From Carboxydothermus hydrogenoformans Z-2901 (GTDB lineage: Bacteria > Bacillota > Z-2901 > Carboxydothermales > Carboxydothermaceae): DNA of 64,000 nt. The notes beneath the pieces are model-generated. The model was not told the DNA's origin. It worked only from the letters and a program-made list of their open reading frames with translations, and did no database searches. Within the stretch, counting starts at the first letter, position 1; the number at the start of each line of letters is the position of its first letter. The DNA lies in the NCBI RefSeq assembly GCF_000012865.1, contig NC_007503.1, forward strand, positions 806,001 to 870,000. The letters are read 5' to 3'. Shown here piece after piece: positions 1 through 64,000 of the stretch. A program made the position numbers and the translations under genes.

Positions 1-1
1 A

Positions 2-205
2 ACCCGTTGTGATGAGGTGGCAAAAGCTTACTTAACGGTGAAACAGGAGAGGGAAATAACGGTGCCGGTGGTGATTCGCCTGGTGGGAACCAATGAAGAT
101 ATCGGGGTAAAAATGCTTCAGGAGGCGGGAGTGGAAAGCTTTTCTTCCCTGCGGGAAGCGGTGATTAAAGCGGTGGAGCTTGCCAAAGTTGGGGGGGATA
201 ATTAG
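2..205 (+). CDS. sucC: Succinyl-CoA synthetase beta subunit, C-terminal end (partial)
   Basis: The window opens inside this gene; only the last 67 residues are present. The visible part begins TRCDEVAKAY, the conserved SucC segment that normally follows GGI, and continues through RLVGTNED, also typical of the CoA-ligase domain of the beta chain. The beta subunit carries the ATP-grasp domain (outside the window) and with SucD converts succinate and CoA to succinyl-CoA with ATP hydrolysis, or the reverse. Its TAG stop shares one base with the GTG start of sucD, so the two are translationally coupled. A GTG at 17 is internal, not a start. Confidence 0.93.
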   Translation, partial: TRCDEVAKAYLTVKQEREITVPVVIRLVGTNEDIGVKMLQEAGVESFSSLREAVIKAVELAKVGGDN

Positions 206-1074
206 TGGCTATCATTATTACCGAAGAAACGCGGATAGTTGTCCAGGGGATTACGGGTAATCAGGGACGGTTTCATACCGGGAAAATGCTGGAATACGGG
301 AGCAAAGTTGTGGCCGGTGTAAGTCCCGGTAAAGGGGGGACAGAGGTTTTAGGGGTGCCGGTTTTTAATACCGTTTTAGATGCGGTAAAAAATACCGGAG
401 CCAATACCTCGATATTGTTTATCCCTGCGCCCTTTGTTTTGGATGCTGCTCTGGAAGCAATGGAAGCGGGGATTAAAACCATTGTTATTATTAGCGAGCA
501 TGTACCCTTACACGATGCTCTGAAAATTATGCGGGTGGCAGAAGCCTACGGAGTTACCGTTGTTGGTCCAAACACTTTTGGAGTTATCTCCCCGGGAATT
601 GCCAAAGTTGGGATTATGCCCAATACCATTTACCAGAAAGGTCCGGTTGGGATCGTGGCCCGAAGCGGTACTTTAAGCTACCAGATTGCTTATGAATTAA
701 CCAGGGCGGGTTTGGGTCAATCGACGGTCGTGGGGCTGGGGGGAGATCGAATAGTGGGACTTTCCCTGGCCGAAGTGATCTTAAGCCTTGCCCGGGATGA
801 GGAAACCCAGGGAATTGTGGTGGTGGGTGAAATTGGCGGTACAGCGGAAGAAGAAGCGGCGGAGGTCATTCGCCACATTAATAAGCCGGTAGTGGCTTTT
901 ATTGCTGGAAAAACAGCGCCTCCGGGAAAAAGAATGGGGCATGCCGGGGCTATTATTGAGAGGGGGCGGGGCACTTACCAGAGTAAAATTGATGCCCTCT
1001 GGAATGCCGGCGCTTTAATTGCGGAAGTGCCCTGGGAAGTGCCGGTGTTAATGAAATCAGCTTTGGTTAAGTAG
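205..1074 (+). CDS. sucD: Succinyl-CoA synthetase alpha subunit
   Basis: 289 residues, the usual SucD length. The N-terminus has the CoA-binding Rossmann fold ([15 protein letters not shown]) and the C-terminal ligase domain carries GHAGAI, whose His246 is the phosphohistidine of the family. With SucC it forms the cytoplasmic succinyl-CoA synthetase. It is the second gene of a run that goes on to methylmalonyl-CoA mutase, so its likely job is to supply or use succinyl-CoA for the methylmalonyl/propionyl-CoA route rather than only a TCA cycle. The GTG start overlaps the sucC stop. Confidence 0.96.
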
Positions 1075-1087
1075 GAGGGTGTTGGGG

Positions 1088-2674
1088 ATGGCTGTTGAGG
1101 AGAAAAAAGTGGTTTTAGACTCGGGGATCGAGGTCAAAACCGTTTACGGCCCCGATGATCTTGCAGGCTTTAACTATCAAGAGAAACTCGGTGAACCGGG
1201 GCAGTACCCGTATACCCGGGGCATTCAGCCCAATATGTACCGGGGAAGACTGTGGACGATGCGCCAGTATGCGGGGTTTGGTACTGCCAGGGAAACCAAT
1301 GCCCGTTTTCACTACCTTTTACAACAGGGGCAGACGGGGTTATCGGTAGCCTTTGATTTACCCACCCAGATTGGCTATGATTCGGACCATGAGCTGGCCC
1401 GGGGAGAGGTTGGCAAGGTTGGTGTTGCCGTGGATTCTCTTTTGGATATGGAAGAGCTATTTTCCGGAATACCCCTTGATAAAGTTAGCACCAGCATGAC
1501 CATTAATGCACCGGCGGCGGTTTTACTGGCGATGTATATTGCGTTAGCCAAAAAGCAGGGAGTGGACCCCAAAAATTTAAACGGCACCATCCAAAACGAT
1601 ATTTTAAAGGAGTATGTGGCCCGGGGAACGTATATTTTTCCGCCGGAACCATCTATGCGGATTATTACCGATATTTTTGCCTTTTGTAAAAAAGAAGTAC
1701 CCAAGTGGAATACCATTAGTATTTCCGGCTACCATATCCGGGAAGCGGGCGCGACTGCCGTGCAGGAGTTAGCCTTTACCATCGCCAACGGAATTGCCTA
1801 CGTTGAAGCGGCAATTCAAGCGGGCTTATCGGTGGATGAATTTGCCCCGCGTCTTTCCTTTTTCTTTAACGCCCATTTAAACTTTTTTGAGGAAATTTCC
1901 AAATTCCGGGCGGCCCGGCGGATTTGGGCCAAAATCATGAAGGAACGGTTTGGCGCGCAAAATCCCAAAAGCTTACTTTTGCGCTTCCACACCCAAACGG
2001 CCGGCTGCACCCTTACTGCCCAGCAGCCCAAGGTAAATCTTATCCGTGTTGCCTATCAGGCTTTAATGGCGGTGCTTGGCGGTACCCAGTCGCTGCACAC
2101 CAACAGTTACGATGAAGCTTTATGTCTTCCCACCGATGAAGCGGCTCTTCTGGCCTTACGAACCCAGCAGGTGATTGCTTATGAAATTGGCGTTACCGAT
2201 ACCGTTGACCCCCTTGGCGGAAGTTATTATGTGGAAAGTTTAACCGATGCCATTGAAGAAAAGGTCTGGGAGTATCTAAAGAAAATCGATGAGATGGGTG
2301 GGGCGGTAGAAGCGGTGAAAAATGGTTTTATGCGCCGGGAAATTGAGAAGAGCAGTTATGAGTACCAGCGGGCGATAGAAAAGGGGGAAAAAACGGTTAT
2401 AGGAGTTAATCGTTTTGTAATTGATGAGGAACCGCCAAAGGATTTATTAAGGGTTAACCCGGAAATTGAGAAGGTGCAGCGGGAAAAACTACAAAAATTA
2501 AGAGCAAATCGGGATAACGAACGGGTGGCAAAAGCCTTAAAGCGCTTAAGAGAAGTTGCCGAAAGTAAGGATAATATAGTTTACCCCATTTTAGAAGCGG
2601 TGGAGGCTTATGCGACTTTAGGTGAAATCTGCGGAGTTTTACGGGAAGTCTTTGGTGAGTACCGTCAGGAATAG
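1088..2674 (+). CDS. mcmA1: Methylmalonyl-CoA mutase, catalytic (large) subunit
   Basis: 528 residues covering only the TIM-barrel catalytic domain of methylmalonyl-CoA mutase; the B12-binding domain is the separate next gene, as in archaea and many Clostridia. Visible family signatures include [10 protein letters not shown] near the N-terminus, the [13 protein letters not shown] segment, [12 protein letters not shown] with the active-site His, and [14 protein letters not shown]. It interconverts succinyl-CoA and (R)-methylmalonyl-CoA by an adenosylcobalamin radical mechanism. The ATG at 1088 is chosen because AGGAGGG (1073-1079) stands 8 bases upstream; a GTG at 1079 overlaps that ribosome site. 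Confidence 0.96.
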
Positions 2675-2684
2675 GGGGGTTACG

Positions 2685-3092
2685 ATGCGAAAAATTCGGG
2701 TTTTAATAGCCAAACCGGGTTTAGATGGCCATGACCGGGGAGCTAAGGTTATCGCTCAGGCGCTGCGGGATGCAGGTATGGAGGTTATTTATACGGGGAT
2801 TCGCCAAACTCCGGAACAAATCGCCAAAGCGGCGGTGGAGGAAGATGTGGATGTAGTCGGGCTTTCCTGCCTTTCGGGAGCGCACAATGAGCTTTTCCCC
2901 CGGGTAGTGGAATGTTTAAAAGAACTGGGAGCCGGAGATATTCCGGTAATCGGGGGAGGCATTATTCCCCATGAAGATCACGCTTACTTAAAAGAGAAAG
3001 GGATTAAGGCGATTTTTGGTCCCGGAAGTTTGACGGCGGATGTGGTGAAAGTGATAGAAGAGCTGGTAAGGGAGGCGGGAAAAGATGTTTAA
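2685..3092 (+). CDS. mcmA2: Methylmalonyl-CoA mutase, B12-binding (small) subunit
   Basis: 135 residues. It is a stand-alone cobalamin-binding domain with the DxHxxG motif (DGHDRG, residues 14-19; His16 is the expected lower cobalt ligand), GLSCLSG, and a glycine-rich IGGGIIP loop. It pairs with the preceding catalytic subunit to make the adenosylcobalamin-dependent mutase. The start at 2685 follows AGGGGGG by about 6 bases; an open frame extending upstream to 2622 overlaps the mutase large subunit and is not needed. Its 3' end overlaps the epimerase gene by 8 bases. Confidence 0.95.
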
Positions 3093-3495
3093 AAAAATCG
3101 ACCATATAGGCATTGCGGTTTCGAATTTGGAACAGGCAGTAAAAACTTTTGAGCTTTTAGGCTTTCAAATTGCGGGAACGGAGGAAGTACCGGAACAAAA
3201 GGTTAAAGTAGCTTTTTTCCCGGTGGGCGAAAGTAATCTCGAATTATTAATGCCCACCGATGAAAAAAGTGCTGTTACCCGGTTTTTAATGAATCACGGA
3301 GAAGGAATCCATCACATTGCTTTTTTAGTGGAAAATTTGGAAGGGATGCTGGCCGCTTTAAAGGAAAAAGGTTTTAACTTAATAGATGAAAAACCGCGCC
3401 CTGGAGCTCACGGGAAAAAAATTGCCTTTATCCATCCGAAATCAACTAACAGTGTTTTAATAGAACTTTGTGAGGTGGTGGACGATGGAGAATAA
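3085..3495 (+). CDS. mce: Methylmalonyl-CoA epimerase
   Basis: 136 residues, a typical vicinal-oxygen-chelate (glyoxalase-fold) epimerase. It starts [14 protein letters not shown], whose His is a metal ligand, has [11 protein letters not shown] in the second half-module, and ends LIELCEV with the conserved Glu. It interconverts (R)- and (S)-methylmalonyl-CoA, linking the mutase product to the biotin carboxylase complex encoded downstream. Start and stop overlap the neighbouring genes, consistent with one operon. Confidence 0.95.
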
Positions 3496-5026
3496 GTTAC
3501 AGGAACTTAACCGGAAAAGACAGGAATCCCTTTTGGGGGGCGGCGAAAAAAGGATAAAACGGCAGCACGAAGCAGGCAAACTTACAGCACGGGAAAGGAT
3601 TAACCTTTTGTTGGATCCGGGAAGTTTCGTCGAATTGGATATGTTTGTGCGGGGAGAACAGGGAGAGTTTGCCAAGAGCGACATGGAAAACTACGGGGAA
3701 GGGGTGGTAACCGGCTTTGGTACCATCAATGGGCGCACGGTTTACCTCTTTTCCCAGGATTTTACCGTTTACGGCGGATCACTGGGGGAACTCCATTCGG
3801 CCAAGATCTGTAAGGTAATGGACTTAGCCATGAAAGCGGGAGTTCCCTTTATCGGGCTTAACGACTCCGGCGGAGCCAGGATTCAGGAAGGGGTATATTC
3901 CTTGAGTGCCTACGGAAATATTTTTTACCGGAATACCCTGGCTTCGGGAGTTATCCCGCAGATTTCGGTGATTATGGGGCCGTGTGCCGGGGGAGCGGTT
4001 TATTCGCCGGCAATAACCGATTTTATTTTCATGGTTGATAAAACCAGCCAGATGTTTATTACCGGCCCCCAGGTCATTAAATCGGTTACCGGTGAAGAAG
4101 TAAGTCCCGAAGAGCTCGGCGGTGCTATGACCCATAACCACATAAGCGGCGTTGCCCATTTTGTGGGGGAAAACGAAGAAATCACCCTGAGTATGGTGCG
4201 AAAGCTTTTAGAGTACCTTCCCCAGAACAACATGGAAGAACCGCCGGTTAAGGCTCCGCTACCGCCAAAATATTCGACCGAAGAGCTCCTGGATATAGTT
4301 CCGGAAGATCCCAACCGGCAGTACGATGTCCGGGAGGTAATTTTACGCATTGTCGATGACAGCGAATTTTTTGAAGTGCATAAGTATTTTGCGGAAAATG
4401 CGGTGGTGGGTTTTGCCCGCCTATCCGGAAGGGTAGTGGGTATTGTGGCCAACCAGCCCAAGTATTTAGCGGGGACTTTGGACATCAATGCTTCCGATAA
4501 AATTGCCCGGTTTGTGCGTTTTTGCGATTGCTTTAATATTCCGCTTCTAACCTTTGTGGATGTACCGGGCTTTTTGCCGGGAATCAATCAGGAGTACGGT
4601 GGAATTATCCGGCACGGAGCCAAGATACTGTATGCTTATTCCGAAGCTACCGTTCCCAAGCTTACGGTAATCCTGCGGAAAGCTTACGGTGGGGCTTATG
4701 TGGCCATGTGCAGTCGTTCTCTGGGAGCCGATGCGGCTTTTGCCTGGCCGACCGCGGAAATCGCGGTGATGGGCCCTGACGGTGCTGCCAATATTATTTT
4801 CCGGGATGAGATCGCCCAGGCGGAAGACCCGGCCAAGGTGCGGGCGGAAAAAACGGCGATGTACCGGGAAAAGTTCTGCAATCCCTATGTCGCGGCTGCC
4901 AAAGGGATGATCGATGATGTGATTGATCCCAGGGAGACCCGGGACCGTTTGATTAAAGCCCTTCTGGCTGTAAGTACCAAGAGAGAATCAAGACCCATGA
5001 AGAAGCACGGAAATATTCCCTTTTAA
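3485..5026 (+). CDS. Acyl-CoA carboxylase carboxyltransferase (propionyl-CoA carboxylase beta / MmdA type)
   Basis: 513 residues, a crotonase-fold carboxyltransferase with the two oxyanion regions typical of PccB/Mmd[12 protein letters not shown] and [13 protein letters not shown] in the N-terminal half, DVPGFLPG and [10 protein letters not shown] in the C-terminal half. It transfers carboxyl between biotin and propionyl-CoA/methylmalonyl-CoA. The family includes ATP-dependent propionyl-CoA carboxylase, transcarboxylase 12S and the Na+-pump decarboxylase. A biotin carboxylase and a BCCP gene follow, and no membrane decarboxylase subunit is present, so a soluble ATP-linked carboxylase is favoured. 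ATG 3485 is chosen after GAGGTGG at 3471-3477; it overlaps mce by 11 bases. Confidence 0.93.
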
Positions 5027-5049
5027 CAACCCCCGGGGAGGTGATAGGG

Positions 5050-6603
5050 GTGCAGGAAAAAATCTTAATAGCCAATCGGGGTGAAATTGCCCTAAGAATA
5101 ATCCGGGCTTGCAAAGAACTGGGAATAACTTCGGCGGTGGTTTATACCCCGGCAGATAAAGATAGCCTTCCGGTGAAAATGGCCGATGAAGCTTACCCCT
5201 TAAAAGAAAATAAGAGTTACTTAAATATTGAGGAAATAATCAATACCGCATTAAAAAACCAGGTTACCGCAATTCATCCCGGTTACGGCTTTCTTGCGGA
5301 AAACTCTAAGTTCGCTAAAAGCTGCCTGGATGCCGGGATAAAATTTATCGGGCCTTCGGCCAAAGCTATTGAACTTATGGGGGATAAAGCGGTAGCCAGG
5401 GAAATCATGAAAAAAGCCGGCGTTCCGGTAATTCCCGGGTCCGATGGCGAGATTGATGATTTCCGGGAAGCCCTGAAGGTTGCCGATGAAATTGGCTACC
5501 CGGTAATTGTCAAAGCTGCCGGCGGAGGCGGGGGCCGGGGGATGCGGATTGTTCACACTCCCAAGGAATTGGAAGAAGCGATTCAATCCGCGGCCCGGGA
5601 AGCCGCGTCAACCTTTGGTAATTCCAAATTATATTTAGAGAAGTATCTTCAGGACTGCCGGCACGTGGAGTTTCAAATTTTAGCCGACCAGTACGGGAAC
5701 GCGGTTTATTTGGGAGAGCGGGACTGCTCCCTGCAGCGGCGCAACCAAAAGGTAATCGAAGAAGGACCGTGCCACGTCTTAACGGAAAGAATGCGGAAAA
5801 AAATGGGCGAACTGGCGGTGCGCTCCGCCATGGCCGTTCATTACGCCGGGGCCGGAACGGTGGAATTTTTGCTGGATGATCGGGGAAACTTTTATTTTAT
5901 TGAAATGAATACCCGGATACAGGTGGAACATCCGGTAACCGAAATGATTACCGGCATAGATATCGTCAAGGAACAAATAAAAATCGGCCTCGGAGAAAGG
6001 TTAAGCATTACCCAGAAAGATGTGAAAATTTACGGACACGCTATTGAGTGCCGGGTAAATGCGGAAGACCCGATATCGTTTATTCCTACCCCGGGGGAAA
6101 TAAAAAAATTAATGCTGCCCCAGGGGCCTTTTGTCCGGGTGGATACGGCAGTTTACGAAGGTTATACCATACCGCCTTACTATGATTCGATGATTGCCAA
6201 GTTAATTGTCTGGGGAAGAAATCGGGAAGAAGCGATTATCAGGATGAAACGAGCGCTGGAGGAGTTTGTAATTGGCGGTGTTACCACCAACTTACCTTTT
6301 TTACGCAAGGTGATGGATAATGCCTTTTACCGCCGGGGTGAGGTTTATACCAACTTTATCAAACGCCGGATGGAACCTTTAACCGAAGAAGACCTGGAAA
6401 CCTACCGGGATAAACAGATATTTGGTGCCGAAGGGGAGCAAGAACAACCTTTAGAGGAAATAATTGCTGCGGTAGCTGCCGCCTTTGCGGCCGATCAGAC
6501 TTCAAAGAAAGAAACGCGGGAGCAGCATTTAACGTTATCTCCCTGGAAAATCGGAGGCCTTTTGGAACAAATGCAGCGTCGGCTTTTTAGAGGAGGTGTA
6601 TAA
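5050..6603 (+). CDS. accC: Biotin carboxylase subunit of acyl-CoA carboxylase
   Basis: 517 residues. It opens KILIANRGEIALRIIRA, followed by GYGFLAEN, the ATP-grasp glycine loop KAAGGGGGRGM, the ERDCSLQRRNQK segment and EMNTRIQVEHPVTE, all standard for biotin carboxylase. It carboxylates the biotin on the BCCP encoded next, using ATP and bicarbonate. The C-terminus runs about 60 residues beyond the AccC core as an acidic, Ala/Glu-rich linker (from EGEQEQPLEE), of unknown role. GTG at 5050 is taken as start because GGGGAGG (5035-5041) sits 8 bases upstream; GTG 5041 overlaps that site. Confidence 0.93.
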   Translation: MQEKILIANRGEIALRIIRACKELGITSAVVYTPADKDSLPVKMADEAYPLKENKSYLNIEEIINTALKNQVTAIHPGYGFLAENSKFAKSCLDAGIKFIGPSAKAIELMGDKAVAREIMKKAGVPVIPGSDGEIDDFREALKVADEIGYPVIVKAAGGGGGRGMRIVHTPKELEEAIQSAAREAASTFGNSKLYLEKYLQDCRHVEFQILADQYGNAVYLGERDCSLQRRNQKVIEEGPCHVLTERMRKKMGELAVRSAMAVHYAGAGTVEFLLDDRGNFYFIEMNTRIQVEHPVTEMITGIDIVKEQIKIGLGERLSITQKDVKIYGHAIECRVNAEDPISFIPTPGEIKKLMLPQGPFVRVDTAVYEGYTIPPYYDSMIAKLIVWGRNREEAIIRMKRALEEFVIGGVTTNLPFLRKVMDNAFYRRGEVYTNFIKRRMEPLTEEDLETYRDKQIFGAEGEQEQPLEEIIAAVAAAFAADQTSKKETREQHLTLSPWKIGGLLEQMQRRLFRGGV

Positions 6604-6604
6604 G

Positions 6605-6994
6605 ATGGTAAAAAAATTTAAAATCCGGGTAAACGGCCGGGAATACGAGATAGAGGTGGAAGAAATCCACACCGAAGGTTGGGGAGTTTTACCAAATACC
6701 CGGGATATAGAACGAAAAGCGGTTGGTTCGGAAATAAGAAGCCTTTCTTCGCCTGTACCGGCAGCAAAGGCCAGTGGGGCTTCCGCGGGGATAAAAGCTC
6801 CGATGCCCGGAGTGGTGGTAGCTATTAAGGTTAAACCCGGAGATACGGTAGGGCCCCAGGACGTGGTGATAACCATTGAAGCCATGAAAATGGAAAATGA
6901 AATTACTGCCGGAAGAAGCGGGGTGGTAGACCAGATTTTAGTTGCCGAAGGAGATACGGTACAGGCGGGGCAGGTTTTGATAACCTTAAAATAA
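6605..6994 (+). CDS. Biotin carboxyl carrier protein
   Basis: 129 residues. The C-terminal half is a biotinyl/lipoyl domain with EAMKMENE, where Lys95 is the biotin attachment site; a short Ala/Pro-rich linker separates it from an N-terminal segment (KFKIRVNGREYEIEVEE) typical of the small gamma/BCCP subunits of decarboxylases and acyl-CoA carboxylases. It carries CO2 between the biotin carboxylase and the carboxyltransferase encoded just upstream. AGGAGGTG (6590-6597) precedes the ATG. It is the last gene before a terminator. Confidence 0.94.
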   Translation: MVKKFKIRVNGREYEIEVEEIHTEGWGVLPNTRDIERKAVGSEIRSLSSPVPAAKASGASAGIKAPMPGVVVAIKVKPGDTVGPQDVVITIEAMKMENEITAGRSGVVDQILVAEGDTVQAGQVLITLK

Positions 6995-7020
6995 AAGGGC
7001 CTTTTGGCTCTTTTTTCTTT
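6993..7020 (+). terminator. Rho-independent terminator of the methylmalonyl operon
   Basis: AAAAGGGCC and GGCTCTTTT form a 9-bp stem (one G-U pair) around a TTTT loop, and the 3' arm runs into a T-rich tract. It begins within the BCCP stop codon and closes the sucCD-to-BCCP gene run. Confidence 0.85.
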
Positions 7021-7095
7021 TAATTAAAAGGATTTTGGGTTATTATAAAGAAAATAGATAAATAAATTTACATATTCAGATGGAGGGGATGGAAG

Positions 7096-7776
7096 GTGAA
7101 AATAACTTTTCTGGGTCATGCCGCTTTTTTAGTGGAGGAAGAAGGGCTTAAGTTCTTGTTTGATCCTTTTTTAACGGGAAATCCTCAGGCCAAAATTCGC
7201 CCCGACGAAATTACTGCCGATTACATCTTGGTAAGTCACGGCCACGGTGACCACCTGGGGGATACCGTAGCAATTGCCCAAAGAAGCGGTGCTACCGTAA
7301 TTGGTGTTTTTGAACTTTGCAATTTTCTTTCCCGCCAGAACGTTAAAACCCATCCCATGCATATTGGCGGAAGATATAACTTTGGGCAGTTTACAGTAAA
7401 GCTTACTCCCGCCTGGCATGGAAGCTCCTTTGGAGAAGGGCCAGTGGAATACCTGGGAAATCCCTGCGGCTTTTTACTTTCCGTTGGCGGGAAAACATTA
7501 TACCATACCGGAGATACCGGACTCTTTTACGATATGAAATTACTTGCCGAAATAGACCCGGTGGATATTTTACTGGTACCGATTGGTGGCAATTTTACCA
7601 TGGACGTTAAAGATGCGCTAAAAGCTCTGGAACTTGTTAAACCCAAATATGCTATTCCCATGCACTACAACACCTGGCCGGTAATTGCTGCGGATGTCGG
7701 GGAATTTCAAGATAAAGGCCGGGCTTTAGGAGTAGCAATCAAAGTATTGAATCCCGGGGAGATGGTTGTTCTTTAA
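7096..7776 (+). CDS. UPF0173 metal-dependent hydrolase
   Basis: 226 residues, metallo-beta-lactamase fold. It shows the metal-binding motif SHGHGDHLGD, a second His region AWHGSSFG, YHTGDTGL and the C-terminal PMHYNT. Members are called UPF0173 metal-dependent hydrolases, with no settled substrate. GTG at 7096 follows a purine-rich site (TGGAGGGG, 7081-7088). It stands alone between a terminator and the phospholipid genes; a weak promoter-like AT-rich stretch lies at 7034-7065. Confidence 0.9.
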   Translation: MKITFLGHAAFLVEEEGLKFLFDPFLTGNPQAKIRPDEITADYILVSHGHGDHLGDTVAIAQRSGATVIGVFELCNFLSRQNVKTHPMHIGGRYNFGQFTVKLTPAWHGSSFGEGPVEYLGNPCGFLLSVGGKTLYHTGDTGLFYDMKLLAEIDPVDILLVPIGGNFTMDVKDALKALELVKPKYAIPMHYNTWPVIAADVGEFQDKGRALGVAIKVLNPGEMVVL

Positions 7777-7823
7777 AGGAAATAATGATAAAATAAACGT
7801 TAGATTTTCCGGCGGAGGAGTTT

Positions 7824-8465
7824 ATGAAAGAGCCACTGGTAATGTATCGCGAAGGGTTTTGGTATTTGGTTGCCTTAGGAGTTCTAACAGTATTAGGAGC
7901 TCTTATTAATTTCTGGCTGGGCCTTTTGGTGTTTCTTTTGTTTCTTTTTGTCGTTTTTTTCTTTAGAAATCCGCGAAGAACCATTCCGGAAGATGAAAAA
8001 GCAATTATTTCACCGGCGGATGGTGTGGTTTTGGATGTAGCGGAAGTGAATGAAAGCTATTACTTAAAAGGTCCGGCGGTTAAAATCAGTATCTTTTTAT
8101 CAATTTTTGATGTTCATGTCAATCGAGCCCCGGTGGAAGGACAGGTGGAGTATGTCTACTACCGTGAGGGAAAATTTCTTCCGGCGTTTAAAAGTCACGC
8201 TTCGGAAATCAATGAACGAAATTACATTGGGATAAAAAATCCGTATCTTCAGGTGTTGGTGGTACAAATTACCGGTTTTATTGCCCGGCGGATTGTAAGT
8301 TTTGTAAAACCGGGGGACATATTAAAAAAAGGACAGCTACTGGGCATGATTAAATTTGGGTCGTGTACCGAGATTTATTTGCCGAAAGAAACGGTGGAAG
8401 TTTTGGTGCAAAAAGGCCAGCGGGTGTATGGTGGCATTACGGTTATCGGGAGGATTAAGGGATGA
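7824..8465 (+). CDS. psd: Phosphatidylserine decarboxylase proenzyme, short archaeal/Firmicute type
   Basis: 213 residues. The N-terminus has a hydrophobic hairpin (about residues 10-50) that would anchor it in the membrane. DVHVNRAP and the C-terminal MIKFGSCTEIYLP are family motifs; Gly179-Ser180 would be the autocatalytic cleavage site that makes the pyruvoyl group. It converts phosphatidylserine to phosphatidylethanolamine. It overlaps pssA, which makes its substrate, by 4 bases. CGGAGGAG precedes the ATG. Confidence 0.92.
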   Translation: MKEPLVMYREGFWYLVALGVLTVLGALINFWLGLLVFLLFLFVVFFFRNPRRTIPEDEKAIISPADGVVLDVAEVNESYYLKGPAVKISIFLSIFDVHVNRAPVEGQVEYVYYREGKFLPAFKSHASEINERNYIGIKNPYLQVLVVQITGFIARRIVSFVKPGDILKKGQLLGMIKFGSCTEIYLPKETVEVLVQKGQRVYGGITVIGRIKG

Positions 8466-8974
8466 TTTTAAGGGCAATACCGTCGGTATGTACTCTTTTA
8501 AATTTAGCGATGGGCATGCTTTCAATTATTGCCACAATCAATGAGAACTACCTATTGGCAGCGGTTTTAATTTTGATAAGCGTGTTTTCCGATGGCATAG
8601 ATGGCAGGCTGGCCCGTCGTTTTGCGGTAGCTTCGGATTTTGGCAAGCAGTTGGACTCCCTGGCGGATTTGGTATCCTTTGGGGTGGCTCCCGCCCTGTT
8701 AGTTTATGCCGATAGTTTAAGCGGTTACGGCTATATTGGTTTATTTATTATAGTGGTATATACGATGGCCGGTGCCTGGAGGCTTGCCCGTTTTAATATT
8801 TTAGACATTACCGGTTATTTTATCGGCGTACCCATAACTTTTGCCGGAGGTTTTACCGCGGTACTGGTACTTTTATCGTTAAAACTTGCGGCTTTTCCGC
8901 CGGTAGCGTTTCTCGTTATTACTCCTCTATTGGCTTATCTTATGGTCAGTAGAATAAAAGTTCCCAAGTATTAA
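8462..8974 (+). CDS. pssA: CDP-diacylglycerol-serine O-phosphatidyltransferase
   Basis: 170 residues, integral membrane CDP-alcohol phosphatidyltransferase. The signature DG-x2-AR-x8-G-x3-D-x3-D can be read from DGIDGRLAR through GKQLDSLAD. It makes phosphatidylserine from CDP-diacylglycerol and serine, feeding the decarboxylase encoded upstream. The ATGA overlap with psd implies coupled translation. It is shorter than many bacterial PssA proteins (the C-terminus stops soon after the last membrane helix), but the catalytic motif is complete. Confidence 0.93.
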   Translation: MILRAIPSVCTLLNLAMGMLSIIATINENYLLAAVLILISVFSDGIDGRLARRFAVASDFGKQLDSLADLVSFGVAPALLVYADSLSGYGYIGLFIIVVYTMAGAWRLARFNILDITGYFIGVPITFAGGFTAVLVLLSLKLAAFPPVAFLVITPLLAYLMVSRIKVPKY

Positions 8975-9002
8975 TTTTTCATTAAAGTAAGTATGAACCA
9001 AT

Positions 9003-9058
9003 CACCAATCCCTTTTAGCAATCGTATACTATGGTAGCCCTAAAAGGAGGGATTGGTG
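9003..9058 (+). promoter_or_regulatory. Hairpin masking the spoVM ribosome binding site, with a -10-like element in its loop
   Basis: CACCAATCCC (9003-9012) is perfectly complementary to GGGATTGGTG (9049-9058), and TTTTAG (9013-9018) pairs with CTAAAA (9040-9045), leaving a 3-base bulge. The 3' arm contains the AAAGGAGG ribosome site and the first base of the GTG start of the micro-gene at 9058. The loop (9019-9039) contains TATACT (9025-9030), which resembles a -10 element; no convincing -35 was found. Transcripts reading in from pssA would carry both arms and hide the ribosome site; a start near 9037 would lack the 5' arm. Confidence 0.6.
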
Positions 9059-9123
9059 TGCGGGTAATTTATATTCCTTTACCGGGTATTTTAAAATCCA
9101 TAATTAAACTTTTTCTTAAGTAG
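9058..9123 (+). CDS. spoVM: SpoVM-like sporulation micro-protein (21 aa)
   Basis: A 21-residue protein starting MRVIYIPLP and ending ILKSIIKLFLK, an amphipathic Lys-rich helix. Bacillus subtilis SpoVM (26 aa) begins MKFYTIKLP and also continues as an amphipathic helix; Ile6, Leu8 and Pro9 align, and Pro9 is known there to matter for recognising the curved forespore membrane. The gene has a strong AAAGGAGG site (9043-9050) and a terminator begins at its stop codon, arguing that it is real. SpoVM recruits the SpoIVA coat basement layer. It is too short for normal gene calling. Assignment rests on pattern match, not a search. Confidence 0.72.
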   Translation: MRVIYIPLPGILKSIIKLFLK

Positions 9124-9979
9124 GCGGGTCCATCCCGTCTTTTTTGTTATTTTTTGCCTCCTTTTGGTATTGCTTTGGGGTCATCTGGAAGGCTTTTTTA
9201 AATTCTTTGATGAAGTACGAAATATTTTCATAGCCCACCTCATAGCAGGTTTCGGTGACGCTCTGATATTGTAATAGTTCCTTGGCTTTTTTAAGTCTGA
9301 GTTCTTTTATATATTCCTTTGGGGTTTTGCAAGTATAGGTCTTAAAATATCTGCAAAACTCATACTCTTCCATTCCAAAAATTTTGGCAATATCGGCTAC
9401 TTTAATGTTCTTATGATAACTTTCATTAATATAGCTTAAAATATTGTTGATCCTGGCGTTCTTTACGGAGTTTATAATTTCCTTTGCACCTCTAAATTTT
9501 AATATTTCATAGAGCATTTCCTGGATATAGAGGTCCAGCAAAAACTCTTTGCCCTTTTCCTGGCTGTTTAAGGTCCTTACAATCCTTTTATAAGTTTCCA
9601 ACATTTCCTCAGTAAAGTTACATAAGAAAAAGTAATTGGTAATTTTTTTTATTTCTTCATAGCCTAATTCAAATTGGATCCTCTCAATTAACTGATTAAC
9701 AACATTATTATCGACTTCAATAACAAGAGCTTTGGTTTTATTTTCGATGTTTAAGTCTACCTTTGAATTAGGGGCTAAGATTGCAAAGTTCTCTTTAGTA
9801 TATTCGACGCGCTCTAATTCATTTATCGAAACTTGCTTTTTACCTTCTAAAATTGTACAAATTCTTAAGTAATTCTTGGAATAGTAAGTAGCTTTAACTG
9901 GTTTAACAAAATCATAATATAAAATTTTCGCCTTTTCGGTATCAAACTCTTTATCGGGGGTTAAACTAGGTAAAAGCAT
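9116..9979 (-). CDS. AraC family transcriptional regulator
   Basis: 287 residues. The C-terminal ~100 residues form a double helix-turn-helix AraC domain: VADIAKIFGMEEYEFCRYFK, then ETCYEVGYENISYFIKEFKK and MTPKQY. The N-terminal part has a cupin-like ligand-sensing look (REGKKQVSI-like ILEGKKQVSINE and FAILAPNS) without a recognisable effector. It is divergent from the alcohol dehydrogenase, with an inverted repeat between them, so it probably controls that gene. ATG at 9979 is preferred over GTG at 9988, which overlaps the GAGGGG ribosome site. Its 3' end overlaps spoVM by 8 bases. Confidence 0.9.
   Translation of the reverse strand: MLLPSLTPDKEFDTEKAKILYYDFVKPVKATYYSKNYLRICTILEGKKQVSINELERVEYTKENFAILAPNSKVDLNIENKTKALVIEVDNNVVNQLIERIQFELGYEEIKKITNYFFLCNFTEEMLETYKRIVRTLNSQEKGKEFLLDLYIQEMLYEILKFRGAKEIINSVKNARINNILSYINESYHKNIKVADIAKIFGMEEYEFCRYFKTYTCKTPKEYIKELRLKKAKELLQYQSVTETCYEVGYENISYFIKEFKKAFQMTPKQYQKEAKNNKKDGMDPPT
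9123..9146 (+). terminator. Terminator after spoVM, inside the 3' end of the AraC gene
   Basis: GGCGGG (9123-9128) and CCCGTC (9134-9139) make a 6-bp stem with one G-U pair and a TCCAT loop, followed by six T. It starts at the last base of the spoVM stop codon and lies within the C-terminal codons of the convergent AraC gene. Confidence 0.7.
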
Positions 9980-10015
9980 TATTTTCACCCCTCGTGCAAT
10001 TTTGGGTTATTTTTT

Positions 10016-10056
10016 GCAAAAACGGGTTAGATTCGGCGTTTTTTGCTTGTTATAAT
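10016..10056 (+). promoter_or_regulatory. Promoter and candidate AraC operator of the alcohol dehydrogenase
   Basis: An inverted repeat, GCAAAAACG (10016-10024) facing CGTTTTTTGC (10037-10046), lies just upstream of a consensus TATAAT (10051-10056). The motif TTTTTTGC also recurs as a direct repeat near 10010-10017. The -35 is poor (TTAGAT, 10027-10032), as expected for an activator-dependent promoter. The adh ATG is 42 bases downstream. Assignment of the repeat to the divergent AraC protein is inference. Confidence 0.55.
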
Positions 10057-10098
10057 TTTATCAAACTTTAAAAATAAAATGAATAGGAGGTTATAAAA

Positions 10099-11250
10099 AT
10101 GAAGACGTACCGTTTTTACATGCCGCCGGTTAGCCTAATGGGTATTGGCTGCCTGAAAGAGGCCGGCGAGGAAATTAAAAAGCTCGGTTTTAAAAAAGCT
10201 CTTATTGTAACCGATAAGGTACTGGTTAAGATTGGTCTTGTTAATAAGTTAACCGAAATCCTGGACAACGAAGGAATCGAGTACGTTATTTTTGATGAAA
10301 CTAAACCAAATCCTACGGTTAAAAATGTTGAAGATGGTCTTAAAATGTTAAAAGAGAACAACTGTGATTTTTTAATTTCCTTTGGTGGAGGTTCGCCTCA
10401 TGACTGTGCCAAAGGCATTGGGCTGGTGGCAACTAATGGTGGCTCCATCAAGGATTATGAAGGGGTAAATAAGTCGGCTAAACCCATGTTACCTCTGGTG
10501 GCGGTAAACACTACTGCTGGTACCGCAAGTGAAATGACGAGATTTTCAATAATAACCGACGAGGATAGACACGTAAAGATGGCCATTGTCGACTGGCATG
10601 TAACTCCGATAATGGCTGTTAACGATCCCGAATTAATGGTAGAGATGCCAAAAGCTTTAACTGCCGCAACGGGTATGGATGCCTTAACCCATGCTATTGA
10701 AGCTTACGTATCTATTGATGCAACTCCGGTTACCGACGCGGCAGCTTTAAAGGCAATCGAGCTTATTTTTAAATACCTGAAACGGGCAGTAGAAAATGGA
10801 AAGGATATTGAGGCAAGGGATAAAATGGCTTATGCGGAGTATTTAGCCGGGGTAGCCTTTAACAATGCAGGCTTAGGATATGTACACGCGATGGCCCACC
10901 AGCTGGGAGGGTTTTACGATCTTCCTCATGGTGTGTGTAATGCTGTATTGCTACCTCATGTGCAGGCCTATAATCTGCAGGTTGTACCCGAAAGGTTTAT
11001 TGATATAGCTAAGGCAATGGGAATAAATGTAGAAAACTTAACGGCAAAAGAAGCTGGAGAAAAGGTACTTGAAGCAATTAAAAATCTTTCGCGGGAAATT
11101 GGCATACCATCGGGTCTTAAGGAATTAGGAGTTAAGGAAGAGGATCTTAAGACTTTAGCCGAAAATGCCCTGAAAGATGCTTGCGGATTTACCAATCCAA
11201 AGCAGGCGAGCTTAGATGATATTATACGGATATTTAAAGAAGCAATGTAA
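10099..11250 (+). CDS. Iron-containing alcohol dehydrogenase
   Basis: 383 residues, group III (Fe) alcohol dehydrogenase. The nucleotide loop reads [13 protein letters not shown]; the metal ligands are expected in [14 protein letters not shown] (Asp and His) and [15 protein letters not shown] (two His), all intact. It interconverts alcohols and aldehydes with NAD(P)H. The divergent AraC gene is a likely regulator. The Flx-Hdr genes start 260 bases downstream in the same direction; in Desulfovibrio an alcohol dehydrogenase is linked to flx-hdr and ethanol metabolism, so a functional link is plausible. AGGAGG precedes the ATG and a strong terminator follows. Confidence 0.93.
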
Positions 11251-11285
11251 TTTTAACTGCATCGATAGACTTTTTGCCGTTTAAT

Positions 11286-11320
11286 ATTCGCCAATACTTC
11301 GGGTATTGGCGAATTTCTTT
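11286..11320 (+). terminator. Terminator after alcohol dehydrogenase
   Basis: ATTCGCCAATAC and GTATTGGCGAAT form a perfect 12-bp stem with a TTCGG loop, followed by TTCTTT. It separates adh from the hdr operon, though the short T-tract may allow some read-through. Confidence 0.85.
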
Positions 11321-11374
11321 GCCTCTGGCATTTACCCGTTGAATCCTAATACCCCATAAAAAAAATTAATGATA

Positions 11375-11508
11375 TTTGTCGAAAAAATCGCTAAGGAAAA
11401 GAGGAATTTTCCCCTGAAAGAAGAATATAAATACCGTATGAAAAACCTTATCTTTGACGGGAAAGGGATAGGAGGTGAAGATAAACACCTTAAAAGGTGT
11501 AAAACATT
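11375..11508 (+). promoter_or_regulatory. hdrC leader: Spo0A-box-like site and structured spacer before the start
   Basis: TTTGTCGAA (11375-11383) matches the Spo0A box consensus. Further down, a strong ribosome-site sequence AGGAGGTGA (11470-11478) is unusually far (over 30 bases) from the hdrC ATG at 11509, and between them ACACCT (11485-11490) and AGGTGT (11495-11500) can form a small hairpin that includes the second, closer AGGTG. The hairpin could shorten the spacing or hide the nearer site. Both readings are inference; no clear -10/-35 pair was found. Confidence 0.35.
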
Positions 11509-12096
11509 ATGAATGTTCTAAATTATACAAAGCTCAGAGATGAAAAATTTATTGAAGAGGTTGAAAAGGAAAGCGGCCAGCATTTGAGGGATTGCTACCA
11601 GTGCGGTAAGTGTACCGCTGGTTGTCCGGTGGCGTATGCCATGGATTACACCCCGAACCAGATTATGCATTTATCAAAAATCGGGATAGGGGAAGAGGTT
11701 TTACGGAGCCGGACCATCTGGATTTGCGCTTCCTGCAACACCTGTACGACCCGTTGTCCGAAAAATATCGACATTGCCAGAGTTATGGACAGCTTAAGGA
11801 TAATTGCCCGCCGTAAAGGTTATACGGCAAACAGCCGGAATGTAGCGGCTTTTAACCGGATTTTCCTGGATATGATTAGAAAATACGGGAAGCTTTATGA
11901 GCTGGGTTTAATTCTTAATTTTAACCTGAAAACCGGTCAACCCTTTAAAGATGCCAGCTTAGGACCGAAAATGTTAGCCTTAGGTAAACTGACCTTTTTC
12001 CCATCCAAGGTAAAGAATTCGGGAGAAATTAAAAAGATTTTTGAAACTATAGAAAAACTGGAAGTTCAAACAGCTGAGCCGAACAATGTAAAATAG
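11509..12096 (+). CDS. hdrC: Heterodisulfide reductase subunit C-like protein
   Basis: 195 residues with two [4Fe-4S] motifs, CYQCGKCTAGCP and CASCNTCTTRCP, followed by a helical region, as in HdrC. It passes electrons from HdrA to the HdrB catalytic subunit at the cytoplasmic HdrABC complex. hdrB would normally follow directly, but a TnpB element now lies between them; hdrC itself looks full length, so the element sits between genes rather than inside one. First gene of the hdr-flx run. Confidence 0.92.
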   Translation: MNVLNYTKLRDEKFIEEVEKESGQHLRDCYQCGKCTAGCPVAYAMDYTPNQIMHLSKIGIGEEVLRSRTIWICASCNTCTTRCPKNIDIARVMDSLRIIARRKGYTANSRNVAAFNRIFLDMIRKYGKLYELGLILNFNLKTGQPFKDASLGPKMLALGKLTFFPSKVKNSGEIKKIFETIEKLEVQTAEPNNVK

Positions 12097-12149
12097 TACA
12101 ATAATAAAATAACTGTTTTGCAATACAAAATTGGAAGGTAGCGAAGGTA

Positions 12150-13490
12150 ATGAAGCAAGTCATAACAATCCAGGCGAGGTTATTCCCAAAGAAAGAAGAA
12201 AAAGAAATATTAGATAACTTAATGCGAAAGTGGAGCTCCTGCAAGAGATATGCCTTTAACCGGTTGCTTGAAGGAAAAGCCCGAAAAGAACTGAAGAAAG
12301 AACTGCAAAGCCTCTTTGGATTGAATTCCAGATATGTAGACGACGCTATTCTTGAAGCTAAAGAAGTTTTGCAAAGTATCAGAGAACTTGGAGAAAACCC
12401 ACGCAAGGTTATCTTTGGCGGGAAAGTATTGTTTTATAGACTAAAAAGCAAGCATTTAAGCAGCAAGCAAAGGCAAAAGTACAAAAAAGAGTGGGAAGAT
12501 AAACGCAAAGGAACTCTTTTCTCCAGAGGGGATAAAACCAAGCAGGGAAACTTAAATTTAAGAGTTATCGAAGAAAATGGCCAATTCTTTTTAAGAGTAA
12601 ATGCAGGTAATAGAAAATGGCTGTTTATCCAGCTTAATAGTTCGCATAAAAAATGGAGAAAGTTTGCAAAAACAATGCTAAATTTCTGTCCTTACAGTGT
12701 TCGCCTGCAGAGAAAGAATAATAAATATTATGCTTACATTTCCTTTGAAGACGACTTACCAAATACAGCAATAGATTTCAGCAATGGAGCTATCGGGATA
12801 GACTTAAATGCTTTTCCATCACACATAGCCTGGGCTGAAATAAAAAAAGACGGCAATCTGAAAAGCTTTGGGGAAATCCCCACACCACATCTCTGGGACG
12901 GGAGAAAAGAAAAAAGAGATTACTTTGCATGGGTATATGCCAACGAAATTGTAAAATTAGCCCTTGAGAAAAACAAAGGCATAGTAATAGAAAAGTTAGC
13001 GATAAAAGACAAAGGCTACCGGGGAGATTACAAGGGAAGAAAATCCAGAAGGGTAAAACACAGTTTTAGCTATAGAAAGCTTATTGCCAGAATAAAGATA
13101 CTTGCCAAAAGGTACGGGGTAGCCATAAGAGAAGTAAATCCGGCTTACACAAGCATAATAGGGATGCTAAAGTATGCACCGCAGTTTAATTTAACTAAAG
13201 ATACAGCAGCAGCCTATGTGATAGCACGAAGAGGATTGGTTTTAAGGGAGAAAATTCCCTTGAAGTATAGAGAGCTTTTGAAAAGCCTGCAGAGCAAGTC
13301 ACGGTCGGTATCTTCAGCTACCGACGGAAGGAATGAAGGTACTGCGGTAAAGGGGAAAACCTTACCGTACAAACCGTGGCGAGTTTTGCGGGTAGCCCTC
13401 CTGACCGGAGCTCTCCTGGACAGGCCATTATATCGTGACCTGTCACCGCTGAAGAGGATGCTCGTAAGCGGTATGGGAGAAGGTGGCTGA
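12150..13490 (+). CDS. tnpB: TnpB (IS605 OrfB family) RNA-guided nuclease, zinc-ribbon-less variant
   Basis: 446 residues. A RuvC-like triad can be read: Asp218 in IGIDLNAFP, Glu281 in GIVIEKLAIK and Asp351 in LTKDTAAAYVIAR, so the nuclease looks intact. Between the second and third motif, where TnpB usually has a four-Cys zinc ribbon, the sequence runs VNPAYTSIIGMLKYAPQ with no CxxC pair, marking the zinc-less subgroup. Known TnpB proteins cut DNA guided by an RNA made from the element's 3' end. About 80 residues follow the last RuvC motif and overlap the region likely encoding the guide RNA scaffold. Confidence 0.88.
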   Translation: MKQVITIQARLFPKKEEKEILDNLMRKWSSCKRYAFNRLLEGKARKELKKELQSLFGLNSRYVDDAILEAKEVLQSIRELGENPRKVIFGGKVLFYRLKSKHLSSKQRQKYKKEWEDKRKGTLFSRGDKTKQGNLNLRVIEENGQFFLRVNAGNRKWLFIQLNSSHKKWRKFAKTMLNFCPYSVRLQRKNNKYYAYISFEDDLPNTAIDFSNGAIGIDLNAFPSHIAWAEIKKDGNLKSFGEIPTPHLWDGRKEKRDYFAWVYANEIVKLALEKNKGIVIEKLAIKDKGYRGDYKGRKSRRVKHSFSYRKLIARIKILAKRYGVAIREVNPAYTSIIGMLKYAPQFNLTKDTAAAYVIARRGLVLREKIPLKYRELLKSLQSKSRSVSSATDGRNEGTAVKGKTLPYKPWRVLRVALLTGALLDRPLYRDLSPLKRMLVSGMGEGG

Positions 13491-13499
13491 AGGCCACGG

Positions 13500-13630
13500 C
13501 AAGTTCCATAGCTTGGTGATGGGACTATGGGAGTGTCTAAATACCGCCTGCTGGGAATGGGCACTCTCTGAAAGGGCGGACTACAAATAGCCCAGCCTCA
13601 AACTGTACAGTTTTGTACAGTTTGGGATAC
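13500..13630 (+). ncRNA. Candidate omega RNA (TnpB guide RNA scaffold)
   Basis: Directly after tnpB the sequence can fold compactly: CCATAG (13506-13511) with CTATGG (13525-13530); GAGTG (13531-13535) with CACTC (13562-13566); and CCGCC (13544-13548) with GGCGG (13575-13579). The last two interleave, giving a pseudoknot. The subterminal hairpin 13599-13624 follows. TnpB omega RNAs are known to come from the tnpB 3' end through the right end, with a pseudoknot and a guide taken from flanking DNA. There is no good protein-coding reading here. Folding was judged by eye. Confidence 0.6.
13599..13624 (+). repeat. Subterminal inverted repeat of the TnpB element
   Basis: CAAACTGTAC and GTACAGTTTG are perfect 10-base complements around AGTTTT. 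No T-tract follows, so it is not a normal terminator; IS200/IS605 ends carry such hairpins as the site recognised by TnpA. The hdrB start is only 20 bases further on. Confidence 0.75.
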
Positions 13631-13644
13631 CAGGGCGGCAATTA

Positions 13645-14508
13645 ATGAAATACGCATACTATCCCGGTTGTTCCCTCCACTCAACCGCTAAGGAATACGA
13701 CAAGTCCACCAAAAAGGTGGCTCAGGCTTTAAACATTGAGCTGGTAGAGATTCCCGATTGGAACTGCTGCGGGGCTACTGCCGGGCACAGCACCAGTCAC
13801 TTACTGGCGGTAGCTTTAGGGGCGCGGAATCTTGCTCAGGCGGAAACCTTGGGTCTGGATATTGCTGCACCCTGCGCTGCCTGTTACCAGCGGTTGGTGG
13901 TGGCCGAAAGAGAAATGAAAGAAAACCCGGAAATCCGGGAAAAAATCAATGGTACTTTAGCGCGGCCGTATGAAGGAAATACCCATACCTACTCTCTGGT
14001 GGAAGTTATCGCCAAGGCAAAGGACCAAATAGAAAATTTGAAAGTTAGGTCTTTTACCGGACTAAAGGTTGCAGCTTATTACGGCTGTCTATTGGTCAAG
14101 CCACCTCAAATTATGCAGTTTGACGACCCGGAAAACCCTCAGATTTTAGATGATTTGGTTAAAGCGACCGGTGCGGAAACGGTTGACTGGTCTTTTAAGA
14201 CCGAATGCTGCGGTGGAGCGCTGGCGGTTTCCAATACCGAAATTGTCTTAAAACTTACCCGTGATATCCTGCGGGTGGCTAAAGACCGCGGAGCGGATGT
14301 TATCGTTACCGCCTGTCCCCTTTGTCAGTCCAACCTTGACACCCGTCAGGGGCAGATTAAAGAAGTTTACGGGGACGACTTCAACCTGCCCATATTGTAC
14401 TTTACCGAATTAATTGGTTTAGCTCTCGGTTTAAAACCGGAGGAGCTTGGCTTAAATACCCACTTTGTTAGCACCAAAAAAGTACTGGAGTGGAGAGATG
14501 CACGATGA
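13645..14508 (+). CDS. hdrB: Heterodisulfide reductase subunit B-like protein
   Basis: 287 residues with two CCG domains: the N-terminal set YYPGCSLH...NCCGATAG...PCAACYQR and the C-terminal set YYGCLL...ECCGGALAV...CPLCQSN. In HdrB these hold the noncubane [4Fe-4S] clusters that cleave disulfides. The partner disulfide in bacteria is not coenzyme M/B and is unknown here. The start ATG has only a weak ribosome site (GGGCGG), perhaps because the element inserted just upstream. The TGA stop overlaps the hdrA ATG. Confidence 0.93.
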
Positions 14509-16487
14509 AGAGAATAGGAGTATTTGTCTGCTGGTGCGGTTCTAATATCGGTGGGGTTGTGGATGTCCCGAGAGTAGCTGAGGCGGCAAAGGAAATGCCC
14601 AATGTGGTGTTTGCTACCGATTATAAATACATGTGTTCGGAGCCCGGCCAGGAGCTAATTATCAAAGCGGCTAAAGAGCACAACTTGGACCGGGTCGTGG
14701 TGGCATCCTGCTCGCCGCGTTTGCATGAACAAACCTTTAGAAAGGCTGCCGAACGGGCAGGACTTAACCCCTATATGTTTGAAATGGCCAACATCCGGGA
14801 GCACGTTTCCTGGGTCCATGCTCAAGAAAAAGAGAAAGCGACCGAAAAGGCAATTGAACTGGTCAGACGGGCTGTCTTTAAGGCTGCACGCTTGGAGCCC
14901 CTTTACAAATCAGCCATCGGTATCACAAAAAAAGCCCTGGTCATCGGTGGTGGTATTGCCGGGATTCAGGCAGCTTTGGATATTGCCGATGCCGGGTATC
15001 AGGTTATATTGGTGGAAAAGGAGCCAACCATTGGCGGGAAAATGGCGCAGCTCGATAAAACCTTCCCAACCTTAGACTGTTCCAGCTGAATATCTACCCC
15101 GAAGATGGCGGCTGCGGCGCAGCACCCAAACATTAAGCTTTATACTTATGCGGAAGTTACCGAAGTTTCCGGTTATATTGGTAATTTTGAAGTTACCATT
15201 AAGCAAAAGGCCAAATCGGTGGACCATAATAAATGTACCGGATGCGGTACTTGCTGGGAAAAATGTCCCACCAAAGTTGATAGTGAATTTGACTTAGGGC
15301 TTGGTAAACGGAAAGCTATTTACATTCCTTTTGCCCAGGCGGTTCCCAATAAGCCGGTTATTGACCGTACTACCTGCCGGCAATTTACCAAAGGCAAGTG
15401 CGGCGTTTGCCAGAAAGTTTGTCCTACCGGTGCTGTAGATTACGACCAGCAGGATGAATATATTAAAGAAAAAGTCGGAGCCATTATCATGGCTACCGGC
15501 TATGACCTGTTTGAGTGGGAAAAAGTCTACGGTGAGTACGGTTACGGTCAGTATCCGGACGTGATTACCGGATTACATTTTGAGCGGATGGCCAGTGCTT
15601 CCGGTCCTACCGGTGGCAAGATTATTCGTCCGTCCGATGGCAAAGAGCCCAAAACGGTTGTATTTATTAAATGCGTTGGTTCAAGGGATGACCAAAAAGG
15701 CAAGAGCTACTGCTCCCGGGCCTGCTGTATGTATACTGCCAAGCATGCGCACCAGGTTTTGGAAAAGATTCCCGGAGCGCAGGTGTATATCTTCTACATG
15801 GACGTTCGGACAGCCGGCAAGATGTACGAAGAATTTTACGCCAAAACCCTGGAAGATGGTGCCCAGTACATTCGCGGGCGAGTATCGAAGATTTATCCTT
15901 TAGGAGATAAATTAATTGTTCGCGGAGCTGACACCCTGGCCGGAGTTCCGGTGGAAATTGAAGCCGACCTGGTGGTCTTGGCCACCGCTATGGTACCGGC
16001 CAAGGGGTCGGAGGAAATTGCCAAAATTGTCGGCTTTTCTTTAGATAAAGATGGCTTCTTCCAGGAAGCTCACCCCAAGCTTGGGCCGGTGGAGACCACT
16101 ACCGGAGGCGTATTTTTAGCCGGCGCTTGCCAGGGGCCCAAGGATATTCCGGACACGGTAGCGCAGGCCAGTGCAGCGGCGGCCAAGGTTATCGGGCTTT
16201 TATCCAAGGATCAGTTAGCTGCCGAGCCAATCGTCAGCCAGGTTAACGAAGCACTTTGTTCCGGTTGCGAATTATGTAAACCCATTTGTCCGTATAAGGC
16301 TATCGACATGAAGAAGATTACCGAACGGGTTCACGGTAAGGTTATCGAACGCACCGTGGCAACGGTTAACACCAGTCTGTGTCAGGGTTGCGGAGCCTGT
16401 ACCGTTGCCTGCCGGGTAGGAGCCCTTAACCTCAAAGGCTTTACCAACGAACAGCTCCTGGCGGAGGTGGAAGCAATATGTCTGTAG
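14505..16487 (+). CDS. hdrA: Heterodisulfide reductase subunit A-like protein, selenocysteine-containing
   Basis: One 660-residue protein if the in-frame TGA at 15087-15089 is read as selenocysteine (Sec195). Upstream reads FPTLDCSS and downstream ISTPKM; HdrA proteins have DCSACILTPKM here, so Sec replaces a conserved Cys. A hairpin follows the TGA. Other features: N-terminal VFVCWCG; FAD-binding [12 protein letters not shown]; Fe-S motifs [12 protein letters not shown] and CGVCQKVCP; two C-terminal clusters [12 protein letters not shown] and [12 protein letters not shown]. HdrA is the flavin bifurcation centre of the complex. Sec-HdrA is known in methanogens. ATG 14505 overlaps the hdrB stop and follows GGAGAG. 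Confidence 0.9.
15087..15128 (+). promoter_or_regulatory. UGA selenocysteine codon and candidate bacterial SECIS in hdrA
   Basis: TGA at 15087 is followed 16 bases later by a hairpin: GCTGC (15111-15115), apical loop GGC (15116-15118), GCAGC (15119-15123), with a short outer TGG/CCA pairing (15106-15108 with 15126-15128). A GG-containing apical loop about 26 bases after UGA matches known bacterial SECIS architecture. The reading frame stays open and conserved on both sides of the TGA. Confidence 0.75.
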
Positions 16488-16909
16488 AGCAAAACTTTGA
16501 GCCGAAAATAATAGCGTTCTTTTGCAACTGGTGTAGCTACGCCGGAGCAGACCTGGCCGGGGTTAGCCGGATGCAGTACCCCACCAACTTGCGGATAATC
16601 CGGGTACCCTGTTCCGGCCGGGTTAATCCCCAGTTTGTCATCAAAGCTTTTCAGCGGGGCATTGATGGGGTTTTGGTATCCGGCTGACATCCCGGTGACT
16701 GCCACTATGTTAGTGGCAATTACTACACCCGCAGAAGATTCCTTTTAATGAAACGGCTTTTTGAATTTATTGGTTTTGAGCCAGGGCGTTTTCATGCCCG
16801 CTGGATTTCCGGCTCGGAGGCCCAGAAAGTGGTGGAAACTGCCAAGAAAGTTACCGAAGAGGTGCGGGCCTTAGGACCAAACAAGAAGATGAGGGATGAC
16901 CGATGCTAA
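16478..16909 (+). CDS. mvhD: MvhD/FlxD-like iron-sulfur protein, selenocysteine-containing
   Basis: 143 residues with the in-frame TGA at 16685-16687 read as Sec70. The protein opens [19 protein letters not shown], has RVPCSGRV, and around the TGA reads GVLVSG-Sec-HPGDCHY, where MvhD proteins have GCHPGDCHY. After it YYTRRRF and [11 protein letters not shown] are also MvhD-like. MvhD carries electrons between the NADH or hydrogenase module and HdrA. Read literally, TGA would leave a 69-residue fragment. Start and stop overlap hdrA and the next gene, supporting the full-length reading. Sec-containing homologues (VhuD) are known in methanogens. Confidence 0.9.
16685..16718 (+). promoter_or_regulatory. 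UGA selenocysteine codon and candidate bacterial SECIS in mvhD
   Basis: After the TGA at 16685, TGCCACTA (16700-16707) and TAGTGGCA (16711-16718) form a perfect 8-bp stem with a TGT loop centred 22 bases past the codon. This is well inside the distance seen for bacterial SECIS elements. Confidence 0.78.
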
Positions 16910-17856
16910 AGGAAAAAATTAAGTCTACCGTTACCGAACTTTTGGAAAATAAACAGGTTGATTTTGTTATTGGTTACGGCGCCGGTTCCGATGCCGGGAC
17001 CGTGCGGCCGGCTTTCGTAAAGTCGGTGGAGGAAGTGGAGCAGCTTATTTGGTCGCCCTTTGCGGTTAATAATTTAGCGAAATTTGTGATGGATCATTTG
17101 TATGAAAATATAAAAATTGGGGTAATTGTTAAAGGTTGTGATTCCCGTTCTGTAATCCGGCTGGTTCAGGACAAAGTATTCCCCCGGGAGAACTTTTATG
17201 TAATCGGTATACCCTGTAAGGGTATATTGGATAAAAATAAAGTTGCTAAAGATTTTGACCTTTCCGGGGATTTGGTAGATTTTACCGAGCAGGGCGACGA
17301 AGTTATCGTAAAAACTTCAAAAGGCGAGTTTAAACTTCGCAAAGAAGATTATCTACTGGATAAATGTTACCGGTGTGAAACCCCAACGCCCGTTGTTTAC
17401 GATGTGTTATTGGGCGAGGAAGTGGCTCCTTTTAGAACGGACGATTATGAAGATGTTAAAGCTATTGAAAACCTTTCGGTAGAGGAAAAATCCAGGTACT
17501 GGGATAAACAGTTTGAAAAATGCATCCGTTGTTATGCCTGCCGGAACGTTTGTTCTGCCTGTAACTGCCGGGATTGCGTTTTTGACATGGCAGAACCCAA
17601 CTGGGTGGGTAAAGCGGCTAATTTATCGGAAAATACCGCTTTCCACTTAATCCGGGCGTGGCACGTTGCCGGACGGTGTGTGGACTGTGGCGAGTGTTCC
17701 CGGGTCTGTCCTATGGGGATACCCGTTAACACCTTGAACCGCAAAATGATTAAAGATATGAAGGAACTGTTTGCCGTAGAAACTCCGGGCAAAAATCCCG
17801 AGCAGGGGCCGGTTCTGGGGACCTTTAAAACCGATGATCCGGAAGAGTTTATGTAG
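16903..17856 (+). CDS. flxC: FlxC-like ferredoxin-domain electron transfer subunit
   Basis: 317 residues. The N-terminal ~150 residues resemble the F420-dehydrogenase beta (FrhB-like) fold (GVIVKGCDSRSVIRL, GIPCKGIL), followed by Cys-rich parts CYRCETPTP, CIRCYACRNVCSACNCRDC and CVDCGECSRVCPMG that would bind several [4Fe-4S] clusters. It sits between the MvhD-like gene and the FlxB-like gene and would relay electrons in the Flx module. The B/C naming follows gene order mirrored from Desulfovibrio flxABCD and is tentative. The ATG lies inside the mvhD stop region (7-base overlap). Confidence 0.75.
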   Translation: MLKEKIKSTVTELLENKQVDFVIGYGAGSDAGTVRPAFVKSVEEVEQLIWSPFAVNNLAKFVMDHLYENIKIGVIVKGCDSRSVIRLVQDKVFPRENFYVIGIPCKGILDKNKVAKDFDLSGDLVDFTEQGDEVIVKTSKGEFKLRKEDYLLDKCYRCETPTPVVYDVLLGEEVAPFRTDDYEDVKAIENLSVEEKSRYWDKQFEKCIRCYACRNVCSACNCRDCVFDMAEPNWVGKAANLSENTAFHLIRAWHVAGRCVDCGECSRVCPMGIPVNTLNRKMIKDMKELFAVETPGKNPEQGPVLGTFKTDDPEEFM

Positions 17857-17880
17857 TTAAACCTACGAGGTGACTTAAAG

Positions 17881-18909
17881 ATGAGAAAAGGATACATCTT
17901 AAAGGAAAATCTTAAAACCTGGTTAGGGGCAATTAAAGAAAAGTTTCCCCTAATAGCCCCGGTACAGGACGATGGTCTAACCCTTTTTAGAGAAGTGGAA
18001 AAGGTTGACGATATAGTTTTTGATTACGGAATTACCCGGATGCCTCCGAAGGATCTTTTCTTTCCGCAAACCGAAAAGATGTTTCGCATAAAAAACAAGA
18101 ACAATGTGGCGATTGAATTGGAATCCCCGGAAAAAATAACCGACGAACAGGTACTGTTTGGCGTTCATTCCTGTGATTTAAAAAGCATTTTGGCTTTAGA
18201 TCCGGTCTTTACCACCTGTTTTCCCGACCGTTATTATCAGGAACGCCGGGATAAAACCTATGTGATAGGTTTATCCTGCACTAAAGCTTTACCCACTTGT
18301 TTTTGCACCGCCTATGGCATCAATCCTACCGATGCCGATGGGGCTGATGTTCATTTAACCGAGGTTGGGGATAAGTACCTTGTGGAAGTGGTTACCGAGC
18401 GCGGGGAAAGGTTAGTTTCGGCTATTCCCGGAATAGTTTTTGAAGATACCACGAATTTAGAAGCGGAAAAAGCTAAGCTTACCGAAAAGGTTAAAGGAGA
18501 AATAAAGTTTATTGACTTAACCGGGGTTAAAGAGGTGTTGGATGAAAACTTTGAACTTCCCCTCTGGGAAAAGTGGGCGCAAAAATGCCTTGGTTGTGGG
18601 ATCTGTACCTACGTTTGTCCGACCTGCCACTGCTTCGATATCAATGATTTTAACCGGGGTGACGGGGTCGGTGAACGGTTTAGATGCTGGGATTCGTGTA
18701 TGTTTTCCGATTTTACCCGGATGGCTGGCGGCCATAACCCGCGTCCCACGAAAAAGGAAAGGGTTAGAAACCGCTTTATGCATAAGTTAAAGTACCACCT
18801 GGACCGGTATAGCATAGTGGGGTGCGTAGGCTGTGGCCGTTGCGTCCAGCGTTGCCCCGAAAATATCGACATCCGGGCAATAATTTCCGACATAAAGGGT
18901 GGGGTGTAA
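17881..18909 (+). CDS. flxB: FlxB-like 4Fe-4S dicluster protein (sulfhydrogenase beta type)
   Basis: 342 residues. N-terminal GVHSCDLKSILALD and CTKALPTCFCTAYG are typical of the beta subunit of sulfhydrogenase/anaerobic sulfite reductase A type proteins; the C-terminal part has two ferredoxin motifs, CLGCGICTYVCPTCHC and CVGCGRCVQRCP. It would connect the FAD/NAD(P)H subunit encoded next to the other Fe-S subunits. AGGTGA (17869-17874) precedes the ATG, and its TAA overlaps the start of flxA. Confidence 0.8.
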   Translation: MRKGYILKENLKTWLGAIKEKFPLIAPVQDDGLTLFREVEKVDDIVFDYGITRMPPKDLFFPQTEKMFRIKNKNNVAIELESPEKITDEQVLFGVHSCDLKSILALDPVFTTCFPDRYYQERRDKTYVIGLSCTKALPTCFCTAYGINPTDADGADVHLTEVGDKYLVEVVTERGERLVSAIPGIVFEDTTNLEAEKAKLTEKVKGEIKFIDLTGVKEVLDENFELPLWEKWAQKCLGCGICTYVCPTCHCFDINDFNRGDGVGERFRCWDSCMFSDFTRMAGGHNPRPTKKERVRNRFMHKLKYHLDRYSIVGCVGCGRCVQRCPENIDIRAIISDIKGGV

Positions 18910-19751
18910 TGGCACTGGAAAATCCTTTATTACCGTATATTGCAACCATAACCAAGGTGATTGATGAAACCCCCGATGTGAAAACTTTTCAAATGGTTTT
19001 TGACGATCCCGGGGTATTTGAAGTTTTTAAACAAAAACCAGGACAAGTTGCGCAGATATCCATTTTTGGGGTGGGGGAAGCCACCATTTCTATAACCTCT
19101 TCGCCAACCAGGACGGGAATGCTCGAGTTTTCCATCAAGAAGGTGGGAAGACTTACTTCCGTTATCCACCAGATGGAGCCAGGAATGAAGGTGGGAATCC
19201 GGGGTCCCTACGGCAATCATTTTCCCTATGAAATGATGAAAGGAAAGGATCTCCTTTTTATCGGCGGAGGTATTGGTTTAGCGCCGCTAAGATCGCTTAT
19301 TGACTTTGTTTTAGCCCCGGAAAACCGCAAGGATTACGGTAAGGTGGAAATCCTTTACGGAGCCCGTTCCTCCGCCGACCTTTGCTTTAAATACGATTTA
19401 TTTGACAACTGGCCCAAGCAGCCGGACACCAAGGTTTACGTTACCATCGACCGTCCCGAAGAAGGCTGGGATGGCCATGTGGGATTTGTTCCTGCTTACC
19501 TGGAAGAACTGAATCCCAATCCTCAAAATAAAGTAACCATTACCTGCGGACCTCCGATCATGATTAAGTTTGTCTTGCAGGCGTTGGAGAAGATGGGTTA
19601 TTCCGAGGACCAGGTGGTAACCACTTTGGAATTAAAAATGAAATGCGGTATTGGGAAATGCGGACGCTGCAATATCGGAAGCAAATTTGTATGCGTTGAT
19701 GGTCCCGTCTTTACTTTGCGTGACCTTAAAAAACTGCCTCCGGAGTTTTAA
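18909..19751 (+). CDS. flxA: FlxA-like FAD/NAD(P)H-binding oxidoreductase subunit
   Basis: 280 residues, ferredoxin-NADP reductase fold with a C-terminal [2Fe-2S]-type Cys cluster. FAD binding is suggested by ISITSSPTR, NAD(P)H binding by FIGGGIGLAPLRSL, and the C-terminus has MKCGIGKCGRCNIGSKFVC, as in sulfhydrogenase gamma and PyrK-like proteins. It would let NAD(P)H feed, or accept electrons from, the HdrABC-MvhD complex. An ATG here overlaps the flxB stop (TAATG); an open frame upstream to 18822 is only overlap with flxB. Last gene of the operon. Confidence 0.88.
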   Translation: MALENPLLPYIATITKVIDETPDVKTFQMVFDDPGVFEVFKQKPGQVAQISIFGVGEATISITSSPTRTGMLEFSIKKVGRLTSVIHQMEPGMKVGIRGPYGNHFPYEMMKGKDLLFIGGGIGLAPLRSLIDFVLAPENRKDYGKVEILYGARSSADLCFKYDLFDNWPKQPDTKVYVTIDRPEEGWDGHVGFVPAYLEELNPNPQNKVTITCGPPIMIKFVLQALEKMGYSEDQVVTTLELKMKCGIGKCGRCNIGSKFVCVDGPVFTLRDLKKLPPEF

Positions 19752-19757
19752 AAAATT

Positions 19758-19784
19758 ACCCGGCGTATGCCGGGTTTTTATTTT
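19758..19784 (+). terminator. Terminator of the hdr-flx operon
   Basis: ACCCGGC and GCCGGGT form a 7-bp stem around GTAT, followed by TTTTATTTT, six bases after the flxA stop. Confidence 0.9.
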
Positions 19785-19900
19785 GTAGAAATAGCGTGAA
19801 TTGTGTAGAAATATTTTGATAAATATTCTGGGCGAAGGGAAAGGAATATTAAACAAAGTGGCGAAATTTATAGAATGATGAACATTAAAGGGGGCAGTTA

Positions 19901-21121
19901 ATGATTTTTTGTGTTTTAATATCGTTTTTCTTTCTTTTAACGTTAATCTTAGTCTTTAATCAAAAAGGTCTTTTTACATTAAGCATTAAAAATAGCAAAA
20001 AAAGTAAAATATTAAAAAAGATTTTGAGTTTTAACCGGCTCACTTACTTGTATTTTACCATTCTTGATAATTCTCCCAATATAATTATCGCAATAGATAA
20101 AAATAACAAAGTGATATTTTTAAATAGTAGAGCTGAAGAGGTCTTTGGTATAACAAAAGAAGAAATTTTAGGAAAAAATTATGAAATATTTTTTCAAAAA
20201 TTCGGGGTTTTGGAGCGCTCTATTTTAATGGATTCTTTGAAGTACAAAAAGACCTTTGAGGTAGAAAATTATCCGATAGAGGTTAAGAACTGTGTAAAGC
20301 GTTTCTGGGGAAAAAGTTATCCGCTTTTTGGGCCAAAGGGAGAAATTTCCGGAGCAGTTTTGGTACTTTGGGATACCAAAGATAAACAAATATTAACGCG
20401 GGAATTAATTAACCAGGAGAAGTTTTCGGTGGTTAAAACTATTGCTACCGGCACGGCTCATGAAATTAGAAACCCTTTAACTACTGTTAAAGGGTTTATC
20501 CAGCTTTTAGGCCAGGAAAAATTAAATGACCCGGAGAGTAAAGTATTTTTAAACACCGTTTTGCAGGAAATTAATCGGATTGAAAAAATTATTTCCGAGT
20601 TATTAATTTTGGGAAGCGATAAAGGACTTAAAAAAACTTTTTTCAACTTAAATTACCTGATTGAAAAGGTTGTAGAAAATTTTACTCCGACAGCGTATTT
20701 AAACAATATTTCTATTGTAAAAAACCTGGCTAAAGAATTGCCTTTATTTTATGGAGATGAAGAAAGCCTCTATCTTGCCATTACGAGTATTTTAAATAAT
20801 GCCTTTGAAGCCCTGCAAAAAGATGGGGTGATTGTAATTGAAACTTTTTATGAACACGGTAGTAACGAGATAGGTTTAAGGATTGCGGATAACGGACCGG
20901 GAATTCCGGAAGAGCTAAGATCGAAAATTTTTGAACCGTTCTTTACCACAAAACCGGAAGGCACCGGGCTTGGACTGGCCATTTGTTACCGTACGATTGA
21001 AGAACACGGGGGTGAAATTAGAGTATATAACAACGAAACGGGTGGGGCGACCTTTGAAATTACTCTTCCGTTACCCTTAGAAAATGCTCACACCCAAAAT
21101 TCCGCCAATTGCGCCGGCTAA
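19901..21121 (+). CDS. PAS-domain sensor histidine kinase (sporulation-kinase type)
   Basis: 406 residues: one N-terminal membrane helix (about residues 1-20), a PAS domain ([16 protein letters not shown]...[13 protein letters not shown]), a HisKA dimerisation domain with the phospho-acceptor motif [20 protein letters not shown], and an HATPase domain with [16 protein letters not shown] and GTGLGLAI. The H-box and single-helix layout match kinases of the Spo0A phosphorelay, and there is no response regulator next to it, as for those orphan kinases. Input signal is unknown. The upstream region has GTAGAAATA twice (19785-19815). Its 3' end overlaps the convergent gene by 45 bases. Confidence 0.87.
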
Positions 21122-21436
21122 AAGGATAATTAAGCTTTTTTCTAAAAAGGAAACCCAGGAAAAGGGTGTGTGAAATAATACTGCAGACGCGATTAAAAAA
21201 ATAACGATAAAGATTACTCCGATTAAAAGGCCGTGCCAAAGGCCTTTTTTTTGCGCCCTGCGACTTGCGGCAAAGCCGCCGGCTAAAAGGCTTATAAAAA
21301 GAACCGCAAAGCTTAAAGCTGTCCACCAGGCAAAATTGGTGATAAAATAATAAAAAATAACGGCAAAGATCGTACCTAAGAAAAGTAAAGTTCCGAGGGC
21401 TATTATCGTACCCCAGAAAACTGCTTTAAAGTTCAT
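21077..21436 (-). CDS. TIGR04086/YrzE-type small membrane protein
   Basis: 119 residues, four predicted membrane helices (roughly residues 7-32, 37-56, 69-90 and 97-117) with a basic RRAQKKG loop between helices two and three. It resembles the TIGR04086 membrane protein family of spore-forming Firmicutes, whose function is unknown. AAAGGGGG precedes the ATG. It converges on and overlaps the kinase gene. Confidence 0.7.
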   Translation of the reverse strand: MNFKAVFWGTIIALGTLLFLGTIFAVIFYYFITNFAWWTALSFAVLFISLLAGGFAASRRAQKKGLWHGLLIGVIFIVIFLIASAVLFHTPFSWVSFLEKSLIILLAGAIGGILGVSIF

Positions 21437-21515
21437 TGTATACCCCCTTTACCATCGTTTCTTCAGTAAAAAATATGAACAAGCTTATTTTTTCAGAACC
21501 GAAGGAGTGAGGAAA

Positions 21516-22112
21516 ATGGCAGAAATTGCCTATGAACTTGGTAACAGTTTGTATATCAACTTAACTAACCGGTGTACCAATGCCTGTGTATTTTGCATCC
21601 GAAAAACCGAGAAGGGGGTCGGTTACGACCTCTGGTTAGACCGGGAGCCGGATACCGGGGAGATAATCGCTGCCCTAAAAGAAAAAGATCCGTTAAAATA
21701 CGAAGAAGTGGTATTCTGTGGTTATGGTGAACCGCTTTTAAGAATAAAAGAGGTGGTGGAAGTAGCCCGGTGGTTAAAAGAAATTGGGGTCAAAAAAGTT
21801 CGTATCAATACCAACGGCCTTGCCAACCGGTATCATGGGAGAAATATTTTGCCGGAGCTCAAGGGGCTGGTTGATGTAATCTCCATCAGTTTAAATGCTC
21901 AGGATGCCGAAGCTTACCAGAAGGTGAGCCGCTCCCGATACGGGCAAGAGGCGTATGCTGAAGTTTTAAAATTTATCGAAGAAAGCAAAAAATATATACC
22001 GGAGGTAGTGGTTACGGTGGTCCGCTGGGAAGGAGTTGATGTGGAGGAGACTAAAAAAGTTGCCGAACGCCTGGGAGTCAAGCTGCGCGTGCGGGAGTTT
22101 TATGGAAATTAA
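21516..22112 (+). CDS. TatD-associated type radical SAM protein
   Basis: 198 residues, a short radical SAM protein with the cluster motif CTNACVFC (Cx3Cx2C) near the N-terminus, CGYGEPLL and RINTNGLA, then ISISLNAQ. Layout and length match the radical SAM proteins often linked to TatD nuclease genes, of unknown substrate. No tatD is adjacent here. ATG 21516 is chosen because AAGGAG (21503-21507) overlaps the alternative GTG at 21507. Confidence 0.8.
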   Translation: MAEIAYELGNSLYINLTNRCTNACVFCIRKTEKGVGYDLWLDREPDTGEIIAALKEKDPLKYEEVVFCGYGEPLLRIKEVVEVARWLKEIGVKKVRINTNGLANRYHGRNILPELKGLVDVISISLNAQDAEAYQKVSRSRYGQEAYAEVLKFIEESKKYIPEVVVTVVRWEGVDVEETKKVAERLGVKLRVREFYGN

Positions 22113-22133
22113 AATTAAAAAATTAAAAAGTGC

Positions 22134-22191
22134 TTGACAAAAACGACAAAATGTAATACTATAAAATCAAAGAAATACCCCCCGGGGGTAT
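22134..22191 (+). promoter_or_regulatory. Promoter and CsoR operator of the copper operon
   Basis: TTGACA (22134-22139) and TACTAT (22157-22162) are spaced 17 bases, a near-consensus sigma-A promoter. Just downstream ATACCCCCCGGGGGTAT (22175-22191) is a palindrome that matches the known CsoR operator pattern (TACCC...GGGTA). CsoR bound there would block the start of transcription until Cu(I) releases it. Confidence 0.9.
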
Positions 22192-22202
22192 AGGAGGAGA
22201 AG

Positions 22203-22469
22203 ATGTACGTTCGCGATAAGGAAGGGATAACTAAGCGGTTAAAGCGTTTGGAAGGGCAAATTCGAGGTATTGCCAAAATGGTGGAGGAAGACCGCTACTG
22301 TATTGATATTTTAAATCAAATTGAAGCGGCAAAGGGGGCGCTCGACAAAGTTGCGTTGTTAATTTTAGAGGGACACCTGAAAGGGTGTGTTAAGAGGGCG
22401 ATTAAAACCGGTGAAGAAGAACCGGTAATCAAAGAACTTTTAGAGGTTTTGGATAAATTTATACGATAA
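22203..22469 (+). CDS. csoR: Copper-sensing repressor CsoR
   Basis: 88 residues, all-helical DUF156 repressor. The Cu(I) ligand pattern Cys-His-Cys is visible: Cys in DRYCIDIL, then His and Cys in GHLKGCV. GQIRGIAKMVEED is the usual N-terminal helix. The perfect operator palindrome immediately upstream and the copper genes downstream make autoregulated copper control the natural role. AGGAGGAG precedes the ATG. Confidence 0.95.
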   Translation: MYVRDKEGITKRLKRLEGQIRGIAKMVEEDRYCIDILNQIEAAKGALDKVALLILEGHLKGCVKRAIKTGEEEPVIKELLEVLDKFIR

Positions 22470-22482
22470 GGGGGAATTTAAA

Positions 22483-22734
22483 ATGTGTGAACATTGCGGA
22501 GCTCACAATCATGCGGCAGAGCAAACTGTGGTTTTAAAAGTCGATGGGATGACCTGCAACCACTGCAAAATGTCTGTGGAAAAAGCCCTTTATACAGTTA
22601 ACGGGGTAAAAATGGCTGCTGTCAATCTTGCTGAAGGTCTGGCTACCGTTTTATACGACCCGAACCTGGCCACTGTTGAACAAATGAAAGCGGCCGTAGA
22701 AAAAGCGGGCTATGAAGTGGTAGGCGTACAGTAA
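22483..22734 (+). CDS. copZ: Copper chaperone CopZ with His/Cys-rich N-terminus
   Basis: 83 residues. The body is an HMA domain with DGMTCNHCKMSVEKAL (Cu-binding CxxC) and GYEV near the end. A short N-terminal extension, MCEHCGAHNHAAEQ, adds a CxxC and two His not present in plain CopZ and could bind further metal. It delivers Cu(I) to CopA and CsoR in the cytoplasm. Second gene of the copper operon; a terminator overlaps its stop. Confidence 0.93.
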   Translation: MCEHCGAHNHAAEQTVVLKVDGMTCNHCKMSVEKALYTVNGVKMAAVNLAEGLATVLYDPNLATVEQMKAAVEKAGYEVVGVQ

Positions 22735-22759
22735 AAAGGGGGAGTAATCCCCTTTTTTT
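22733..22759 (+). terminator. Terminator between copZ and copA
   Basis: AAAAAGGGG and CCCCTTTTT pair around a GAGTAAT-like loop and continue into a T-run. It begins at the copZ stop and may make csoR-copZ more abundant than copA. Confidence 0.85.
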
Positions 22760-22772
22760 AACACCAAAATCA

Positions 22773-22853
22773 GGGATGGTTATTGCTACCTGCGACTAAA
22801 CGCCAAAAAATCTAAGTTTGGCGTTGGGATGCGCCTTTGGGGATGGTGATTGC
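22773..22853 (+). repeat. Direct and inverted repeats in the copZ-copA gap
   Basis: GGGATGGTTATTGC (22773-22786) recurs as GGGATGGTGATTGC (22840-22853) with one mismatch; the second copy overlaps the copA ribosome site and start. Between them AACGCCAAA (22799-22807) and TTTGGCGTT (22817-22825) form a perfect 9-bp hairpin. No T-run follows, so this is not a terminator. Role unknown. Confidence 0.5.
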
Positions 22854-22854
22854 G

Positions 22855-25359
22855 ATGGAGACGGTTAATTTAAAGGTTTACGGGATGAGCTGTGCCGCCT
22901 GCGTGAAAAAGGTAGAAAAAGGTATCAGCGGTGTTCCCGGGGTGGAACAGGTAGTGGTTAATCTTATTAATAACCAGGTGGCGGTAAAGTATGACCCGCA
23001 AAAAACCGGCATTTCCGATTTTGCCAGGGTTATCGAGGATTTGGGTTATGAGATGGGAGTTGCTGAATATAAGTTCCGGGTCGAGGGGATGAGTTGCGCT
23101 GCTTGCGTGCAGAAGGTGGAAAAGGCAGCCCGCGGGTTTGCTGGCGTCCTTGATGCCGTAGTAAATCTCCCTGCCCAGCAGCTTACGGTAAAAGCCTACG
23201 AAGGGGTTTTAGATGTTGGCCGGCTTAAGCGGGAAATCCGGGAACTGGGGTATGAAATCTTTAATTTTGAGGAAATTGACCCTTTGGCCAGGGAGAAAGA
23301 AGCCCGGGAAAAGGAAATCCGCCATCAGCGGTTAAAAATGATAGTAGTATGGCCCCTGGCTATCTTGGCAATGATAGGTACCATGCGCCATTTGTGGATA
23401 TTTAAATATTTTGTGCCCGAATTTTTGGGAAACAACTATTTTTTGATGGCCATTACCACACCGGTGGTTTTGTATGGCGGTTATGAGTTTTTTGTTAAAA
23501 GTTATCAGGGGTTAAAGCGCGGAGTAACCGATATGAACCTTTTATACGCTACCGGTATTGGGTCGGCGTATTTAATAGCAGTAATTAATACCCTATTTCC
23601 CAATGCCGGTTTTGGCGGGCCGAAGGCGACCTTTTTTGAGTCAGCGGCTCTTTTAACGGCGTTTATTATCTTGGGCCGTTATTTAGAAGCGCTAACCCGG
23701 GGAAGAACTTCGGAAGCCTTGAGAAAATTAATAAGCCTAAAGCCCAAAACCGCCCGGGTGCTAATAAACGGTGAAGAAAAGGAAATTCCGGCCGATGAGG
23801 TGGAAATAGGCGACCTGGTGGTGGTAAGACCCGGGGAGACAATTCCCGTGGATGGGGTGGTTGAACGGGGAACCGCTTCTGTAGATGAATCCATGCTGAC
23901 CGGGGAAAGTTTGCCGGTGGATAAAGGCGAAGGCAGCATGGTTCTTGGAGGTAGTATCATTAAAACGGGAGCTTTAACCGTAAAGGCTACCCGGGTGGGA
24001 AAAGAAACCTCTCTCTCCCGGATTATAAAACTTATGGAGGAAGCTCAAACCACCAAAGCGCCTTTGCAAAAACTTGCCGATGTGGTAGCGGGCAATTTTA
24101 TTCTCGGCGTGCACATTCTGGCGCTGGTTACTTTTTTCTTTTGGTTTTTTTACGGTTACCAGGCCTATTTTACTCCTGAAACTCGCTTTCTCATGTCACC
24201 AGCCAAGATTGCCGAAATGGGAGTTTTCGGGTTTTCGATGCTGATAAGCTTAACGGTGCTGGTAATTTCCTGCCCGTGTGCGGTGGGCCTGGCTATGCCC
24301 AGTGCGATCATGGCTGGAACCGGAAAAGGTGCGGAGTACGGTGTCCTGTTTAAAAATGCCGAGGTAATTGAAAAAATGACCAAGGTCAAAGTAATAGCCT
24401 TCGATAAGACCGGTACCATAACCAAAGGGGAACCGGAAGTGACGGACCTCATTCCTTTTGAAATAAATGAACAGCAACTTTTGGAACTTGCTGGAGTGGC
24501 TGAGAAATTATCCGAACATCCTTTAGCCCAGGCAATAATTAAAAAATACCGGGAAATAAACCAAAAGGAGCCTTCTGAGCCTGCAACCTTTCATAATATA
24601 CCGGGGAAAGGAATTATGGCCACGTATTCCGGGGTAAACATACTGGCGGGAAGCGAAAAGTTCTTGCAGGAAAACCGGGTGGATACATCACTGGCCGGAG
24701 AAATTGCCAAAAAACTTAAAGGGGAAGGCAAGACATTGGTGTACTTTGCAGCCGATCATAGGTTGGTTGGAGTTATAGCCCTAGCCGATACAGTAAAAGA
24801 AAGTTCCGCCAAAGCAATTGAACTTTTAAAGAAAAAAGGTTACATTCCGGTAATGCTGACCGGGGATAACGAAGTTACCGCCCGGGCTATCGCCCAAAAG
24901 GTTGGTATTTCCGAAGTGGTGGCCGGCGTCTTACCCGAAGGTAAGGTAGAAGCGATTAAAGCTTATCAAGAAAAAGGTTATATGGTAGCTATGGCCGGAG
25001 ATGGAATAAATGATGCCCCAGCTTTAACTCAGGCTGATGTGGGGATAGCCATGGGTACCGGTACGGACATCGCCAAGGAAGCGGGAGAAGTGGTGATAGT
25101 AAAAGGAGACCTTGTCGATATTGTCAATGCCATGGACATTGCCCGGGCTACCTTTGGCAAGGTCAAGCAAAACTTCTTCTGGGCGTTTGTGTATAACACC
25201 CTGGGGATACCTTTTGCTGCGGGAGTGTTTTACCCCTGGACCAAGGCGTTAGTAAGCCCGGAGCTGGCAGCTCTTTTGATGGCGTTTAGCTCGGTATCGG
25301 TGACTTTAAATACGCTTCTTTTGAAAAGATTTAAGCCTTCGGGAAAGGCGGTGGGTTAA
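22855..25359 (+). CDS. copA: Copper-exporting P-type ATPase
   Basis: 834 residues. Two N-terminal HMA domains ([13 protein letters not shown] and [13 protein letters not shown]), then eight expected membrane helices with the P1B motif [13 protein letters not shown], actuator TGES, phosphorylation [18 protein letters not shown] and hinge [13 protein letters not shown] and the two GMSCAAC domains indicate Cu(I) export. It lies after csoR-copZ. The ATG at 22855 is preferred from the usual METVNLK-like start, though nearby in-frame ATG and TTG codons (22843, 22837) cannot be excluded. Confidence 0.95.
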
Positions 25360-25566
25360 ATGACCGAACAAGAAGCATTGAGAAAAAGCCGGGTGATATA
25401 CTGGACGTTATCTCTGTTAACGGGTTTTGTTTTTTTAGCATTGGCTTTGGTCACCGGTGATTATCGCTTAACCGAACTAATTGGAGGCTTCATCTGGGTT
25501 ACCTTTTTAATGCTGATAATAACCATGCCGGTGGTAATACCGTATTACAAGAGTAAGGTTAAGTAA
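25360..25566 (+). CDS. Small two-helix membrane protein after copA
   Basis: 68 residues with two hydrophobic helices (about 15-33 and 38-60) and a basic C-terminus (YYKSKVK). The ATG directly follows the copA stop codon, so it is translated with copA. I do not recognise a family; position suggests an accessory role in copper handling, but nothing in the sequence (no Cys, His or Met cluster) shows metal binding. Confidence 0.7.
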   Translation: MTEQEALRKSRVIYWTLSLLTGFVFLALALVTGDYRLTELIGGFIWVTFLMLIITMPVVIPYYKSKVK

Positions 25567-25568
25567 AG

Positions 25569-25609
25569 AAAAAAGGCTAACTCCCATTGAAGTGGAGTTA
25601 GCCTTTTTT
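25569..25609. terminator. Bidirectional terminator between copA operon and exported protein
   Basis: AAAAAAGGCTAACTCC and GGAGTTAGCCTTTTTT form a perfect 16-bp stem with a 9-base loop. A-run and T-run flank it, so it can stop both the copper operon and the convergent gene that ends at 25619. Confidence 0.93.
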
Positions 25610-25618
25610 AAATATTCA

Positions 25619-27034
25619 TTAAAAAGGATTTACATTTTTTACATCGATAGTTTTTGAGGAATCTACTATCTGAGTTCCGCCAAGGTCTTTTGCAGTTATT
25701 TTCACCTTATAGATACCGGGGGCGACAAAACTTATAGCGTTTTTTAAGTCCCAGGCAATTTGCACCGGACCATCCATAAAGTTATTGCTTATAAGATTTT
25801 TTACAACTCTGTTGTAGCTATCTAAAATTTGGACAGTGACCATTGCCGGACGGCTCAAGGTAAAGCTTATGCTGGCAAAATTGTAACCATTTGCGGTTCT
25901 ATTATATACGGCGCTATTTACACTTACTGTACCCAGACTTAGTGACCGATTATCCAGTACAAAATAATTGCTGTAGATATCGAAAGGATTACCGGTTACA
26001 TCACTACCCAGTAAACGGAAATAATATACGCCGTAACTTACGGAATTAAAAACAGGGTTACCGTAGACGGAAAAGTTTAAGGTGTTGCTTCCAAGCTTAA
26101 AGGCTGGATAAAGGGTATAGACCTCCGAGTTAACACCTTTTTCGTAAACTAAAAGGGAAACCGCACCCGGAGGCTCAAAAAAGTTAAAGGTAGCTTTAAG
26201 GAATTTTTTGGGAGCAACAGCGTGATAGTTATCGCTTGCACCGGGCATTACCAGGTCGTATCCTTTAAAAGTAACACCGTTAGTATTGCTGGATTTTTTT
26301 ACTATAGCTATCAACGGTGAGACATAATTGTTTTTGGTATTGCCAGCCAGATCTTTTAAAGTAAAGACAAATACATAACTACCATTGTTTACGAATTTAC
26401 CGCTGCTGGTAAGCCCGGACCAGGTGACAAAATTAGCACCTGCTTTTTGCGGAACACCGTTTAATAAAGTGGCTACCACTGTACCTTTACCTTTAACATT
26501 ATCATAGGCTGCCACTTGCACGGTTACATAACTGTTTTCACTTAGGTTATACTCGGCAATAAACTTTTCCCCAGCAACGGGGTCAAAGTAACTTTTCGTT
26601 ATTACGGTATTGTTTTTGTCGTATACTTCGTAAGTAGTGGAAGATACGGAAATGTCAGGAGCTATATTATCAAAATAAACGTACTCGTAAACACCGCTTG
26701 CAATTGTGTTATTTAAATCAAAGATATACACTTTATAAAAAGCACTGGTAGTGAAATTTTTTAAATCGGTATTTTTTAACGACAAAGAAAATTTTCCGCT
26801 TTTTACGGAAGTTGATTTAAAGAGCTTTTCTTGATTGTTTTGATCGTAGATTGCAGCTCCAATGGTGTCGGCGGTAGAATAACCAGCAACCGTTAAATTT
26901 TTGCCATTAAACACCGGTGGACTTATAGTGACGTACAGACCTTTTTGTACTTCCCCCAGGGAAATAAAGCTAAAGAAAACTAAGGCGATAAAAGTGATAA
27001 CCAGGATTAGGGGGTAAGGCTTGGCTTTCTTCAC
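25619..27034 (-). CDS. Exported Ig-like (FlgD-Ig type) repeat protein of unknown function
   Basis: 471 residues. The N-terminus is a signal peptide or anchor (basic KKAKPYP then about 20 hydrophobic residues). The rest is rich in Thr, Ser, Asn and Tyr and looks like several beta-sandwich modules: patterns such as VTVQILDSYNRVVKNL...IAWDLKN...APGIYKVKITAKD match the FlgD Ig-like domain seen in secreted proteins. It is probably on the cell surface. It is monocistronic; AGGAGG precedes the GTG start. Function not recognised. Confidence 0.75.
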   Translation of the reverse strand: MKKAKPYPLILVITFIALVFFSFISLGEVQKGLYVTISPPVFNGKNLTVAGYSTADTIGAAIYDQNNQEKLFKSTSVKSGKFSLSLKNTDLKNFTTSAFYKVYIFDLNNTIASGVYEYVYFDNIAPDISVSSTTYEVYDKNNTVITKSYFDPVAGEKFIAEYNLSENSYVTVQVAAYDNVKGKGTVVATLLNGVPQKAGANFVTWSGLTSSGKFVNNGSYVFVFTLKDLAGNTKNNYVSPLIAIVKKSSNTNGVTFKGYDLVMPGASDNYHAVAPKKFLKATFNFFEPPGAVSLLVYEKGVNSEVYTLYPAFKLGSNTLNFSVYGNPVFNSVSYGVYYFRLLGSDVTGNPFDIYSNYFVLDNRSLSLGTVSVNSAVYNRTANGYNFASISFTLSRPAMVTVQILDSYNRVVKNLISNNFMDGPVQIAWDLKNAISFVAPGIYKVKITAKDLGGTQIVDSSKTIDVKNVNPF

Positions 27035-27202
27035 GCTAATACCTCCTAAACTTTAGTAAACTCGAATGTCCTTGGACTAAATACCCCTCTTTTAATTAAT
27101 TCGGAAGAAAAAAATATTTTTTAAGTAAAGGTAGACTGAAATATGTGAAATGGTGCAGGGAATTGAAAAAATAAGACGAATTTATTTATCGAGGTGAAAC
27201 GT

Positions 27203-28102
27203 ATGTTTGATTTAAGTCCGGAACTCCAAAATAAACTTCGTGAATTAAACAGTTTATTAAAAAACCGCCGGGAAAATTTAAAAAACCGGGTGGCCATAAG
27301 AGAAATGCTTAAAAACCGTGGAGCTAAATTTATTAACCTTAAGAATTATGACAGCAACGAAAACCTCCTCATTACCGGAATAGACGGTTCGGTAAATTAC
27401 TACGGAGTCTACCCCTATCGCATCTTTTTTTTCCAGGCCTATGCGGCCACCCCGAAAGGCGATAAAATTATAGTAAGCGATGTCAAAGCACCTTTTTTAG
27501 AGGATAAACCGGACGATGACCCCAAAGATCGTGTGCTTCCGGCTTTAGAGCTTGAAGCTTCATTAAAGGCAATAGACCGGTTTAAGCCGGATATAATGCT
27601 TTTTGATGGGGGATTTATCCGTTACCGCCGGCACGCTCCCGAAAGGTGGGAACAGGTGGAAAAGGCCCTTTTGGAAAAGGATGTCTTGGGAATTGGAATT
27701 ATTGAAGAAGCCCAGTCTCAGGCAATTGCCAAAATCGTAACCGACCAGATAGGGGTTTACGACCGGGAAATTCTTTTTGGCCTCTTAAATCCCGGAGAGG
27801 CACTTTTCTTTGACGAAACGTTAAAAGATGGTTTCTTTACGGTTTTTGCAAGACTTAGCAGGCATCCCCAGGCTATCGCGGTGGATTTCTTAGAGAGTCA
27901 AAAAGAACGGGCGAAGATGGCGTTAGAGCTTTTATATGCACTAACGCCGGAAGATTCTCGCGGAATTCCTTTTTTCCTTGATGTCATCGATTCCAAGACT
28001 AAATTATCGAAAGAAGCGGTAGAGATACTCCTTGCTTCTTGTTTTGACCGAGAAATTTTAGAGTTATACTTACGGCCGCTTAGGGAAGAACGGTTACTTT
28101 AA
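27203..28102 (+). CDS. nurA: NurA-type 5'-3' nuclease
   Basis: 299 residues. The N-terminal part is basic and helical (about residues 1-50), followed by the NurA nuclease domain: ITGIDGSVNYYG with the first catalytic Asp, DIMLFDGGFIRYRR with the second metal-binding region, and GIIEEAQSQAIAK. NurA resects DNA ends together with HerA in archaea; HerA and Mre11/Rad50-like genes follow here in the same operon. GAGGTG (27191-27196) supports ATG 27203 over GTG 27194. Confidence 0.85.
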   Translation: MFDLSPELQNKLRELNSLLKNRRENLKNRVAIREMLKNRGAKFINLKNYDSNENLLITGIDGSVNYYGVYPYRIFFFQAYAATPKGDKIIVSDVKAPFLEDKPDDDPKDRVLPALELEASLKAIDRFKPDIMLFDGGFIRYRRHAPERWEQVEKALLEKDVLGIGIIEEAQSQAIAKIVTDQIGVYDREILFGLLNPGEALFFDETLKDGFFTVFARLSRHPQAIAVDFLESQKERAKMALELLYALTPEDSRGIPFFLDVIDSKTKLSKEAVEILLASCFDREILELYLRPLREERLL

Positions 28103-28118
28103 AAGGAGAGGATCAAAG

Positions 28119-29969
28119 GTGCGGGTTGTTGGTGTTAGCACCCAGCAGTTTGTTTATCTTGCGTCGGAGAGAAAAAAGTTTTATGTTAATGAAATTTTAG
28201 TAATCGAAGACCCGGATTTGGGAAAATTACGGGGGGTAGTCATTGAAGCTAAAGCCATAAACCGCTATCTTCCCCTGTCCTTTGAGAAAGGAACGGTCCT
28301 TGACCAAAAAGTTTTTGATAGCTTAACCAGGCTTGGCTTTAATCTTGCCGATGAAGAAGTTAATATTGCTTACGTTCGCCTCCTGGATACGGCGGCCCTT
28401 CCGGTAAAAGTTGGTTCCCCGGCCAGGGTTCCGACTTTTCCCGAAGTAGCGGACCTGTTAGTACGCCAAACACCGGATAAAGGACTGATCTTAGGGGAGA
28501 TTGCGGGAAGCGAAGCTTTAGGAACACTGCCGCCGGAATATTCTAACTTGTACTGTCTTCTTGAAAATACAGGGCCGGTAATGGGAAAAGGCGTTCCCTT
28601 TATTTTTGACTACCGCTCTATGGCTGATTACCCACATATAGGAATTTTTGGGGGTTCAGGCTCGGGTAAGTCGTTTGGATTAAGGGTCCTTTTGGAAGAA
28701 TTAATGGCCAAGAAAATTCCCTGCCTCGTTTTTGATCCCCACGGGGAGATGGAGTTTTCCGAACCCTATCCGGGAATCCCCAAAGAAATTGCCCGGGATT
28801 ACCGGGATAGATATCTTTCATTAAAAATTGGGGACGAAGTGGGGATTAGATTTTCGGAGCTTACCACTCCGGAACTGGTGAGTCTTTTAAATGCCATAAG
28901 CAGCATTAGCGAATCGATGGAAAGTGCCGTGGAAGCTTTATTTGAACCGGGAAAAGATAGTGAGGTTACCTTTGGGGAAAAAATCAAAGCATTACTGGAA
29001 GCTTTGGAAAATGAAAAATTATATAAAGGGCCCGTACCCGATTATTTGGAAGGAGAAACTTTAAAAAGACACCTGTTTGTCCGGGAAATTTATGAGAAAT
29101 ACGGCTACCGGGTAAACCAGTACCAGAGTTTAAAAGGTATTCTCTGGCGCTTTGAAAGTTTAAGAGCCAAAAATCTTTTTGCCAAATCGGTAGCGATTGC
29201 CCAGGAGGCTTTGCTTCAGCGAAAAACGGTAGTTATCCGGGGAAATTTGAGCTTACTTAAGATTTATTCTGCCTATCTTTTAAGAAAGCTGTACTATGCC
29301 CGGCGAAATTACGTGGATTTACGCACTTTCGGAGAAACCGGCGAATATTTTCCCCCGTTTTTTATCGTAACCGATGAAGCGCATAACTTTGCCCCTAAGG
29401 GAGAGAAAGAAACGCCTACCCGGAGAATATTGCGGGAAATTGCCCAGGAAGGACGAAAATACGGGGTATTCCTGACGTTAGCCACCCAGCGGCCGGCCCT
29501 TTTGGATGAAACTATTACCGCCCAGCTATCCACCAAGTTTATTTTCCGCACCGTTCGGGCTACCGATATCAGCACCATTCGGGAAGAAACGGATATTACC
29601 GGGGAAGAGGCAGCCAAACTTCCCTACCTGCCTTCGGGTTTAGCTTATATAAGCTCTGCCTGGATCGGGCGAACCGTACCGGTAAAAATTCGAGCCGCTC
29701 ACACCAAGAGTCCGTATACGGAGAATCCTTTTGATGAGTTAGTCGAAAAGACATCAGTAGCTTCGGAAAAATTACTGGCAACATTAAAAAAATTTCTCCC
29801 CATTAGAACCACTTCGCTGAACGCCCTGTTACCGTATATTGGCGATGAGTTAGGGCGGGAAATCAGTTATGATGAAATTATCGCTTTTTTAAATGACCAG
29901 GTGGAACAGGGGGTTTTCGTAAAAATTGATCACGGTCCCTTTGGTTTCGAGTATGTTTTAAAGGAGTAG
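28119..29969 (+). CDS. herA: HerA-type DNA translocase/helicase
   Basis: 616 residues. An N-terminal HAS-barrel-like segment (about 1-110) precedes a FtsK/HerA-clan ATPase: Walker A GGSGSGKS (178-185), Walker B FFIVTDEAHNFAP, and a C-terminal QEGRKYGVFLTLATQRP with the arginine-finger-type region. HerA hexamers translocate on DNA and drive NurA nuclease. It lies between nurA and mre11, matching the archaeal herA-mre11-rad50-nurA cluster. AAAGGAGAGG precedes the GTG start. Confidence 0.9.
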   Translation: MRVVGVSTQQFVYLASERKKFYVNEILVIEDPDLGKLRGVVIEAKAINRYLPLSFEKGTVLDQKVFDSLTRLGFNLADEEVNIAYVRLLDTAALPVKVGSPARVPTFPEVADLLVRQTPDKGLILGEIAGSEALGTLPPEYSNLYCLLENTGPVMGKGVPFIFDYRSMADYPHIGIFGGSGSGKSFGLRVLLEELMAKKIPCLVFDPHGEMEFSEPYPGIPKEIARDYRDRYLSLKIGDEVGIRFSELTTPELVSLLNAISSISESMESAVEALFEPGKDSEVTFGEKIKALLEALENEKLYKGPVPDYLEGETLKRHLFVREIYEKYGYRVNQYQSLKGILWRFESLRAKNLFAKSVAIAQEALLQRKTVVIRGNLSLLKIYSAYLLRKLYYARRNYVDLRTFGETGEYFPPFFIVTDEAHNFAPKGEKETPTRRILREIAQEGRKYGVFLTLATQRPALLDETITAQLSTKFIFRTVRATDISTIREETDITGEEAAKLPYLPSGLAYISSAWIGRTVPVKIRAAHTKSPYTENPFDELVEKTSVASEKLLATLKKFLPIRTTSLNALLPYIGDELGREISYDEIIAFLNDQVEQGVFVKIDHGPFGFEYVLKE

Positions 29970-29974
29970 AGAAA

Positions 29975-30970
29975 ATGCGTTTTTTATATATAACCGATAC
30001 CCATTTTCGCGGGAATTCGCCCCAAAACCGGATGGATGATTTTCCCCAAACTTTAAGAAAAAAAATGGAGGAAGTGGTACAGGTAGCCCAGGACCTTCAG
30101 GTGGAGGCCGTTTTGCACGGTGGGGATTTGTTTGAAATTCCCAATCCTGCGGTAAACGTTGTTGGTGATGTGGTAAGATTTTTAAAAGCACTGGGGAAAC
30201 CGTTTTACATTGTTCCCGGCAACCACGACCTTTTTGGCCAAAACCCGCAAACTTTAAACCGCACCATGCTGGGCTTGCTGGGTCAGGTAGGGCTTTTAAA
30301 AATTTTAGAACCGGGAGAAAAAGTTTTCTTTAAAAAAGACGGAATAAGCTTGCAGCTTACCGGGCAGGGTTATCACTTTGACCTCGATACCGAACGGGGG
30401 CGGGAAGGCTATCTGGTAAAAAATAAAGAAGCGGACCTTGCCATTCACATTGTCCACGGTATGCTTTTAGATCGGCCTTTTTTCCAGACGGTGGCGTATA
30501 CCTTAATTGATGATATTAAAGAAACCGAAGCTGATTTAACCTTAACGGGTCATGCTCATCTTGGTTTTAACGAAATCGTCGTTAACAATAAAAAATTTAT
30601 AAATCCCGGAGCATTAGTTAGAACCACGGTACTGCCGGCGGAAGTAAACCGTTGGCCGCAAATGGTCTTAATTGAAGCTGGGAAAGACGGAATTACTACT
30701 AAGTTTTTGCCCTTAAAAACAGCACTACCCGGGGAGCAGGTCTTAAATATTGAAAAGGCGACGGAAATGAAGTTACGGGAAGAACGGTTAGCCCGGATAA
30801 TCAGCGAAGTAAGATCATCCGGGGATTTCCGCAGTTTAAAGCTGGAAAATATCCTGCGGGAAATTGCCCAAAAAGAACAGCTACCGGAAGAAGTCCGGGA
30901 AGAAGCTTTAAAAAGAATAGCTCAAGCGGAAATAGAAATGGCCCGGGAGGAGGTAGACGATGTACCTTGA
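29975..30970 (+). CDS. Mre11/SbcD-like DNA repair exonuclease
   Basis: 331 residues. It contains all calcineurin-like phosphoesterase motifs in order: ITDTHFRG (DxH), HGGDLFEI (GD), VPGNHDLFG (GNHD), IVHGML and TGHAHLGFN (GHxH). The C-terminal ~80 residues are charged and helical and may be the cap or Rad50-binding part. It would be the Mn-dependent nuclease partner of the Rad50-like proteins encoded just downstream, whose start overlaps it by 11 bases. Shorter than SbcD (about 400). Confidence 0.88.
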   Translation: MRFLYITDTHFRGNSPQNRMDDFPQTLRKKMEEVVQVAQDLQVEAVLHGGDLFEIPNPAVNVVGDVVRFLKALGKPFYIVPGNHDLFGQNPQTLNRTMLGLLGQVGLLKILEPGEKVFFKKDGISLQLTGQGYHFDLDTERGREGYLVKNKEADLAIHIVHGMLLDRPFFQTVAYTLIDDIKETEADLTLTGHAHLGFNEIVVNNKKFINPGALVRTTVLPAEVNRWPQMVLIEAGKDGITTKFLPLKTALPGEQVLNIEKATEMKLREERLARIISEVRSSGDFRSLKLENILREIAQKEQLPEEVREEALKRIAQAEIEMAREEVDDVP

Positions 30971-32399
30971 AAAATTAATTCTGGTAAATTTTCAGTCCCA
31001 TAAATATTCGGAATTTAATTTTGCACCGGGCTTAAATGTCATCGTTGGAGAATCGGACCGCGGGAAAACGGCGGTAATCCGGGCGCTGCGCTGGCTTTTT
31101 TACAACGAACCCAAAGGGAGCGAGTTTATCCGGGTAGGAGAAAGGGAAGCAAGGGTGACCGCCCATTTTTCTAACGGCTTAATTGTTTCCCGGGAAAGGA
31201 GCGACCGGAAAAACCGCTATGTTTTAATAAAACCCGGGGAAGCACCGGTAGTTTTCGAAAAGTTTGGTCAGGAGGTACCACCGGAAATTAGCGAAGTTTT
31301 GGGAGTGCAAAAAATCCGCCTGGATAAAGATTGGGAAGTAGCTTTGAATTTAAGTACCCAGTTAGAACCGCCTTTTTTACTTTTCGAATCGGCCACCCGT
31401 AAGGCCAAAGCTATCGGGCAGTTTCAAGGGGTGCATCTTTTGGATTACGCGGCGAAAAACGTATCCCGGGATATCCGGAACATCGATGAAGAGATACGTT
31501 ATAAAAATACTGAAATTGCCGCATTAAAAGAAAAACTTGAGGAGTTTGCGGATTTGCCGCACCTTTCCGCAAGATTAAATAACTTAAAAACCAGAAAATT
31601 TATTGCCCAAAGTGTTATTGAACGCTTGAATAACTTAACCGCCCTTCGGGAAAATCTGGAACAGGTAAGGCAGAAAATTCAAGAAAATAGAGATATAGTT
31701 AAAAAATTTGGGGTGGTCTCGGTAGAAAAATTTTGGAAAATCGAAGCTTTGTATAAACGTTATCAGGAACTTTTAAAGTTAAAGGAAAGTTATACGGGAA
31801 TTCTACAAAAGAAAAGAGAAGCTCTGGAAATTCTAAACCACACCACAGCGCTACCCAGGGCGAAAGAGTATTTAGAGGAAGCTATGGATACTTACTTTAA
31901 GCTAAAAACTTTACAGCAATTGGCGGAAAAACGGCAAAAGATTAGCGAACAGAAAAGAAAACTTCTGTATATAATCAGTATCTTAACTCCGGTGGAAGTT
32001 ACCGCAAGGAAATACCAGGAGATATTGCCCGACTGCAAAAAACAGCAGGAGTTACTTGGTAAATACCAGGAGTTACAGAAACTTGGCAGGCATAAAACTT
32101 ATTACGCGGGAATTATTTACAAATACCGGAAAATACCGGAATTGGCCCAAACTTTAAAAAATCTTGAAGAAAAATTAAAAAGGTATGAACAGTTAACGGT
32201 TCTCTTTCATAACCTTTCGGGGATACACCGGAGGAAAAAAGAGCAGGAAAGGGAACTTGAGAGAATTAAGCAGGAGGTAGTTAGCCTGCAAGATCAGTAT
32301 AGAGAGGCGCTCCTGCAGGCCGGACGCTGCCCGACCTGTAATACACCTCTGGATGAAATAACCGTGCAAAAGATAATCTTTGGGGAGGTAGTGCGATGA
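30960..32399 (+). CDS. Rad50/SbcC-like protein, N-terminal ATPase half ending in the zinc hook
   Basis: 479 residues. It opens MYLEKLILVNFQSHKY with the SMC/Rad50 N-terminal strand, has Walker A GESDRGKT (30-37), then a long coiled coil from about residue 165, and a CxxC zinc hook (CPTC, Cys457 and Cys460) only 20 residues from its end. A usual Rad50 would return through a second coil to Walker B in the same chain; here that half is on the next two genes. GGGGAGG (32383-32389) and an ATGA overlap begin the next gene. Confidence 0.82.
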   Translation: MYLEKLILVNFQSHKYSEFNFAPGLNVIVGESDRGKTAVIRALRWLFYNEPKGSEFIRVGEREARVTAHFSNGLIVSRERSDRKNRYVLIKPGEAPVVFEKFGQEVPPEISEVLGVQKIRLDKDWEVALNLSTQLEPPFLLFESATRKAKAIGQFQGVHLLDYAAKNVSRDIRNIDEEIRYKNTEIAALKEKLEEFADLPHLSARLNNLKTRKFIAQSVIERLNNLTALRENLEQVRQKIQENRDIVKKFGVVSVEKFWKIEALYKRYQELLKLKESYTGILQKKREALEILNHTTALPRAKEYLEEAMDTYFKLKTLQQLAEKRQKISEQKRKLLYIISILTPVEVTARKYQEILPDCKKQQELLGKYQELQKLGRHKTYYAGIIYKYRKIPELAQTLKNLEEKLKRYEQLTVLFHNLSGIHRRKKEQERELERIKQEVVSLQDQYREALLQAGRCPTCNTPLDEITVQKIIFGEVVR

Positions 32400-32659
32400 A
32401 TTTTGAAGAAAAGCTCAATCAATTAAAAAAGGGAATAGACACAGCCTTAAACCATAAAAACCGGGCGGAAGCCCTTTTAATGCACGTTCAGGAACAGGAA
32501 AAAGAACTCTTGCGGCAAATTGAAGAACTCGGGGTTGAGCCGGACAAATTGGAGGAAGAAATCAAGCGCCTGGAAGAAGAGCTGACCCGGCAAATTGCTG
32601 AAATGGAACGGGAAATTCCCTGGGACTTAATTGAAAAGTTAGAGGCGAAGGCCAAATGA
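32396..32659 (+). CDS. Short coiled-coil protein, middle part of a split Rad50
   Basis: 87 residues, almost entirely Glu/Lys/Leu heptads (EEKLNQLKKGIDTAL... EEIKRLEEELTRQIAEME), with no catalytic motif. It is joined to both neighbours by ATGA overlaps and has its own ribosome site. Its place in order matches the returning coil of Rad50, so it probably assembles with the flanking halves. I know no named family for it; the Rad50 role is inference from context. Confidence 0.72.
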   Translation: MNFEEKLNQLKKGIDTALNHKNRAEALLMHVQEQEKELLRQIEELGVEPDKLEEEIKRLEEELTRQIAEMEREIPWDLIEKLEAKAK

Positions 32660-33309
32660 GAGAAAAACTTTTACAGTTAGAGGAAGCGTTAAATCAATTA
32701 GAACAGTATTATCTTATTCGGAAGGGTCAAAAGGAGCAAATAGAAAAAGAACTTTTGGAAAAAGAAGAGAAGTTAAAAGAGCTTACCGCGGAGCGGGATA
32801 AACTCGAAAAAACCCGTTATCTCTTACTGGTGGCCGGGCAATACGCCCGGGAACAGGCGAAAAAATATCTGGAAGATATTGCTACAAGCACTCTGCAGTA
32901 CGTGTTTGGCCCGGAAATAAGCCTGGAAATAGAACTTTCCGAGCGGGCCGGAGCCAATACTGCCGAGTTTTTTGTGGTATCCGATTACGGTAGCTTAAAA
33001 GTAAAAAACCGCCCGGAAGATGCCCGGGGCGGCGGAGTGGTGGACATCCTGTCCTTAGCTTTAAGAATATTTTTATTAAATGCCGTTGAACCAAAAATTA
33101 AAGGTCCCCTGCTTTTAGATGAACCGGGAAAACACGTATCGGAAGAGTTTGTAGGTTCTCTTGCCCTGTTTTTAAAAGAAACATCCCGCCATTTTAACCG
33201 GCAGGTAATAATGGTTACGCACAATCAAAACCTGGCGGGAATTGCCGATAAAGCGTTTTTAGTGGAGTTAAAAGAAGGGGTTTCGGAAGTAAGGGAGTTA
33301 AACCTTTAG
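32656..33309 (+). CDS. Rad50/SbcC-like protein, C-terminal ATPase half
   Basis: 217 residues. A coiled coil (about 1-80) leads to the ABC-ATPase C-lobe: a glycine-rich signature-like ARGGGVVDILSLALR, Walker B GPLLLDEPGKHVS and the H-loop VIMVTHNQ. The signature departs from LSGGE and the D-loop is GKHVS rather than SALD, so it is a divergent Rad50 type. Together with the 30960 gene it would complete one ATPase head. Its stop overlaps the convergent GGDEF gene by 12 bases. Confidence 0.8.
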   Translation: MREKLLQLEEALNQLEQYYLIRKGQKEQIEKELLEKEEKLKELTAERDKLEKTRYLLLVAGQYAREQAKKYLEDIATSTLQYVFGPEISLEIELSERAGANTAEFFVVSDYGSLKVKNRPEDARGGGVVDILSLALRIFLLNAVEPKIKGPLLLDEPGKHVSEEFVGSLALFLKETSRHFNRQVIMVTHNQNLAGIADKAFLVELKEGVSEVRELNL

Positions 33310-34227
33310 GGGACAAACGGTATTTCTCCCTTTATTTTTTGCCTGGTAGAGCGCACTGTCGGCAGCTTTTAATACTTCCCGAAAAGATTTCCCATTTTGC
33401 GGGAAGTGTCCGATGCCAATACTTATGGTAAGGGAAAGTTCCAGATCGCGAGCCACGGAGTTTCGGATTCGTTCGGCTATTTGCCGTGCTTTTTCGGGAG
33501 AGGTTTCCGGTAAAAGGATAAGAAACTCTTCTCCCCCAAAACGAAAGACTTTATCCTGTTTCCTAACAGAGTTTTTGATTATACCGGCAATTTTTTTTAG
33601 TGCTTCATCTCCGGCTAAATGACCTAAAGAGTCGTTATACTGCTTAAAAAAATCAATGTCGGCCATTAAGATTGCGTATTCAAAATTTGACTGGCTTGTT
33701 TGCCGGTCAATTATTTTTGCTTCTTTTTCTAAAAAATGCCGGTTGTATAAGCCTGTGAGGTTGTCGGTATAGGAAAGATTTAAAAGCTCCCTTACTTCTT
33801 CTGCGGAATAGTTTTCCCTTTGGCTGGTTTTTTCCTTTAAATTTACTTTAATTAATACTTCCGTTAAGGCTATTGTTAAGAATGGTTTAAAAATACTTGT
33901 CAAATCAAAAGGGGTGTGATAAAAAATAGTAGAAAGTAGCATCCCGGTGAAAATAGCCGGGAAAAAGAGGACACTTTTTAAAGATAGGTTTAAAAGAAAA
34001 ATTAAAGGGTAAGAAGCAAAATCGTTCCAGTTGAAGGTAAAATAAAGGGTACTTAAAAAGTAGGTCGCTGTCACCACCATTGGCTTACTTAAATACCTGT
34101 TTAGATGAGAATTATAGACAAAAATTAAGCCGGATAATGTCAATAGCAGCAAAATAAGAACCGGGGAGTTTACATTAAAGACCAATAATAAAAGCAAAAT
34201 CAGCCCTTTTGTTAAATTTTGCTCCAT
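33298..34227 (-). CDS. Membrane-bound diguanylate cyclase (GGDEF)
   Basis: 309 residues. The first ~135 residues hold about five hydrophobic helices; the rest is a GGDEF domain with active-site GGEEF (FRFGGEEFLI) and the product-inhibition I-site RKQD five residues before it. DSALYQAKNKGRN is the usual end. It makes c-di-GMP, which this window also degrades and senses through a riboswitch near 45.3 kb. ATG 34227 fits GGGTG better than GTG 34236; either is possible. Confidence 0.9.
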   Translation of the reverse strand: MEQNLTKGLILLLLLVFNVNSPVLILLLLTLSGLIFVYNSHLNRYLSKPMVVTATYFLSTLYFTFNWNDFASYPLIFLLNLSLKSVLFFPAIFTGMLLSTIFYHTPFDLTSIFKPFLTIALTEVLIKVNLKEKTSQRENYSAEEVRELLNLSYTDNLTGLYNRHFLEKEAKIIDRQTSQSNFEYAILMADIDFFKQYNDSLGHLAGDEALKKIAGIIKNSVRKQDKVFRFGGEEFLILLPETSPEKARQIAERIRNSVARDLELSLTISIGIGHFPQNGKSFREVLKAADSALYQAKNKGRNTVCPLKV

Positions 34228-34376
34228 CTTTTTCACCCAAACCTTAAACTAAAATACCAAAAATTTAATTCAATAAATTTCCAAAAATCCCTGCTAAAGT
34301 CAAGGCAAAAAATTCCAACAAATTCCGCTATAGACCCCAAGAAAATTGCAAAAAATATTTACGGAGGTAGAATTTA

Positions 34377-34739
34377 GTGTTTAAAATATCCGTTTCTACA
34401 ACTTTTGACGCAGCTCATTTTTTAAAAGATTATGACGGAAAATGTGCCAATTTACATGGCCATACCTGGCGGGTTGAAGCAGAAGTGGAAGGGCAGACAA
34501 CCAATGATTTGGGGCTTTTAATTGATTTTGGTATGATTAAAGATTATTTAAAAGATATAACTTCTCGCCTGGACCACAAGCTTTTAAATGACGTTTTGCA
34601 GGTTAATCCAACTGCCGAAAATATTGCCCGGTATATATTTAAAGAGTTAAAAGCAAAACTTATTGTCTATCCCGAAATAAAACTATGTTCTGTTAAAGTT
34701 TGGGAGTCTCCCAATAACGCTGCTACCTATATGGAGTGA
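34377..34739 (+). CDS. queD: 6-carboxytetrahydropterin synthase
   Basis: 120 residues, PTPS/QueD fold. The zinc ligands appear as FDAAHFLKD and LHGHTWRVE (three His), and the catalytic Cys in GKCANLHGH; LDHKLLND and SVKVWESP are further family motifs. It converts dihydroneopterin triphosphate to 6-carboxytetrahydropterin in preQ0 synthesis. First of five preQ0-related genes. GGAGGT (34362-34367) supports the GTG start. No preQ1 riboswitch could be recognised in its leader. Confidence 0.94.
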   Translation: MFKISVSTTFDAAHFLKDYDGKCANLHGHTWRVEAEVEGQTTNDLGLLIDFGMIKDYLKDITSRLDHKLLNDVLQVNPTAENIARYIFKELKAKLIVYPEIKLCSVKVWESPNNAATYME

Positions 34740-34743
34740 TGAT

Positions 34744-35391
34744 ATGGAAAAAGCAATTGTGTTACTTTCGGCGGGTCTTGATTCTACGGTTTCCCTTGCT
34801 TATGGAGTAAGAAATTTTCAGGTGGTGCTGGGCCTGACCTTTAATTACGGGCAAAAAGCTTCCCGGAAGGAAATCGAACACAGTAAAAAAATTTTGGATT
34901 ATTACGGTATTCCCCAGGAAGTAATTGAACTACCGTTTTTAAAGAAGATTACCAAAACTTCTCTGGTGGCTGAAGATCAAGAAATACCTACTGGTATAGA
35001 TTTGGAAAGTGCTGCTGCCGTTAAAACCTCAATGGAAAAAGTTTGGGTTCCCAATAGAAATGGTCTTTTTATTAATATCGCTGCCGCTTATGCCGAAAGT
35101 TTGGGAGCAAAATACATAATTACGGGATTTAATGCGGAAGAAGCAAAAACTTTTAGCGATAACTCGCGGGAGTTTGTGGATGCTGTGAATCACGCTTTAA
35201 AATACAGCACCTTAAATCACGTTCAAGTGGTCAGCTTTACCCAAAATTTAGAAAAATCCGAGATTTACCGCCTGGGAGTTGAACTGGGGGCTCCTCTGGA
35301 CTTAATCTGGAGTTGTTACTACGGCGGAGACGAAATGTGCGGGGTATGTGAAAGCTGTTTAAGGCTAAAACGGGCGCGGGGAGGAAATTAA
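34744..35391 (+). CDS. queC: 7-cyano-7-deazaguanine (preQ0) synthase
   Basis: 215 residues, PP-loop ATPase with LLSAGLDSTVSLAYG (an SGG-to-SAG variant loop), the TGFNAEEAKTFSDN substrate segment, and a C-terminal zinc motif CYYGGDEMCGVCESCLRLKRA-like with four Cys. It turns 7-carboxy-7-deazaguanine into preQ0 using ATP and ammonia. Second gene of the operon; the next gene begins directly at its stop. Confidence 0.94.
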   Translation: MEKAIVLLSAGLDSTVSLAYGVRNFQVVLGLTFNYGQKASRKEIEHSKKILDYYGIPQEVIELPFLKKITKTSLVAEDQEIPTGIDLESAAAVKTSMEKVWVPNRNGLFINIAAAYAESLGAKYIITGFNAEEAKTFSDNSREFVDAVNHALKYSTLNHVQVVSFTQNLEKSEIYRLGVELGAPLDLIWSCYYGGDEMCGVCESCLRLKRARGGN

Positions 35392-35949
35392 ATGTTTGCT
35401 CGCTTTATCGACCAAAAAATTGATTATGACGGATCTCAACTTCGACCTCATTTTATCTACGAAAATTTTGGTTTAATTGGCGATGCGATAATTGCCTTTC
35501 GCGGTAAGGCCGAAGTTTCGGATCACCTGGTGGATTTAGAGGATAAAAAGGAAAACGCTTTTATTTACAGTGAAGACATGCTTCATTTTCTCGTTGAACA
35601 TTTTGACCAGGATTTGGAAAAGGCGGTTTTAAGACAGCGGCTTTTGGTGGCCATCATTAAAGAAACTCTGGAAGCTTTAATCGATAAACCAATTGTCCGG
35701 ATGGGCGATGACCTTTATATTGATGACCGGAAACTTTCCGTATCGATTGCTACCAAGTCCCTAGTTTCGACTTTAATTCATACCGGCATAAACGTAAAAA
35801 GCGATAATGCACCGGTGGCGGCAATTGGTCTTGCGGATTTAGGACTGGAAAGCAGGGTTGAATATCTTGGACGCTTAATTGTTCAGCGCTATGGCATGGA
35901 AATGGAAGCGATAAATTTGGCAAAGGCTAAGGTAAGAGGAGTTTTTTAA
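35392..35949 (+). CDS. DUF366 family protein in the preQ0 operon
   Basis: 185 residues, a DUF366 (COG2029) protein. DYDGSQLRPHFIYENFGL and KSDNAPVAAIGL are recognisable. DUF366 genes occur in archaea and bacteria next to queuosine/archaeosine genes, but the function is not settled to my knowledge. It sits exactly between queC and queE with no gap, so a role in the pathway or in use of preQ0 is likely. No membrane or signal segment is seen. Confidence 0.82.
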   Translation: MFARFIDQKIDYDGSQLRPHFIYENFGLIGDAIIAFRGKAEVSDHLVDLEDKKENAFIYSEDMLHFLVEHFDQDLEKAVLRQRLLVAIIKETLEALIDKPIVRMGDDLYIDDRKLSVSIATKSLVSTLIHTGINVKSDNAPVAAIGLADLGLESRVEYLGRLIVQRYGMEMEAINLAKAKVRGVF

Positions 35950-35976
35950 TCCTGAAATCGAGGTGTTTTTTCTTTT

Positions 35977-36693
35977 ATGGCAAATATTGTAGAAATCTTT
36001 CCATCACTCCAGGGAGAAGGTTTGTATGCCGGTGTTTCCACCCTTTTTATTCGCTTTTCCGGATGTAATTTAAACTGCAGTTATTGTGACACCGAAGATG
36101 CCAGGGAAAAAAGGGAAAGATTTACGGTAACGAAAGAAGACGGTTCCCTTTTAGAATTTTTAAATCCGGTAACTCCGGAAAAATTGGTGGAAATTTTGCG
36201 AGAAAATTACGATTTTACCTACTTTCCACAGCTTGCCCTAACGGGGGGAGAACCTCTCCTTCACGCTTCCTTTTTAAAAGAATTTTTGCCAAAATTGTCT
36301 TATCCCGGAGAGGTCCTTTTAGAAACTAATGGGACTTTGCCGGATAAATTAAACGAGGTTTTAAATTCTGTAGACATAATAAGCCAGGATTTTAAGTTAA
36401 AGCCTTTTATTGCGGAAGATTGTTTTACCCTTCACCGGGAGTTTTTACAGGAAGCTTCCCGCAAAAAAGTTTATGTAAAAATGGTTATCTCTCCTGAAGT
36501 TCAAGATTCGGAGTTTAACGGGGCTATAAACGAGATTGCTTTGGTAAATTCTAAAATACCCTTAATATTGCAACCGGTAATGCCAATAAATTATTCTCTT
36601 GATTTTCTTTTCCAAAAGCAAAAAATGGCTTTAAAAAAGCTTTGGGATGTTCGGATAATTCCGCAGGTTCATAAACTTCTGCAGCTAAAATAA
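35977..36693 (+). CDS. queE: 7-carboxy-7-deazaguanine synthase
   Basis: 238 residues, radical SAM enzyme. It begins VEIFPSLQGEGLYAGV with the substrate-binding FPSLQGEG, and the cluster motif is RFSGCNLNCSYCDTED (Cx3Cx2C); TGGEPLLH follows. It rearranges 6-carboxytetrahydropterin to CDG. Part of queD-queC-DUF366-queE-folE. The ribosome site GAGGTG is 11-12 bases from the ATG, rather long. Confidence 0.94.
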   Translation: MANIVEIFPSLQGEGLYAGVSTLFIRFSGCNLNCSYCDTEDAREKRERFTVTKEDGSLLEFLNPVTPEKLVEILRENYDFTYFPQLALTGGEPLLHASFLKEFLPKLSYPGEVLLETNGTLPDKLNEVLNSVDIISQDFKLKPFIAEDCFTLHREFLQEASRKKVYVKMVISPEVQDSEFNGAINEIALVNSKIPLILQPVMPINYSLDFLFQKQKMALKKLWDVRIIPQVHKLLQLK

Positions 36694-36711
36694 GGTATTG
36701 GAGGCGTTTTC

Positions 36712-37290
36712 ATGGTTGATAAAGAAAAAATTGAAATTGCCGTGCGGATGATTTTGGAAGCTATTGGAGAAGATCCGGACCGGGAAGGGCTTAAGGATAC
36801 TCCGAAAAGAGTTGCCCGGATGTATGAAGAAGTTTTTGCGGGACTGTCGCAGGACCCATCAGAACACCTGGAACGGTATTTTACCGAAGAACACGAAGAG
36901 ATGGTTCTGGTTAAGGACATTCCCCTGTATTCCATGTGTGAACATCACTTGCTGCCATTTTACGGTAAAGCCCATGTGGCCTATATTCCGCGCAAGGGAA
37001 AGGTAACCGGTCTTTCCAAATTAGCCCGGGTAGTGGAAGGTTTTGCCAAAAGACCGCAGCTTCAGGAAAGGCTTACCAGCCAAATTGCCGATGCTATCAT
37101 GGAGAAGCTCAATCCGCGGGGAGTTTTGGTGGTTATTGAAGCGGAGCACATGTGTATGACCATGCGGGGGGTCAAAAAACCGGGTTCCAAGACCATTACT
37201 TCCGCGGTGCGGGGTATTTTTGCCACTTCGGTTGCCACCCGGGCGGAAGCAATGGCGTTAATTGGGCATCAATCACCCTTAAGGGATTAA
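36712..37290 (+). CDS. folE: GTP cyclohydrolase I
   Basis: 192 residues. The zinc ligands are in [10 protein letters not shown] (Cys, His) and [12 protein letters not shown] (Cys); [14 protein letters not shown] and the C-terminal SAVRGIF are family signatures. It converts GTP to dihydroneopterin triphosphate, the first step for preQ0 (and folate). Its placement after queE completes a GTP-to-preQ0 operon. GGAGG precedes the ATG. Confidence 0.96.
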
Positions 37291-37319
37291 TACGATATAA
37301 TAAGAAAGAGGTGAGTTTA

Positions 37320-37496
37320 GTGAGCGAGAAAAAGGAAGGAAAGCTGGAACTCATAGCCCAGAAGCATTTTACACCCTGGGATGAAATGTATTTGGTGGTG
37401 GATTTTTTAAACAAACATTTAAAGGATAAAAAAGTGATGTTTGGTTTAAACAAAAAAAACGGCGAGATGGTAATGTCCATTTACGAAGTAGAGTAG
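37320..37496 (+). CDS. YpmA-like DUF4264 protein
   Basis: 58 residues. The segment YLVVDFLNKHLKDKKVMFGL is the core of the DUF4264 (YpmA) family of small Firmicute proteins with unknown function. The GTG start follows AAGAGGTGAG; an open frame reaching back to 37152 overlaps folE and is not likely used. The next gene starts about 10 bases downstream. Confidence 0.75.
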   Translation: MSEKKEGKLELIAQKHFTPWDEMYLVVDFLNKHLKDKKVMFGLNKKNGEMVMSIYEVE

Positions 37497-37505
37497 GTGG
37501 GAAGG

Positions 37506-38300
37506 GTGCGGATTTTATTAACCAATGATGACGGGATTTATGCCCCGGGGATTAAAGCTTTAAGGCAGGTATTGGAAAAAGAAGGGAAATATGAGCTAAC
37601 GGTGGTGGCTCCGGACCGGGAAAAAAGTGCTACCGGTCACGGGATTACCGTCCACCGGCCGCTTCGGGCTTTTGACATTACTTTTAAAAACAGCAAGGTG
37701 CGGGGTGTCTCGGTGGATGGTACCCCGGCGGATTGTGTTAAGCTGGCCGTGGAAGCGCTTCTCGATAAACCGCCGGATTTAGTTTTATCGGGGATTAACT
37801 CCGGTCCCAACCTCGGTACCGATGTGCTTTATTCCGGGACGGTTTCGGCGGCCATTGAAGCCATGATTAACGGCATACCGGCCATAGCTATTTCCATGGG
37901 TTCTTTTGCCTTCGAAGATGAGGAATATTTGAGGGCTGCGGAGATTTTTGCCCGCCTGTTACCCCGGATTTTAGAACATCCCTGGCCCCGGGACACTATC
38001 TTAAATATTAACATTCCCAATGTACCTCTGGAAGAAATTAAAGGGATAGCCATTACCCGGCTTGGAGTGAGAAAGTATATCAATGTTTTTGAAGAAAGAA
38101 AGGATCCCCGGGGGCTTTCTTATTACTGGATGTCCGGGGAAGCGGTAAATTACGAAAATGGCCAGGACACCGATACCGCGGCCCTGGCGCGCAAAGAAAT
38201 TTCCATTACTCCCGTTCATTTTGACCTTACCAATTATCATTACTTGAACGAGCTTAAAACCTGGGTAAAAGCGTTAGAAGGGGCTTTGGCCACGGGCTAA
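37506..38300 (+). CDS. surE: 5'-nucleotidase SurE
   Basis: 264 residues. It starts RILLTNDDGIYAPG with the metal-binding Asp pair, then VVAPDREKSATGHG, DGTPADCVKLA and SGINSGPNLGTDVLYSGTV, the SurE core. It dephosphorylates nucleotides and short polyphosphate. The GTG at 37506 gives the canonical MRILLTNDDG start; GTG 37497 is in frame but overlaps the ribosome site. The 3' end overlaps the convergent spore-protein gene by 27 bases. Confidence 0.95.
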   Translation: MRILLTNDDGIYAPGIKALRQVLEKEGKYELTVVAPDREKSATGHGITVHRPLRAFDITFKNSKVRGVSVDGTPADCVKLAVEALLDKPPDLVLSGINSGPNLGTDVLYSGTVSAAIEAMINGIPAIAISMGSFAFEDEEYLRAAEIFARLLPRILEHPWPRDTILNINIPNVPLEEIKGIAITRLGVRKYINVFEERKDPRGLSYYWMSGEAVNYENGQDTDTAALARKEISITPVHFDLTNYHYLNELKTWVKALEGALATG

Positions 38301-38510
38301 AGTCTCTTCGGCTCTTTTAATCATCAGTTTTACCATGTTACCCCCAATTTTACCGCCGACCCGGCCGCAGTCGCGGCTTGCAACGTTGCCCCAGTAATCG
38401 TTAGCCGTATCAATTTTTCCCGTGATTCCCAGCTCCGCGGCGATTTCGTACTTAAGGGCATCGGCGACGTCGGCGGGGAGAAGAGTTCCCTCAGGAGTAA
38501 ATTTTGCCAT
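38274..38510 (-). CDS. Small acid-soluble spore protein, alpha/beta type
   Basis: 78 residues. The two SASP hallmarks are present: ALKYEIAAELGI, containing the germination-protease cleavage site (Glu-Ile), and YWGNVASRDCGRVGGKIGGN, the DNA-binding segment. These proteins coat and protect spore DNA. GGGGTGA precedes the ATG at 38510; an open frame upstream to 38573 is spurious. It shows that the organism forms spores. It overlaps surE tail to tail. Confidence 0.93.
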   Translation of the reverse strand: MAKFTPEGTLLPADVADALKYEIAAELGITGKIDTANDYWGNVASRDCGRVGGKIGGNMVKLMIKRAEETLARGQSPF

Positions 38511-38601
38511 CTTTGTTTCACCCCTTCTTTTTATTTTTATTATTGCTGACGGTGACGGTAAATATTTTCGCAAAATGGTGGTAACGGTGTTATTTTTTTT
38601 G

Positions 38602-38627
38602 TATAATAAAATCGAACATACATTCGA
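38602..38627 (+). promoter_or_regulatory. Promoter -10 and LexA (SOS) box before the DnaE-like gene
   Basis: TATAAT (38602-38607) is followed by TCGAACATACATTCGA (38612-38627). The Gram-positive LexA box is CGAAC-N4-GTTCG; here CGAAC-N4-ATTCG matches at nine of ten fixed positions and the outer arms TCGAA/TTCGA are perfect complements. The box covers the expected transcription start, so LexA would block it. The -35 is poor. Confidence 0.78.
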
Positions 38628-38641
38628 AAGAGGGAAGTTTT

Positions 38642-41536
38642 ATGATAGAGTATGTGCCATTAAACATTAAAACCGGATATAGCTTTTTGGAAAGCAGCAT
38701 TAAGCTTGACGGTTTAATGGAGAAAACCGCTCGCCTTGGCTTAAAAGCAGTGGGCATTGCCGATACCAATCTTTTTGGCGCTGCCAAAGCGTTTTTTGCC
38801 GCGAAAAATTTTAATTTAAAGCTTCTTTTAGGGCTTGAAGTTAAAAGTGAGGCAGGACCCCTCTGGCTTTACGCCCGGGATAATGAAGGTTATAAATTTT
38901 TGGTGCGGGCAGCTACCCAAAAGTATTTCGGTAAGGAAGTACTGTCCCTTGCCGAAATTTTGGAAGCCCGGGGCCTTATCATCCTTGGCGGGGCAGAGTT
39001 TTTAGCGGCGGGGTTAAAAAATGTTCTTAATTTTAAAGAGGCGTTTGGCGATGATTTTTACCTCCTGGCAAAGGTAGACGATCTTTTAACTAATCCCGAA
39101 AACATCAGAGCACTTTTAGCTATTGCCAAAAAATACCGTTTAAAGATTGCTGGAAGCCCCAATCCCCGCTTTTTAGAAAAAAACCATTATTTCTTCTACC
39201 GGCTGCTGTGCGCTATGAAAAACAATGTAACTTTAGACCAGATTAAGAAAAGAACTTCCCCTTATGCTTACTATCTTTCACCAAACGAGATGGCGAAGAT
39301 TTTTGCGCCGATTAATCATAGTTTAAAGACCACCCTGGAAATTGCCGAAAAAGTTGGGGACTTTTTTCCCGGGGATGACTTGAAACTTCCGGAGTTTACC
39401 TGTCCGGGAGAAAAGGATGAGTATTTAAGAAAGCTTTGCCTTGAAGGGGCCTATGCGCGCTATGGCCGGATCTCCCGGGAAGTAAAAGAAAGGCTTAACT
39501 ATGAACTTGAGATCATAAAACGCCTGGGGCTTGCAGGCTATTTTTTAATCGTGCATGATTTGGTACGGTTTTCCAGATCCCAGGATTTAGCTTTAGGTCC
39601 CGGACGGGGCTCGGCCGCAGGAAGTCTTGTGCTTTATCTTTTAGGCGTTACCGAGGTTGATCCTCTAAAACACGGTCTTTTGTTTGAACGGTTTTTGAAC
39701 CCCGGGCGGAAAGTTTTACCCGATGTGGATTTAGATTTTGGCCATCTGGACCGGGAGAAAGTTATCCGCTATCTTTTCCAAAAATACGGCGATGACGGAG
39801 TAGCCCATATCGGTACGGTAATAACCTTTGCCGCCCGGGGTGCGGTGCGGGAAGTGGCAAAGGCTTTGGGCTATCCCGAGCCTTTACTTAACAAAATAAC
39901 CCCTCTTCTCCCGGCTTTTGGCGGGAGCAGCATTGAAAAGGCCGTTAGGGCTTTGCCGGAGGTACGTAAAGCTTTAGAAGATCCGGTAATGCGCAAGCTA
40001 TTAACTTTAGCCCGGTTTTTTGAAGGACATCCCCGGCACTTTTCGGTTCATGCTTCCGGGTTGGTAGTGGCTCGCCGGGAAGATTTAGAGCAAATTCCCC
40101 TGGCTTCCTCTTTTCGCGGTGAGAAAATTACCCAGTTTGACAAGGATGATGTGGAACGGTTAGGATTTTTAAAAGTGGACCTTTTGGGTTTAAGGCTGTT
40201 AACCGTTGTCCACCGGAGTCGAAGGAGCGCTTCTATTCCCCTAAACGACGGGGAAACCTGGAAAAGGATTCAAAAGGCCCAGACCATCGGTTGCTTTCAG
40301 CTGGAAAGCGATGGTATGCGGTATTATCTTGGGAAAGTTGCTCCCCGAAATATTGAAGAGTTAGCCCAGGTGCTGGCCCTTTTTCGCCCGGGGCCGTTAG
40401 AGAGCGGACAGGTGGACAACTATCTGTTAGCCAAACACCAAAAAGCCCCACCGGTATACCCTCATCCCGCTTTAAAACCGGTTTTAGAGGAAAGTCACGG
40501 TTTAGTTCTTTACCAGGAACAGGTGCTTAAAATAGCGGCGTTAGTTGCCGGCTTTGATCTTGCCAAAAGTGATGATCTCAGGCGAGCGATGTCCAAACAC
40601 GACCGGAAGATTATGGCGGAACTTAAAGAAGAGTTTATGATGGGAGCGGTAAAAAACGGTTATTCGGCTGCTGACGCGGAAAAAATTTTTAGCCTGTTAC
40701 AAAACTTTGCCGGTTACGGATTTAATAAAGCCCACGGCGTATCATACGCTTATCTGGCTTATTACTCCACCTTCCTTATTACCCATTGGCCCAAAACTTA
40801 TTTCACCTTACTTTTAAATTCCGATGGGGGATTTTATCCACCGTCCTTTTACCTGAGGGAAGCTGGACGAAGAGGGATTAAAATCCTGCTTCCGGATATT
40901 AACGAAAGCCAGTACGGTTTTACCGAAGTTAAAGACGGGATTAGAATAGGCTTTAAAGATATCGAAGGGGTTGGCCCCAAAGCGGCTTCAATAATTTTAG
41001 AAGGGAGAACAAGGCCCTACACGTCTTTTTGGGATTTCTGGCAGCGGGCGGGGCACAAGCTTTCGGTCGAAACAATAAGAAACCTCATTTTAGCCGGAGC
41101 TTTTGACGGTTTTGGGGTAAGCCGGGAAAGTCTTCTTTATTGTTTGGAGGTTTATAAACTTTTTAAACCAATCCCCGGTCTTTTTGCGGAACCAAACTTT
41201 TCCCTGAAAAAGGAAAAAGAGGCCGGCGATTATCTTAAAAAAGCTCAGAAAGTTATCGGTGTTAAATTCTGGTTGGATTTGGAGGCAAAAGTAGAAAAAA
41301 CAGGGGAGGGATTAATCATCACCGGAGAGGTAACTTTTGGTCGCCGCCGCTATACGCGCAAAGGAGAACCGTTTTTAACCCTTACTCTGGAAAACCGGCA
41401 GGAATTTTACGAAGTGTTAGTTCCAGCATCCCTGTACGGCAAATCGTTCTGGAGTTTAACCAAAAAGTTTGTCCAAATTTGGGCGCAGGAAAAAGACGAG
41501 CGCCTTTTTGCTCGAAAAATTGTCCCTATCGCTTAA
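38642..41536 (+). CDS. DNA polymerase III alpha-like protein, SOS-associated short DnaE
   Basis: 964 residues, clearly shorter than replicative DnaE (about 1150). Catalytic Asp residues are intact in LPDVDLDFG (near residue 360) and KVDLLGLRLLT; GPGRGSAAGSLV precedes them. The N-terminal PHP domain is degraded: LNIKTGYSF replaces the metal-binding LHxHT-type start (Asn8 and Lys10 where His are expected), and IADTN replaces the TDHG motif. A C-terminal OB-like segment is present. With a LexA box upstream, it is probably a damage-inducible, possibly error-prone polymerase of the DnaE2/DnaE3 kind rather than the main replicase. Confidence 0.85.
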   Translation: MIEYVPLNIKTGYSFLESSIKLDGLMEKTARLGLKAVGIADTNLFGAAKAFFAAKNFNLKLLLGLEVKSEAGPLWLYARDNEGYKFLVRAATQKYFGKEVLSLAEILEARGLIILGGAEFLAAGLKNVLNFKEAFGDDFYLLAKVDDLLTNPENIRALLAIAKKYRLKIAGSPNPRFLEKNHYFFYRLLCAMKNNVTLDQIKKRTSPYAYYLSPNEMAKIFAPINHSLKTTLEIAEKVGDFFPGDDLKLPEFTCPGEKDEYLRKLCLEGAYARYGRISREVKERLNYELEIIKRLGLAGYFLIVHDLVRFSRSQDLALGPGRGSAAGSLVLYLLGVTEVDPLKHGLLFERFLNPGRKVLPDVDLDFGHLDREKVIRYLFQKYGDDGVAHIGTVITFAARGAVREVAKALGYPEPLLNKITPLLPAFGGSSIEKAVRALPEVRKALEDPVMRKLLTLARFFEGHPRHFSVHASGLVVARREDLEQIPLASSFRGEKITQFDKDDVERLGFLKVDLLGLRLLTVVHRSRRSASIPLNDGETWKRIQKAQTIGCFQLESDGMRYYLGKVAPRNIEELAQVLALFRPGPLESGQVDNYLLAKHQKAPPVYPHPALKPVLEESHGLVLYQEQVLKIAALVAGFDLAKSDDLRRAMSKHDRKIMAELKEEFMMGAVKNGYSAADAEKIFSLLQNFAGYGFNKAHGVSYAYLAYYSTFLITHWPKTYFTLLLNSDGGFYPPSFYLREAGRRGIKILLPDINESQYGFTEVKDGIRIGFKDIEGVGPKAASIILEGRTRPYTSFWDFWQRAGHKLSVETIRNLILAGAFDGFGVSRESLLYCLEVYKLFKPIPGLFAEPNFSLKKEKEAGDYLKKAQKVIGVKFWLDLEAKVEKTGEGLIITGEVTFGRRRYTRKGEPFLTLTLENRQEFYEVLVPASLYGKSFWSLTKKFVQIWAQEKDERLFARKIVPIA

Positions 41537-43025
41537 AAAGCCGGTACAAACGGTTTAATTCATAAGAGGTAATCCCGCCCATAATTAAAAGGAGTAAGAG
41601 GTAAGAAATACCTACGAACAATATTCCCAAAACAAGGTTAAAGGGGATGGCGGGATTGAAAATTTTCGAAAAGCCATAACCCAGGCCAAGGGAGCCGAGA
41701 AAAGCAAAAACCACTTTTAAAAGGGTTTGGTCGTAAGTTAAAGTGCGAAGCTTAAGTTTTAAGGCAAACAAACTTAAGATGAAAAGGAGAAAATGGTAAA
41801 GGGCAAAAGAAAGACACGTGCCGGTAATCCCTATCTTAGGAGTTAAAAGCAGAAGGCTTAGGATTTTAACTCCGCTTGCTCCTAACAAAATGTAAAAAGG
41901 GGTTTGGGGTTTGGACAGACCCTGAAAGATGCCGGTAACCGTTTGGTACCAGTACAAAAAAGGCCCGCTTACAGCTAAAATTACCAGAAGTTCACCGGCT
42001 TCGGGATATTTAAAGAGTAAAGCCGTAAGGGGAGCGGCGTATAACAGCAAAATAGCCGTAACGGGAAGGCCGGCTATGAGGGAAAGCTTAAAAGCGTAAA
42101 AACTCCGGCTTCTTATTAAGGAAAAGTTTTCCTGACCGAAAGCCTCAGCAATACCGGGCACTAAAGTGGTAGAAAGGGTATTGGTAATAACTGCCGGCGT
42201 TAAAAGAAGGGTCATGGCCACTCCTGAAAATAAACCGTAGGTGGCGGTGGCTTCCCGAAAGGATAAGCCGGATAAGACTAAAGCCTTTGGGATTAAAAGA
42301 GCGTCTAAAGCCGAAAGAAGGGTGGCCATCACCCGGGTAAGGGTCACGGGAATTGCCAGGGAAAAGATTTTGCGAAGGTAATTTAGGGGAATTTTCGGGG
42401 AAAACCAGGATTTTTTATCCAAAAATGCTACTCCTACCAGAAAACCAACGGCTTCTCCGGCAAGGACTCCCAGGGAAGGACCGCGAAGAGCATCTTTTAA
42501 ACTTATGTTAATAAAGGCTGAGGTTAAACTTAGGGAGACCAAAATTCTAACGATTTGTTCGATATTTTGCGCCAGGGCCGGAATATTCCAGCGTAAAAGG
42601 CCGATAAAATATCCTCTTAAAGCTGAGGAGACGGCGATTACCGGAATTGAAGGTATCAGCCATAAAAAAGCGTAAAAACTATATTCCGAAGGAAATAGAA
42701 GATGCCGAATTAGGGGAAGTAAGGAAAAAAACAGTCCTAAAACGGTAAGGCTAAACAACAAAAGGAAAATTATGGAGAAGAAAAGAAGGTTTTTACTGTG
42801 AGTCCGGTTTTTAAAACCTTCCTGGGCAATGGTTTGGGAGAGGGCCAGGGGTATACCAAGGGTTGAAAGTACGAGCAGAAAAACGAAAACCGGATAGGCC
42901 ATATTATAGTAGCCGATACCTTCGGCGCCAAGGAGTCTTACGATTAAGACCTGGTAAACAAAACCTAAAATACGATTTAAAAAGCTTACGAAACTCATTA
43001 AAAGAGTTCCGTACAAAAGAGACAT
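41526..43025 (-). CDS. SpoVB/MurJ-type lipid flippase (MOP superfamily)
   Basis: 499 residues with about 14 membrane helices. The N-terminus, FVSFLNRILGFVYQVLIVRL followed by LGAEGIGYYNMAYP, is characteristic of SpoVB and related polysaccharide exporters of Firmicutes. It would flip lipid-linked peptidoglycan or polysaccharide precursors, possibly for the spore cortex. The ATG has GGAGT upstream. It converges on and overlaps the polymerase gene by 11 bases. Confidence 0.85.
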   Translation of the reverse strand: MSLLYGTLLMSFVSFLNRILGFVYQVLIVRLLGAEGIGYYNMAYPVFVFLLVLSTLGIPLALSQTIAQEGFKNRTHSKNLLFFSIIFLLLFSLTVLGLFFSLLPLIRHLLFPSEYSFYAFLWLIPSIPVIAVSSALRGYFIGLLRWNIPALAQNIEQIVRILVSLSLTSAFINISLKDALRGPSLGVLAGEAVGFLVGVAFLDKKSWFSPKIPLNYLRKIFSLAIPVTLTRVMATLLSALDALLIPKALVLSGLSFREATATYGLFSGVAMTLLLTPAVITNTLSTTLVPGIAEAFGQENFSLIRSRSFYAFKLSLIAGLPVTAILLLYAAPLTALLFKYPEAGELLVILAVSGPFLYWYQTVTGIFQGLSKPQTPFYILLGASGVKILSLLLLTPKIGITGTCLSFALYHFLLFILSLFALKLKLRTLTYDQTLLKVVFAFLGSLGLGYGFSKIFNPAIPFNLVLGILFVGISYLLLLLIMGGITSYELNRLYRLFKR

Positions 43026-43184
43026 ACCGTTACTCCTTTACCCGATGAATTTAGCCGTTGTTAAAAAGTTTATGCTTTAGAAAATTCCCGTAGAATTAAA
43101 AAAATTTCAAAAAAATAAAAGGAAAACCCGAAATTATGCTGAAATAATATATTACTAATAAAAAATCCTTAGGAGGGCTTTTAA

Positions 43185-45203
43185 ATGAAAAGCTACCCTA
43201 CAGAGTTTTTAAGAAACATCGGTATCTTTGCCCACAGCGGGGCGGGCAAAACCAGTCTTACCGAAGCTTTACTTTACAATACTGGAGTATTGAAAAGAAT
43301 GGGCCGGGTGGAGGACGGAAATACTGTTTCTGATTACCACCCCGAGGAAATTAAAAGGAAGGTGACCATTCACGCTTCCCTTGTGCCCTGCGAGTGGAAC
43401 AACCATAAGTTAAACTTTATCGATACTCCGGGATATGCGGATTTTATCGGTGAGGTAAAAAGTGTTTTAAAAGTTGTAGAAGGGGCAATATTTGTGGTTT
43501 GCGCGGCGTCCGGCGTGGAGATTCAGACGGAAGTGGTCTGGAATCTTGCAGACAATGCTGGTTTGCCGCGTTTTGTGTTTATTAACAAAATAGAACGGGA
43601 AAATGCCAATTTTGAAAAAACGTTAAATCAGATCCGGGAGATTCTTTCGGCTAAAGTAGTACCCCTTCATTTACCGATTGGCGAAGGGGAAAACTTTAAA
43701 GGATATATTGATGTTTTAAAAAATAAAGCTTACTTCTTTGATGGTACCAATTTAACGGAAGGGGCTATCCCCGCCGAGTATGAAGAACGAGTTTTAGAAG
43801 CCTGGCTGCAATTAACGGAAGCTGCGGCGGAAAATGATGATGAGCTATTAATGATGTATTTGGATGGAGCGGAACTGACCCCTGAGCAGGTTGCACTGGG
43901 GCTCAAAAAAGGGGTACGGGCCGGCAAACTTTACCCGCTTTTTGTGGGCTCTGCCACAAAAAATATCGGCATTAGAGATTTATTGGATGCTTCCTGTGAA
44001 CTGCTGCCGCCTCCCCAAAAAAATTATGATCACCCGGTGGCTTATGTGTTTAAAACCTTAGCTGACCCGTATGTAGGCAGGATTAACTTTGTTAAAGTTT
44101 TGGGGGGTTCTTTAAAGCCAGAAACTACACTCTATAACTTTAAAAAAGATAAACCGGAAAAAATCGGCCATATCCTTTTTATGCGAGGCAAAGATCAAGT
44201 TCAAAGCCAGGAGGTAAATGCCGGAGATATCGCTTGCTTAATAAAGCTTTCCGAAACCGGTACCGGCGATGTTTTGAGTTTAAAAGATAAACCGGTGGAA
44301 ATTGAACCGGTAGATTATCCCACTCCTAACATGACCATTGCCATTCTCCCCAAAAGTAAAAACGATGAAGACCGCCTTTCCACTGCTCTCCATCGCGCCT
44401 TAGAGGAAGACCCCACACTTAGCCTTGAGAAAAACCTGGAAACCCGCCAGAACCTCCTTTCCGGCATGGGGGAACTCCATTTGGAAATTGTTCTCGAAGC
44501 AATTAAACGGAAGTATGGTGTTGAAGTGGTAACCGAAGAATTACGGGTGCCTTACCGGGAGACTATCCGGAAAACGGTTCAGGTGGAAGGTAAATATAAA
44601 AAGCAAACCGGTGGCCGGGGTCAGTACGGCCATGTGTGGCTTAGATTAGAACCCCTGCCGGATAAAGAGTTTGAGTTTGGTGAAGAGATTTTTGGCGGTG
44701 CCGTTCCCAAACAGTATTTTCCGGCGGTAGAAAAAGGAATTCGCGAAGCGTTAAATGAAGGAGTACTGGCCGGTTATAAAGTAATGAATGTGCGGGCGGT
44801 ACTGTACGATGGTTCGTATCACCCGGTGGACTCTTCCGAACTGGCTTTTAAGATTGCGGCCAGTCAGGCTTTCAAGAAAGGGGTTAAGGAAGCAAATCCG
44901 GTACTTTTGGAACCGGTAATGCTTGTTGAAGTGACGGTGCCGGAGCAATTTATGGGGGATGTGATCAGCGACTTTAACGGTAAACGTGGCCATGTTCTTG
45001 GCATGGAAACCCAGGGACGCTGGGCCAGGGTTAAAGCTTATGTACCGTATGCCGAGATGTTAAAATATAATATTGACTTAAAAGCGATGACCCAGGCCAG
45101 GGGCTTCTACACCATGACTTTCAGCCACTACCAGGAAGTACCTCCCAAACTACAGGAAGAAATTATAAAGAAAGCAAACTTAAATAAGAAAGAAGAAGAA
45201 TAA
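43185..45203 (+). CDS. Elongation factor G-like protein (EF-G2 type)
   Basis: 672 residues, full EF-G domain order. The GTPase motifs are G1 AHSGAGKT (canonical EF-G has AHIDAGKT), G3 DTPGYADF and G4 NKIE, where NKxD is usual; the Asp-to-Glu change is conservative but odd. Domain IV has TGGRGQYGHVWLRLEP. This fits the second EF-G paralogue of many bacteria, whose role in translation is not the main translocation. It is monocistronic with AGGAGGG before the ATG. No str-operon genes are near. Confidence 0.88.
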   Translation: MKSYPTEFLRNIGIFAHSGAGKTSLTEALLYNTGVLKRMGRVEDGNTVSDYHPEEIKRKVTIHASLVPCEWNNHKLNFIDTPGYADFIGEVKSVLKVVEGAIFVVCAASGVEIQTEVVWNLADNAGLPRFVFINKIERENANFEKTLNQIREILSAKVVPLHLPIGEGENFKGYIDVLKNKAYFFDGTNLTEGAIPAEYEERVLEAWLQLTEAAAENDDELLMMYLDGAELTPEQVALGLKKGVRAGKLYPLFVGSATKNIGIRDLLDASCELLPPPQKNYDHPVAYVFKTLADPYVGRINFVKVLGGSLKPETTLYNFKKDKPEKIGHILFMRGKDQVQSQEVNAGDIACLIKLSETGTGDVLSLKDKPVEIEPVDYPTPNMTIAILPKSKNDEDRLSTALHRALEEDPTLSLEKNLETRQNLLSGMGELHLEIVLEAIKRKYGVEVVTEELRVPYRETIRKTVQVEGKYKKQTGGRGQYGHVWLRLEPLPDKEFEFGEEIFGGAVPKQYFPAVEKGIREALNEGVLAGYKVMNVRAVLYDGSYHPVDSSELAFKIAASQAFKKGVKEANPVLLEPVMLVEVTVPEQFMGDVISDFNGKRGHVLGMETQGRWARVKAYVPYAEMLKYNIDLKAMTQARGFYTMTFSHYQEVPPKLQEEIIKKANLNKKEEE

Positions 45204-45254
45204 ACCAGTTTAGCAAATTTTTCTTGACGATTTTTCCTGATTAATGATTTAATT

Positions 45255-45284
45255 TTGTATGGCAAGATTGGTGTAAAGTACAAT
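45255..45284 (+). promoter_or_regulatory. Promoter of the c-di-GMP riboswitch transcript
   Basis: TTGTAT (45255-45260) and TACAAT (45279-45284) are 18 bases apart; transcription would begin near 45291, right at the 5' strand of the riboswitch. The -35 is imperfect. Confidence 0.55.
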
Positions 45285-45291
45285 TAAATAA

Positions 45292-45394
45292 CATTTTCCG
45301 AAAAAGGCAAACCCGGCGAAAGCCGGGGACGCAAAGCTACAGGGGCTAAAGCAGGTTGTCCTGCTATGCCAGCCAGCTGCCGAAGGTGGAAATT
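45292..45394 (+). promoter_or_regulatory. Cyclic di-GMP-I (GEMM-I) riboswitch
   Basis: The aptamer core GGCAAACC, a GAAA-capped stem (CCCGGC/GCCGGG), GGGACGCAAAGC, GGGGCTAAA and a second stem GCAGG/CCTGC closing before TATGCCAGCCAGCTGCC are in the order of the GEMM-I c-di-GMP aptamer. ATTTTCC (45292-45298) and GGTGGAAAT near 45385-45393 can close P1. A terminator follows within 10 bases. It should control the HD-GYP gene, and perhaps motAB behind it, in response to c-di-GMP. Confidence 0.93.
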
Positions 45395-45400
45395 AAAAAA

Positions 45401-45440
45401 AAAACCCTCCGCCCGACCTTACGGCAGGAGGGTTTTAGTA
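45401..45440 (+). terminator. Riboswitch-controlled terminator
   Basis: AAAACCCTCC and GGAGGGTTTT form a 10-bp stem, with GCC/GGC extending it inside the loop; TTTTAGTATTTT follows. It lies 94 bases before the HD-GYP start, so read-through is probably set by the riboswitch. The direction of the switch cannot be told by eye. A TTGAAA/TACAAT pair (45479-45505, 15-base spacing) could be a second, riboswitch-independent promoter. Confidence 0.88.
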
Positions 45441-45534
45441 TTTTCCAAAGTTCAATGAGGAAAAGTTCGAAATATCTTTTGAAAGTAAGAACTATGTTGT
45501 ACAATAAAAAAATAATGGCGATAGAGGTGGAAAT

Positions 45535-46653
45535 ATGCGTCGCATTCCCGTGGAGTATCTTATTCCCGGTCTTAAAGTTGGTTATCCGGTAATGGACGGG
45601 CAGGGGCGGATTTTAATTAATGCCGGGACTATTTTAACTTCTGTCATGATTAATCGGCTCAAAAAATTGAAATATAGCTGGCTTTACATTTACGATGGCA
45701 AGGATGATTTTACCGAAGCCTTCGTAATATCAGAAATGGTTCGACGACGGGCGTTAAATGTGGTTAACAACCTTTATCAGGATATTTTGCAGGAAAGGTA
45801 TTTTGCCATTAAAGTCGCCAATTACCGGGAGCAACTTAAAGAAATCGCAGCGGAAATGTTAGCGGAACTTTTAGATAAAAAGGGTTTTCTTTTAGACCTT
45901 TATGATATCCGGAATCTTGACGATTATACTTACTTTCATTCAGTAAATGTAGCCTTGCTTTCTATGGCCACTGCTTTAAAAGCCGGCTTTAAACACGATG
46001 AAATCATCAATTTAGGGATAAGCGGTCTTTTACACGATATCGGCAAAACCCAAGTACCATGGACCATCTTAAATAAACCGGGAAAATTGTCCCCGGAGGA
46101 AATGGAGATAATTCGCCTTCATCCGGAAAAAGGAGGGGAAATTGTTTCGCGCTATCTTAACTTCGGCAGCAGTGTGGTTCAGGGTGTAATCCAGCACCAT
46201 GAGCGGCTGGATGGCAGCGGGTATCTCCAGGGGTTAAGTGGCGATAAAATTCATAAATTTGCTAAGATAATCATGGTGGCCGATGTTTATGATGCCATGA
46301 CTTCCAAAAGAGTTTACCGCGATCCCATAGACCCCAAAGAGGTTTACGAATTTGTTTTAGCCCTTGGAGGCGGCGAATTTGACCTGAATACGGTTAAAAG
46401 TTTTGCTTCGTCTATTGCCGTTTATCCGGTGGGGGCAAAGGTTTTATTAAATAATGGCTTTGAAGGCATAGTTACCGGAACCCCGGTTGGGTTTCCTGAT
46501 CGACCGGTAATTCGGGTAATTGCCGATAATGGGCGGCCGGTAGAACCGTACTATCTTTCCCTGGCAGAAGAATATAAATTGATGGTTACGAAAATTGTTT
46601 TGTATCCCGAAGTTGCTAACGAAAGTATTGTGCAAATTTTAACGCAAAGGTGA
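45535..46653 (+). CDS. HD-GYP domain c-di-GMP phosphodiesterase
   Basis: 372 residues. A short N-terminal DUF3391-like segment (RIPVEYLIPGLKVGYPV) precedes an HD-GYP domain: HSVNVALLS, LLHDIGKTQVP (HD), HPEKGGEI, and HHERLDGSGYLQGL, where the GYP triad reads GYL. ADVYDAMTSKRVYR follows. The metal ligands look intact, so hydrolysis of c-di-GMP is expected despite the Pro-to-Leu change. The gene lies behind a c-di-GMP riboswitch, giving likely feedback control, and ahead of motAB. Confidence 0.9.
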   Translation: MRRIPVEYLIPGLKVGYPVMDGQGRILINAGTILTSVMINRLKKLKYSWLYIYDGKDDFTEAFVISEMVRRRALNVVNNLYQDILQERYFAIKVANYREQLKEIAAEMLAELLDKKGFLLDLYDIRNLDDYTYFHSVNVALLSMATALKAGFKHDEIINLGISGLLHDIGKTQVPWTILNKPGKLSPEEMEIIRLHPEKGGEIVSRYLNFGSSVVQGVIQHHERLDGSGYLQGLSGDKIHKFAKIIMVADVYDAMTSKRVYRDPIDPKEVYEFVLALGGGEFDLNTVKSFASSIAVYPVGAKVLLNNGFEGIVTGTPVGFPDRPVIRVIADNGRPVEPYYLSLAEEYKLMVTKIVLYPEVANESIVQILTQR

Positions 46654-46681
46654 CAAAAACTAACAAATATTTTAAAAAATC

Positions 46682-46690
46682 TGGTATAAT
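46682..46690 (+). promoter_or_regulatory. Extended -10 promoter before motA
   Basis: TGGTATAAT (46682-46690) is an extended -10 element, which can work without a -35; none is obvious upstream. It would give motAB expression independent of the riboswitch. Confidence 0.6.
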
Positions 46691-46733
46691 TAGGTTAAAA
46701 GACGCTTAAAAAAGATTTAAGGGGCGAGAAAAG

Positions 46734-47537
46734 ATGGAAATAATGGTGGTGTTAGGGGTAGTTATAGCTTTTACTTCACTGGTAACCGGGTTTTTAATGG
46801 AAGGCGGTACTATTTCTGCCCTGGTAGCACCTTCGGCGGCTTTAATAATTTTTGGCGGAACAATCGGTGCTAGTATCATTGCTTTTTCGACGGAAGAGGT
46901 ACTGGCGATTCCCAAGTATTTTAAAATCATGCTTTTCCAAAAGCCGTTAAACGAACTGGAAGTGGTAAAGCAAATAGTTTCCCTTGCCCAAAAAGCCCGG
47001 CGGGAAGGGTTACTGGCTCTGGAAAATGACCTGCCCAACATCAAGGATGACTTTTTACGCCGGGGTTTACAGTTAATTGTCGATGGTACCGACCCGGAAC
47101 TTTTCCGCTCGATTTTGGAAAATGAAATTTATGCCATAGCCGAAAGACACCGGGCAGGAGCCGAATTTTTTGAAGCGGCCGGTGGTTATGCTCCGACGAT
47201 GGGGATTATCGGTACGGTTATGGGACTGGTTCACGTTTTAGGGCAACTTTCTACCCCGGAAAAGCTTGGCCCGGCAATTGCGATGGCTTTTACCGCTACC
47301 CTTTACGGGGTGTCTTCGGCTAACATATTGTGGCTGCCTTTTTCGGCAAAACTAAAAAATTTAAGCAAAAAAGAACTGTTAGTGCGGGAAATGATGCTTG
47401 AAGGTTTGGTGTCATTGCAGGAAGGACATAACCCGATGCTGATTGAAGAAAAACTCCGGTCATTCTTAAAGCCTAAACTCCGGGAGCAAAGCTTAAGAGA
47501 AGGTAAGGGTGAATTAAATGAAGCGGCGTCAGCATGA
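46734..47537 (+). CDS. motA: Flagellar motor stator protein MotA
   Basis: 267 residues with four membrane helices. The conserved region APTMGIIGTVMGLVHVL covers the third helix with the functional Pro, and EEVLAIPKYF and ARREGLLALEND belong to the cytoplasmic loop that contacts FliG. With MotB it forms the ion channel that powers the flagellum. motB overlaps by 20 bases. Start codon has only a weak ribosome site (GGGGCGAG). Confidence 0.95.
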   Translation: MEIMVVLGVVIAFTSLVTGFLMEGGTISALVAPSAALIIFGGTIGASIIAFSTEEVLAIPKYFKIMLFQKPLNELEVVKQIVSLAQKARREGLLALENDLPNIKDDFLRRGLQLIVDGTDPELFRSILENEIYAIAERHRAGAEFFEAAGGYAPTMGIIGTVMGLVHVLGQLSTPEKLGPAIAMAFTATLYGVSSANILWLPFSAKLKNLSKKELLVREMMLEGLVSLQEGHNPMLIEEKLRSFLKPKLREQSLREGKGELNEAASA

Positions 47538-48318
47538 GGAAAAAAAACCAAACCACGAACGCTGGCTTATTACTTATGCGGATATGATTACTTTATTGAT
47601 GGTTTTTTTTATCGTTATGTATGCCCTTTCCAATGTTGATGCCAATAAATTTCGGGCTTTAGCCGAATCTTTAAGTAAAGCTCTTGGCGGGGGAGGAATT
47701 GTGCTTACCAATGCCGGACCGGATGTGGTTACCGGGAGCAATGCAACTGTACAGGGCAACCTGGGAAAAGCCAGCCAGGAGCAATTACCGGCGGTTGATG
47801 AAAAGGATTTGAAGGAAACGGCTAATTTAGCGCTAATTAAGGCTAAAGTTGATTCTTACATAAAAGCGAAAGGTTTAAATGCCAGTGTGACGGCTACCTT
47901 AGAAGAAAGGGGTGTGGTTATCTCCTTTAAAGATGCCATTTTATTTAAATTGGGTTCGGCGGAGCTTACGCCTCAGGCAAAGGCTATTGTGCGGCAAATT
48001 GGTGAAATTTTGTTGCCACTTCCGAACTATATCCGCATCGAGGGGCACACCGACAACCTACCGATAAACACCAGTCGATTTCCGTCCAACTGGGAACTTT
48101 CCACGGCCCGGGCAACTTCGGTTGTCCATGAATTAATTGATGGGCTTCATTTTCCGCCCTATCGTTTATCGGCAGTAGGATACGGAGAATATCGCCCTAA
48201 AGTTCCCAATACTTCAGAGCAAAACCGGCAGAAGAACCGACGGGTGGATATTGTCATTTTGAGGAGCAAGTATGAACCGGTAGAGCCAAAAAGCGGGAAA
48301 GTACCCGGACAAAATTAA
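47518..48318 (+). CDS. motB: Flagellar motor stator protein MotB
   Basis: 266 residues. The N-terminal helix [20 protein letters not shown] contains the ion-carrying Asp. A linker (about 60-120) leads to the OmpA-like peptidoglycan-binding domain with [10 protein letters not shown] and NWELSTARA. It anchors the stator to the wall. It is coupled to motA by overlap and followed closely by an MCP gene. Confidence 0.96.
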
Positions 48319-48331
48319 AGGGGGAGAATTA

Positions 48332-49900
48332 ATGGGGGGATTTAAACTGCGTTTGGGTATCAGGGCCAAGCTGTTTATCCTAACTTTTATTCTGGCTTCG
48401 ATGATGGTGATTGGGGGAACCGGTGCGGTCTTTTCTACGTACCTGGTAAACCGGAGCCATGAAAAGCAAAATAAAGAACTTTTAGGGGAACTCCAGCGGT
48501 TGGGGGAATTAAAAACGTCCCTTTTTCAATATTTCAATACTGCTAACGATTTTTTGCTTTTTCCCAACTCCCAAAGATTAGTAGAGGTGCAAAAAACCTA
48601 TCAGGAACTAAAGAATCTTTTAACAAATGCCAGAAAACTGGCTCATAGCAGCGAAGAAACGCAACAATATGATGAAATTGCAGCTATTTTAAATAAATCC
48701 CAAAATTTATTAGAAAAAAATGCCACTAATCCCAATTTCGAACAAACCCAGAACGCCATGAATATGCTCCAAACCAGTGCACGGAATATAATGCACCATT
48801 TAAACAAACTTGAAGATACTGCTAAACAAGAAGATAACAAAGCCAGGGAAAAGCTTTTAAAAATCTTTAAAATTGCAGCCGGAGCCGTGGGCGGCAGTAC
48901 CGTTTTGGCGGCAATTTTAGCAATGATTATCGGTTACTTCATTACCAACCCGATTATTGTAGCGATTCAAAAATTACGAGAAACGGTGCATAAGGTGGAA
49001 GAAGGCTGTCTTAATTGCACGGTGGATATCAAACAGGCCGATGAATTGGGAGAACTGGCAACGGATTTAAATAATATGGTGGAAAAGCTAAACAGCTTGA
49101 TTTCGACCATATCCACGGAACTCGAAAACTTGTACGGGATTTCCGATCAGGTGGCTTCGGTGGCGGAGCAGGTCTCCAGGGGAGCAACGGAACAAGCGGC
49201 TCAGGTTCAGGGAGCAACTACGGCAGTTGATGAGATCGTGCAGGGAATCCAGGAAGCTGCCAATCAAGCGGCCAATGCGGCCAGGGTTTCGGAAGAAACC
49301 ATGGCCCAGGCGCAAACCGGTGCCAAAACCGTAGACCAGTTAAGCGCCAGTATGGAAAAAATTAACCGGGAGATCAAGCGTCTGGGAAGCAATATCTCCA
49401 GGATTACCGAGTTTTTGGCGGTTATTGAGGATATTGCCGAACAAACAAGCCTTTTAGCCCTTAATGCGGCAATTGAAGCGGCTCGTGCCGGTGAACATGG
49501 TCGGGGATTTGCGGTAGTGGCGGAAAATGTTAGAAAGCTTGCGGAACGTTCGGCAAAATCCACCAAAGAAATCGAACAACTGGTTTTTGAAATTCAAAAG
49601 AGCAGTCAGGAGACCTTTGCGGCTATAAACGATGGCAATGAAATGGTGGGCAAAAATAAAGATGCTTTCAACCAGATTTTAAATGCGGTTAATTCGGTAG
49701 TGGCAATGATTGAAGAAATTGCAAAACATGGCAATGAAGTTGCTGAGCGCGCTAATCGCACCATGGAAATGATTAACTCTATTTCTGCAGTTATCCAGGA
49801 AACGGCGGCCACCACCGAAGAATTGGCGGCAACATCTCACACCCTGGTTGAGACTTCCAATAAGATTAAGTCCCAGGTAGCGTATTTTAATACCAAATAA
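48332..49900 (+). CDS. Methyl-accepting chemotaxis protein
   Basis: 522 residues: membrane helix at about 9-35, an extracellular helical sensor of about 150 residues ([10 protein letters not shown]... TAKQEDNKA; likely a four-helix bundle), a second helix (about 185-207), HAMP, and the signalling domain with the hairpin tip [20 protein letters not shown] and [15 protein letters not shown]. Ligand is unknown. It lies between motB and cheW, so it probably works with the CheA-CheW set encoded here. Confidence 0.94.
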
Positions 49901-49923
49901 AAAGATGAGGAGGAGTTTTGAAG

Positions 49924-50394
49924 ATGGCTGAAAATTTAACGAATAAAAGTGAGGCGCAAATTGTCATTTTTACCTTAAACCAGCAGCAGTACGGCGTTGA
50001 CATTGCTCAGGTCTACGAAATCATTCGTATGACCGATATCACCAAAATTCCCAATACCCCTTACTTTGTCGAAGGAGTAATTAACCTGAGGGGAAAAATT
50101 ATCCCGGTTATTGATTTAAGGAAACGCCTGGGGATGCCGGAAGCGGAAAGAGATAAAGCTACCCGGATTATTGTAGTGGATGTTGATGGAATAACGGTGG
50201 GGATGATTGTGGACTCGGTGATGGAAGTATTTCGTTTAAACGATGTGGAAATCGAATCAACCCCTTCCATGATTAATGATATCGATTCGTCTTTTATTCA
50301 GGGGATTGCCATTAAAGACGAGCGGATGATTATCTTACTGGACTTAAACCGGGTTTTAAAAGGTGAAGAAAAAGAAGCTTTGGCAAATATGTAA
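49924..50394 (+). CDS. cheW: Chemotaxis coupling protein CheW
   Basis: 156 residues, single CheW SH3-like domain: QIVIFTLNQQQYGVDIAQVYEI, then NTPYFVEGVINLRGKIIPVIDLR. It links receptors to CheA. GAGGAGGAG precedes the ATG (49924); a TTG six bases earlier is in frame but too close to that site. Followed by cheA. Confidence 0.95.
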   Translation: MAENLTNKSEAQIVIFTLNQQQYGVDIAQVYEIIRMTDITKIPNTPYFVEGVINLRGKIIPVIDLRKRLGMPEAERDKATRIIVVDVDGITVGMIVDSVMEVFRLNDVEIESTPSMINDIDSSFIQGIAIKDERMIILLDLNRVLKGEEKEALANM

Positions 50395-50411
50395 ATTTGA
50401 GGTGAGCTAAG

Positions 50412-52508
50412 GTGTTTTCCGATGTGGAAATGGCGGTTTTTTTGGATGAATTGGAAGAAAAAATTCAGGTATTAACCGATAATTTACTCTTACTGGAACA
50501 GTCGGGGGAAGATGATCCCAAAGTTTTACAGGAGATTTTCCGGGCTGCCCATACCATTAAAGGTTCCTCGGCGGTAATGGGTTTTACCAAGATGTCTTCC
50601 CTTACCCATGAAATTGAAAATATCTTTGATAAGATGCGGAATAACGAATTAAAGCCCACTTCTTCCCTCATAAACGTTCTTTTTGAGGCTTTAGATGCCT
50701 TAAAAATTTTGAGGGATGAAATCGTGGCCGAAAATGCGGAAAATTATGACACCACCGAGATTATAGCCAAACTTAAAGAAGCGGTGGCGGGTACGGGAGC
50801 TAAATCTTCCGAAACTCAAGCTCCTAAGGGAGAGACGGCAGAATTTTCCGGGGACGAAATAGAAAAAATTAGGGAATTTGAGTTAAAAGGGTATCAGCTA
50901 TCTGAAATCAAGGTTTATCTTGATCCTGCTGCGGTAATGAAATCGGTTAGGGCATTTATCGTATTGCAGCAATTAAAGGAGCTTGGGACTGTGATCAAAA
51001 CCGTTCCTGCCGAGGAAATTTTAGTAAAAACAGAAGATTTCAACGATTTTATTGTTTATTTGGCAACAAATGAAGACGAAGACCGGCTGCAAAACATCTT
51101 ATTAACTATCCCGGAAGTAGAACGGGTAGAAATTAGCGCAAAACAGTTAGAAGATAACATAGAAGCAAGAAACGAGGAGCAAAAGGTAGAAAAAACTGAC
51201 GTACAAGATATAGTTTCGGAAAAAACAGCAACGGTGGAAAAGCCGGCGGCAGAGGTAAAAACTAAAACTTCCGCTGTAGCTCCAGCGGAGGAGAAAAAGG
51301 TAACGCAAACCGTTCGGGTGGATGTTCAAAAGCTGGACACATTAATGAACCTGGTGGGAGAACTGGTCATTGACCGGACTCGCCTTTTAAGTGTCATTGA
51401 TAAACTTTATACTCTCAGCCGGGAAAATAATGAATTAGTAGAGACCTTAGCGGAAATATCGTCCCATGTCGGACAAATTACTACCGATTTGCAGGATGTA
51501 ATTATGAAAGCCCGCATGCTGCCCATTGCTCAGGTTTTTAACCGCTTTCCACGGATGGTGCGGGATTTAGCCCAGAAGCTTAATAAAGAAGTTGAGTTTA
51601 TTATAGAAGGTAAGGAAACGGAGCTGGACCGAAACGTCATCGAAGTAATCGGGGACCCGTTAATTCATTTAATTAGAAATGCTTTGGACCATGGAATTGA
51701 GCCTCCCGAAGAACGGGAAAAGCTGGGAAAACCCAGAGCAGGACGGCTGCGTCTGGCTGCTGCTTATTTAGAAAATAATATTGTTATTACCGTTGAAGAT
51801 GACGGGCGGGGGATTGATCCTGATGCGGTTCGGAAAAAGGCGGTGGAAAAAGGCCTGATATCCGAGCGGGAAGCGGAAATGCTTTCGGATAAAGAGGCCA
51901 TTAAACTAATCTTCCGTTCGGGGCTTTCGACAGCCCAGAAGGTCAATGATATTTCCGGCCGGGGCGTTGGTATGGATATAGTGAAATCCCAGATCGAGCA
52001 GATAAACGGTGAAGTCCAGGTGGAAAGCCAGGTAGGGAAAGGGACAACGTTTACCATTCGCCTGCCCCTGACATTGGCAATTATCCGGGCTCTTTTAGTA
52101 GAGCATCAAGGGCAAATCTATGCGTTTCCCTTAAATTTTGTGCAGGAAACCTTAATTGTCGGTCAAGAAGAGCTCCGCAAGGTTTCGGATTATGATGTGA
52201 TGTTATTACGGGGCAAGGTGCTACCGCTAATTTCCCTGTCCAAGCTCTTTAATCTGCCCGAAGATCAGGAGCAAAAACAATGGTATTTTGTGGTAATCTT
52301 AGGTACCGGCAATCACCGGCTGGGCGTGATTGTCGATAACCTTTTGGGTGAACAGGAAATTGTGATTAAATCCCTGGGTGAATACCTCGGTCAGGTCAAG
52401 GGTCTATCGGGAGCTACAATCCTTGGCGATGGCCGGATCGGTCTTATCATTGATGCCCGCGGGATTTTGCAGGAGAATGAAATAGGTGAATTAAATGTCG
52501 CGGTATAA
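50412..52508 (+). CDS. cheA: Chemotaxis histidine kinase CheA
   Basis: 698 residues with the full CheA layout: HPt domain with FRAAHTIKGSSAVMGF (His47), a P2-like response-regulator-binding domain (about residues 155-245), a Glu/Lys-rich linker, the dimerisation helices (RVDVQKLDTLMNLVGELV), the ATPase domain with HLIRNALDHGIE, DDGRGIDP and GRGVGMDIVK, and a C-terminal CheW-like domain. Phosphate targets are CheB (next gene) and a CheY that is not in the window. The GTG start follows GAGGTGAG. Confidence 0.96.
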   Translation: MFSDVEMAVFLDELEEKIQVLTDNLLLLEQSGEDDPKVLQEIFRAAHTIKGSSAVMGFTKMSSLTHEIENIFDKMRNNELKPTSSLINVLFEALDALKILRDEIVAENAENYDTTEIIAKLKEAVAGTGAKSSETQAPKGETAEFSGDEIEKIREFELKGYQLSEIKVYLDPAAVMKSVRAFIVLQQLKELGTVIKTVPAEEILVKTEDFNDFIVYLATNEDEDRLQNILLTIPEVERVEISAKQLEDNIEARNEEQKVEKTDVQDIVSEKTATVEKPAAEVKTKTSAVAPAEEKKVTQTVRVDVQKLDTLMNLVGELVIDRTRLLSVIDKLYTLSRENNELVETLAEISSHVGQITTDLQDVIMKARMLPIAQVFNRFPRMVRDLAQKLNKEVEFIIEGKETELDRNVIEVIGDPLIHLIRNALDHGIEPPEEREKLGKPRAGRLRLAAAYLENNIVITVEDDGRGIDPDAVRKKAVEKGLISEREAEMLSDKEAIKLIFRSGLSTAQKVNDISGRGVGMDIVKSQIEQINGEVQVESQVGKGTTFTIRLPLTLAIIRALLVEHQGQIYAFPLNFVQETLIVGQEELRKVSDYDVMLLRGKVLPLISLSKLFNLPEDQEQKQWYFVVILGTGNHRLGVIVDNLLGEQEIVIKSLGEYLGQVKGLSGATILGDGRIGLIIDARGILQENEIGELNVAV

Positions 52509-53517
52509 ACTTTTTATTGTGGATGATTCGGCCTTAATCCGTCTCCGGCTGAAGACAAGTCTGGCTTTATGGCCCGAAATCCAGATAGTTGGGGAAGCGG
52601 AAAATGGTCAGGAAGCTTTAAAGAAAATCCCATTAGTTAAGCCCGATGTAGTTACGCTGGATTTAGAAATGCCGGTACTGGATGGTCTTAGTACCTTAAA
52701 AGAGTTAAACAAAGTTTATCCGGTACCGGTAATCATGCTTTCTTCTTTAACAACCCACGGAGCTAAGGCAACTATTGAGGCCCTGGAAAATGGTGCGGTA
52801 GATTTTGTACCAAAAGATGGGGATTGGAATAAGGTTGTTTCTGAGTTAAAAGAAAAGATAAAAATAGCTGTCTTAGCTAAAAAACGTCCGAAACCTTTTA
52901 CCGGAGGGACGCTTAACCCCAAAAATGTTATTCTCGGTAAAAACGGCCGGCAATTGGTGGTGATAGGTGCTTCTACCGGTGGACCGCCGGCCTTACGAGA
53001 AATCATTCCCAAACTTCCGCAAACCTTTCCGGTGCCCATTGTAATTATCCAGCATATTACCCGCGGGTTTAGCAAGCCGCTGGCGGACCAGCTGGCCAGA
53101 GTTTCCCGGTTAAAGGTAAAGGAAGCGGAAAAAGACGAGCAGTTGCTCCCGGGAACGGTCTATGTGGCCCCTGCCGGCTATACTTTTAAAATTGATAAAC
53201 AAGGAGGCAGTTTAACAGCTAAAATAATTGAGCCGGTGGAATACTTGCCGGCTCATTTCTACCCCTCCGTTGATGAGGCGATGCTTTCGGCAGCAGAAGT
53301 GACGGGCAGCAAAACCATAGGAGTTTTGCTAACTGGCATGGGAAAGGATGGGGCGCTCGGGATGAAAGCTATCAAAGAACGGGGAGGGTATACCATTGCC
53401 CAGGACGAAGAAACTTCGGTAGTTTACGGTATGCCCAAAGCGGCAATTGATATAGGGGGAGTTTCTCGGGTTTTGCCCCTATCGGCAATTGCTGAAGAAA
53501 TTGCGGCCAATATCTAA
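52495..53517 (+). CDS. cheB: Chemotaxis protein methylesterase CheB
   Basis: 340 residues: receiver domain with VDDSALIR, phospho-acceptor Asp56 in TLDLEMPVLDG and the switch Lys in VPKDGD, then a methylesterase domain with GASTGGPPAL (active Ser), QHITRGF (His) and LTGMGKDGA (Asp). It removes methyl groups from MCPs for adaptation. No cheR is nearby. It overlaps cheA by 14 bases. Its stop codon is also the -35 part of a sigma-28 promoter for flgM. Confidence 0.96.
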   Translation: MSRYKLFIVDDSALIRLRLKTSLALWPEIQIVGEAENGQEALKKIPLVKPDVVTLDLEMPVLDGLSTLKELNKVYPVPVIMLSSLTTHGAKATIEALENGAVDFVPKDGDWNKVVSELKEKIKIAVLAKKRPKPFTGGTLNPKNVILGKNGRQLVVIGASTGGPPALREIIPKLPQTFPVPIVIIQHITRGFSKPLADQLARVSRLKVKEAEKDEQLLPGTVYVAPAGYTFKIDKQGGSLTAKIIEPVEYLPAHFYPSVDEAMLSAAEVTGSKTIGVLLTGMGKDGALGMKAIKERGGYTIAQDEETSVVYGMPKAAIDIGGVSRVLPLSAIAEEIAANI

Positions 53518-53541
53518 AGAAATTAAATTTTTTTCCGAAGT
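53515..53541 (+). promoter_or_regulatory. Sigma-28 promoter before flgM
   Basis: TAAA (53515-53518), exactly 15 bases, then TCCGAAGT (53534-53541). The sigma-28/sigma-D consensus is TAAA-N15-GCCGATAA. It overlaps the cheB stop and lies 35 bases before the flgM start, so flgM would be under the sigma factor it inhibits. The same TCCGAA form stands before flagellin. Confidence 0.75.
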
Positions 53542-53575
53542 ATTAGATAGCACCAAAATGATACGAGGGGATAGT

Positions 53576-53845
53576 ATGAGGATAAACGGGGTAGATTTTA
53601 AGAATGTAGTGGAGCTTTACACTAAAGCGGTTCCTTCGGCGGCACGGAACGAGAAAAGCAAAACCGATGAGGTTGTTTTAACCGAAAGCGGGCAGGAAAT
53701 CCTTAAACTCAGGAAAAAACTTGCGGAAATTCCCGAAGTGCGGGAGGAACTGGTAAGTAAAATAAAAGGAAGGATTTTATCCGGGGAGTACCAAATTGAC
53801 TTAGAAAAATTGGCTGCCAAGTTAAAAGAATGGGGCGAATTTTAA
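53576..53845 (+). CDS. flgM: Anti-sigma-28 factor FlgM
   Basis: 89 residues. The N-terminus MRINGVDFKNVVELY and C-terminal VREELVSKIKGRILSGEYQID-type segment are FlgM-like. It holds FliA/SigD until the hook is complete. The start at 53576 has GAGGGGA upstream; the open frame extends to 53489 but that part overlaps cheB and the promoter. The flgN start directly follows its stop codon. Confidence 0.93.
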   Translation: MRINGVDFKNVVELYTKAVPSAARNEKSKTDEVVLTESGQEILKLRKKLAEIPEVREELVSKIKGRILSGEYQIDLEKLAAKLKEWGEF

Positions 53846-54220
53846 ATGGACGAAGGGATTAAAGAGCTTTTTAGGAAAGAAGTTCGGCTTTTAGCCGAAC
53901 TTTTAGTTATCATTGAAGAACAGATTCAAAACATAATCGACCAAAAGATTGAAGACTTTAGCAGGAACTTACAGAAAATGGCGGGAATAGCGGCGGAAGT
54001 GGCGGAAGTAGAAAAAGAACGATATGCAACAACGTACGGTCAGGATTTAAGCAAAGAAGAGGATGAAATAATAGCCAAACTAAAGGAATATGTCCGAAAA
54101 GTACGGGAAAAAAATGAAACCCTGACGCTTCTTTTACGGCAGGAACTTGCATTCAATCAATTTTTGCAAAAAAATTTACTGCCGGAGGGCAATACTTCAA
54201 TCCTGGACCGGCAGGTTTAA
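53846..54220 (+). CDS. flgN: FlgN-like flagellar export chaperone
   Basis: 124 residues, all helical and coiled-coil-like, with LFRKEVRLLAELLVIIEEQ at the N-terminus and LLLRQELAFNQFLQKNLL near the end. It is weakly conserved but the size and its place between flgM and flgK fit FlgN, the chaperone for FlgK and FlgL. ATG follows the flgM stop with no gap. Confidence 0.8.
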   Translation: MDEGIKELFRKEVRLLAELLVIIEEQIQNIIDQKIEDFSRNLQKMAGIAAEVAEVEKERYATTYGQDLSKEEDEIIAKLKEYVRKVREKNETLTLLLRQELAFNQFLQKNLLPEGNTSILDRQV

Positions 54221-54231
54221 GGGGGATTTAA

Positions 54232-55653
54232 ATGTTTAATATAAGTTTGGAAACGGCTTTAAGTTCCCTTCGGGCCCAGCAGTTAGCTTTAGATATTACT
54301 TCCCACAACATTGCCAATGCCAATACGCCAGGTTATACCCGGCAGCGGGTAAATTTTGCTCCCAATACCCCCTTTCCGGTGCCATCCCTTTTTGCCCCGA
54401 TGCAGCCGGGCCAGGTAGGTACCGGGGTAGTGGTGGCGTCAATTGAACGGGTTCGGGATACTTTTATGGACATTGAGTACCGCAAGGAATTAATGAATTT
54501 AGGCTACTGGGAAACCCGGTTTGATGTTTTAGATAAAATTCAGCTAATCATCAACGAACCTTCCGATACCGGTTTAAATCAGCTTATGGACCGCTTCTGG
54601 AATGCCTGGCAGGAGCTTTCTAAAAACCCGGAAAACCTCGCAACCCGGGCGGTGGTGCAGCAAACGGCCAAGGCTCTGGTCGAAACTTTTAACCACCTGC
54701 GGGGACAGTTAGACAGCCTGCAAAATGATTTTGATTTTGCGGTTCAGGCTAATGTTGAAGAAATAAATTCCATTGCCCGGCAGATTCGGGATATAAATGA
54801 CCAGATTTTTAAAACAAATATCGTCAAATTTAACGCCAACGACCTCATGGACCAGCGGGATGAACTTTTAAACAAGCTGGCCAAGCTTATTGACTTCACA
54901 TTAATTGATAATCAGGATGGGACTATTTCCATTGACATCGGTGGGAAAAAATTAGTTGATGGTTTAACGGTGGATTCGCTTAAGGTAGAGAAAAACGCCA
55001 GTGGCTTTTTTGAAGTTTTTTGGAGTGATGATACGCCGGTAACCATCACATCCCAAAAAGGGGAGTTGGCTGCCAACCTTGCGGCCCGGGATGTCGATGT
55101 CCAGGCGATGAAAGATTACCTCGATTCCCTGGCCCAGACGTTGATTATAGAAACCAATAATCTTCATACGCAGGGTTATGTATTGGGTTCACCCATGACC
55201 AATCCGGGATACAACTTTTTTGACGGAACCGATGCTAAAACCATTGCCCTTTCTCCTGAAGTAAGTGCCAATTTAAACAACATTGCTGCGGCCAAAACTC
55301 CCAGTCCCGGTGATGGCGAAATTGCTTTAGCTATCGCCCAGTTAAAGGACAAGCTTACGATGACCCTTCCGGGTTCGACTACCCCAACGGCAACTTTTAA
55401 TGATTTTTACCGCACCATCATTTCCCGCCTGGGGGTTGATGCCCAGGAAGCCGAGCGCATGTACCAGAACGAACAGCTTTTAACGAAAAACTTGAACAAC
55501 AAGCGGATGGAGTCGGGCGGGGTATCTATAGACGAAGAAATGGCCAATATGATTTTGTACCAAAATGCTTACAGCGCTGCTGCCCGCATCGTCACCGCTA
55601 TCGATGAAATGATGGATATTGTCATAAACCGCATGGGCATAGTGGGCCGGTAA
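54232..55653 (+). CDS. flgK: Flagellar hook-associated protein 1
   Basis: 473 residues. The N-terminus ALSSLRAQQLALDITSHNIA followed by NANTPGYTRQ is the axial-protein motif; the C-terminus SGGVSIDEEMANMILYQNAY and the following helix end are the matching FlgK end. It forms the first hook-filament junction ring. Shorter middle than in enteric FlgK. GGGGG precedes the ATG; flgL follows. Confidence 0.96.
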   Translation: MFNISLETALSSLRAQQLALDITSHNIANANTPGYTRQRVNFAPNTPFPVPSLFAPMQPGQVGTGVVVASIERVRDTFMDIEYRKELMNLGYWETRFDVLDKIQLIINEPSDTGLNQLMDRFWNAWQELSKNPENLATRAVVQQTAKALVETFNHLRGQLDSLQNDFDFAVQANVEEINSIARQIRDINDQIFKTNIVKFNANDLMDQRDELLNKLAKLIDFTLIDNQDGTISIDIGGKKLVDGLTVDSLKVEKNASGFFEVFWSDDTPVTITSQKGELAANLAARDVDVQAMKDYLDSLAQTLIIETNNLHTQGYVLGSPMTNPGYNFFDGTDAKTIALSPEVSANLNNIAAAKTPSPGDGEIALAIAQLKDKLTMTLPGSTTPTATFNDFYRTIISRLGVDAQEAERMYQNEQLLTKNLNNKRMESGGVSIDEEMANMILYQNAYSAAARIVTAIDEMMDIVINRMGIVGR

Positions 55654-55667
55654 AGGAGGGTAGTTAA

Positions 55668-56531
55668 ATGCGCGTAACTCCGGGAATGCTCAAAGATAAC
55701 TTCCTTTACAACTTACACCGCACCCTGGCCGATATGGAAAAAAGCCAGCAGATGCTGTCTAACGGTAAAGCATTAACCAAACCGTCCGATGACCCGGTGA
55801 AGCTGCTGCGGGCGATGAAATACCGCAGTGATATTACTCAGGGAGAGCAGTATCAGAGAAACATCGAAGATGGGTTAAACTGGCTAAATACTACTGATGC
55901 CGCTCTTAATGAACTTACCAATCTCCTGCAGCGGGTTAAAGAGTTAACCGTGTATGGAGCCAATGGTGCTTTACCTCAGGAATCCTTAAACTCCATAGCT
56001 GAAGAGATTAAACAAATTAAAGAGCAAGTAGGCGTTATTGCCAACACCCAGTTTGCCGGTAAGTATATTTTTGGGGGCACGGAAGTAGAAAAACAACCCT
56101 GGGATGGCAGTAATTGGCAGGGAAATAGTAGCGGAATATACTTTGAGATAGGAAGTAATATTAAAGTTCAGGTAAATACTGTTGGTTTACCGCTTTTCAC
56201 CAATGTTATGCAAACATTAGACCAAATTATTAATCATTTGACTGCTGGTGATGTAGCTGCTGTATCATCGGACTTAGGTTCTCTGGATAACAACTTAAAT
56301 ACTGTTTTGGCTGTTCGTGCCGATGTGGGAGCCCGGACAAACCGGTTGGAATTAATGCAAAACCGCCTTTTAGCCCAGTTAGAAACGGAAAAAGAACTTT
56401 TATCCAAAACTGAAGATGCAGACATAGCCGCTACAATTATTGATTTAAAAAATCAGGAGAACGTTTATCGGTCGGCATTAGCCGTGGGGGCAAGGATTTT
56501 ACCACCGACATTAGTAGATTTTTTACGGTAA
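55668..56531 (+). CDS. flgL: Flagellar hook-associated protein 3
   Basis: 287 residues, flagellin-like fold. The N-terminus has the MRVTPGMLKDNFLYNL start and LSNGKALTKPSDDPVKLLRAM; the C-terminal helix ENVYRSALAVGARILPPTLVDFL is FlgL-like. It joins FlgK to the filament. AAGGAGGG precedes the ATG; it is followed by the DUF6470 gene. Confidence 0.95.
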   Translation: MRVTPGMLKDNFLYNLHRTLADMEKSQQMLSNGKALTKPSDDPVKLLRAMKYRSDITQGEQYQRNIEDGLNWLNTTDAALNELTNLLQRVKELTVYGANGALPQESLNSIAEEIKQIKEQVGVIANTQFAGKYIFGGTEVEKQPWDGSNWQGNSSGIYFEIGSNIKVQVNTVGLPLFTNVMQTLDQIINHLTAGDVAAVSSDLGSLDNNLNTVLAVRADVGARTNRLELMQNRLLAQLETEKELLSKTEDADIAATIIDLKNQENVYRSALAVGARILPPTLVDFLR

Positions 56532-56552
56532 ATTAGTGTGGGTTGAGAAATT

Positions 56553-56852
56553 ATGAATAATGTACGGGTGTTAATTGATACGACTCGTTGTTGGGCTGAT
56601 ATTGGGTATTTAACGCCGGTAGAGTTTTCGCGAGCTCAAGCTAAGAAAGGGATGGATGCGGCCCTTGAGGGAATCGCCAGAAGGGTTGATGAGGGGAACT
56701 TATTAGCAGCATTTGAAAGAGGAAATACTATTGAAAATATCGTTGTACCGCCATTACAAGAGGTCGAGCTTACTGTCCGCATGCTTCCTACGGTAAGGCC
56801 TGAAATTAACTTTATAAAAAGCAACTCTGCTTTTCTTGATATTTATCTTTAA
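56553..56852 (+). CDS. Short DUF6470 (YviE-like) protein between flgL and fliW
   Basis: 99 residues. VLIDTTRCWADIGYLTPVEFS and AQAKKGMDAALEGIARRVDEGN match the C-terminal half of DUF6470/YviE proteins, which stand between flgL and fliW in many Firmicutes. Those proteins are usually near 180-190 residues, so this one lacks the N-terminal half. There is no room for it upstream of flgL's end, so it is a short form or a remnant. Function unknown. No clear ribosome site. Confidence 0.7.
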   Translation: MNNVRVLIDTTRCWADIGYLTPVEFSRAQAKKGMDAALEGIARRVDEGNLLAAFERGNTIENIVVPPLQEVELTVRMLPTVRPEINFIKSNSAFLDIYL

Positions 56853-56874
56853 ATATTTTAAGGTGGTGTTTATT

Positions 56875-57330
56875 TTGCGTCTTTTTTCTCCAGCTTTTGG
56901 GGAAATTGAAGCTGATGAATCGCAAATATTTTCTTTTCCCGAAGGACTTCCTGGGTTCAGTCATCTAAAGAAGTTTTTACTTATACGGCACCGGGATAAT
57001 AGTCCTTTTTTCTTTTTAATAGCCATAGACGAACCGGAAATTTACTTTATCTTAATTGAGCCGTCACGGCTACTTGCTGACTATCATGTTGAGTTGAGTT
57101 GCGAACAACAAGGTCTTTTGCATTTATCTGAGGAGACACCAGTTTTAAGTTTAAATATAGTTCGCATACCGCCTGAAGCTAAAGAAATGATTATAAATTT
57201 AAAAGCGCCGGTTGTCTTTAATTTACAAGAAAAAATAGCCCGCCAGATTATTCTTGATGCGGATTACCCCGTTCGCTACCCAATTCCTTTAAGCAAGGTA
57301 AAGGAGAAAGCCGATGCTGGTACTAAATAG
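56875..57330 (+). CDS. fliW: Flagellar assembly factor FliW
   Basis: 151 residues: IFSFPEGLPGFSHLKKF is the FliW signature near the N-terminus. FliW binds flagellin and, when free, CsrA, relieving CsrA repression of flagellin translation. TTG at 56875 is chosen as start from AAGGTGGTG (56860-56868) and the family's usual MRLFSPxFGEI-like beginning; the open frame extends upstream to 56836. It overlaps csrA by 17 bases. Confidence 0.93.
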   Translation: MRLFSPAFGEIEADESQIFSFPEGLPGFSHLKKFLLIRHRDNSPFFFLIAIDEPEIYFILIEPSRLLADYHVELSCEQQGLLHLSEETPVLSLNIVRIPPEAKEMIINLKAPVVFNLQEKIARQIILDADYPVRYPIPLSKVKEKADAGTK

Positions 57331-57532
57331 AAAGGTGAACCAAAAAATTATTATTAACGGTGAAATAGAAATTACCGTGCTGGCGGTTGACAGCGGACGG
57401 GGACAGGTCAAGCTTGGGATATCCGCTCCGCAGCATTATTCCATTTACCGGGAAGAAATCTGGCGGGAGATTGAGAAGGAGAATAAAGAAGCGGTGGGGG
57501 AAAGTATTGAAAAAATTAATTTTGACATGTAG
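57314..57532 (+). CDS. csrA: Carbon storage/translation regulator CsrA
   Basis: 72 residues: MLVLNRKVNQKIIINGEIEI, QVKLGISAPQH and YREEIWREI form the complete CsrA beta-sheet and helix, including the RNA-contacting region before YREEI. It binds GGA in mRNA leaders; the flagellin leader in this window has such a site in a hairpin loop. It overlaps fliW, its antagonist. Confidence 0.96.
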   Translation: MLVLNRKVNQKIIINGEIEITVLAVDSGRGQVKLGISAPQHYSIYREEIWREIEKENKEAVGESIEKINFDM

Positions 57533-57544
57533 AGGGGAATTTTT

Positions 57545-58609
57545 ATGAAAGCCCTAATTCTCTCCGGTGGTCAAGGCACGCGCCTTCGCCCGTTAACCTA
57601 CAGTATAGCAAAGCAATTAGTACCTGTGGCCAATAAACCCATATTACATTTTGTAATTGAAGACATAATTAATGCCGGTATAACTGATATTGGAGTAATT
57701 ATTGCTCCCGAAACGGGAGAAGAGATCAAGAAAAGCATTACCAATGCTGGTTTTCCTGCAAAATTTACTTTTATTCTTCAGGAAAAACCTTTAGGTCTTG
57801 CCCATGCGGTAAAAGTAGCCAAAGACTATCTTGAAGATGATGATTTTATCATGTACTTAGGAGACAACTTAATAAACTCCGGAATTAAGGAATTTGTGGA
57901 AGAATACAAAGAAAACCGCTATGATGCGACGATCTTGTTAAAAGAAGTTCAGGATCCAACCCGCTTTGGGGTGGCAGTGGTTGATGAAAATTTTAAAGTT
58001 CAAAGACTAATTGAAAAGCCCAAAGAGCCACCATCAAATTTAGCTTTGGTTGGTATTTATATTTTTTCACCAAAAATCTTTTCTGCGATTGACAGAATTA
58101 AGCCTTCTTGGCGTGGAGAGTTGGAAATAACTGATGCTATTCAGGAATTAATAAACCAGGGAGGCATGGTTAAAGCGCATAAGATTACCGGCTGGTGGCT
58201 TGATACCGGGAAAAAAGACGATTTATTGGAAGCAAACCGGGTAGTATTAGATGACTTAATACAAAGGGATATAAGAGGAAAAATTGATGAGCAAACAAAA
58301 ATAAACGGAAGAGTAGTAATTGAAGGAGGAGCAGAAATAGAAAACTCCATTATCCGCGGCCCAGCAGTAATTGGGAAAAACACCAAAGTTAAAAACTCCT
58401 TTATCGGTTCCTATACCAGTATAGGTAACAACTGTTTAGTTGAAAATTCAGCCATAGAATTTTCGGTAATCCTTGACCACTCGGAAATCATTGGTGTAGA
58501 AAGACTTGATGAAAGCTTAATCGGAAGAAAAACAAGGGTAATAAAAGACGGTTCAGTAAACAAAGCCGTAAAGCTAATGATTGGTGACGATGCGGAGGTA
58601 CGGTTATAG
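57545..58609 (+). CDS. rfbA: Glucose-1-phosphate thymidylyltransferase, long form
   Basis: 354 residues. The nucleotidyltransferase domain has LSGGQGTRLRPLTYSIAKQL and YLGDNLI; a C-terminal left-handed beta-helix (about 250-340, repeats such as VIGKNTKVKNSFIGSYTSIG) marks the long RmlA type. It makes dTDP-glucose. It follows csrA by 12 bases and heads a four-gene dTDP-sugar set. Its stop shares a base with the next GTG start. Confidence 0.93.
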   Translation: MKALILSGGQGTRLRPLTYSIAKQLVPVANKPILHFVIEDIINAGITDIGVIIAPETGEEIKKSITNAGFPAKFTFILQEKPLGLAHAVKVAKDYLEDDDFIMYLGDNLINSGIKEFVEEYKENRYDATILLKEVQDPTRFGVAVVDENFKVQRLIEKPKEPPSNLALVGIYIFSPKIFSAIDRIKPSWRGELEITDAIQELINQGGMVKAHKITGWWLDTGKKDDLLEANRVVLDDLIQRDIRGKIDEQTKINGRVVIEGGAEIENSIIRGPAVIGKNTKVKNSFIGSYTSIGNNCLVENSAIEFSVILDHSEIIGVERLDESLIGRKTRVIKDGSVNKAVKLMIGDDAEVRL

Positions 58610-59085
58610 TGGAATTCCAAAAAGGAGAAATTGAAGGGGTAATAATAAGACCTTTAAAAAAACACATAGACGAACGCGGTTGGCTCTGTGAACTCTTTCG
58701 GCAGGATGAAATAGAAGAAACAATAATGCCGGTTATGAGCTATATTTCACAGACATTACCGGGCATAGTTCGAGGTCCCCACGAACACAAAGAACAAACC
58801 GACTACTTTGCTTTTATAGGCCCCGGCAACTTTAAAATCTATCTTTGGGACAACCGAAGAGACAGTTCAACATATGGCAACCGGCAGATAATTTATGCTG
58901 GCGAAGATAACCCGGCAGTAATCATCGTACCGCCGGGAGTAGTTCATGCGTATAAAAACGTAAGTACCAAACCCGGCTTAGTTTTTAATTCTCCCAATAA
59001 GCTTTATGCCGGCTGGGGAAGAAAAGAGCAAGTCGATGAGGTGCGCTGGGAAAATAAAGAGAACTCTCCATTCATAATTGATTAA
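58609..59085 (+). CDS. dTDP-4-dehydrorhamnose 3,5-epimerase-like cupin
   Basis: 158 residues, RmlC-type cupin. It has KKHIDERGWLCELFR and the VRGPHEHKEQ segment, where RmlC usually reads RGLHYQ; the catalytic His is kept. PPGVVHAYKN follows. It is shorter than classical RmlC (about 180) and may act on a related dTDP-sugar. With rfbA, rfbD and rfbB around it, a dTDP-rhamnose-like product is likely. The GTG start follows the rfbA stop directly. Confidence 0.83.
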   Translation: MEFQKGEIEGVIIRPLKKHIDERGWLCELFRQDEIEETIMPVMSYISQTLPGIVRGPHEHKEQTDYFAFIGPGNFKIYLWDNRRDSSTYGNRQIIYAGEDNPAVIIVPPGVVHAYKNVSTKPGLVFNSPNKLYAGWGRKEQVDEVRWENKENSPFIID

Positions 59086-59123
59086 AAATAAACAGAATAA
59101 ATCAAATTAAAGGAAAGAAGAGC

Positions 59124-59975
59124 ATGAAAAAAATAGTGATAGCCGGAGCCGGAGGACAATTAGGAAAAGCCTTTACCAAGAAGCTACAATCCTTAGGTAT
59201 AGAATGCTTACCCCTTACCCGGAAAGAATTAGATATCACTGATTTACACCTGCTAAAAGAGCTCTTTTTAAACTTTCGTCCTCAGTACTTAATAAACTGT
59301 GCCGCCTATAACGAAGTAGATAAAGCCGAAGAAGAAAAAGAAAAAGCACTTTTGGTAAATGGAATAGCATTAAGATACATAGGGAATTTAGCTGCCCAAT
59401 ACCAAACCACCGTGATCCATTACAGCACCGATTATGTTTTTAATGGCGAAAAAGAAGAGCCATACCTTATATCCGATCAGCCAAAGCCAATTAACCACTA
59501 CGGGCGAACCAAACTTTTGGGAGAAAAAGAAATCCTGACTCATAATCCTAAAACGTATGTAATTCGGGTTAGCTGGGTCTTTGGCGATGGCGAACAAAAC
59601 TTTATTTATAAGCTTCTAAACTGGGCCAGCAAAAATGAAAAATTAAAAATAGTAGCAGACCAGGTTAGTAGTCCCACCTATACTGAAGAAATCGTAAAAA
59701 TAACCTTAGACCTAATTAAAACCGAACAGTATGGTTTATATCAACTGTCAGGGGAAGGCCAAGCATCAAGGTACGACTGGGCAAAATTCATTTTAGATTA
59801 CCTAAACTGGCAGGGAGAACTAATACCGGCAGCAAGTCATGATTTTCCTACCAAAGCCAAGAGACCTAGATATTCAAAACTAAGTAACCTTCCCTTAAAA
59901 AACCTGTTAGGTTATCTTCCCGAAACCTGGCAGGAATCTACGGAAAAATATCTAAAAGAACTAAAAAAGATATAA
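59124..59975 (+). CDS. rfbD: dTDP-4-dehydrorhamnose reductase
   Basis: 283 residues, extended SDR: GAGGQLGKAF near the N-terminus, HYSTDYVFNG and the YxxxK pair in HYGRTKLLGE. It performs the last step to dTDP-rhamnose. AAAGGAA precedes the ATG. Confidence 0.93.
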   Translation: MKKIVIAGAGGQLGKAFTKKLQSLGIECLPLTRKELDITDLHLLKELFLNFRPQYLINCAAYNEVDKAEEEKEKALLVNGIALRYIGNLAAQYQTTVIHYSTDYVFNGEKEEPYLISDQPKPINHYGRTKLLGEKEILTHNPKTYVIRVSWVFGDGEQNFIYKLLNWASKNEKLKIVADQVSSPTYTEEIVKITLDLIKTEQYGLYQLSGEGQASRYDWAKFILDYLNWQGELIPAASHDFPTKAKRPRYSKLSNLPLKNLLGYLPETWQESTEKYLKELKKI

Positions 59976-60014
59976 AAAAAATAAAAAACTAAATAAACTT
60001 GAAAGGAGTCAAAA

Positions 60015-60944
60015 ATGAAGATCCTAGTAACCGGAGGAGCAGGCTTTATTGGCAGTGCCTTTGTAAGAAAGTATGCTTATGACCACGAGTTAATAATAGT
60101 GGACAAGCTTACCTATGCCGGAGATTTGAGAAGGATAGAAGAAGTAAGAGACCGGATAAAGTTCTATAAGGCAGATGTAGCAGATAAAACTGCCATAGAA
60201 GAAATCTTTGACAAAGAGAAACCAGAAGCGGTAGTCCACTTTGCAGCTGAATCCCATGTAGACCGCAGCATCCAGGACCCAACACCTTTTATAGAAACCA
60301 ACGTTAAAGGCACCCAGGTAATGCTTGATGCCAGTAGAAAATACGGCATTGAAAAATTTGTCCATATCTCTACCGATGAAGTATACGGGGAATTAGGAAA
60401 AGAAGGACAATTTACCGAAGAATCACCCTTACGACCTAATTCTCCTTACTCCGTATCGAAGGCAGCAGCCGACATGTTAGCTCGGGCCTATCACCGGACT
60501 TATGGACTTCCGGTAATCGTAGCAAGACCGTGCAACAATTATGGGCCATGGCAGTATCCAGAAAAGCTAATCCCTGTAGTAATCAAAAAAGCCTTAAACA
60601 ATGAACCAATTCCCGTATACGGGCAAGGATTAAACGTCCGAGAATGGCTTTATGTAGATGACTGTATAGAAGCGGTTTATCTCTTACTTCAGAAAGGCAA
60701 ACCTGGAGAAGCCTACAACATCGGAAGTGGAGAAGAAAAAGGAAATATTGAGGTGGTAAAAGAAATACTGAGAATTCTTGGAAAACCCGAGTCCTTAATT
60801 ACTTTTGTTGAAGATAGGCCAGGACATGATTTTAGGTATTCTCTAAATTCAAAAAAGATAAAAATGAATTATGCTTGGAAACATAAAGTTAATTTTAATG
60901 AGGGAATAAGATTTGTAATAGACTGGTATAAGAAGCATTTTTAG
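60015..60944 (+). CDS. rfbB: dTDP-glucose 4,6-dehydratase
   Basis: 309 residues, extended SDR: GGAGFIGSAF, FAAESHVDRSI, STDEVYGE and the YxxxK motif in SPYSVSKAAAD. It converts dTDP-glucose to the 4-keto-6-deoxy sugar. AAAGGAG precedes the ATG. Last of the dTDP-sugar genes; the next gene is a large transferase. Confidence 0.95.
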   Translation: MKILVTGGAGFIGSAFVRKYAYDHELIIVDKLTYAGDLRRIEEVRDRIKFYKADVADKTAIEEIFDKEKPEAVVHFAAESHVDRSIQDPTPFIETNVKGTQVMLDASRKYGIEKFVHISTDEVYGELGKEGQFTEESPLRPNSPYSVSKAAADMLARAYHRTYGLPVIVARPCNNYGPWQYPEKLIPVVIKKALNNEPIPVYGQGLNVREWLYVDDCIEAVYLLLQKGKPGEAYNIGSGEEKGNIEVVKEILRILGKPESLITFVEDRPGHDFRYSLNSKKIKMNYAWKHKVNFNEGIRFVIDWYKKHF

Positions 60945-61014
60945 CTGTAAATTATGAATATAGAGCTATAGTTTCATGTAATAGAGGCTTTGTTAAATAA
61001 GGAGTGTAGTTAAG

Positions 61015-63516
61015 TTGAATAAAAAAATATGTTTTATAACATGTGTAAATAATAATAAACTATATGAAGAGTGTTTAAAATATATAAATAATTTAAGGGT
61101 TCCCGAGGGATATGAAATCGAAATAAAAATAATAAAAAATGCGAAAAGTCTAACATCAGGTTATAATGAAGGGATGCTAAGTAGTGATGCAAAATATAAA
61201 GTATATTTGCACCAAGATACATTTATCATAAATAAAAACTTTATAAATGATATATTAAAAATATTTGATAAAGATAAAACAATAGGTATGATTGGGGTAG
61301 TTGGAGCGAAAACTTTACCGATAAATGCTGTATGGTGGCATTCAAATAAAAAATATGGAAAAGTTTATGAAAATCGAACTGGTGAGATTGAATTATTGGC
61401 ATTTAATGAGGTTGAAGGAGATTTTGAAGAAGTAAAGGTAATTGATGGACTGATTATGATAACGCAATATGATATTCCCTGGAGAGAAGATATATTTACT
61501 GGCTGGCACTTTTATGACTTGTCGCAATGTATGGAATTTATGAAAAGAGGATTCAAAATAGTTATTCCAAAACAAAATGAGCCGTGGTGTATTCATAATT
61601 GTGGTTTTATAGAGATAAAAGATGATTATGAAAAATATAGAAAAATATTTTTAAATGAATACCCCTTGAATAAATATTCATCTGTTTATGATTACTTTTA
61701 CAATGAACGACAAGAAATTATTTCTCTTATTGAGTCTAAAGCCAGTAGAGTTTTAGATGTAGGTTGTGCTGCTGGTTTATTAGGGAAGAAGCTAAAAACT
61801 GAGAGGCCTGGAACTATTGTCTATGGTGTAGAAATTAATCGAGATATTGCCCAAGAAGCAGAGCAGTACCTTGATAAGGTATTAGTGGGAGACATTTATG
61901 AAAAGATAAATGAGCTACCTGACCGTTTTTTCGATACAATTATTCTTGCTGATGTTATCGAACATTTAAATGTGCCAGAAGTTATTATTAAGAAATTAAA
62001 AAGTAAATTGGCTCACAATGGGGAATTTATTATTAGTGTTCCAAATTTTCGTCATTGGTCTGTAATTATGAAAATTTTATTTGGCGATTTATCATATGAG
62101 GAAGCTGGAATAATGGATAAAACTCACTTACGTATTTTTACGAAATATATTATTCATAATATGATGAAAAATCTTAATTTAGAAGTTATTAAAATTAGTA
62201 AAAATGTTGTGCCACTTGAAGCAAATCAGAAAGAAATTTTAATAAAATTACTAGGAGCGTTTGCATTAGATGTAAGAAGCTTTGCTGCTGATATTGATAC
62301 TTATCAGTATATATATAAGGTAAAACCAAGAGAATATTTACGGTTCTCAAAATTAACTTCAATAATTATCTTAACACTTAATAACTATGAAATATCGAAA
62401 CAATGCATTGAATCGGTATTGAAATTTACGAATTTGCCTTTTGAATTAATTATTGTGGATAATGGTTCAACGGAAACTCAGTTACTTGAATATTTAAAAA
62501 ATTTACAGGAAAGGCGAGATGATGTTAAAGTTTATTTTCTTCCCGAAAATGTGGGTTATGGGCTTGGTAATAATTTTGGTTTATTACATTCTGTGGGTAA
62601 ATATGTGGTTTTTTTGAACAATGATACAATTGTTACACCTGATTGGCTAGAAAAGTTAATTATAGATTTGAATATGGATGAAAAAACCGGATTAATTGGG
62701 CCGCGAACAAACTATGTTTCGGGAGAACAAATTGTTAATAAAGTAAATTACAAAAATATGAATGAATTATTGGAATTTGCCAACAAATGGGAAGCGGTTA
62801 ATTACCGTGAAGTTACAGAGACAAAAAAACTTGTAGGTTTTTGCCTTCTTGCTAAAAGAGAAGTGATTGAGAAAATTGGTGGTTTTGATCCTTTATTTGA
62901 AATCGGAAACTTTGAGGATGATGATTTATGTAGAAGAGCCTATCTAGCCGGTTTTAAACTTAAAATTGCTGATGATGTGTTTATTCATCATTATGGGAGT
63001 AAAACATTTATTTCGGAAAAAATTAATTATGATGAAATTATGAAAAAAAATAGAGAAAAATATTTAAAGAAATGGGAAGTGTTTAATGAAATAGTTAAAA
63101 CCAATTATTTAAGTATAATTGAAAACTTTTTATTTATAAAGTTAGTGAAGGATAGGGAGGATTTTGGAATACCAGAAAATAGAGAGGTTTTATTCTTGGC
63201 ATTAGGAAAAAATGACAATAATTTAGATGAAACATTAATATCTAAATTAATTAAAAAAATAAATGAAAATGAAATTTTAGTGATTTTAGTAGATGACAAT
63301 CAAAATCATGAAGAAGTGGAGGAAAAATTAATAAAAGCTATTACAATGGCTGGGTTTACTCCTGAAGATTGTCCAGACGTATTACTGCATTATAGTAAAA
63401 GTTATTTTTATGATCTAATAAGTTTAATTAAACTGGCGAAGGCGTGTATTGTTATCGATGAAAGAACTAAAAAATGGGCAGAAGTTTTTGACAAAGATAA
63501 GGTTGATATAGATTAA
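61015..63516 (+). CDS. Tri-domain glycosyltransferase-methyltransferase-glycosyltransferase
   Basis: 833 residues. An N-terminal StrF-like glycosyltransferase (about 1-210; NKKICFITCVNNNKLYEECL, YLHQDTFIINK) is followed by a class I SAM methyltransferase (about 235-420; VLDVGCAAGLLGKKL, ADVIEHLN) and a GT2 domain (about 440-700; SIIILTLNNYE, VDNGSTE, FLNNDTIVTPDW). The end has a helical tail. It stands between dTDP-sugar genes and flagellin, suggesting flagellin glycosylation. It is clearly more AT-rich than its neighbours and may be acquired. A TTG start follows AAGGAG. Confidence 0.85.
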   Translation: MNKKICFITCVNNNKLYEECLKYINNLRVPEGYEIEIKIIKNAKSLTSGYNEGMLSSDAKYKVYLHQDTFIINKNFINDILKIFDKDKTIGMIGVVGAKTLPINAVWWHSNKKYGKVYENRTGEIELLAFNEVEGDFEEVKVIDGLIMITQYDIPWREDIFTGWHFYDLSQCMEFMKRGFKIVIPKQNEPWCIHNCGFIEIKDDYEKYRKIFLNEYPLNKYSSVYDYFYNERQEIISLIESKASRVLDVGCAAGLLGKKLKTERPGTIVYGVEINRDIAQEAEQYLDKVLVGDIYEKINELPDRFFDTIILADVIEHLNVPEVIIKKLKSKLAHNGEFIISVPNFRHWSVIMKILFGDLSYEEAGIMDKTHLRIFTKYIIHNMMKNLNLEVIKISKNVVPLEANQKEILIKLLGAFALDVRSFAADIDTYQYIYKVKPREYLRFSKLTSIIILTLNNYEISKQCIESVLKFTNLPFELIIVDNGSTETQLLEYLKNLQERRDDVKVYFLPENVGYGLGNNFGLLHSVGKYVVFLNNDTIVTPDWLEKLIIDLNMDEKTGLIGPRTNYVSGEQIVNKVNYKNMNELLEFANKWEAVNYREVTETKKLVGFCLLAKREVIEKIGGFDPLFEIGNFEDDDLCRRAYLAGFKLKIADDVFIHHYGSKTFISEKINYDEIMKKNREKYLKKWEVFNEIVKTNYLSIIENFLFIKLVKDREDFGIPENREVLFLALGKNDNNLDETLISKLIKKINENEILVILVDDNQNHEEVEEKLIKAITMAGFTPEDCPDVLLHYSKSYFYDLISLIKLAKACIVIDERTKKWAEVFDKDKVDID

Positions 63517-63530
63517 AATTTATAAAACGC

Positions 63531-63557
63531 TAAAAAATTTGCTTTTGCTTCCGAAAT
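63531..63557 (+). promoter_or_regulatory. Sigma-28 promoter of flagellin
   Basis: TAAA (63531-63534), 15 bases, then TCCGAAAT (63550-63557), close to the TAAA-N15-GCCGATAA consensus and almost identical to the site before flgM. Start would be near 63565, leaving a leader of about 75 bases. Confidence 0.85.
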
Positions 63558-63573
63558 AAAAAATAGAAAGGGT

Positions 63574-63634
63574 AGGTGGCCACCTGACTTAAAATAACTG
63601 GCAGGGATGCCAAAGAAAAAATCAAGGAGGAGGA
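63574..63634 (+). promoter_or_regulatory. Flagellin leader with candidate CsrA-binding hairpin
   Basis: TGGC-AGGGAT-GCCA (63599-63612) is a short hairpin that displays AGGGA in its loop, the form bound by CsrA. A second GGA motif is the ribosome site itself (AAGGAGGAGG, 63624-63633). Two such sites, one over the ribosome site, are the arrangement by which CsrA represses hag in Bacillus subtilis. AGGTGGCCACCT (63574-63585) is a palindrome of unknown role. Confidence 0.65.
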
Positions 63635-63640
63635 AAAAAT

Positions 63641-64000
63641 ATGAGTCTTAGAATCAACAACAATATTGAAGCATTAAATGCGTGGAGAGCGCTTAATAGC
63701 ACTTCAAATGCTTTACAAAAATCGATGGAAAAGCTTTCATCCGGTTTACGGATTAACCGTGCTGGAGATGATGCTGCTGGATTGGCTATTTCGGAAAAGT
63801 TAAGAGCGCAGATTCGTGGCTTAAACCAAGCGATTAGAAATGCTCAAGACGGTATTTCTTTAATTCAAACTGCTGAAGGTGGCTTGAGCGAAATTCAAAA
63901 TATCTTGCAACGGATGCGAGAGCTGGGAGTTCAAGCGGCAAACGGTACTTTAAACAATCAAGACATTTCAGCGATTACGACTGAGCTTAATCAATTATTT
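63641..64000 (+). CDS. Flagellin, N-terminal part (runs off the window)
   Basis: The first 120 residues are present. They show the conserved flagellin D0/D1 start: [37 protein letters not shown] and the [20 protein letters not shown]-type helix with [13 protein letters not shown]. Flagellin polymerises into the filament and is the probable substrate of the sugar genes upstream and the target of CsrA/FliW control. AAGGAGGAGG precedes the ATG, with a sigma-28 promoter further upstream. Confidence 0.97.

Follow-up and report, generated by a model that had tools for sequence, protein, structure and literature searches.

Results

Layout of the operon

The window, a stretch of 64,000 nucleotides from the Firmicute Carboxydothermus hydrogenoformans Z-2901, holds six closely packed genes between positions 27203 and 33309. 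As the initial annotation had described, nurA, herA, mre11-like and Rad50-like genes form a tight operon, with the open reading frames, order and boundaries given there. The features are as follows:

27203..28102, + strand: nurA, nuclease gene, 299 aa from the ATG at 27203
28119..29969, + strand: herA, predicted hexameric-type DNA translocase gene, 616 aa, gap of 16 after nurA
29975..30970, + strand: mre11-like nuclease gene, 331 aa, gap of 5 after herA
30960..32399, + strand: radN, N-terminal half of Rad50, 479 aa, overlap of 11 with mre11
32396..32659, + strand: radS, gene for an 87-aa coiled-coil protein, ATGA overlap of 4 nt with radN
32656..33309, + strand: radC, C-terminal half of Rad50, 217 aa, ATGA overlap of 4 nt with radS

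For nurA, a further in-frame GTG lies at 27194. Most starts in the operon were preceded by ribosome-binding-like sequences, and a scan of the operon for a promoter and terminator returned chance-level results. The radN, radS and radC genes are translationally coupled, and Rad50 is spread over these three open reading frames, none of them a complete Rad50. The Rad50 kinship proposed for this part of the operon was borne out, but its division into an N-terminal half with a hook, a small coiled coil and a C-terminal half had been missed. Dozens of genomes have these genes in this order, which excludes a chance assembly of the operon.

NurA, HerA and the Mre11-like protein

NurA scored 119.5 bits against the Pfam NurA model (gathering cut-off 21), and its acidic active-site residues D64, E119 and D138, numbered from the GTG, were kept in at least 97% of 31 relatives; a sequence search with NurA against solved structures gave no match. 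The central domain of HerA scored 73.6 bits in Pfam (gathering cut-off 23.2), consistent with a HerA/FtsK ATPase core. Its best solved structure was Sulfolobus HerA (4d2i, E 4e-18), and both the Walker A motif GGSGSGKS and the Walker B residues D419 and E420 were conserved. Against the archaeal HerA equivalog NF040937, HerA reached 73.4 bits, below the cut-off of 800.

The predicted model of the Mre11-like protein (pLDDT 91) had a calcineurin-like fold, and its top structural matches were all Mre11 or SbcD, the best being 4fbw (Z 25.8, rmsd 2.8, 249 aligned residues, 20% identity). The motif residues D8, H10, D51, N83, H84, D85, H158, H161, H193 and H195 were conserved. Against the canonical bacterial SbcD model TIGR00619 the protein scored 25.8 bits, short of the cut-off of 77.65. 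Helices were predicted at 259-281, 290-300 and 305-328; residues beyond 274 barely aligned to Mre11 or SbcD structures, and these C-terminal helices may be candidate binders of the Rad50 coil. The predicted active sites of Mre11, NurA and HerA are all intact.

The two halves of Rad50 and RadS

RadN comprises a Walker-A lobe, an ascending coil and a zinc hook, C457-P-T-C460, at its extreme C terminus. Its best Foldseek match was Rad50 (1f2u_A, E 1.4e-6). Residues 1-156 aligned to the same chain as an N-terminal ABC lobe with Z 13.4 over 132 residues, a score that indicates superfamily membership only, because SMC chains score equally high, while the Foldseek E-values favour Rad50. The predicted model of RadN had a pTM of 0.40. 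In the Walker A motif, G30, G35 and K36 were invariant. Both C457 and C460 were invariant in 79 sequences, as expected of a CxxC zinc hook, and profile positions 413-479 matched the Rad50 zinc-hook structures 6zff (E 2e-6) and 1l8d (E 7e-6).

RadC carries a signature-like RGGGVVD motif, Walker B residues D155 and E156 and an H-loop histidine, H189. The RadC family profile found Rad50 chains first (3aux, E 1e-10; 1f2t_B, E 7e-10). Walker B and the H-loop were both recognizable, with D155 and E156 present in 197 of 197 sequences and H189 in 196 of 197. The LSGG(E/Q) signature was absent: the motif reads RGGG[VI]VD, with the signature serine replaced by glycine in 195/197 RadC sequences, and ATP handling may therefore differ from that of Rad50. 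Rather than sharing one coil-joined chain, the lobes were encoded in three separate open reading frames in the window and in its relatives, and radS was present in 184 of the 191 loci with both Rad50 halves.

Three open reading frames where one is expected, in a genome with AddAB, could be taken for a decaying Rad50 in which the splits are frameshifts or mark a pseudogene where AddAB suffices. The likelihood of this is close to nil: both split points recur in well over 100 loci, start and stop codons overlap or lie close together, and active residues are conserved in all parts. Sequencing error or a pseudogene was rejected by the conservation of both split points.

Spread and variants of the split form

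In 181 retrieved loci, radS and radC accompanied a radN, free-standing or fused to mre11, whose product ends in a hook. The chromosomal form has the order mre11-radN-radS-radC, and its gene set and split were found in dozens of Bacillota; in the phage form mre11 comes last. Genes were tightly packed, with median gaps of -4, 1 and -1 nt (133 loci). The module was present in every sampled member of five families (15, 6, 5, 5 and 3 members), and carriers among the Bacillaceae include Shouchella clausii and Alkalihalophilus pseudofirmus. Three genomes had a single-chain Mre11-RadN-RadC of ~690 aa without coil, hook or RadS, adjoining addB-addA in the two genomes inspected, and four viral contigs had an Mre11-RadN fusion.

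The phage form was common in viral contigs and also occurred in phage vB_BboS-125; its parts are currently annotated as unrelated exonucleases, ATPases or hypothetical proteins. This abundance would suit an origin in which the split Rad50 arose for recombination-dependent phage replication, was captured by cells and was later coupled to HerA-NurA. Against it, the phage sequences grouped in a single clade (support 98) lying within the chromosomal forms; the radC tree, a quick maximum-likelihood tree without a completed careful search, is unrooted and gives no direction. We regard such an origin as somewhat unlikely. It concerns the origin of the module, not its present function.

Another possible source is lateral transfer of an ordinary archaeal operon: the curated models that HerA, Mre11 and Rad50 came closest to were mostly archaeal. 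However, these matches all lay far below the curated cut-offs, and the GC content matches that of the host (0.436 versus 0.43). Bacillota, phages and one MAG labelled Deltaproteobacteria were where the split form turned up, and other Bacillota have unsplit operons nearer the archaeal layout. This source is very unlikely; recent archaeal transfer was unsupported by GC or model scores.

Co-occurrence with other repair systems

A phylum sample of 398 genomes comprised 65 with radC and 333 without. NurA was found in 53/65 of the former and 19/333 of the latter (p=6e-38, uncorrected for phylogeny). It was also present in 24/24 named genomes with the chromosomal form, mostly not adjoining the module. 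With NurA and radC together in 53 of the 398 genomes, the description of the cassette as unusual in a bacterium was too strong. SbcD showed the opposite distribution (2/65 versus 160/333 genomes), and the canonical form was absent from 21 of the 24 named genomes. No canonical SbcD and no other SbcCD-type complex was found in the C. hydrogenoformans genome. By these distributions, the split module largely replaces SbcCD. The outcome that the initial annotation had set against its own reading, in which the cluster is its lineage's only SbcCD and is found throughout it, largely applies.

The expectation that the host has AddAB was upheld: AddA scored 1020 bits, and an adjoining 1102-aa open reading frame is read as AddB from its position and size. 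Because AddAB is present, the role of the operon in resection may be partly redundant.

Known defence systems pair HerA with effectors, and the operon could be read as anti-phage defence in which NurA is the effector of HerA and a Rad50/Lamassu-like protein senses phage DNA ends. PADLOC models matched HerA (2.8e-22), RadN (LmuB, 7e-14) and RadC (mad3, 2e-10), but these matches reflect shared ATPase motifs. The six operon products include no Sir2, DUF4297 or LmuA, and the ATPase is split, unlike LmuB. Archaeal repair models gave HerA 73 bits, more than the 51 and 43 bits obtained with the HerA anti-phage models of NCBIfam. Defence loci are patchy, whereas several families carry this module in every member, a pattern that speaks for housekeeping repair and not for defence. 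The module also replaces SbcCD, and its locus is syntenic across the three Carboxydothermus genomes. Defence as the main reading was rejected on model scores, the missing effector, family-wide presence and synteny, and we consider it highly improbable. The suggestion of a backup or defence role was left unsupported, no canonical SbcD having been found in this genome.

Discussion

Mre11-Rad50 is central to the repair of DNA breaks, and canonical Rad50 carries head and arm in one chain. The operon probably encodes an Mre11-Rad50-like complex together with HerA-NurA for DNA-end clipping and resection, a reading supported by gene order, folds, catalytic residues, the hook, conservation of the split, NurA co-occurrence and SbcD replacement in sequences and models. 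As far as sequence can indicate, DNA-end recognition, clipping and resection are its most likely function. We infer that Mre11, RadN, RadS and RadC would form one complex, in which the RadN Walker-A lobe and the RadC signature/Walker-B lobe would join in trans into one ABC ATPase head. Through the zinc hook ending the RadN coil, one complex could pair with another; RadS may cap or complete the RadN coil and hook. The ATP-driven head would control Mre11, which would clip blocked or hairpin ends; the HerA translocase and NurA nuclease would then resect the 5' strand, leaving a 3' tail for RecA during repair in vivo.

Natural fusions (Mre11-RadN-RadC and Mre11-RadN) join the parts and favour such a complex. 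Against this arm model, RadC and RadS together can supply a descending coil far shorter than the RadN coil of ~295 residues. Deletions of HerA-NurA in Deinococcus and Thermus, which had modest effects on damage resistance or even improved it (PMC9960219), count against the repair role.

It is quite possible, if a little short of an even chance, that the module is a distinct Mre11-Rad50 family. Such a family would be defined by an ATPase assembled in trans from separately encoded halves, a hook at a free C terminus, RadS completing the arm, co-changed ATP-site motifs (Walker A GxSDxGK[ST], signature RGGGVVD) and one lineage re-fused into a coil-less, hook-less single chain. Since the halves are separately encoded, its head could open DNA by exchanging subunits. 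If so, the re-fused lineage would be a natural test of the purpose of the Rad50 coil and hook, and the split, partly fused and coil-less single-chain variants allow direct tests of coil, hook and head opening. In whole families, Bacillaceae included, break repair seems to rely on a three-piece Rad50 alongside HerA-NurA, with canonical SbcD mostly absent. In the limited open-access literature, we found no description of a split Rad50/SbcC or of such a Firmicute HerA-NurA layout; a naturally three-gene Rad50 beside HerA-NurA, common to many related bacteria and phages, thus appears without earlier description there.

The Firmicute host and the identity of the HerA-NurA-Mre11-Rad50 cassette were correctly assigned at the outset. 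The term archaeal-style holds for the set of functions: the archaeal operon (Constantinesco 2004, as cited in PMC9960219 and PMC5448004) unites the same four functions, with end clipping and 5' resection as the likely shared job. It does not hold for the Rad50 in three genes, the Bacillota and phage specificity or the changed ABC signature, and all proteins fall far below archaeal equivalog cut-offs. Oceanithermus profundus has a bacterial operon of nurA-herA with sbcDC (PMC5448004). A truly archaeal-like nurA-herA-mre11-rad50 layout occurs in other Bacillota (L238-L242), where Rad50 is instead one chain of 853-889 aa (four complete loci) with the hook mid-chain, and HerA, at 531-554 aa, is of a different lineage. 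Lamassu LmuB and HerA defence systems share a Rad50-like or HerA ATPase, whereas the present module has Mre11 and NurA nucleases and no defence effector, and is near-universal in families.

With SbcCD/Mre11-Rad50 the module shares the Mre11 fold and active site, the Rad50 head lobes and the zinc hook; it differs in having the lobes on separate polypeptides, the hook at a C terminus, RGGGVVD instead of LSGGE and the extra subunit RadS. An ATPase head made of separate N and C halves is known from the P. furiosus Rad50 catalytic domain (1f2t, 1f2u), of which 1f2t_A matches RadN and 1f2t_B matches RadC, but that two-chain protein is a laboratory construct and the present split is natural. Among the phage sequences, L186 (218,948 bp) is presumably Bacillus phage 0305phi8-36. 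The published account of that phage describes Mre11 fused to the N-terminal half of Rad50, with one P-loop segment not observed (PMC3175470). In L186 the missing half is a separate radC with radS in between, which would explain the earlier puzzle of a phage fusion with one ATPase half missing.

RESULTS

Organization of the operon

The window (C1:806001-870000 of the 2,401,520-bp genome G000) contains six head-to-tail open reading frames (ORFs), the last three of which jointly resemble one Rad50.

27203-33309, plus strand: nurA, herA, mre11-like gene, radN, radS and radC

These ORFs are separated by gaps of 16 and 5 nt and then overlap by 11, 4 and 4 nt, with ATGA stop/start overlaps at the radN/radS and radS/radC junctions. 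The operon matches its surroundings in GC content. The gene upstream of it is divergent, and downstream lies a convergently oriented GGDEF gene. This stretch is syntenic across the three Carboxydothermus genomes; the closest named relative found is C. islandicus (L097), with a RadC that is 98% identical. Elsewhere in the window, a c-di-GMP-I riboswitch aptamer lies at 45296-45384 on the plus strand (89 bits versus a gathering score of 35).

Features of the split proteins

RadN (479 aa) bears the Walker A lobe, and its AlphaFold model (pLDDT 83) had Rad50 1f2u_A as its top Foldseek match. In the family profile, the N terminus matched Rad50 heads, and a separate match, at residues 413-479, was to Rad50 zinc-hook crystal structures. 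The hook cysteines, C457 and C460, do not vary in 79 sequences; their median distance from the C terminus is 21 residues. RadC (217 aa) is the other head lobe; its family profile matched Rad50 C-lobes first, and its Walker B and H-loop are essentially invariant. The small coiled-coil protein RadS (87 aa) has a P49 that is invariant in the 13 aligned sequences. Two ATP-site motifs differ family-wide from those of Rad50: the RadC signature is RGGG[VI]VD rather than LSGGE, with glycine at the signature-serine position in 195 of 197, and Walker A is Gx[ST]DxGK[ST]. Because the protein is split into several chains and its signature is changed, the claim that it is a Rad50 fails on two defining features. 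Judged from sequence and models, the claim that the split proteins work like Rad50 is well supported.

Conservation of the split

Loci were fetched from the phylum sample (58), viral contigs (57) and GTDB species genomes (80 named loci of 295 matches). In 181 fetched loci, radS and radC accompany radN, alone or fused to mre11, with the hook at the C terminus of the product; the split is not an artefact. Chromosomal loci have the order mre11-radN-radS-radC, and phage-type loci, which form one clade in a quick radC tree (support 98), the order radN-radS-radC-mre11. Bacillus phage vB_BboS-125 bears the phage form.

L007 (phage vB_BboS-125, NC_048735), 11250-12230: mre11-like ORF, 326 aa, downstream of radC

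This ORF sits in a gap of the deposited annotation. The same phage carries gp33, encoding an AP2-domain protein that is possibly a homing endonuclease, between radN and radS. Microbacterium phage Magritte has distant radN-like (L008, 2998-4050) and radC-like (L009, 284-934) genes far apart in its genome. A second module copy was present on another contig or far away in three genomes (L079, L082 and L084 in G108, G294 and G071); the one in G108 has the phage gene order and looks prophage-borne. A metagenome-assembled genome labelled Deltaproteobacteria (L134) carries the full nurA-herA-mre11-radN-radS-radC operon, which groups with Bacillota, reflecting either lateral transfer or a binning error.

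Natural fusions

In four viral contigs, mre11 is fused to radN and radC is separate. In three genomes belonging to one family, a single ORF of 684-700 aa comprises Mre11 plus the RadN and RadC heads; it has no long coil or hook, and radS is absent.

L083, 5764-7818: single-chain Mre11-RadN-RadC
L085, 4652-6754: single-chain Mre11-RadN-RadC
L087, 4583-6670: single-chain Mre11-RadN-RadC

At both of the two loci whose surroundings were read, addB- and addA-sized ORFs follow; in the third genome, AddA is close by. By joining them, natural fusions show that the Mre11, RadN and RadC parts belong together. RadS is absent exactly where the coil and hook are absent, which suggests, from three related genomes, that RadS serves them.

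L186, 4573-8609: Mre11-RadN fusion, radS, one other gene, radC

L186 (218,948 bp) is, we presume, Bacillus phage 0305phi8-36, and its separate radC encodes the second Rad50 half. A 2011 survey did not observe one P-loop segment in Anaerostipes and phage 0305phi8-36 (PMC3175470). If L186 is this phage, the separate radC accounts for the half reported missing.

Distribution and partner genes

Among the 398 genomes of the phylum sample, radC was found in 65, NurA in 72 and both in 53; NurA occurred in 19 of the 333 genomes without radC. Canonical SbcD scored above the cut-off in 162 genomes overall and in only 2 of the 65 with radC, both bearing a phage-order module. AddA did so in 11 of 65 radC genomes versus 211 of 333 others. 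None of these comparisons takes shared ancestry into account. Every sampled member of families f29, f38, f40, f91 and f1 has the module. Of 24 named genomes carrying the chromosomal module, every one has NurA and 21 lack canonical SbcD.

The initial annotation had expected a host with AddAB or RecBCD-type enzymes and proposed checking the genome for addAB and sbcCD. This expectation was borne out in C. hydrogenoformans: AddA is present beside a 1102-aa ORF read as AddB. No SbcC or SbcD follows this pair, and the sole SbcD-like match in a genome search was the operon's own Mre11.

DISCUSSION

Bacterial HerA-NurA-SbcDC operons (PMC5448004) and Mre11/Rad50 fusions (PMC3175470) were already known. 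For the split of Rad50, a partial literature search found no prior description.

Mre11-Rad50 tethers and clips DNA ends under ATP control, and HerA-NurA resects 5' strands (PMC9960219; PMC5448004). Catalytic residues are kept in the operon's Mre11, NurA and HerA, and the Mre11-like protein models as Mre11 (Z 25.8). In Pyrococcus furiosus Rad50, the N and C halves make the head as separate chains (PDB 1f2t/1f2u), which match radN and radC, respectively; we therefore propose that RadN and RadC assemble the ATPase head in trans. RadN would form the arm, tipped by the hook, and RadS would be an arm or hook subunit; about 295 helical residues are available in RadN, and far fewer in RadC and RadS. 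The complex would then hand the DNA end over to HerA-NurA.

Bacillota with NurA and without radC serve as a natural control. All five inspected loci (L238-L242) have a nurA-herA-mre11-rad50 operon in which herA and the mre11-like gene precede a Rad50-like ORF that is not split and has its CPxC at about residue 430-465. This ORF is complete at four loci (853-889 aa) and runs past the fetched stretch at the fifth; their HerA is shorter (531-554 aa). Thus, HerA-NurA has had two kinds of Mre11-Rad50 partner in Bacillota, one unsplit as in archaea and the other split.

Follow-up and report, generated by a model that had tools for sequence, protein, structure and literature searches.

In Rad50 and the SMC ATPases, both head lobes and both strands of the coil are taken to be necessary in a single chain. 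A locus of Carboxydothermus hydrogenoformans Z-2901 raises the question of whether a Rad50-like ATPase can be made of separate polypeptides, and of how its head and arm would then be formed. In this study, a window of 64,000 nucleotides of the complete 2,401,520-bp chromosome was analyzed. In this window, a nurA-herA-mre11 operon closes with three overlapping genes, here called N, Mid, and C.

All genes of the operon are on the plus strand. The first two are a NurA nuclease (27194–28102; Pfam NurA, E 2e-34), in a gene order common to many relatives, and a HerA-type hexameric ATPase (28119–29969; Pfam HerA central domain, E 3e-20, and NCBIfam HerA). They are followed by an Mre11/SbcD-like nuclease (29975–30970) with the motifs DTH, GGD, GNHD, and GHAH, which matched Pfam Metallophos (E 6e-12) and Mre11 in the PDB (E 4e-6). 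The N chain (30960–32399; 479 aa; phrog_16465, E 3e-77) comprises Rad50 lobe I, a coil, and a zinc hook. Its translation contains the Walker A motif GESDRGKT (31047–31070), in which G30, G35, and K36 were invariant among 38 N chains, and the hook motif CPTC (residues 457–460; 32328–32339), which is 19 residues short of the C-terminal end. Mid (32396–32659; phrog_18563) is an 87-aa helical protein with a conserved GVxPE turn. The C chain (32656–33309; 217 aa; phrog_15167, E 2e-58) consists of a short coil and Rad50 lobe II. It contains an altered signature motif, ARGGGVVD (residues 123–130; 33022–33045); the Walker B motif LLLDEP with an altered D-loop, GKHVSEE (33109–33147; LLLDEPGKHVSEE from residue 152); and the H-loop histidine of MVTHN (33220–33222), which is H189 and was invariant in alignment A3. 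The four functions HerA, NurA, Mre11, and Rad50 thus lie in one operon (27194–33309), as they do in many relatives; other relatives have no nurA-herA nearby. At 35392–35949, the window also encodes a DUF366 protein (E 1.5e-71) within a queuosine-type cluster with a QueC neighbor and a radical SAM protein.

The N/Mid and Mid/C junctions are each a 4-nt ATGA overlap between different frames. The original prediction described both as clean overlaps with ribosome sites. This was correct for the overlaps and for the ribosome site of Mid (GGGGAGGT, 32382–32389), which is strong and 6 nt upstream of the ATG; the ribosome site of C is only weak (GAGG).

The three-chain arrangement is widespread and is not confined to the Carboxydothermus genome. 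Loci with N, Mid, and C numbered 62 (about 57 without duplicates) and occurred in many families of the phylum, on megaplasmids, and in one Bacillus phage. When viral contigs were searched by profile, 41 additional loci were recovered, and all three chains were present in 31 of them. Among the other ten, six contained Mid and C, and their N either lay beyond the retrieved region or was not found; a weaker Mid-like ORF was present in three, and one was a fusion (L165). Chains from chromosomes, plasmids, and viruses were intermixed in a tree built from 98 C chains, and chromosomal loci with the phage gene order were nested among viruses. From this mixing it is inferred that the set travels with mobile elements. 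A search centered on Streptococcus proved to cover this phylum once more and yielded nothing further. Candidates L008–L039 of the genome scan were dropped as ordinary ABC transporter ATPases. Three genomes (G108, G294, and G071) have a second, divergent three-chain copy beside the main set (L134, L135, and L136, respectively). In L111, N is split into two ORFs of 109 and 280 aa, with Mid and C intact. A lone C-like chain with an SGGGAVD signature was found near a contig edge (L137, 1905–2522, minus strand) and may be of a further split family.

The odd architecture, and nothing else, would suggest that the split arose from an error in sequencing or from decay of an SbcC gene. This explanation is already refuted and retains practically no probability. 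The three ORFs recur in two further Carboxydothermus assemblies, and about 57 loci over many families keep N-Mid-C, so the split is no sequencing artefact; the cut just after the zinc hook, as originally predicted, is found in these relatives too. Identity to a Carboxydothermus congener was 95% for Mid, 85% for C, and 70% for N, Mid being the best conserved of the three within the genus. The C chain of C. islandicus, the nearest named relative in the genome scan, was 98% identical. Within Carboxydothermus, Mid had a dN/dS of 0.017 and C one of 0.043, indicating strong purifying selection. This selection, the intact genes in congeners and distant families, and the carriage of the set by dozens of phages are all against decay, which the original prediction had also excluded. 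Fused relatives together with a sequencing error had been named as one result that would overturn it. Fused relatives were found, but they are coil-less (L094–L096) or join N to a Mid-like stretch (L165) and therefore give no hint of a sequencing error here. The 4-base overlaps of the window could also suggest that programmed frameshifting or read-through yields a single polypeptide from the three genes. For the family this is likewise already refuted, and the remaining chance is very small. The junction geometry varies freely among loci; in a congener (L065), the overlap is replaced by a spacer of 15 nt that contains a separate ribosome site. Whole genes interrupt the series. N and Mid are separated by an AP2/HNH gene (AP2-domain, homing endonuclease-like; 4017–4589) in phage vB_BboS-125 (L055) and by Mre11 plus one further gene in L179–L182, and L131, L134, and L154 have ORFs separating Mid from C. 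The chains of Microbacterium phage Magritte (L056, L057, and L212) are scattered, with N (gp155) at 93.8 kb, Mid (gp245) at 127.2 kb, and C (gp2) at 0.3 kb. The start signals of Mid and C match those of N in strength, with ribosome-site matches of at least 5 nt at 78% of Mid, 72% of C, and 79% of N starts, compared with 23% of random internal start codons. N, Mid, and C are three separately started, conserved genes. An ORF of 218–232 aa between Mre11 and Mid in L179–L183 resembled a TOPRIM/primase fragment by eye.

The relationship of N and C to the Rad50 head was investigated by profile comparison. Lobe I of N matched NCBIfam Rad50 (E 8e-17, under the family cut-off) and Rad50 in the PDB (E 2e-5). 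A profile of 37 C chains, covering lobe II with Walker B and the H-loop, matched archaeal Rad50 structures (E 1e-13). At the level of sequence profiles, it is established that N and C are homologous to Rad50 lobes I and II, respectively. The signature LSGGE of Rad50 is replaced by (A)RGGGVV, and the Ser position was Gly in all 37 C chains. The C chains thus fail the LSGG(E/Q) test, which 20 of 20 SbcC proteins of the phylum pass. In most C chains, VS replaces the Leu-Asp of the D-loop, where Rad50 has LDEE following its LDEP(T) Walker B. The departure of both motifs from classical Rad50, predicted from the single locus, is therefore family-wide (alignment A3). The two changes could mean a different ATP cycle.

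The three-dimensional structure was predicted with AlphaFold by proxy, using locus L143, whose three genes are naturally in one frame. They were modelled as a single chain with the stops read as Gly, and such a chain forces the pieces together. The mean confidence of the model was 82.6, and both head lobes were mostly at 87–97. When N was modelled alone, confidence was 53–72 at residues 21–40 and 121–160, and the strand before the P-loop was not formed. With C in the chain, these parts rose to 87–97 and the strand appeared. Among solved structures, the best match of the proxy was Chaetomium Rad50 (E 4e-21), and the methanogen and Pyrococcus Rad50 heads matched with a TM of about 0.7 of the target. 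Since N alone loses confidence and the proxy matches Rad50 heads, the modelling suggests that C most likely completes the ATPase lobe of N. The three-chain head of the original prediction is refined in one respect: the chains are separate, but the head consists of N and C, and Mid is outside it.

The arm was examined by comparing strand lengths. The zinc hook CPxC was present in all 49 N chains of alignment A1, 13–32 aa from the C-terminal end, and its cysteines were missing only in Magritte; Pfam Rad50_zn_hook was matched by 11 of 38 N chains. The N strand from coil root to hook was 245–351 residues long (mean 281). The total after the hook, composed of the N tail, Mid, and the C coil, was 147–187 residues (mean 166). 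The two lengths were not correlated across 58 loci (r = −0.26). For 20 full-length SbcC proteins of the phylum, measured in the same way, the strands matched, with a mean difference of 13 residues and r = 0.90. The three-chain system fails the test of matched antiparallel strands, which rules out an arm of the usual two-strand Rad50 type. It is inferred that the N coil folds back on itself or pairs with another molecule. The distances from Walker A to the hook fell into classes near 325, 372–385, 425–432, and 475–486, a step of roughly 45–58 residues. No compensating change in Mid or C accompanied these steps of N.

Mid is predicted to be a helix-turn-helix whose turn carries the conserved GVxPE. 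In three loci of one family of the phylum (L094, 4764–6818; L095, 3152–5254; L096, 3083–5170), Mre11 and Rad50 are fused into single chains of 684–700 aa. These chains represent a natural coil-less Rad50 head; they have no coil, hook, or Mid, and Mid is missing genome-wide. The joint absence of coil, hook, and Mid indicates that Mid is tied to the coil. Dependence of Mid on the zinc cysteines was also considered, and it was ruled out by Magritte, which keeps Mid although its N chain has lost the cysteines; Mid is thus tied to the coil, not to zinc. Mid is better conserved than an ordinary coil, and it is possible that it forms a subunit in its own right and is not simply a severed part of the return strand. 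Structural matches of Mid in the PDB were to coiled coils in general and were uninformative. The location of Mid is inferred and has not been demonstrated.

To determine the relation to SbcC, 398 genomes of the phylum were compared. The C chain was found in 65, full-length SbcC in 165, and both in only 2, against 27 expected (Fisher p 3e-14, uncorrected for phylogeny). The two genomes with both have the phage-like order N-Mid-C-Mre11. In the window genome, the best match to SbcC (TIGR00618) had E 2e-5, was away from the locus, and did not meet the curated cut-off. No genome of the phylum reaches this cut-off, so only full-length SbcC matches are informative. AddA is present in the window genome, and SbcC is absent. 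Because the C chain and SbcC exclude each other, the three-chain complex is inferred to fill the role of SbcCD/Mre11-Rad50, in many cases together with HerA-NurA; this activity has not been shown.

Two other explanations concern the role of the parts and of the whole. N and C could form the Rad50 head while Mid stays outside the arm as an operon-linked partner or regulator, perhaps one that serves as an adaptor for Mre11, HerA, or DNA. Mid is about twice as conserved as the coils, with a pairwise identity of 0.38 versus 0.18 for the N coil and 0.23 for the C coil, and it is too short to make up for the missing length of the return strand. Furthermore, AlphaFold gave no gain in confidence for N, including its hook-proximal helix, when Mid was present, and the binding place of Mid was not located (model contacts were unchecked). 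However, Mid always accompanies a coil-bearing N and is lost together with the coil, its gene is directly behind the hook gene in most loci, and in the viral Mre11-N fusion L165 (1573–3888; C separate), the hook is followed in the same chain by a Mid-like stretch. An outside partner is thus unlikely, although it still deserves consideration. Anti-phage defence of a Lamassu- or HerA-nuclease-like kind, rather than repair, is considerably less probable. It is suggested by weak PADLOC matches of N (E 7e-14) and C (E 3e-9) to LmuB and of HerA to defence HerA models. However, the PADLOC matches are only at superfamily level, and a full-length LmuB match was not found with PADLOC, which gave partial superfamily matches only. 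The phages carry the set themselves, the set replaces SbcC in chromosomes, and its partner is an Mre11-type nuclease, all of which are against defence.

Compared with archaeal and eukaryotic Rad50 of the Mre11-Rad50 complex, the system shares the sequence and predicted fold of lobes I and II, Walker A and B, the H-loop, the CPxC hook, and an adjoining Mre11 gene; nurA-herA linkage likewise occurs in thermophilic archaea. It differs in having three polypeptides, Gly for Ser and Val for Glu in the signature, VS for LD in the D-loop, and unmatched arm strands. With bacterial SbcC/SbcD it shares the Mre11/SbcD-type partner and, as inferred from mutual exclusion, the role. SbcC, unlike the three-chain system, is a single chain of about 1,000–1,200 aa that has LSGG(E/Q) and whose two strands match in length. 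Canonical Rad50/SbcC has its lobes and coil in one polypeptide, a test that the system fails. It is therefore a homolog that is inferred to work like Rad50 and misses several defining features.

The previously reported Mre11/Rad50 fusions of Anaerostipes and Bacillus phage 0305phi8-36 (protein A7KV18) were without one NTPase segment (Yoshida et al. 2011, PMC3175470). The Mre11-N fusions of plasmids L058, L059, and L063 and of phage L154 are of the same kind. L154 is phage 0305phi8-36 itself; its N is 769 aa, like A7KV18, and the Rad50 half missing in 2011 is a separate downstream gene after Mid and another ORF. That study met half of the system, with the split unrecognized. PHROG families 16465, 18563, and 15167 are separate phage families that match N, Mid, and C, respectively (18563 was matched by 40 of 42 Mid chains). 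They are labelled exonuclease, unknown, and ATPase and are not joined together as one Rad50. No description of a split Rad50/SbcC was found in the open-licence literature. The novelty claimed for the architecture by the original prediction is consistent with this.

Taken together, the three genes probably encode one Rad50-like ATPase of separate subunits that works with Mre11 and often with HerA-NurA, although no biochemical or expression data are available. N would provide lobe I with Walker A, the long coil, and the zinc hook. C would provide lobe II with the signature, Walker B, D-loop, and H-loop, together with a short root coil. Mid, as a conserved helical hairpin, would most likely pack against the coil of N and take the place of the return strand that normally follows the hook, its binding being inferred. 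On DNA, two ATP molecules would be held between a pair of N:C heads, with stoichiometry and activity also inferred. The heads may then drive Mre11 and pass DNA ends to HerA-NurA for resection, replacing SbcCD; this step is an inference as well. A different arm plan is possible, but it can be proposed only tentatively. The N coil would be self-folded or paired with that of a partner protomer, in modules of about 45–58 residues; an exchangeable Mid would latch or close the arm or ring; and the head halves would come from different polypeptides. If this plan is true, subunit exchange could control ring opening and assembly of the ATP site.

A natural and common three-chain Rad50 with unmatched strands, together with its coil-less fused relatives, offers ready experiments on how the arm and hook relay ATP-driven changes. 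A likely function can also be assigned to three families of phage proteins that had carried no label or only a loose one. For the many Firmicutes without SbcC, the results suggest a route for DNA-end processing.
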